From a bacterium (GTDB taxonomy: Bacteria > Blakebacterota > Blakebacteria > Blakebacterales > Blakebacteraceae): DNA of 15,322 nt. Below, piece by piece: positions 1 through 15,322 of this stretch. Every line of letters starts with the position of its first letter. Position 1 is the first letter of the stretch. The DNA lies in contig JALGVQ010000058.1 in NCBI GenBank assembly GCA_025774615.1, positions 1 through 15,322 of the forward strand, in the 5' to 3' direction. The position numbers and the translations under genes were made by a program. The notes under the pieces are model-generated. The model saw only the letters and a list, made by a program, of their open reading frames with translations, was not told where the DNA came from and did not search any database.

Positions 1-1569
1 GTATCTGTCGAAGAAGTTCCAGTAGAGGAGACCGTCATCACTCTCCGGTTCGAGCAGATATGAGACGATATTCGCAAGCGGCTGGGCGGTGGTGACGAAG
101 AACGTCCCGGCCGGGAACTCTGCTTCTCCGGTCGCATACTCTCCTTCAACCGTGTTGGTGTAATGCCCCTGGTTCAGCCGGGTCGCGGCCTGCATGCCGG
201 TGACGGTGAACGATTCCACATTGAGTGTCACCGGTGCGGTGAGGCGCTCTACCAGGATCCCATGCTGAAGGAGCTTCCCGACGACCGACATGTCCCGGAC
301 GGTGATCAGGTATCCTGCGGGCAGGGGGATCGTCCGTTCCGGTGTATAGAGACCGAAATAGGGGACATCGGTGTAGGTGCGCTTCACCTCGGTGGGACGG
401 GATCTGGTGCGTCCGCCCGCCGTCTCGACAGCCTCCATCTCATACCCCTGGATCGTCAGGCGTTCCGGGATCGCTTCCCGGCCGTAGGAGATGATGAAAA
501 CGTCATCCTCCCGGGGATCGAGACCGCGCTCGACTGTCCGGCGGTCTGCGTCCCGTAGCATCGAGACGACTTCATCCCGGTGGTCGTAGAGGTAGTCGAG
601 GAAGGTGAGGTAGAGGTGGTAACAGCCGCGGACCCGCGTCTCGTAGGGCGCGTAGGGGTAGTTTTCGTTCAGGACCGAGAGGCGGTTGCGCAGACCGACG
701 TAATTGCTCAGATAGCGGGGCTGCGGGCCGAGCGGCACCCACCCCTTGCCGGGGTCGCTCGAGTCCAGGAAGTCGCCGTGCAGGGTGCACATTGTGTTGT
801 ACTCATCCACCATGTGCTGATTGATGGCCGGCATCATCACATCGGCGGTGAACTTGAGCAGTGCGGTGTCTCCGTTCGGATTCAGCCCCCACGTCCAGGT
901 GACCGGCTCCTGGTGGTATGAGCCGTTGTGGGTGTGACTGTCGAAGAAAAGAATCGGATCCCACCGGTTCAGTACGTTCTGCACCAGTCCCTGCGCTTCA
1001 GGACTCTCCAGTTTCAGCCCGTCCCGGTTCAGGTCGAGGTTCTGCCCGTTGTACCGGATGCCCACCCCTTGTTCGGGCCCGTCCTGATTAGTCCGGTTCC
1101 GCGGACTGATTTTATCGTTCCCGTCGGGGTTGAAGTTGGGAACGATGAGGATGACGAGCCGGTCGAAGTAATCGCGTGTCTTCCCGAGTACGAGATCACG
1201 CGCGAGCATCAGCGCGGCTTCCTTCCCTTCCACCTCACCGGCGTGGATGTTGGCCTGGAAGTAGACCACGGCCCGACCATCGAAGTGGAGATCGGTTGGA
1301 GAGGCGGGGAGGGGGTCGCCGATGATAATCAGCGGGATCATCTTCCCCTCAGCGGTCCGGCCGAGTTCCTCGACCCGCAGAAGGGGACTGATCGACTGCA
1401 GTTCGGCGATGAAATCCAGTACGTCGACGTGCCGGGAGGTTGCGGTGAATCCGCTCGATTCAGCGACCGTCAGAGGCCCTTCCTGTGCCTGTGATCCGGC
1501 AGGGTGGAAGAGCAGGATAGCAGAGACGATCATGAGCGTACTGATAAGCAGATTGCGGCACTTCTTCAT
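1..1569 (-). CDS. Secreted M14-family zinc carboxypeptidase, C-terminus off the window
   Basis: Reading the minus strand from the ATG at 1569-1567 gives 523 open codons that run off the left edge, so the C-terminus is missing. The start is set by GGAGG about 7 nt upstream. Residues 1-29 form a Sec signal peptide (MKKCRN, a hydrophobic core, then a probable cut after SQA). M14 zinc ligands are visible: H109-x-x-E112 in NIHAGE, and the third histidine at H212 or H214 in DSHTHN, about 103 residues on, which is normal family spacing. E302 in LNENYPY is a candidate catalytic glutamate. NPDGND and the arginine-rich stretch after it fit the substrate-binding region. The family cleaves C-terminal residues from peptides, and the signal peptide places it in the periplasm or outside the cell. 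It is divergent from the bzd cassette and has no evident functional link to it. The family call is firm; substrate specificity is unknown. Confidence 0.88.
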   Translation of the reverse strand, partial: MKKCRNLLISTLMIVSAILLFHPAGSQAQEGPLTVAESSGFTATSRHVDVLDFIAELQSISPLLRVEELGRTAEGKMIPLIIIGDPLPASPTDLHFDGRAVVYFQANIHAGEVEGKEAALMLARDLVLGKTRDYFDRLVILIVPNFNPDGNDKISPRNRTNQDGPEQGVGIRYNGQNLDLNRDGLKLESPEAQGLVQNVLNRWDPILFFDSHTHNGSYHQEPVTWTWGLNPNGDTALLKFTADVMMPAINQHMVDEYNTMCTLHGDFLDSSDPGKGWVPLGPQPRYLSNYVGLRNRLSVLNENYPYAPYETRVRGCYHLYLTFLDYLYDHRDEVVSMLRDADRRTVERGLDPREDDVFIISYGREAIPERLTIQGYEMEAVETAGGRTRSRPTEVKRTYTDVPYFGLYTPERTIPLPAGYLITVRDMSVVGKLLQHGILVERLTAPVTLNVESFTVTGMQAATRLNQGHYTNTVEGEYATGEAEFPAGTFFVTTAQPLANIVSYLLEPESDDGLLYWNFFDRY

Positions 1570-1695
1570 TCTTCGACCTCCGGCATTCCAGAGTGATCCA
1601 TCGTCTTGCGGACCGTTCAGTAAGATGTGATCCGAGCATACCGTACGTGAGATATCCATCATTCCACAACCGGATAGTTCGCTCCCTGTTTGCCC

Positions 1696-1724
1696 TTGAC
1701 CAGGACCGGGACGAGGTCTACTCT
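1696..1724 (+). promoter_or_regulatory. Candidate sigma70-like promoter of the bzd operon
   Basis: TTGACC at 1696-1701 matches five of six -35 consensus bases. A 17-bp spacer leads to TACTCT at 1719-1724, a weak -10 (three of six). Transcription would start near 1730, inside the inverted repeat listed next, leaving a leader of about 140 nt before bzdN. That leader carries a small hairpin, AGGCC-TCAC-GGCCT, at 1764-1777. The rest of the 1570-1871 gap shows no gene; the promoter of the minus-strand peptidase must also lie here, but I could not pick one convincingly. Confidence 0.35.
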
Positions 1725-1729
1725 GAGTA

Positions 1730-1747
1730 TTCGAACGAACGTTCGAA
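1730..1747. promoter_or_regulatory. Perfect 8-2-8 inverted repeat, probable repressor operator
   Basis: TTCGAACG-AA-CGTTCGAA is an 18-bp inverted repeat with perfect 8-bp arms and a 2-bp centre. It lies directly downstream of the candidate -10, over the expected transcription start and about 125 bp before bzdN. Size and symmetry are typical of a dimeric TetR-type repressor site, a class often used in aromatic-acid and acyl-CoA catabolism. It does not look like the TGCA-containing operators I recall for Azoarcus BzdR. No regulator gene is present in the window, so the binding protein is unknown. Confidence 0.6.
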
Positions 1748-1871
1748 CGGGTGATGTACCTTCAGGCCTCACGGCCTCTTCTCCGAGAGTGAGGAGTACC
1801 CTGCCTCATCCACCACACACCTTTCTGAACTCGTCTCAGACCAGTCGACCATCCGATGGAAGGACGCGGAC

Positions 1872-2999
1872 ATGATGGAGCAGTTCCAGGAGTGGGCGCA
1901 GGAGCGTCATTCCTACGCACAGGAGTGGAAGAAACAGACCGGCGGCAAAGTGGTCGGCTACTTCTGTACCTATGTACCGGAAGAGATCCTGTATGCAGCC
2001 GACATCCTGCCGGTACGCATCCTGGGCAGTCACGAACCACAGGATGTGACCGAACCCCACATCTTCGGCATGTTCTGTCCCTTCTGCCGCGACTGTCTGG
2101 CCCAGGGCCTCAAAGGACGGTTCGACTACCTCGACGGTATCATGATCGCGCAGTCGTGCATCCATATCCGGCAGGCGTTCACCAGCTGGGAGATGCACCT
2201 GCCCACCGACTTCAGTTACTACCTCCCCATGCCGAACCATGTGCAGAGTAAACGGGCCACACCCTTCCTGCGGGGTGAACTGGAGAAGTTCAAGGGTGCG
2301 GTCGAGGAGTGGACCGGTACGACGATCACCGATGAGAAGCTGAATACCGGCATCGATCTGATGAACACCAACCGCCGGCTCCAGAAGCAGATCTATGAAC
2401 TGCGCCAGGGGGGCAACCCGCCCATCACCGGTCTCGAGGCGATGTACCTCACCATTTCGAGTCAGACCACATCGAAGGAAGACCACAACCGGGAGATGGA
2501 ACGGGTCGTGTCAGAACTTTCCGACCGATCAACCGGACGCTCGATCGGCACCCGCCTCATGCTGGTGGGGAGCGAGAACGACGATACCGAATTTGTGAAC
2601 ATGGTGGAGTCGGTAGGAGCTACGGTGGTGATCGACGACCACTGCACCGGTACCCGCTATTTCTGGAACGAGTCGGAACCGAACGGGGGTGACCCACTCG
2701 AGGAGATCGCCCGGCGGTACGTCGATCGGCCCGCCTGTCCGACCAAGGACTGGCCCGATCGCACGCGCATCCCCCACGTCCTCAAGATGGCGAAAGAATG
2801 GGACGTGGCCGGCGCTATCCTCATCCAGCAGAAGTTCTGCGATCCCCACGAGCTTGATATCCCGGCGCTCACGAAGGCATTCCACGAAGCCGGGATCAAG
2901 ACCCTCTTCCTCGAGTTCGACGTCACCGTGCCCCTCGGACCGTTCCGGGTCCGCGTGGAAGCATTCCTTGAGATGTTGAGCGACGAAGACCTTTTCTAG
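1872..2999 (+). CDS. bzdN: Benzoyl-CoA reductase, bzd-type subunit N (BcrC/BadD-like)
   Basis: 375 residues of the 2-hydroxyacyl-CoA dehydratase/benzoyl-CoA reductase subunit family, at the usual length for this subunit. With BzdO it should form the Fe-S-containing half of the cytoplasmic enzyme that binds benzoyl-CoA and reduces its ring with two electrons. Recognition comes from the N-terminal block with KQTGGKVVGYF (21-31), the cysteine cluster C69-PF-C72-RD-C75, C96 in the QSCIHIR block, and C323 in QKFCDPHE near the C-terminus. These cysteines are the best candidates for [4Fe-4S] ligands. The start is supported by GGAAGGA at 1858-1864; ATG at 1872 and 1875 are adjacent and either could be used. 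It is the first gene of the cassette, preceded by the candidate operator. An activity on another aromatic or cyclic acyl-CoA is possible, but the full N-O-P-Q-M-V context favours benzoyl-CoA reductase. Confidence 0.87.
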   Translation: MMEQFQEWAQERHSYAQEWKKQTGGKVVGYFCTYVPEEILYAADILPVRILGSHEPQDVTEPHIFGMFCPFCRDCLAQGLKGRFDYLDGIMIAQSCIHIRQAFTSWEMHLPTDFSYYLPMPNHVQSKRATPFLRGELEKFKGAVEEWTGTTITDEKLNTGIDLMNTNRRLQKQIYELRQGGNPPITGLEAMYLTISSQTTSKEDHNREMERVVSELSDRSTGRSIGTRLMLVGSENDDTEFVNMVESVGATVVIDDHCTGTRYFWNESEPNGGDPLEEIARRYVDRPACPTKDWPDRTRIPHVLKMAKEWDVAGAILIQQKFCDPHELDIPALTKAFHEAGIKTLFLEFDVTVPLGPFRVRVEAFLEMLSDEDLF

Positions 3000-3029
3000 G
3001 ACAGCCTGGCCCCCGAGAGGGCGGGTTTG

Positions 3030-3044
3030 AAGGAGATGATGATG
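3030..3044 (+). promoter_or_regulatory. RBS choosing the third ATG as bzdO start
   Basis: AAGGAG at 3030-3035 is followed directly by three consecutive ATG codons at 3036, 3039 and 3042. Only the third lies about 6 nt from the SD. An in-frame TTG at 3027 lies upstream of the SD and is unlikely to be the start. Confidence 0.65.
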
Positions 3045-4352
3045 GCCAAGACGTTACACCCTACCAGGCCGCTGGAATGTTGGGCGAAGGCAAAGGAGAT
3101 CCGGCAGGATTACTACCGGAGCTACGCGGAGGCACACGACAAGGGTCAACTCCGCTGGGCGGGAGGCGCCTGGTCGTTCGACGCGGTGCCGGCCGGTCTG
3201 GGTGACGATATACGGATGATCACCTCCGAGCCCTATGGAGCCTCGATAGCCTTCGATCGGGAATTCTCGAACCGGTGTCTCGAGGCGGTCGAAAAAGCTG
3301 GTTACGCGCGTGATCTCTGTTCCTACATGCGCAATTACTGGGGCTCCATCCTGCTCGATGAATACGCCTTCGGCGGGAAATTCCCCAAGCCCGACTTCAT
3401 CTGGCAGGATCACATCTGCTGCAGCCATGCCAAGTGGTACCAGGTGGTGACCGACATGGAGCCGGAGATCCCCCACTTCTGCACCGACGTGGGATCGGGT
3501 CCATATCACGAACTGGACGAGAACCGTCTCAAGTACGTCGTGGATCAGCTCCACGACGGGATCGAGTGGCTGGAGCAGAAGACCGGTCGCGAATACGATG
3601 ACGAGAGACTGTACGAGGCAATACACAACGAGTGCCGCAGTACCTCCGTCTGGGCCGAGATCTGCAATCTGAACAAGGCGGTTCCCGCGCCGCTCGATGA
3701 GAAGACGATGTATTCCCTCTATGTCCTCGGCACGCTGGAGAAGCACAGCAAGGTGGTGGCCGACTTCTACGAGGAGCTCCGCGACGAGGTGCAGGACCGG
3801 GTCGATAACGGTATCGCAGCAGTGGGGAATGAGCGTTGCCGGCTCATATCTGATACCCAGCCGCCGTGGGGATTCCTGAAGGTCTTCCGCTATCTGGAGG
3901 AATTCGGAGCGATCTCAGTGGGTTCACTCTACACCTTCGGTCTCATCGGCATCTGGGAGGTCAAGGAGGACGGTACCTGGGGCCCCCGGACCACCCCCGC
4001 ACAGCAGGGGGTCTCATTCGAGTCGCGTGATCACGCGCTTCGGGTGCTTGCTGACTGGAACCTGAGCAAACCGGAATGGCAGCATTTCTATTCACCCCAG
4101 TACAAGAGTGACATGATGCTCCGCATCGCCCGGGAGTGGGATCTCCAGGGTGTCCTCCTCCACTACAACCGCGGCTGTGAAGGTTTGTCGATCGGTATCG
4201 CTGAGAACCGCCTGGCCCTGCAGAAGGAGGGATACCCGGTGATGTCGTTCGAGGGGAACATGGGGGATGAGCGGGAGTTCGACGAGGCCCGGACGATGGC
4301 ACGGATAGACGCGTTCATGGAGACTCTCGGGTTGACCCGGGATTTCGCGTAG
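3042..4352 (+). CDS. bzdO: Benzoyl-CoA reductase, bzd-type subunit O (BcrB/BadE-like)
   Basis: 436 residues from the ATG at 3042, the size expected for the larger Fe-S subunit of class I benzoyl-CoA reductase. It pairs with BzdN; the two share the 2-hydroxyacyl-CoA dehydratase fold and together hold the clusters next to the substrate. Candidate ligands are C93 ([11 protein letters not shown]), C126-C127 ([11 protein letters not shown]) and C379 ([12 protein letters not shown]); the last block is the signature that closes the cluster site in this family. The gap after bzdN is about 40 bp and holds a short GCCC/GGGC hairpin, so the genes are co-transcribed. The gap before bzdP has a perfect 6-bp-arm hairpin at 4354-4370. 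No missing or broken family motif was seen. Confidence 0.88.
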
Positions 4353-4353
4353 G

Positions 4354-4370
4354 CACCGGGTGAACCGGTG
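4354..4370 (+). other. Intercistronic hairpin between bzdO and bzdP
   Basis: CACCGG-GTGAA-CCGGTG, a perfect 6-bp stem with a 5-nt loop, begins directly after the bzdO stop codon. No T-run follows, so it is not a classic terminator. It may stabilise the 3' end of the bzdNO message or mark a processing point. Confidence 0.4.
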
Positions 4371-4398
4371 ACCGGAAACGTACAGGGAGCTTGATACC

Positions 4399-5199
4399 AT
4401 GGTTTCGATCGGCGTGGACATGGGAGCCAAAAACGTCAAGGTGGTCGTCCTGAGGGAAAACGAGGTGATCGGCAAGGCTCTGGTCACCGCGGGACTCGAC
4501 ACTGAAGGCGCTCTGAAGGAGGCATTGCAGTCCGCCTCCAGGGAAGCCGGCATCGATTACGATGAGGTCGGGAACATCACTGCGACGGGAGCGGGACGCA
4601 AGGATGTGCCGATGGCCCGCGATGAACTGACGGAGGTGGGTGCCGCCGCCCGGGGAGCCCTTTTCCATTTTAGTGACGCGCGTACCGTGATCGACGTGGG
4701 CGCGGAAGAGGGACGCGGAGTTCGTTTTAACGCGGAGGGCCGGGTGATCGATTTCGTGATCAACGAAAAGTGCGCCGCGGGAGCCGGAGCCTTCACCGAA
4801 GCGATGGCGCGGGCCCTTGAAGTCCCGCTGGAGGAGTTCGGGCCGCTGTCTCTGAAGTCGGACCGTGAGATCCCGATGAATGCCCAGTGTGCTGTCTTCG
4901 CCGAGTCGGAGGTGGTGAGCCTGGTACACGCCAAAACACCGAAAAAGGACATTGCCCGGGCGGTCCACGATGCCATCGCGAGCAGGATCACCTCGATGGT
5001 TCGCCGGGTCGGCGTGGAAGAACGGGTGGCACTGGTGGGAGGGCTGGCTTATAACGTCGGTTTCATCGATTCCCTCAATAGAGACCTCGAGACTGAAGTC
5101 CTGATCCCTCCGGACCCGGAGTATACAGCAGCGATCGGTGCCGCCGTCGTGGCCGCCGAACGGGGAGCAAAAGCGAGTGAAGGGGGTGAGAACTCATGA
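4399..5199 (+). CDS. bzdP: Benzoyl-CoA reductase ATPase subunit P (BcrAD/BadFG family)
   Basis: 266-residue ASKHA-fold ATPase of the BcrAD/BadFG/HgdC activator family. With BzdQ it forms the electron-activating half: it takes low-potential electrons from ferredoxin and couples ATP hydrolysis to transfer into BzdNO. Visible are the phosphate-1 loop IGVDMGAKNVKV (4-15) and the GATGAGR-like block TATGAGRKDV (61-70). The cluster cysteines that bridge the two ATPase subunits are C125 (NEKCAAGAGAF) and C164 (AQCAVFAESEV); the adenosine-side GGLAYNVG is at 214-221. Where most activators have D-x-GGQD-x-K, this protein has DVGAEEGRG (99-107). I believe this is the pattern of the delta/BcrD-like subunit, so BzdP and BzdQ are not interchangeable copies. 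GGGAG lies about 10 nt before the ATG. Its stop overlaps the bzdQ start as ATGA. Confidence 0.83.
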   Translation: MVSIGVDMGAKNVKVVVLRENEVIGKALVTAGLDTEGALKEALQSASREAGIDYDEVGNITATGAGRKDVPMARDELTEVGAAARGALFHFSDARTVIDVGAEEGRGVRFNAEGRVIDFVINEKCAAGAGAFTEAMARALEVPLEEFGPLSLKSDREIPMNAQCAVFAESEVVSLVHAKTPKKDIARAVHDAIASRITSMVRRVGVEERVALVGGLAYNVGFIDSLNRDLETEVLIPPDPEYTAAIGAAVVAAERGAKASEGGENS

Positions 5200-6071
5200 C
5201 GACCGAATACTGGCGCTGGAAAGAGTACAACTGGAAGAATCCCGACATCGACTGGAAAGATGCGAAGAACATCACGGTAGGGGTCGATGTGGGTTCAGTG
5301 AGTTCCCAGGCCGTGATAATGACCGACGGTGAGCTGTACGCCTACAGCAACATGAGGACCGGTTCGGACAGCCCTGAGAGTGCGGAGAACGCGCTTGACT
5401 GGGCGCTGAAGGACACCGGCATGACACTGGATAATATCCTCTACGCTGTTGGAACGGGGTACGGGAGGGTCAACGTCCCCTTCGCCGACCGAGCCATCAC
5501 CGAGATCGCCTGCCATGGGCGGGGGGCCAATTTCATGTACGGTCCGACGGTGCGGACCATCCTCGATATGGGTGGCCAGGACTGCAAGGTCATCCAGGTG
5601 GATGAGAAGGGGAAGGTCCAGGAGTTCCTGATGAACGACAAGTGCGCGGCAGGGACCGGTCGGGGCATGGAGGTTTTCGCCGATCTGCTGGAGATCCCGA
5701 TCGAGGATATCGGAGAACTCTCCTTCCAGGTTGATGAAGAACCGGAACCGGTCAGCAGCACCTGCGTCATCTTTGCCAAGACGGAGGCCACCGGACTCCT
5801 GCGACAGGGGTGGCCGAAGAATGATGTACTTGCCGCCTACTGCTCGGCCATGGCACTACGTGTGGTGGCGCTGATTGAACGGGTGGGAGTTGAGGAGGAC
5901 TTTGCCATCACCGGTGGTATCGCCAAGAACGCCGGAGTGGTCAAGAGGCTCACCGGCTATCTGAATCTGGAGGCGCTCCAGCCGAAGCACGATACACAGA
6001 TCGCCGGTGCGCTCGGAGGAGCGCTCTTTGCTCAGACACTGGCTGTCAAGGAGGGCAAGGTGCCGTCCTGA
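5196..6071 (+). CDS. bzdQ: Benzoyl-CoA reductase ATPase subunit Q (BcrAD/BadFG family)
   Basis: 291-residue partner of BzdP in the ATP-hydrolysing module. A 26-residue lead containing YWRWKEYNWK precedes the ASKHA core. Phosphate-1 is VGVDVGSVSSQA (28-39); the canonical phosphate-2 motif is LDMGGQDCKV (123-132). The inter-subunit [4Fe-4S] ligands are C150 (NDKCAAGTGRG) and C190 (SSTCVIFAKTEA); the adenosine motif is GGIAKNAGVV (240-249). It keeps every activator motif, in contrast to BzdP. Translation is probably coupled to bzdP through the ATGA overlap, with a GGGGGTGAG Shine-Dalgarno just upstream, which fits a 1:1 subunit ratio. Assignment to the alpha-type versus delta-type role rests on the motif difference and is from memory. 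Confidence 0.86.
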   Translation: MTTEYWRWKEYNWKNPDIDWKDAKNITVGVDVGSVSSQAVIMTDGELYAYSNMRTGSDSPESAENALDWALKDTGMTLDNILYAVGTGYGRVNVPFADRAITEIACHGRGANFMYGPTVRTILDMGGQDCKVIQVDEKGKVQEFLMNDKCAAGTGRGMEVFADLLEIPIEDIGELSFQVDEEPEPVSSTCVIFAKTEATGLLRQGWPKNDVLAAYCSAMALRVVALIERVGVEEDFAITGGIAKNAGVVKRLTGYLNLEALQPKHDTQIAGALGGALFAQTLAVKEGKVPS

Positions 6072-6091
6072 TACCGGGGCACCCGGGTATC
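6070..6091 (+). other. Intercistronic hairpin between bzdQ and bzdM
   Basis: GATACC pairs with GGTATC, with an inner GGG/CCC stem, a GCA loop and one bulged G. It overlaps the bzdQ stop. There is no T-run, so read-through into bzdM and bzdV is expected; the structure may set the ratio of reductase to ferredoxin mRNA. Confidence 0.4.
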
Positions 6092-6122
6092 CGATGAATG
6101 CTGAGGGCACCACTACACCGCT

Positions 6123-6140
6123 GGAGGAATGCAGGAAATG
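6123..6140 (+). promoter_or_regulatory. RBS choosing the bzdM start
   Basis: GGAGG at 6123-6127 is only 1 nt from the ATG at 6129 but about 10 nt from the in-frame ATG at 6138. The second ATG is therefore the more likely start. Confidence 0.5.
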
Positions 6141-6413
6141 AAAGCCAATTACGGCTACCATGACGGTTCCGGAGACTTCTTCATTACGATAGACAGCAAC
6201 CTCTGCACCGGTTGTGTGGAATGCATTTCTTCCTGTCCGGCAGATGTTCTTGAAATGATCACCGACGACTATGACGACGTTGTCGCGGCGGTGAAGGATG
6301 AGCACCGGAAAAAGATCAAATACTCCTGTGCCGAATGTAAACCGGTCGATGAGCAACCGCCGCTGCCCTGCGTTGCCGCCTGCGAACCGGGAGCCATCAC
6401 CCACTCCTGGTAG
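6138..6413 (+). CDS. bzdM: 2[4Fe-4S] ferredoxin, probable electron donor to benzoyl-CoA reductase
   Basis: 91 residues from the ATG at 6138. The first cluster motif is canonical, C23-x2-C26-x2-C29-x3-C33-P. The second is stretched, C64-x2-C67-x10-C78-x3-C82-E-P: an insertion lies between the second and third cysteines. This recalls the Thauera and Chromatium-type ferredoxins, whose insertion loop shifts one cluster to very low potential. The protein lies between the reductase genes and the flavoprotein, as bzdM does in the Azoarcus cluster as I recall it. Expected role: carry electrons from BzdV to the BzdPQ cluster in the cytoplasm. No signal or membrane segment is present. It could serve other reductases too, but the position argues for a dedicated donor. 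Confidence 0.78.
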   Translation: MKANYGYHDGSGDFFITIDSNLCTGCVECISSCPADVLEMITDDYDDVVAAVKDEHRKKIKYSCAECKPVDEQPPLPCVAACEPGAITHSW

Positions 6414-6459
6414 AGAGCATGTCAGTTCCTTATAACAACGGTCGGGTAATGGGCATCCA

Positions 6460-8922
6460 ATGAGTACTCTGCGTCTTACCATCGGAGAGAAACAGGTCGA
6501 GGTGGCTTCCGGAACCTCTCTCCTTCAGGCAGCCCGTGAAGCAGACGTCTATATCCCCTCCCTCTGTGATCATCCCGATCTGCCTCCCTGGAAGGACCTG
6601 GATGAATGGACTGAGGTTTTCCAGGGGGAGACACGGATAGCCGGCGATCCATCAGCCAATCGGCCAGAACCGGGTTGCGGTCTCTGCGTTGTGATGGTGG
6701 AGGGGGACGATGAACCGGTCCGTGCCTGCGTGACTGCAGCGGCGGACGGGATGCAGGTCCGGATCGAGGGAGAGGATCTGCGCCTGCTGCGACAGCAACG
6801 ACTTGGTGAGATATTCACCCATCATCCCCATGCCTGCCTTACCTGTGCCCAGAAGGTCGGGTGCAGCAGGGAACCGTGCTCTACCGATGTGCCGGTCGAC
6901 GAACGCTGCTGCCCGCTGCTCGGTAACTGTGAACTGGAGCGGGTCGCCGACCATGTGGGGATCCCAGCCGATGCCGTACGATACCATCCGCAGAACCTGC
7001 CCCGGATTACTGATGACCCGCTCTTTGAGCGTGATTTCAACCTCTGCATCGCCTGTACCCGCTGTGTCCGCGCCTGCCGTGATCTGCGTGGAGTCGATGT
7101 CATCGGTCTCACCTTCCACGAGGGGCGATACCGGATCGGTACACGGGCTCCATCACTTGTTGATTCAGAGTGCCGTTTCTGCACCGCCTGTGTCGAGGTG
7201 TGTCCGACCGGCGCTCTGCGAGACCGCGATCTTCCTGCCGGGAAGAGGGACGATGCTCTCGTGGCATGCCGGACCGGTTGCCCCGCTCATACCGATGTGC
7301 CCGTCTACGTGGGGCTGGCTGCCGAAGGCCGCTTTGCGGAGTCTGCAGCGGTGGTGCGGGAACGCGCTCCCCTGGTCCACGTTCTGGGGCATATCTGCTT
7401 CCATCCCTGCGAGTCGGTCTGTCGCCGGGGAGAGGTGAACGATCCGGTGGCCATCCGTGCGGTTAAACGGGCAGCCGCCGAACATGATGACGGCCGCTGG
7501 AAGGAAGCGTATCCGCGGCCTGCTTCCACCGGAAAGCGAGTGGCGATCGTCGGAGCCGGTCCCGCGGGTCTCTCGGCCGCCTGGTTCCTGAACGCGGTGG
7601 GTCATGAGGTCATCCTCTTCGATCGGGAAGAGGGGGTGGGGGGGATGCTCCGGAGCGCAATACCGGCTTTCCGGCTCCCCCGTGAAGACCTTGAACGTGA
7701 GGTTACCGACATTATCGATCTGGGCATTGAGGTGCGCACCCGATTCGAGCTGGGTCGTGACGGCTCGGTCGACGACCTCCTCAACGATGGATTCGACGCG
7801 CTCCTGCTGGCTATGGGCGCCGGAAAGAGCAAGCAGATCCCGCTGCCCGGTAGTGACCTGAGCGGTGTTTTCTGGGGACTCGAATTTCTGAAGGAATGCA
7901 CTATCGGCCCCTCTCCCGAACTGTCAGGGCAGTGTGTGGTGGTCGGGGGCGGCAACGTGGCCATGGATGTGGCTCGCTCGGCGTGGCGGCTCGGCGCCGA
8001 CAGCGTGGACCTCTTCTGTCTCGAATCGGAGAAAGATATCCCGGCCTACGCACCGGAGATCGGTGAAGCGCGCGAAGAGGGGGTGACTATCCATCATCAG
8101 TGGGGACCGGTCGAGATCACTGGTGAAGAGGAAGCAGTCTCAGGGATCGAGTTCAGGCGTTGTCTCAAAGTGTTCGATGACGAAGGCAGGTTCGCTCCCG
8201 CTTACGATGACGATGTGACCTCCTCATTCCCGGCGGAGACCGTCATCCTTGCCATCGGCCAGGAGGTGGAAGCGGTCGCAGGTGATACTGATCGGGCCGG
8301 TGTCTTCCGGGCCGGTGATTGCCTCTCCGGGCCCTCCTCGGTGATCGAAGCGATTGCATCAGGACGCACAGCTGCTGAGGAGATCGACACGTTCCTGGGT
8401 GGATCGGGCGATCTCACCCTGCGTCTGGTCGAGCGTGACCCGGTACCGGTGCATCTGGGGAGGGAAGAGGGATTTGCCGGCAAGGTAAGAATCGATGTGC
8501 CCTCTCTGCCTTCAGATGAACGACGGTCTTTCGATTGCCTGTCTCCTGGCCTCGATGCCGGAGCCGCTGCCATGGAAGGCTCCCGTTGTCTCCGCTGCGA
8601 CATGCGCCTTGAAATGGCGCAGGTCATACTTCCTCCACGCCTCTGGCTCGACTTCACCCCTGAACTGGTTGCAGAGGTTCCTTCAGAGCCTGGTGCCTAT
8701 CAACTCCTCGATGGTGCCGGTAAAGTGCTGACGATCGCCGGTGTGCCTGATCTGCGGGAAGCGCTCCTGGTAGAAATGGAAGATGAGGGGGAAGTGGTAT
8801 ATTTCCTCTACCAGGAAGATCCGATGTATACCCGGCTCGAGAGCGAACTCCTCCAGCAGTGCCTCCAGGAACAGGGGGAGATGCCTGGAGGCTCCTTCGA
8901 CGACCTGGATGATCTTTTCTGA
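6460..8922 (+). CDS. bzdV: BzdV-like NuoG/GltD fusion Fe-S flavoprotein, NAD(P)H:ferredoxin oxidoreductase
   Basis: 820-residue multidomain redox protein. Residues 1-105 form a NuoG/HydA-type [2Fe-2S] domain (C36, C73, C76, C90) with about 25 extra residues between the first two cysteines. H122-x3-C126-x2-C129-x5-C135 is the His-Cys3 cluster motif. Two ferredoxin-like motifs follow (C196/199/202/206 and C238/241/244/248). A GltD-like segment begins with C270/C274 and C313/C317/C321, the FAD motif GAGPAG (365-370), the NAD(P) motif GGGNVAMD (496-503) and RAGD (617-620). CLRC (710-713) precedes a UvrC/GIY-YIG-like tail and an acidic DDLDDLF end. NAD(P)H would reduce FAD, and electrons would run through the clusters to BzdM. 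NADPH versus NADH cannot be told, and no FMN (NuoF) domain is present. The SD is weak. It closes the cassette and is convergent with the next gene. Confidence 0.75.
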   Translation: MSTLRLTIGEKQVEVASGTSLLQAAREADVYIPSLCDHPDLPPWKDLDEWTEVFQGETRIAGDPSANRPEPGCGLCVVMVEGDDEPVRACVTAAADGMQVRIEGEDLRLLRQQRLGEIFTHHPHACLTCAQKVGCSREPCSTDVPVDERCCPLLGNCELERVADHVGIPADAVRYHPQNLPRITDDPLFERDFNLCIACTRCVRACRDLRGVDVIGLTFHEGRYRIGTRAPSLVDSECRFCTACVEVCPTGALRDRDLPAGKRDDALVACRTGCPAHTDVPVYVGLAAEGRFAESAAVVRERAPLVHVLGHICFHPCESVCRRGEVNDPVAIRAVKRAAAEHDDGRWKEAYPRPASTGKRVAIVGAGPAGLSAAWFLNAVGHEVILFDREEGVGGMLRSAIPAFRLPREDLEREVTDIIDLGIEVRTRFELGRDGSVDDLLNDGFDALLLAMGAGKSKQIPLPGSDLSGVFWGLEFLKECTIGPSPELSGQCVVVGGGNVAMDVARSAWRLGADSVDLFCLESEKDIPAYAPEIGEAREEGVTIHHQWGPVEITGEEEAVSGIEFRRCLKVFDDEGRFAPAYDDDVTSSFPAETVILAIGQEVEAVAGDTDRAGVFRAGDCLSGPSSVIEAIASGRTAAEEIDTFLGGSGDLTLRLVERDPVPVHLGREEGFAGKVRIDVPSLPSDERRSFDCLSPGLDAGAAAMEGSRCLRCDMRLEMAQVILPPRLWLDFTPELVAEVPSEPGAYQLLDGAGKVLTIAGVPDLREALLVEMEDEGEVVYFLYQEDPMYTRLESELLQQCLQEQGEMPGGSFDDLDDLF

Positions 8923-8942
8923 TCCGGAATGCTCCCCGGATC
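8921..8942. other. Hairpin in the convergent gap after bzdV
   Basis: GATCCGG and CCGGATC form a perfect 7-bp stem around an 8-nt loop, starting in the bzdV stop codon and ending 8 bp before the stop of the opposing gene. Neither strand has a downstream T-run, so if it helps end transcription it is not a textbook intrinsic terminator. Confidence 0.35.
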
Positions 8943-8949
8943 TGCGCGA

Positions 8950-9993
8950 TCAGCGCCTGACTCTCACACTCCCTGATGCCGTGCTCAACATGATTTCCGG
9001 TCCCCCTGATCCCACCTTCACAGTCTTCCTCATGTACGTCCTGCCGTTCTTCTCGAATTCCTCTTCTGTGGTGAAGGACATCGGGCAGGAGATGCGGCCG
9101 CGATCCTTGCGGGCGACCATGACCAGGGTGTAGTTGCTGCCGAAGTCATCTGCCTGTAACTCCACATCACCAGAGGCGGAACTGACGGACAGATCATGAC
9201 CAGGCAGCCGTCCGAACCGAACCACGACATCCCCGGAGGCAGAAGAGAAGTCACCCTGGTCCGTCAATTCACAATCGCTGATCCGTACATTACCACTGGC
9301 GGAACTCAGGTCGAACGCGCCTCTGCTTCCGGAGGCGCGTACATCCCCGGAGGCAGTTGAGAACTTACCCCGTGTGGGATTTGTTACGTTCAACAGATCT
9401 ATATCACCACTTGCCGTACTGAACTCACAACCGGTTCCGAGAGTCACATCCTCCAGGGTGATGTCACCGCTGGCAGTATCGAAATCACAGTCATCACTCA
9501 CCGTCATGGCGGTCAGAGTGATATCGCCGCTGGCCGTATCGAACCGGGAACCATCCACCAGGATCACCCCGGTCAGATCGAGATCTCCACTTGCGGTATC
9601 GAACCGCAGATTGACCGCGACCCCTTCTGCGGAGAGATCACCGGAAGCCGTATCCCAGATAATCTGCACCGGGTCACCGTTCTGTGGGAGATAGACCGTC
9701 CAGTGGACTCTGCCATGGGTGTTACGGCCACTCCACCGCTCCTTGATCCTGACTGAAGAGCCGCTCTGTTCTACTTCACCCTGGAAATTTTCAGACGGAG
9801 TCACGTCCTGGAACAGTTCGATCCGCACCTGTCGTCCATCGGTGGGTTTGATCGTCACATCGCCGGAGACACCATCACCGGTGATCCGGGTCACTCCTGA
9901 GAATTCGTGCTGTTCGGTCTGGAAAGCGTGTGCTGTGGTTGTTGCGCTGCCAAGCAGAAGAAGCGCCACAGCCGGCATCAGAAATCTTCGCAT
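8950..9993 (-). CDS. Exported DUF4097-family beta-repeat protein
   Basis: 347 residues with a Sec signal peptide (MRRFLMPAVALLLLG, likely cut after AHA at 23). Start chosen by GGGAGG about 6 nt upstream of the ATG at 9993. From residue 115 the protein is built from a motif (T/S)ASG(D/N) at about 115, 133, 153, 173, 193, 213, 231, 251 and 272, mostly 20 residues apart, with a final TASGS near 338. This is the pattern of DUF4097 ('putative adhesin') proteins, expected to fold as a right-handed parallel beta-helix with one turn per repeat. No lipobox, membrane anchor or sorting signal was seen, so it is probably periplasmic or released. Function is unknown; the name adhesin is only a database label. 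The gene is convergent with bzdV and appears unrelated to it. Confidence 0.82.
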   Translation of the reverse strand: MRRFLMPAVALLLLGSATTTAHAFQTEQHEFSGVTRITGDGVSGDVTIKPTDGRQVRIELFQDVTPSENFQGEVEQSGSSVRIKERWSGRNTHGRVHWTVYLPQNGDPVQIIWDTASGDLSAEGVAVNLRFDTASGDLDLTGVILVDGSRFDTASGDITLTAMTVSDDCDFDTASGDITLEDVTLGTGCEFSTASGDIDLLNVTNPTRGKFSTASGDVRASGSRGAFDLSSASGNVRISDCELTDQGDFSSASGDVVVRFGRLPGHDLSVSSASGDVELQADDFGSNYTLVMVARKDRGRISCPMSFTTEEEFEKNGRTYMRKTVKVGSGGPEIMLSTASGSVRVRR

Positions 9994-10248
9994 TGTTCCC
10001 TCCCTCGAGATACTGATCCGGGTGGCCCACTATCGTATCGAAGGCACACTTGCAGAGACCTGATACCCACTCGAATCATCATTCATGACATAACACGGTT
10101 ACTGGTAGAGGTACGAAGAAAGGGAGTGGGTTGTTGCAGAGAGCGGGGTTACCTGTGAAGGGGGGACCAGTGTTACCGGCGCTGGAAAAGGAAGCGTCAA
10201 CTGCATCATTGACATCATGGAGAGAGCGGATATCTTCCAGTTTCGAAC
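9994..10248. other. Gene-free part of the divergent spacer
   Basis: No credible coding region on either strand. It should hold the promoter of the minus-strand DUF4097 gene, but no clear -35/-10 pair stands out. Open frames crossing it are shadows of the downstream operon. I see no repeat or RNA gene here. Confidence 0.4.
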
Positions 10249-10277
10249 CGGACAGGAAAGTCTGAAATGCTTATAAT
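10249..10277 (+). promoter_or_regulatory. Sigma70-like promoter of the sulfur/aspartate operon
   Basis: CGGACA at 10249-10254 (four of six -35 bases), an exact 17-bp spacer, and a consensus TATAAT at 10272-10277. Transcription would start near 10284. This gives a leader of about 160 nt before the first codon at 10444, or a free RNA of about 110 nt if the terminator at 10397 is used. It is the best bacterial promoter in the window. Confidence 0.55.
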
Positions 10278-10316
10278 CGTCGCGAAAAGGACCACCTTGT
10301 TTATGGCGATGCCCAG

Positions 10317-10397
10317 GCCCCCGGAGGGGTGTCGAGGGTAACGCGACGAATATCGTCTTCTGCGCAGCCCTCCGGCACTCCGCCGCGGGGCTTTTTT
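10317..10397 (+). terminator. Long structured hairpin plus T6 in the operon leader: attenuator or small RNA end
   Basis: A branched-free stem can be drawn from 10317 to 10391. GCCCC (10317-10321) pairs with GGGGC (10387-10391), CGGA (10322-10325) with TCCG (10379-10382), GTGTC (10329-10333) with GGCAC (10374-10378), and GAGGG (10334-10338) with CCCTC (10368-10372). An apical GACG/CGTC hairpin sits at 10345-10357. Six T follow at 10392-10397, so it should act as an intrinsic terminator. The 5' strand can fold differently: CCCC (10318-10321) with GGGG (10326-10329) across a CGGA loop, which removes the C-run the terminator needs. It lies between the promoter and the first gene, 47 nt before the start codon. 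Either attenuation of the downstream operon or a free small RNA fits. It matches no riboswitch class I could recognise. Confidence 0.5.
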
Positions 10398-10432
10398 CTT
10401 GGTGCAAACGGTCTACCAGGCAAAAGAAGCGC

Positions 10433-10446
10433 AGGAGAGATGCATG
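10433..10446 (+). promoter_or_regulatory. RBS choosing the UPF0280 start
   Basis: AGGAG at 10433-10437 is 6 nt from the ATG at 10444. An in-frame GTG at 10399 lies right behind the T-run and has no SD, so it is not the likely start. Confidence 0.7.
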
Positions 10447-11241
10447 TATACCGAACGGTTCTACCGGGACTGGATCAGCCAGGACGGTTCCGATCGATTC
10501 GAGGTGACGATCGGGGAGAGCGATCTCCTCATCCGATGCGATCACGATCTGTACGATGTGGCCTTTGAGACTCTGGCGGAAGTCCGACGGGGAATTGAAG
10601 ACCATATCGCCTCTGATCCCCGTTTCGCGGTAACACTCGAACCATGTGCCATCGCTCCAGGAGCCGCTCCGATCATCAGGGAGATGGCCTCGGCGGCGCA
10701 TTCCCGGTCCATCGGTCCCATGGCCGCTGTAGCCGGGGCCGTGGCTGAAGCGGTAGCTGTACGCCTCCTGCGGGAAACCACCAGCGTCAGTGTTGAGAAC
10801 GGCGGCGATGTTTTCATCAGGGCGCCCGGCCCTGTGATCTTCCTGCTCTATGCCGGTGAAGACTCGCCATTTTCCGACTCCATCGCTTTCGAGGTCGATG
10901 CGACCGAGGGGATCGGTGTGTGCACTTCGAGCGCAGTGGTGGGGCCCTCCCTCTCCTTCGGCCGGGCTGACGCGGTGGTGGCGATCGCCGGGAAGGCGGC
11001 TGTTGCCGACGCTGCCGCCACTGCCATCGCCAACCGGATCAGCACTCCTGGAGACATCGGACCGGTAATCGAAGCAGAACAGGATCGCGGGAGTCTGAAG
11101 GGACTCCTCGCCTGTTGCGGTGACCGGTTGGGAGTGTGGGGAGATGTCGCGCTGGTGGATCGATACGTACCTGAACGAAAAACCGGGATGACTCTGAAGC
11201 AACATCTGTCACAACTGATCGAAGAAGGAACAATCTCATGA
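10444..11241 (+). CDS. UPF0280/COG2122 family protein, probable sulfide-assimilation factor
   Basis: 265 residues, an ApbE-related fold. Family marks are the opening MYTERFYRDW, GPMAAVAGAVAEAV (91-104), the ApbE-like VENGGDVFI (117-125), GVCTSS (158-163) followed by SLSFGRADAV (169-178), and ADAAATAIAN (188-197). The family is common in methanogens and some anaerobic bacteria. The Methanosarcina member MA1715 has been linked to efficient growth with sulfide as sulfur source. Here it opens an operon whose other genes convert aspartate toward homocysteine, and its stop overlaps the next start as ATGA. Its exact chemistry is unknown; a role in sulfur delivery or in maturation of the COG1900 partner is inference. 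It is preceded by a structured leader, so expression is probably controlled by premature termination. Confidence 0.85.
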   Translation: MYTERFYRDWISQDGSDRFEVTIGESDLLIRCDHDLYDVAFETLAEVRRGIEDHIASDPRFAVTLEPCAIAPGAAPIIREMASAAHSRSIGPMAAVAGAVAEAVAVRLLRETTSVSVENGGDVFIRAPGPVIFLLYAGEDSPFSDSIAFEVDATEGIGVCTSSAVVGPSLSFGRADAVVAIAGKAAVADAAATAIANRISTPGDIGPVIEAEQDRGSLKGLLACCGDRLGVWGDVALVDRYVPERKTGMTLKQHLSQLIEEGTIS

Positions 11242-12458
11242 CGAAGACCTATGAAGAGATCAACGAGAAGATCCGAGCCAGGAAGGCTGTGGTCGTCACG
11301 GCAGAGGAGATGATCACCGTCGTCGCCGAGAGGGGGGTACAGGGTGCTGCCCGGGATGTCGACGTCGTCACGACCGGGACCTTCGGCGCGATGTGCTCCA
11401 GCGGAGCGCTCCTCAACGTCGGGCATCCGTCACCCAGGATCAAGATCCAGCGGGCCTGGCTGAACGGCGTGCCCGTGAACGGCGGACTGGCGGCGGTCGA
11501 TATGTATCTCGGCGCGACCGCGCTGGCCGAAGGTGATCCAGCCAATGAAGTTCACCCGGGACGGTTCGCTTACGGCGGCGGCCACGTGATAGAGGATCTG
11601 GTCCGAGGGAGAGAGATCGAACTCCGGGCCGAGGGGTACGGAACCGACTGCTATCCACGGAAAGAACTGGTAAGGAAGATCACTCTGCGGGATATACCGG
11701 ATGCCTTCCTGCTGAATCCACGCAACGCCTACCAGAACTACAATGTGGCGGTGAACGTCCACTCTGACCGGCCGATCTATACCTATCTGGGGAAACTGAA
11801 GCCAGGTATTGAGAACGCCGGTTATTCCTCCGCCGGCCAGCTCTCACCCCTGCTGAACGATCCCTGCTACCGGACGATCGGGATCGGCACCCGGATATTC
11901 CTCGGCGGCGGTACCGGGTATATCACATCCCGGGGAACACAGCACAATCCCGATGTTCCGCGCACACCGAACGGTGTGCCAATCGGCGGAGCGGGAACCC
12001 TGGCGGTGACCGGTGATCTGAAGCAGATGAACGCCAGGTATCTGAGAGGGCTGTCACTCAAGGGGTATGGGGTATCACTGGCTGTCGGTCTCGGGGTACC
12101 GATCCCGATCCTTGATGAGGAGATGGCCCGGTTCACGGCGGTCTCCAACACGGAGATCATGTCTCCGGTCGTGGACTACTCGGATGACTATCCCAACGGG
12201 AAGGGTGAACCTCTCGGTTATGTCAGTTACGCCGACCTCCGGTCCGGTATCATCGACTTCCAGGGGCGCAGGGTACGGACCGCTACAAGTTCCAGTTATG
12301 CCAGGGCATCCGAGATCGCCACGGAGCTGAAGCGGTGGATCGAGGAGGGTTCATTCCAGATCGGCCGACCGGTCGAGCTGCTTCCCGACGCCGGGGCAAC
12401 AGAGCGTTTCGAGTCCCCGTCATACGACCTCTCCGAATACAGGACGGTGACACGATGA
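11238..12458 (+). CDS. DUF39/COG1900 homocysteine biosynthesis protein
   Basis: 406-residue DUF39 protein. Family blocks seen: TTGTFGAMCSSGALLN (45-60), the glycine-rich NGGLAAVDMYLGATAL (81-96), YGTDCYPRKE (134-143), NPRNAYQNYNVAVN (160-173) and GGGTGYITSRGTQHNP (223-238). The conserved cysteines are C53 and C138, matching in position the two cysteines I recall as persulfide-forming in Methanosarcina MA1821; C210 is additional. Established for the archaeal homologue: together with a ferredoxin-like NIL protein it makes homocysteine from aspartate semialdehyde and sulfide. Here it overlaps the UPF0280 gene and the Asd gene by ATGA junctions, so its substrate is made by its neighbours. No CBS, NIL or ferredoxin domain is attached and none is encoded in the window, so the electron or sulfur partner must lie elsewhere or be unnecessary. 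Confidence 0.87.
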   Translation: MTKTYEEINEKIRARKAVVVTAEEMITVVAERGVQGAARDVDVVTTGTFGAMCSSGALLNVGHPSPRIKIQRAWLNGVPVNGGLAAVDMYLGATALAEGDPANEVHPGRFAYGGGHVIEDLVRGREIELRAEGYGTDCYPRKELVRKITLRDIPDAFLLNPRNAYQNYNVAVNVHSDRPIYTYLGKLKPGIENAGYSSAGQLSPLLNDPCYRTIGIGTRIFLGGGTGYITSRGTQHNPDVPRTPNGVPIGGAGTLAVTGDLKQMNARYLRGLSLKGYGVSLAVGLGVPIPILDEEMARFTAVSNTEIMSPVVDYSDDYPNGKGEPLGYVSYADLRSGIIDFQGRRVRTATSSSYARASEIATELKRWIEEGSFQIGRPVELLPDAGATERFESPSYDLSEYRTVTR

Positions 12459-13474
12459 GCCGGGTCAACGTTGCGGTTCTGGGAGCGACCGGGATCGTCG
12501 GTCAGACCTTTCTCTGGCTGCTGGCCCGGCATGACTGGTTCACACCGGTCTATCTGGCTGGATCGGGGACGAGGAGAGAGAAGATATACGGCAATGTCAC
12601 TCCCTGGCGCCTGCCGGTGGAGATGCCCGAAAGCATCAGGGACCAACCTCTGCATGCCCTCGACCTCGACGAGTGTGTGGATTCCGGTGCACGTATTATC
12701 TTCAGCGCTCTCCCCTCGAGCGTGGCGGCCGATGTCGAACCGGCACTGAAAAAGAAGGGACTTGCCGTGTTCTCCAACGCCGGGGCGATGCGTCACGCTC
12801 CCGACGTGCCGATTCTTATCCCCGAGGTGAATCCGGAAGCCCTCGATCACATCCATGAACAGGGATATCCCGACGGAGGTTTCATTGTCACGAACGCCAA
12901 CTGCTCCACCACCGGGCTGGCCGTAGCGCTGGCTCCTCTCCGGGAGTTCGGGATCAAGGAGTTATTCATCTCCACCTGCCAGTCGATCTCCGGGGCCGGT
13001 TATCCGGGTGTTCCCTCGCTCGATATCAGCGATTCCGCCATCCCTTTCATCCCCGGCGAGGAGGAGAAAATCGCCTCGGAACTGCGTGAGATACTGGGGA
13101 TAGATGCCGCGATTTTTTCCACCTGTGTCAGGATCCCCGTCAGGTACGGACACCTGGCAACGGTCTGGGTGAGATTCGATGGGCCGGTAGGGCGGGAGGA
13201 CATCCTTGAGGTGTGGCGAGGATTCCGCAGTGAGGCAGTCACACCGACAACCCCGCCACATCCCATCATCTATTGTGATGAGGATTCCCGGCCCAGGCCC
13301 GACATGAGTTTCTTCGGTGACCCACCCGGTATGCCGGTTTTCACAGGTCGTCTCCGCGAGAGAGAAGGTCTTATCGGGTTCGTACTTCTGGTGAACAATC
13401 TGGTGAAGGGTGCGGCTGGCGGTTCGGTCCAGAATGCCGAGTTCTTCTTGCAGAAGGCAGGTGATGGATCATGA
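12455..13474 (+). CDS. asd: Aspartate-semialdehyde dehydrogenase, archaeal/long type
   Basis: 339 residues from the ATG at 12455, which overlaps the upstream stop (ATGA). The open frame extends 120 nt further up, but that part lies inside the DUF39 gene. The enzyme reduces aspartyl-4-phosphate with NADPH to aspartate semialdehyde, the branch point for homocysteine, threonine and lysine. Visible: the nucleotide loop GATGIVG (10-16), active-site C150 in NANCSTTG, QSISGAGYPG (176-185), and the substrate-binding R227 with catalytic H233 in RIPVRYGH. The sequence is of the type shared by archaea, fungi and some bacteria rather than the E. coli type. The protein is complete with all catalytic residues. 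Its stop overlaps the aspartate kinase start (ATGA). Confidence 0.92.
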   Translation: MSRVNVAVLGATGIVGQTFLWLLARHDWFTPVYLAGSGTRREKIYGNVTPWRLPVEMPESIRDQPLHALDLDECVDSGARIIFSALPSSVAADVEPALKKKGLAVFSNAGAMRHAPDVPILIPEVNPEALDHIHEQGYPDGGFIVTNANCSTTGLAVALAPLREFGIKELFISTCQSISGAGYPGVPSLDISDSAIPFIPGEEEKIASELREILGIDAAIFSTCVRIPVRYGHLATVWVRFDGPVGREDILEVWRGFRSEAVTPTTPPHPIIYCDEDSRPRPDMSFFGDPPGMPVFTGRLREREGLIGFVLLVNNLVKGAAGGSVQNAEFFLQKAGDGS

Positions 13475-14771
13475 GCAGGATCGTCGTGAAGTTCGGTGGA
13501 TCGAATCTGAGATCGGTGGGAGACCTGGAGCGGATCATCGAGACGGTCAGACAGTACGATGAACCACTCATCATTGTGGTCTCGGCTCTCTGCGGTGTTA
13601 CCGATCTCCTGGTTCAGGCACTACGGGATCTGTTCGATCACACTGACGAGATGGAGAGGCTGGCCGGCATATCACGCCTCAGACAGCATCTGCTCGATGC
13701 CCATATGCGGTACATAGAACGGTATATCGACGATTCAGGGGTGCGCCGAGGGGTAGATGCCGGTCTGCTCGAACGCCTTGAAGAACTGGGGCGCTATCTG
13801 CTCGGGAGCAGTCTGCTGGGGGCAGCGCCGCCATTCGCGCACGACCGCATCCTGAGTCATGGCGAACGGCTCTCCTCCCTGATGCTCAGCGCGATCCTCG
13901 GGAACAGCGGGATCACCTGCACAGAGATTCTGCCCGAGGAGATCGGTCTAGTGACCGACGGTCGTTTCGGGGAAGCGACGGTAGACATCGATGCCTCGAA
14001 GGATCGAGTGGATGAGGCGCTCAGAGGGGCACTCGCGGCTGGGGATACCTGTGTCATCCCCGGTTTCTATGGGAGGATGTACCCGGATTCCTGAGCGGCG
14101 ATCCCGATCTGGTGGATGATCCGATCCGGCTGGAGTCACTCACCTATGAGGAAGCGGCGGAACTCTCCTATTTCGGCGCTCGTATCATCCACCCCCGTGC
14201 CTTTGAACCGCTGCTCGGTTCCGATATCCCGGTGCGACTCTTCGATATCAGGACCGCGGACGACCTGAACAGATCACCGACCGTGATCGGGTCCTCGGCG
14301 AACACGAGCCCGACCGTCATCAAGAGTGTCACCAGCAGTGATGAGGTCGGAGTACTGAAACTGCGCGGCCCCGGTGTCGGGATCAGACCAGGGATCATGG
14401 CGGAAGTGGCGGGTCAGCTGAATGCGGCCGGGATCAATATCAGATCGATCCTCACTGCCCAGACATGCATCAACGTTCTCCTGGCTCCGGCCAACCTGTC
14501 GAGGAGTCGGTCGATCGTCGAAAAGGCACTGCCGGACGCGGTGGAGGAAATCACGGTCATGGAGGAGGTATCGCTGGTGGCCGCGGTGGGCAGCGGGATG
14601 CTGGAACGGGCTGGTGTCTGGGCCCGGATGGCAGGAGCCGTTTCCCGGGAGGGTATCAACATGCGCCTGGTCTGCGCGGGCGCCTCCGACGTCGTCGCCT
14701 ACTGTATCGTGGACCGGTCAGACCGGAAGAATGCGGTCAGGGCCATCCACCGGGAATTCATCTCCTCCTGA
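13471..14771 (+). pseudogene. lysC: Aspartate kinase with internal deletion and frameshift
   Basis: Aspartate kinase in two frames. Frame one starts at 13471 and gives 201 normal residues: KFGGSN (7-12), VSALCGVTDLL (37-47), HGERLSS (130-136), and VIPGFYG (195-201). It then reads six foreign residues to a stop at 14092-14094. The second frame resumes at about 14070 as W-EDVPGFLSGDP, continues through SYFGARIIHPR and two ACT regulatory domains (VLKLRGPGVGIRPGIM; SLVAAVGSGMLERAGVW), and stops at 14769-14771. In intact enzymes about 33 residues lie between GF(I/Y)G and W(T/E)DV, including the TT-x-GRGGSD core that binds nucleotide and substrate. These are absent, and the frame offset means about 100 nt (3n+1) is gone. 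As written it cannot make active kinase. True pseudogene and assembly error are both possible; the rest of the reading frame shows no decay. Confidence 0.85.
14068..14076 (+). other. Deletion junction inside the aspartate kinase
   Basis: At TATGGGAGG the upstream frame reads Y-G-R and the downstream frame reads W-E-D. The TGG shared by both sides would suit a short-homology deletion, TATGG(...)TGGGAGG, but the missing sequence cannot be seen. Confidence 0.6.
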
Positions 14772-14805
14772 TTCATGGTTGTGCATCGACCAGTCGGCGT
14801 GATAC

Positions 14806-14819
14806 CACTCATCTGAGTG
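14806..14819. other. Short inverted repeat upstream of the CoA-binding gene
   Basis: CACTCA-TC-TGAGTG, a perfect 6-2-6 repeat, lies 35 bp after the kinase stop and about 40 bp before the next start. No T-run follows. It could be a small operator or a weak terminator stem; too short to decide. Confidence 0.3.
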
Positions 14820-14857
14820 TTGCGAAAGGTATTCGTACCCTTACAGGGGGACACCTG

Positions 14858-15322
14858 ATGACCGGCAGCATGACGGAGCGGTCACGTGATCTGGACGCTC
14901 TCTTCTTTCCCCGTTCGGTGGCGGTGATCGGTGCCTCGACGAAGGAACTCTCCATCGGTAACCGGATCGTCAGGAATCTGCAGGACTTCGGTTACACCGG
15001 GCAGGTATTTGCCGTCAATCCGAAGGGTGAAGAAGTCCGCGGCCTGACACCGTACACATCCATCCTCGATGTCCCCGAAGAGGTAGAACTGGCTCATATC
15101 GTCATCCCCGGCAGGTTTGTGCCCGCGGCGATGGAGGAGTGTGGCCGGAAGGGGGTCAGGGTCGTGATTGTGAACTCTGCCGGCTTCAGGGAAGTCGGCG
15201 GCGAAGGAGAGGATCTGGAGCGACAGGTGGTGGCCATCGCCCGCGAGCACGGCATGCGGGTGTTCGGCCCGAACTGCCAGGGGATCATCAACACCGACCC
15301 GGAGGTCCGGGCCTACTGCAAC
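14858..15322 (+). CDS. ADP-forming acyl-CoA synthetase-like protein, CoA-binding N-terminus (partial)
   Basis: The first 155 residues are present and the gene runs off the right edge. AGGGGG about 8 nt before the ATG at 14858 supports the start; a later ATG at 14870 is less well placed. The sequence is a CoA-binding Rossmann domain of the ADP-forming acetyl/acyl-CoA synthetase superfamily: LFFPRSVAVIGAS (15-27), a GYTGQVFAVNPKG block, VPEEVELAHIVIPG, VIVNSAGFREVGGEGEDLE, and RVFGPNCQGIINT near the edge. Such proteins make ATP from acyl-CoA, or the reverse; relatives fused to a GNAT domain acetylate proteins. Which it is depends on the missing part. It is separated from the kinase by 86 bp and may be its own unit. 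In an anaerobic benzoate degrader an ATP-yielding acyl-CoA synthetase would fit, but this is inference. Confidence 0.82.
   Translation, partial: MTGSMTERSRDLDALFFPRSVAVIGASTKELSIGNRIVRNLQDFGYTGQVFAVNPKGEEVRGLTPYTSILDVPEEVELAHIVIPGRFVPAAMEECGRKGVRVVIVNSAGFREVGGEGEDLERQVVAIAREHGMRVFGPNCQGIINTDPEVRAYCN

Follow-up and report, generated by a model that had tools for sequence, protein, structure and literature searches.

A structured leader RNA, about 10284-10397, precedes a homocysteine biosynthesis operon in the window, the 15,322-nt stretch of DNA that was analysed here, and ends in a GC-rich hairpin with a T6 tract, 46 nt before the ATG at 10444. This leader probably acts as a premature terminator on the operon, whatever form the control takes. 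We tentatively propose that it is an attenuator worked by a ribosome on a short leader-peptide ORF; that methionine, of which homocysteine is the precursor, serves as the signal on this COG2122/COG1900 operon is a more doubtful proposal. The leader is a plausible fresh example of an already known kind of regulation, the main weakness being that it is a single sequence.

Operon and genomic context

The source genome is a 3.3-Mb draft (82% complete, 324 contigs), and the tetranucleotide composition of the window is typical of it. Comparisons covered one relative within the genus and two more within the family; the remaining compared genomes are related only at domain level. The first gene of the operon, of the COG2122 type (UPF0280, 10444-11241), starts at ATG 10444 with AGGAG at 10432-10436 and encodes a protein with 30-45% identity to homologues and a match to NCBIfam NF003323 (E 2.2e-71) that falls below the cut-off of that model. 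It is followed by the COG1900/DUF39 homocysteine biosynthesis gene (11238-12458; PF01837 HcyBio, E 2.9e-149), by an aspartate-semialdehyde dehydrogenase gene (12335-13474; PF01118/PF02774, TIGR00978 above cut-off), the true start of which is probably at MSRVNVAVLGATG, about 12455, and by an aspartate kinase gene (13471-14771; PF00696 and ACT domains), all on the plus strand. The kinase gene has a broken frame and consists of two pieces (13471-14094 and 14112-14771): one frame stops at TGA 14092-14094 and the coding sequence continues from 14112 in a different one. The segment normally bearing the TLGRGGSD-type motif seems absent. A deletion combined with a frameshift, or else an error of assembly, would account for the break. 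In Desulfovibrio, the formation of homocysteine from aspartate semialdehyde and sulfide requires the COG2122 and DUF39/COG1900 proteins (PMC5764234).

No match to COG1900 or COG2122 was found in the three family relatives. Because both are missing from all three, though these genomes are 63-85% complete, the results suggest that not every member of the family carries the operon. Further upstream in the window, at 1872-8922, another operon encodes two 2-hydroxyacyl-CoA dehydratase/benzoyl-CoA reductase-type subunits, two BcrA/BcrD-type ATPases, a ferredoxin and a large FAD/iron-sulfur oxidoreductase. The gene next to the leader on its upstream side (DUF4097, 8950-9993) is oppositely oriented, so no plus-strand coding gene lies directly before the terminator, an arrangement which speaks for attenuation by a ribosome.

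Promoter candidates and leader fold

A consensus scan gave a candidate sigma-70 type promoter, CGGACA-17-TATAAT (10249-10277, plus strand), with a perfect -10 element at 10272-10277 and a weak -35 element at a spacing of 17 nt; transcription is predicted from this sequence to start at about 10284. The initial annotation called the promoter strong, which goes too far: only the -10 element is perfect, and the two promoter-like sites that the scan found in 3 kb, as against 0.9 +/- 0.8 expected, are not above chance in number. The second site, TTGACA-16-TATCTT, lies at 10209-10236 on the same strand. A perfect 7-nt complement, CGTCGCG/CGCGACG, is present at 10278-10284 and 10342-10348 and could close a domain if transcription started from this upstream site.

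The leader had been described as structured and terminator-bearing, and folding agrees with this. The minimum free energy of 10283-10397 is -57.5 kcal/mol, compared to -42.2 +/- 3.9 for shuffled sequences (z -3.96, 0 of 200 as low). The terminator contributes part of this low energy, and the pairing between the terminator and the sequence upstream of it was therefore tested with the terminator held fixed. The upstream 83 nt then add -10.0 kcal/mol. Two shuffles in 1000 and three genomic 83-mers in 746 reach this value, and this pairing beyond chance is a further argument for the ribosome-worked attenuator.

The terminator hairpin, GCCCTCCGGCACTCCGCCGCGGGGC, occupies 10367-10391 and is followed by T6 at 10392-10397, so that the leader contains an intrinsic terminator (10367-10397) ahead of the first operon gene, as expected of an attenuator. 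The folds define four regions, all on the plus strand. Region 1 (10306-10322) is the 5' side of an early hairpin and can, in growing-chain folds, also pair with the 3' arm of the terminator. Region 2 (10323-10344) forms the 3' side of the early hairpin and is the predicted antiterminator strand, in which GGAGGGGTGTCGAGGG pairs with CCCTCCGGCACTCC; a small predicted hairpin, GACGA-ATA-TCGTC (10345-10357), separates it from the terminator. Region 3 (10367-10381), the predicted antiterminator partner, comprises the 5' arm and loop of the terminator, and region 4 (10382-10397) its 3' arm (GCCGCGGGGC) and the T6 tract. In the growing chain the early hairpin (10306-10344) is predicted to fold first, followed by pairing of 10323-10338 with 10368-10381 and last by the long hairpin. 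The initial annotation had pointed out that CCCC (10318-10321) can pair either with GGGG (10326-10329) or with the terminator. Both pairings occur in the predicted folds, and the two mutually exclusive folds deduced from them do exist. By themselves, however, they do not form a terminator/antiterminator switch, since all stable folds predicted in the absence of a ribosome place a GC-rich stem next to the U-tract (pairing probability 1.0).

The same features could belong to a free small RNA, about 110 nt long, that possesses a promoter and terminator of its own and is tied to the operon by position only. The promoter-like site, the strong fold and the T6 terminator agree with such an RNA, as does the stability of the long hairpin without any ribosome, but the operon would then need read-through or a promoter missed by the consensus scan, which listed no further promoter-like site downstream of the terminator and ahead of the operon start (10444). 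Together with the searches described below, this makes a free small RNA rather unlikely.

T6 terminators in the genome

The pattern SSSSTTTTTT occurs at 56 sites in the genome, versus 41 for the reversed pattern. Folding of the surroundings of all 56 sites gave a hairpin of -9 kcal/mol or lower at 23. Fourteen of these hairpins are located 54-109 nt after a coding sequence, and on inspection L244, which stands behind an S21-like short gene, and L263 also follow genes, bringing the post-gene group to about 16 of 23. Another two lie within genes and two at the ends of contigs. The three that remain (the studied leader, L242 and L251) look leader-type, and all are near amino-acid-metabolism genes. 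Since some 16 of the 23 hairpins follow genes and only three look leader-type, and given the fold, the upstream pairing and the missing Rfam match, the one before the homocysteine operon is read as a premature terminator. T6 intrinsic terminators are rare in this genome (about 23 in 3.3 Mb), which suggests that most termination is achieved by other means.

The other two leader-type cases are candidates in their own right. L242 (C176, 1450-1512), a strong T7 terminator, stands before a cysteine-synthase-like gene and has no coding sequence ahead of it on the same strand; it may be another leader-type terminator belonging to a sulfur amino acid gene. L251 (C219, minus strand) carries, at about 1650-1733 in plus-strand coordinates, a 27-residue ORF, MNAYTRTRTWWWLSLQSSVSRVERTVV, with a Shine-Dalgarno sequence and three consecutive Trp codons. 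Downstream of this ORF come a strong T7 terminator, at a distance of 278 nt from the preceding gene, and two genes, one SerK/SbnI-like and one TrpB-like; L251 is a candidate trp-type leader.

Short ORF and ribosome-position model

The initial annotation overlooked a candidate leader-peptide ORF with a ribosome-binding site in the leader. This ORF, MAMPRPPEGCRG (10303-10341, plus strand), has 12 codons and a stop (ATG GCG ATG CCC AGG CCC CCG GAG GGG TGT CGA GGG TAA). A Shine-Dalgarno-like AAGGA at 10287-10291 lies 11 nt from ATG 10303 and 5 nt from TTG 10297, an in-frame triplet that may be an alternative start. The ORF spans both strands of the early hairpin, i.e. regions 1 and 2, and ends before the terminator. 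A short ORF with a Shine-Dalgarno site over the switching region is a feature of attenuators, but about 4% of random genomic 83-mers have one as well. Because the short ORF is present, an attenuator read by a ribosome is a simpler reading than a new ligand-binding RNA. Classical attenuators possess runs of control codons; MAMPRPPEGCRG has a single internal Met codon, or two if TTG 10297 is the start, and hence no such run.

For the ribosome-position model, the RNA covered by a ribosome was removed and the rest was folded; the model is thermodynamic and ignores kinetics. Without a ribosome, the terminator forms with a probability of 1.0 in this model. A ribosome at codon 3 (Met) lowers this value to 0.14 and one at codons 4-6 to almost 0; positions from codon 7 up to the stop give 0.74-0.98. 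The modelled terminator is lost only if a ribosome stalls within codons 3-6 (Met, Pro, Arg, Pro), and this low-terminator zone moves by only one or two codons across assumed footprints of +8 to +16. Among 2540 shuffles the combined geometry turned up 8 times, and among 2540 genomic segments 9 times (about 0.3%), with criteria that were chosen after seeing the sequence, and an ON position alone occurs in 12-20% of random segments. The three states of the folding model, like the structures, the ORF and the pairing excess, come from the sequence or from computation.

These chance rates also bear on the reading in which the terminator has no sensor at all. It would then be constitutive or a leftover, lowering basal expression or insulating the operon from upstream transcription, and the ORF and the upstream pairing would be coincidental. 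The frequencies of such ORFs and ON positions in random segments fit this reading, and stable pairings are common in a GC-rich genome; the pairing excess (2 of 1000) and the rarity of the combined geometry do not fit it, and we consider it unlikely.

A control for the model was sought in other leaders. With L251 and its Trp-rich peptide, no antiterminator was obtained and a 14-bp terminator forms at every ribosome position; within this model L251 as a positive control neither supports nor validates it. A search for further leader peptides with runs of one codon ahead of genes gave no clear second case, and trpE, which was sought as an attenuator test case in this lineage, was not found in these genomes.

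Proposed mechanism

We infer the use of the promoter, translation of the ORF, stalling and a role of methionine as signal in the following scheme. Transcription would start near 10284, and a ribosome would initiate on the 12-codon ORF at 10303. On reaching the stop codon it would cover regions 1 and 2, upon which the hairpin 10367-10391 would form and transcription would stop at T6. A ribosome stalled at codons 3-6, for example when charged Met-tRNA is short, would cover only region 1. Region 2 (10323-10344) could then pair with the 5' arm of the terminator, leaving the U-tract stemless and allowing read-through into the operon. If no ribosome is bound, one long hairpin (10314-10391) would still abut the U-tract, and the operon would be off.

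In addition to the gene arrangement and the pairing excess mentioned above, the location of the ORF with its Shine-Dalgarno site across regions 1 and 2, the modelled states and the rare combined geometry would argue for this mechanism. Against it, Pro and Arg codons are as much part of the predicted ON positions as Met is. Other points against it are the lack of an orthologous leader, the small number of Met codons, the chance rate of the ORF, the choice of the geometry criteria after the fact, a promoter that is not above chance, and the behaviour in the model of L251, the only further leader-type case in this genome whose peptide is informative, which gives no antiterminator.

Searches for related RNAs

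Rfam covariance models, applied with gathering cut-offs and, over 10150-10500, with E up to 10, matched no family, as the initial annotation had expected; this covers the SAM, SAH, lysine and other Rfam riboswitches. Neither did 6S, SRP, tmRNA, RNase P or other known RNA genes give a covariance-model match to the leader. The same Rfam library does detect the T-boxes in loci L192 and L193 (see below). By DNA and covariance-model searches, no second copy of the leader was found in its own genome or in 59 other genomes and plasmids, and no homologue of the RNA in the three family relatives. A covariance model of the leader, R1, searched against 66 loci with COG2122 and 29 with COG1900, revealed no homologue. 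Outside the leader itself, R1 gave one match below E 0.1 (L195, E 0.041), which sits inside a reading frame, and one other of E 9.2; both were taken as chance. A minus-strand match of R1 on the leader is merely the hairpin's own complement.

The absence of a second copy in the genome, the three relatives and the fetched COG2122 and COG1900 loci speaks against the new ligand-binding RNA family that had been put forward, and likewise against the free small RNA. If the leader were a riboswitch of a family not yet described, its hairpin 10306-10344, or the domain closed by CGTCGCG/CGCGACG, would select between antiterminator and terminator in response to methionine, SAM, homocysteine or a sulfur compound. 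Such a switch is quite unlikely: the domain is small (39 nt) and consists mostly of GC helices with no obvious pocket, and the folds without ligand abut the U-tract, even though mutually exclusive folds exist, known families gave no match and three SAM-I riboswitches precede homologous genes elsewhere.

Leaders of homologous operons and comparison with known systems

Among the closest COG1900 genes (29 loci), five have a recognised leader regulator and a terminator 40-121 nt before the start. T-box leaders precede the COG1900 homocysteine genes in L192 (1214-1441) and L193 (2734-2951, minus strand); in both, the triplet before the stem I closing helix is AUG, a methionine specifier as read from the alignment. 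SAM-I riboswitches are found before the COG1900 genes in L202 (2730-2842, minus strand), L218 (1226-1335) and L219 (2756-2870, minus strand). Because COG1900 homologues carry AUG T-boxes and SAM-I riboswitches, leader control of the homocysteine pathway by methionine or SAM appears from these sequences to be a recurring solution, and the earlier guess at the pathway and at methionine or SAM as its signal is thereby strengthened. No convincing leader terminator was seen at COG2122 loci of other phyla (47 usable loci), and no SAM-I riboswitch in the own genome or the three relatives. By analogy, attenuation of the same pathway in the leaders of homologous operons, along with the lack of SAM-I here and in the relatives, would favour the ribosome-worked attenuator.

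A gene family in which T-box and leader peptide have replaced each other has been described (PMC2965389), and a study of Actinobacteria reported that the methionine operons there lacked a conserved RNA structure (PMC1262725). The literature searched contained no case of a methionine or homocysteine gene under a leader-peptide attenuator. If the proposal is true, the leader of the homocysteine pathway would be controlled by three unrelated sensors across lineages, i.e. a tRNA (T-box), SAM (riboswitch) and a translating ribosome, the last replacing the T-box and SAM riboswitches of homologous operons elsewhere. Leader-peptide attenuation would then also be shown in a lineage that is poorly sampled and has hardly any sequenced relatives.

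Similar to the trp, his, leu, thr and ilv attenuators, the studied leader has a leader ORF with a Shine-Dalgarno site, an early hairpin, and an antiterminator and terminator that share strands, and in the model it would be off when the ORF is fully read and on at an early stall. Unlike these attenuators, it has one or two Met codons instead of a control-codon run, and its ORF overlaps both region 1 and region 2. With the T-box leaders (RF00230) of L192 and L193 it has in common the gene that follows and a terminator about 45-50 nt before the start, and their signal, Met, would also be the signal proposed here; the window contains no AGGGUGGNACC motif, no stem I and no Rfam match at E up to 10. 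The SAM-I riboswitches (RF00162) of L202, L218 and L219 likewise have a terminator within the leader of the same gene family, and differ in the S-box, which has no match in the window or elsewhere in the genome.
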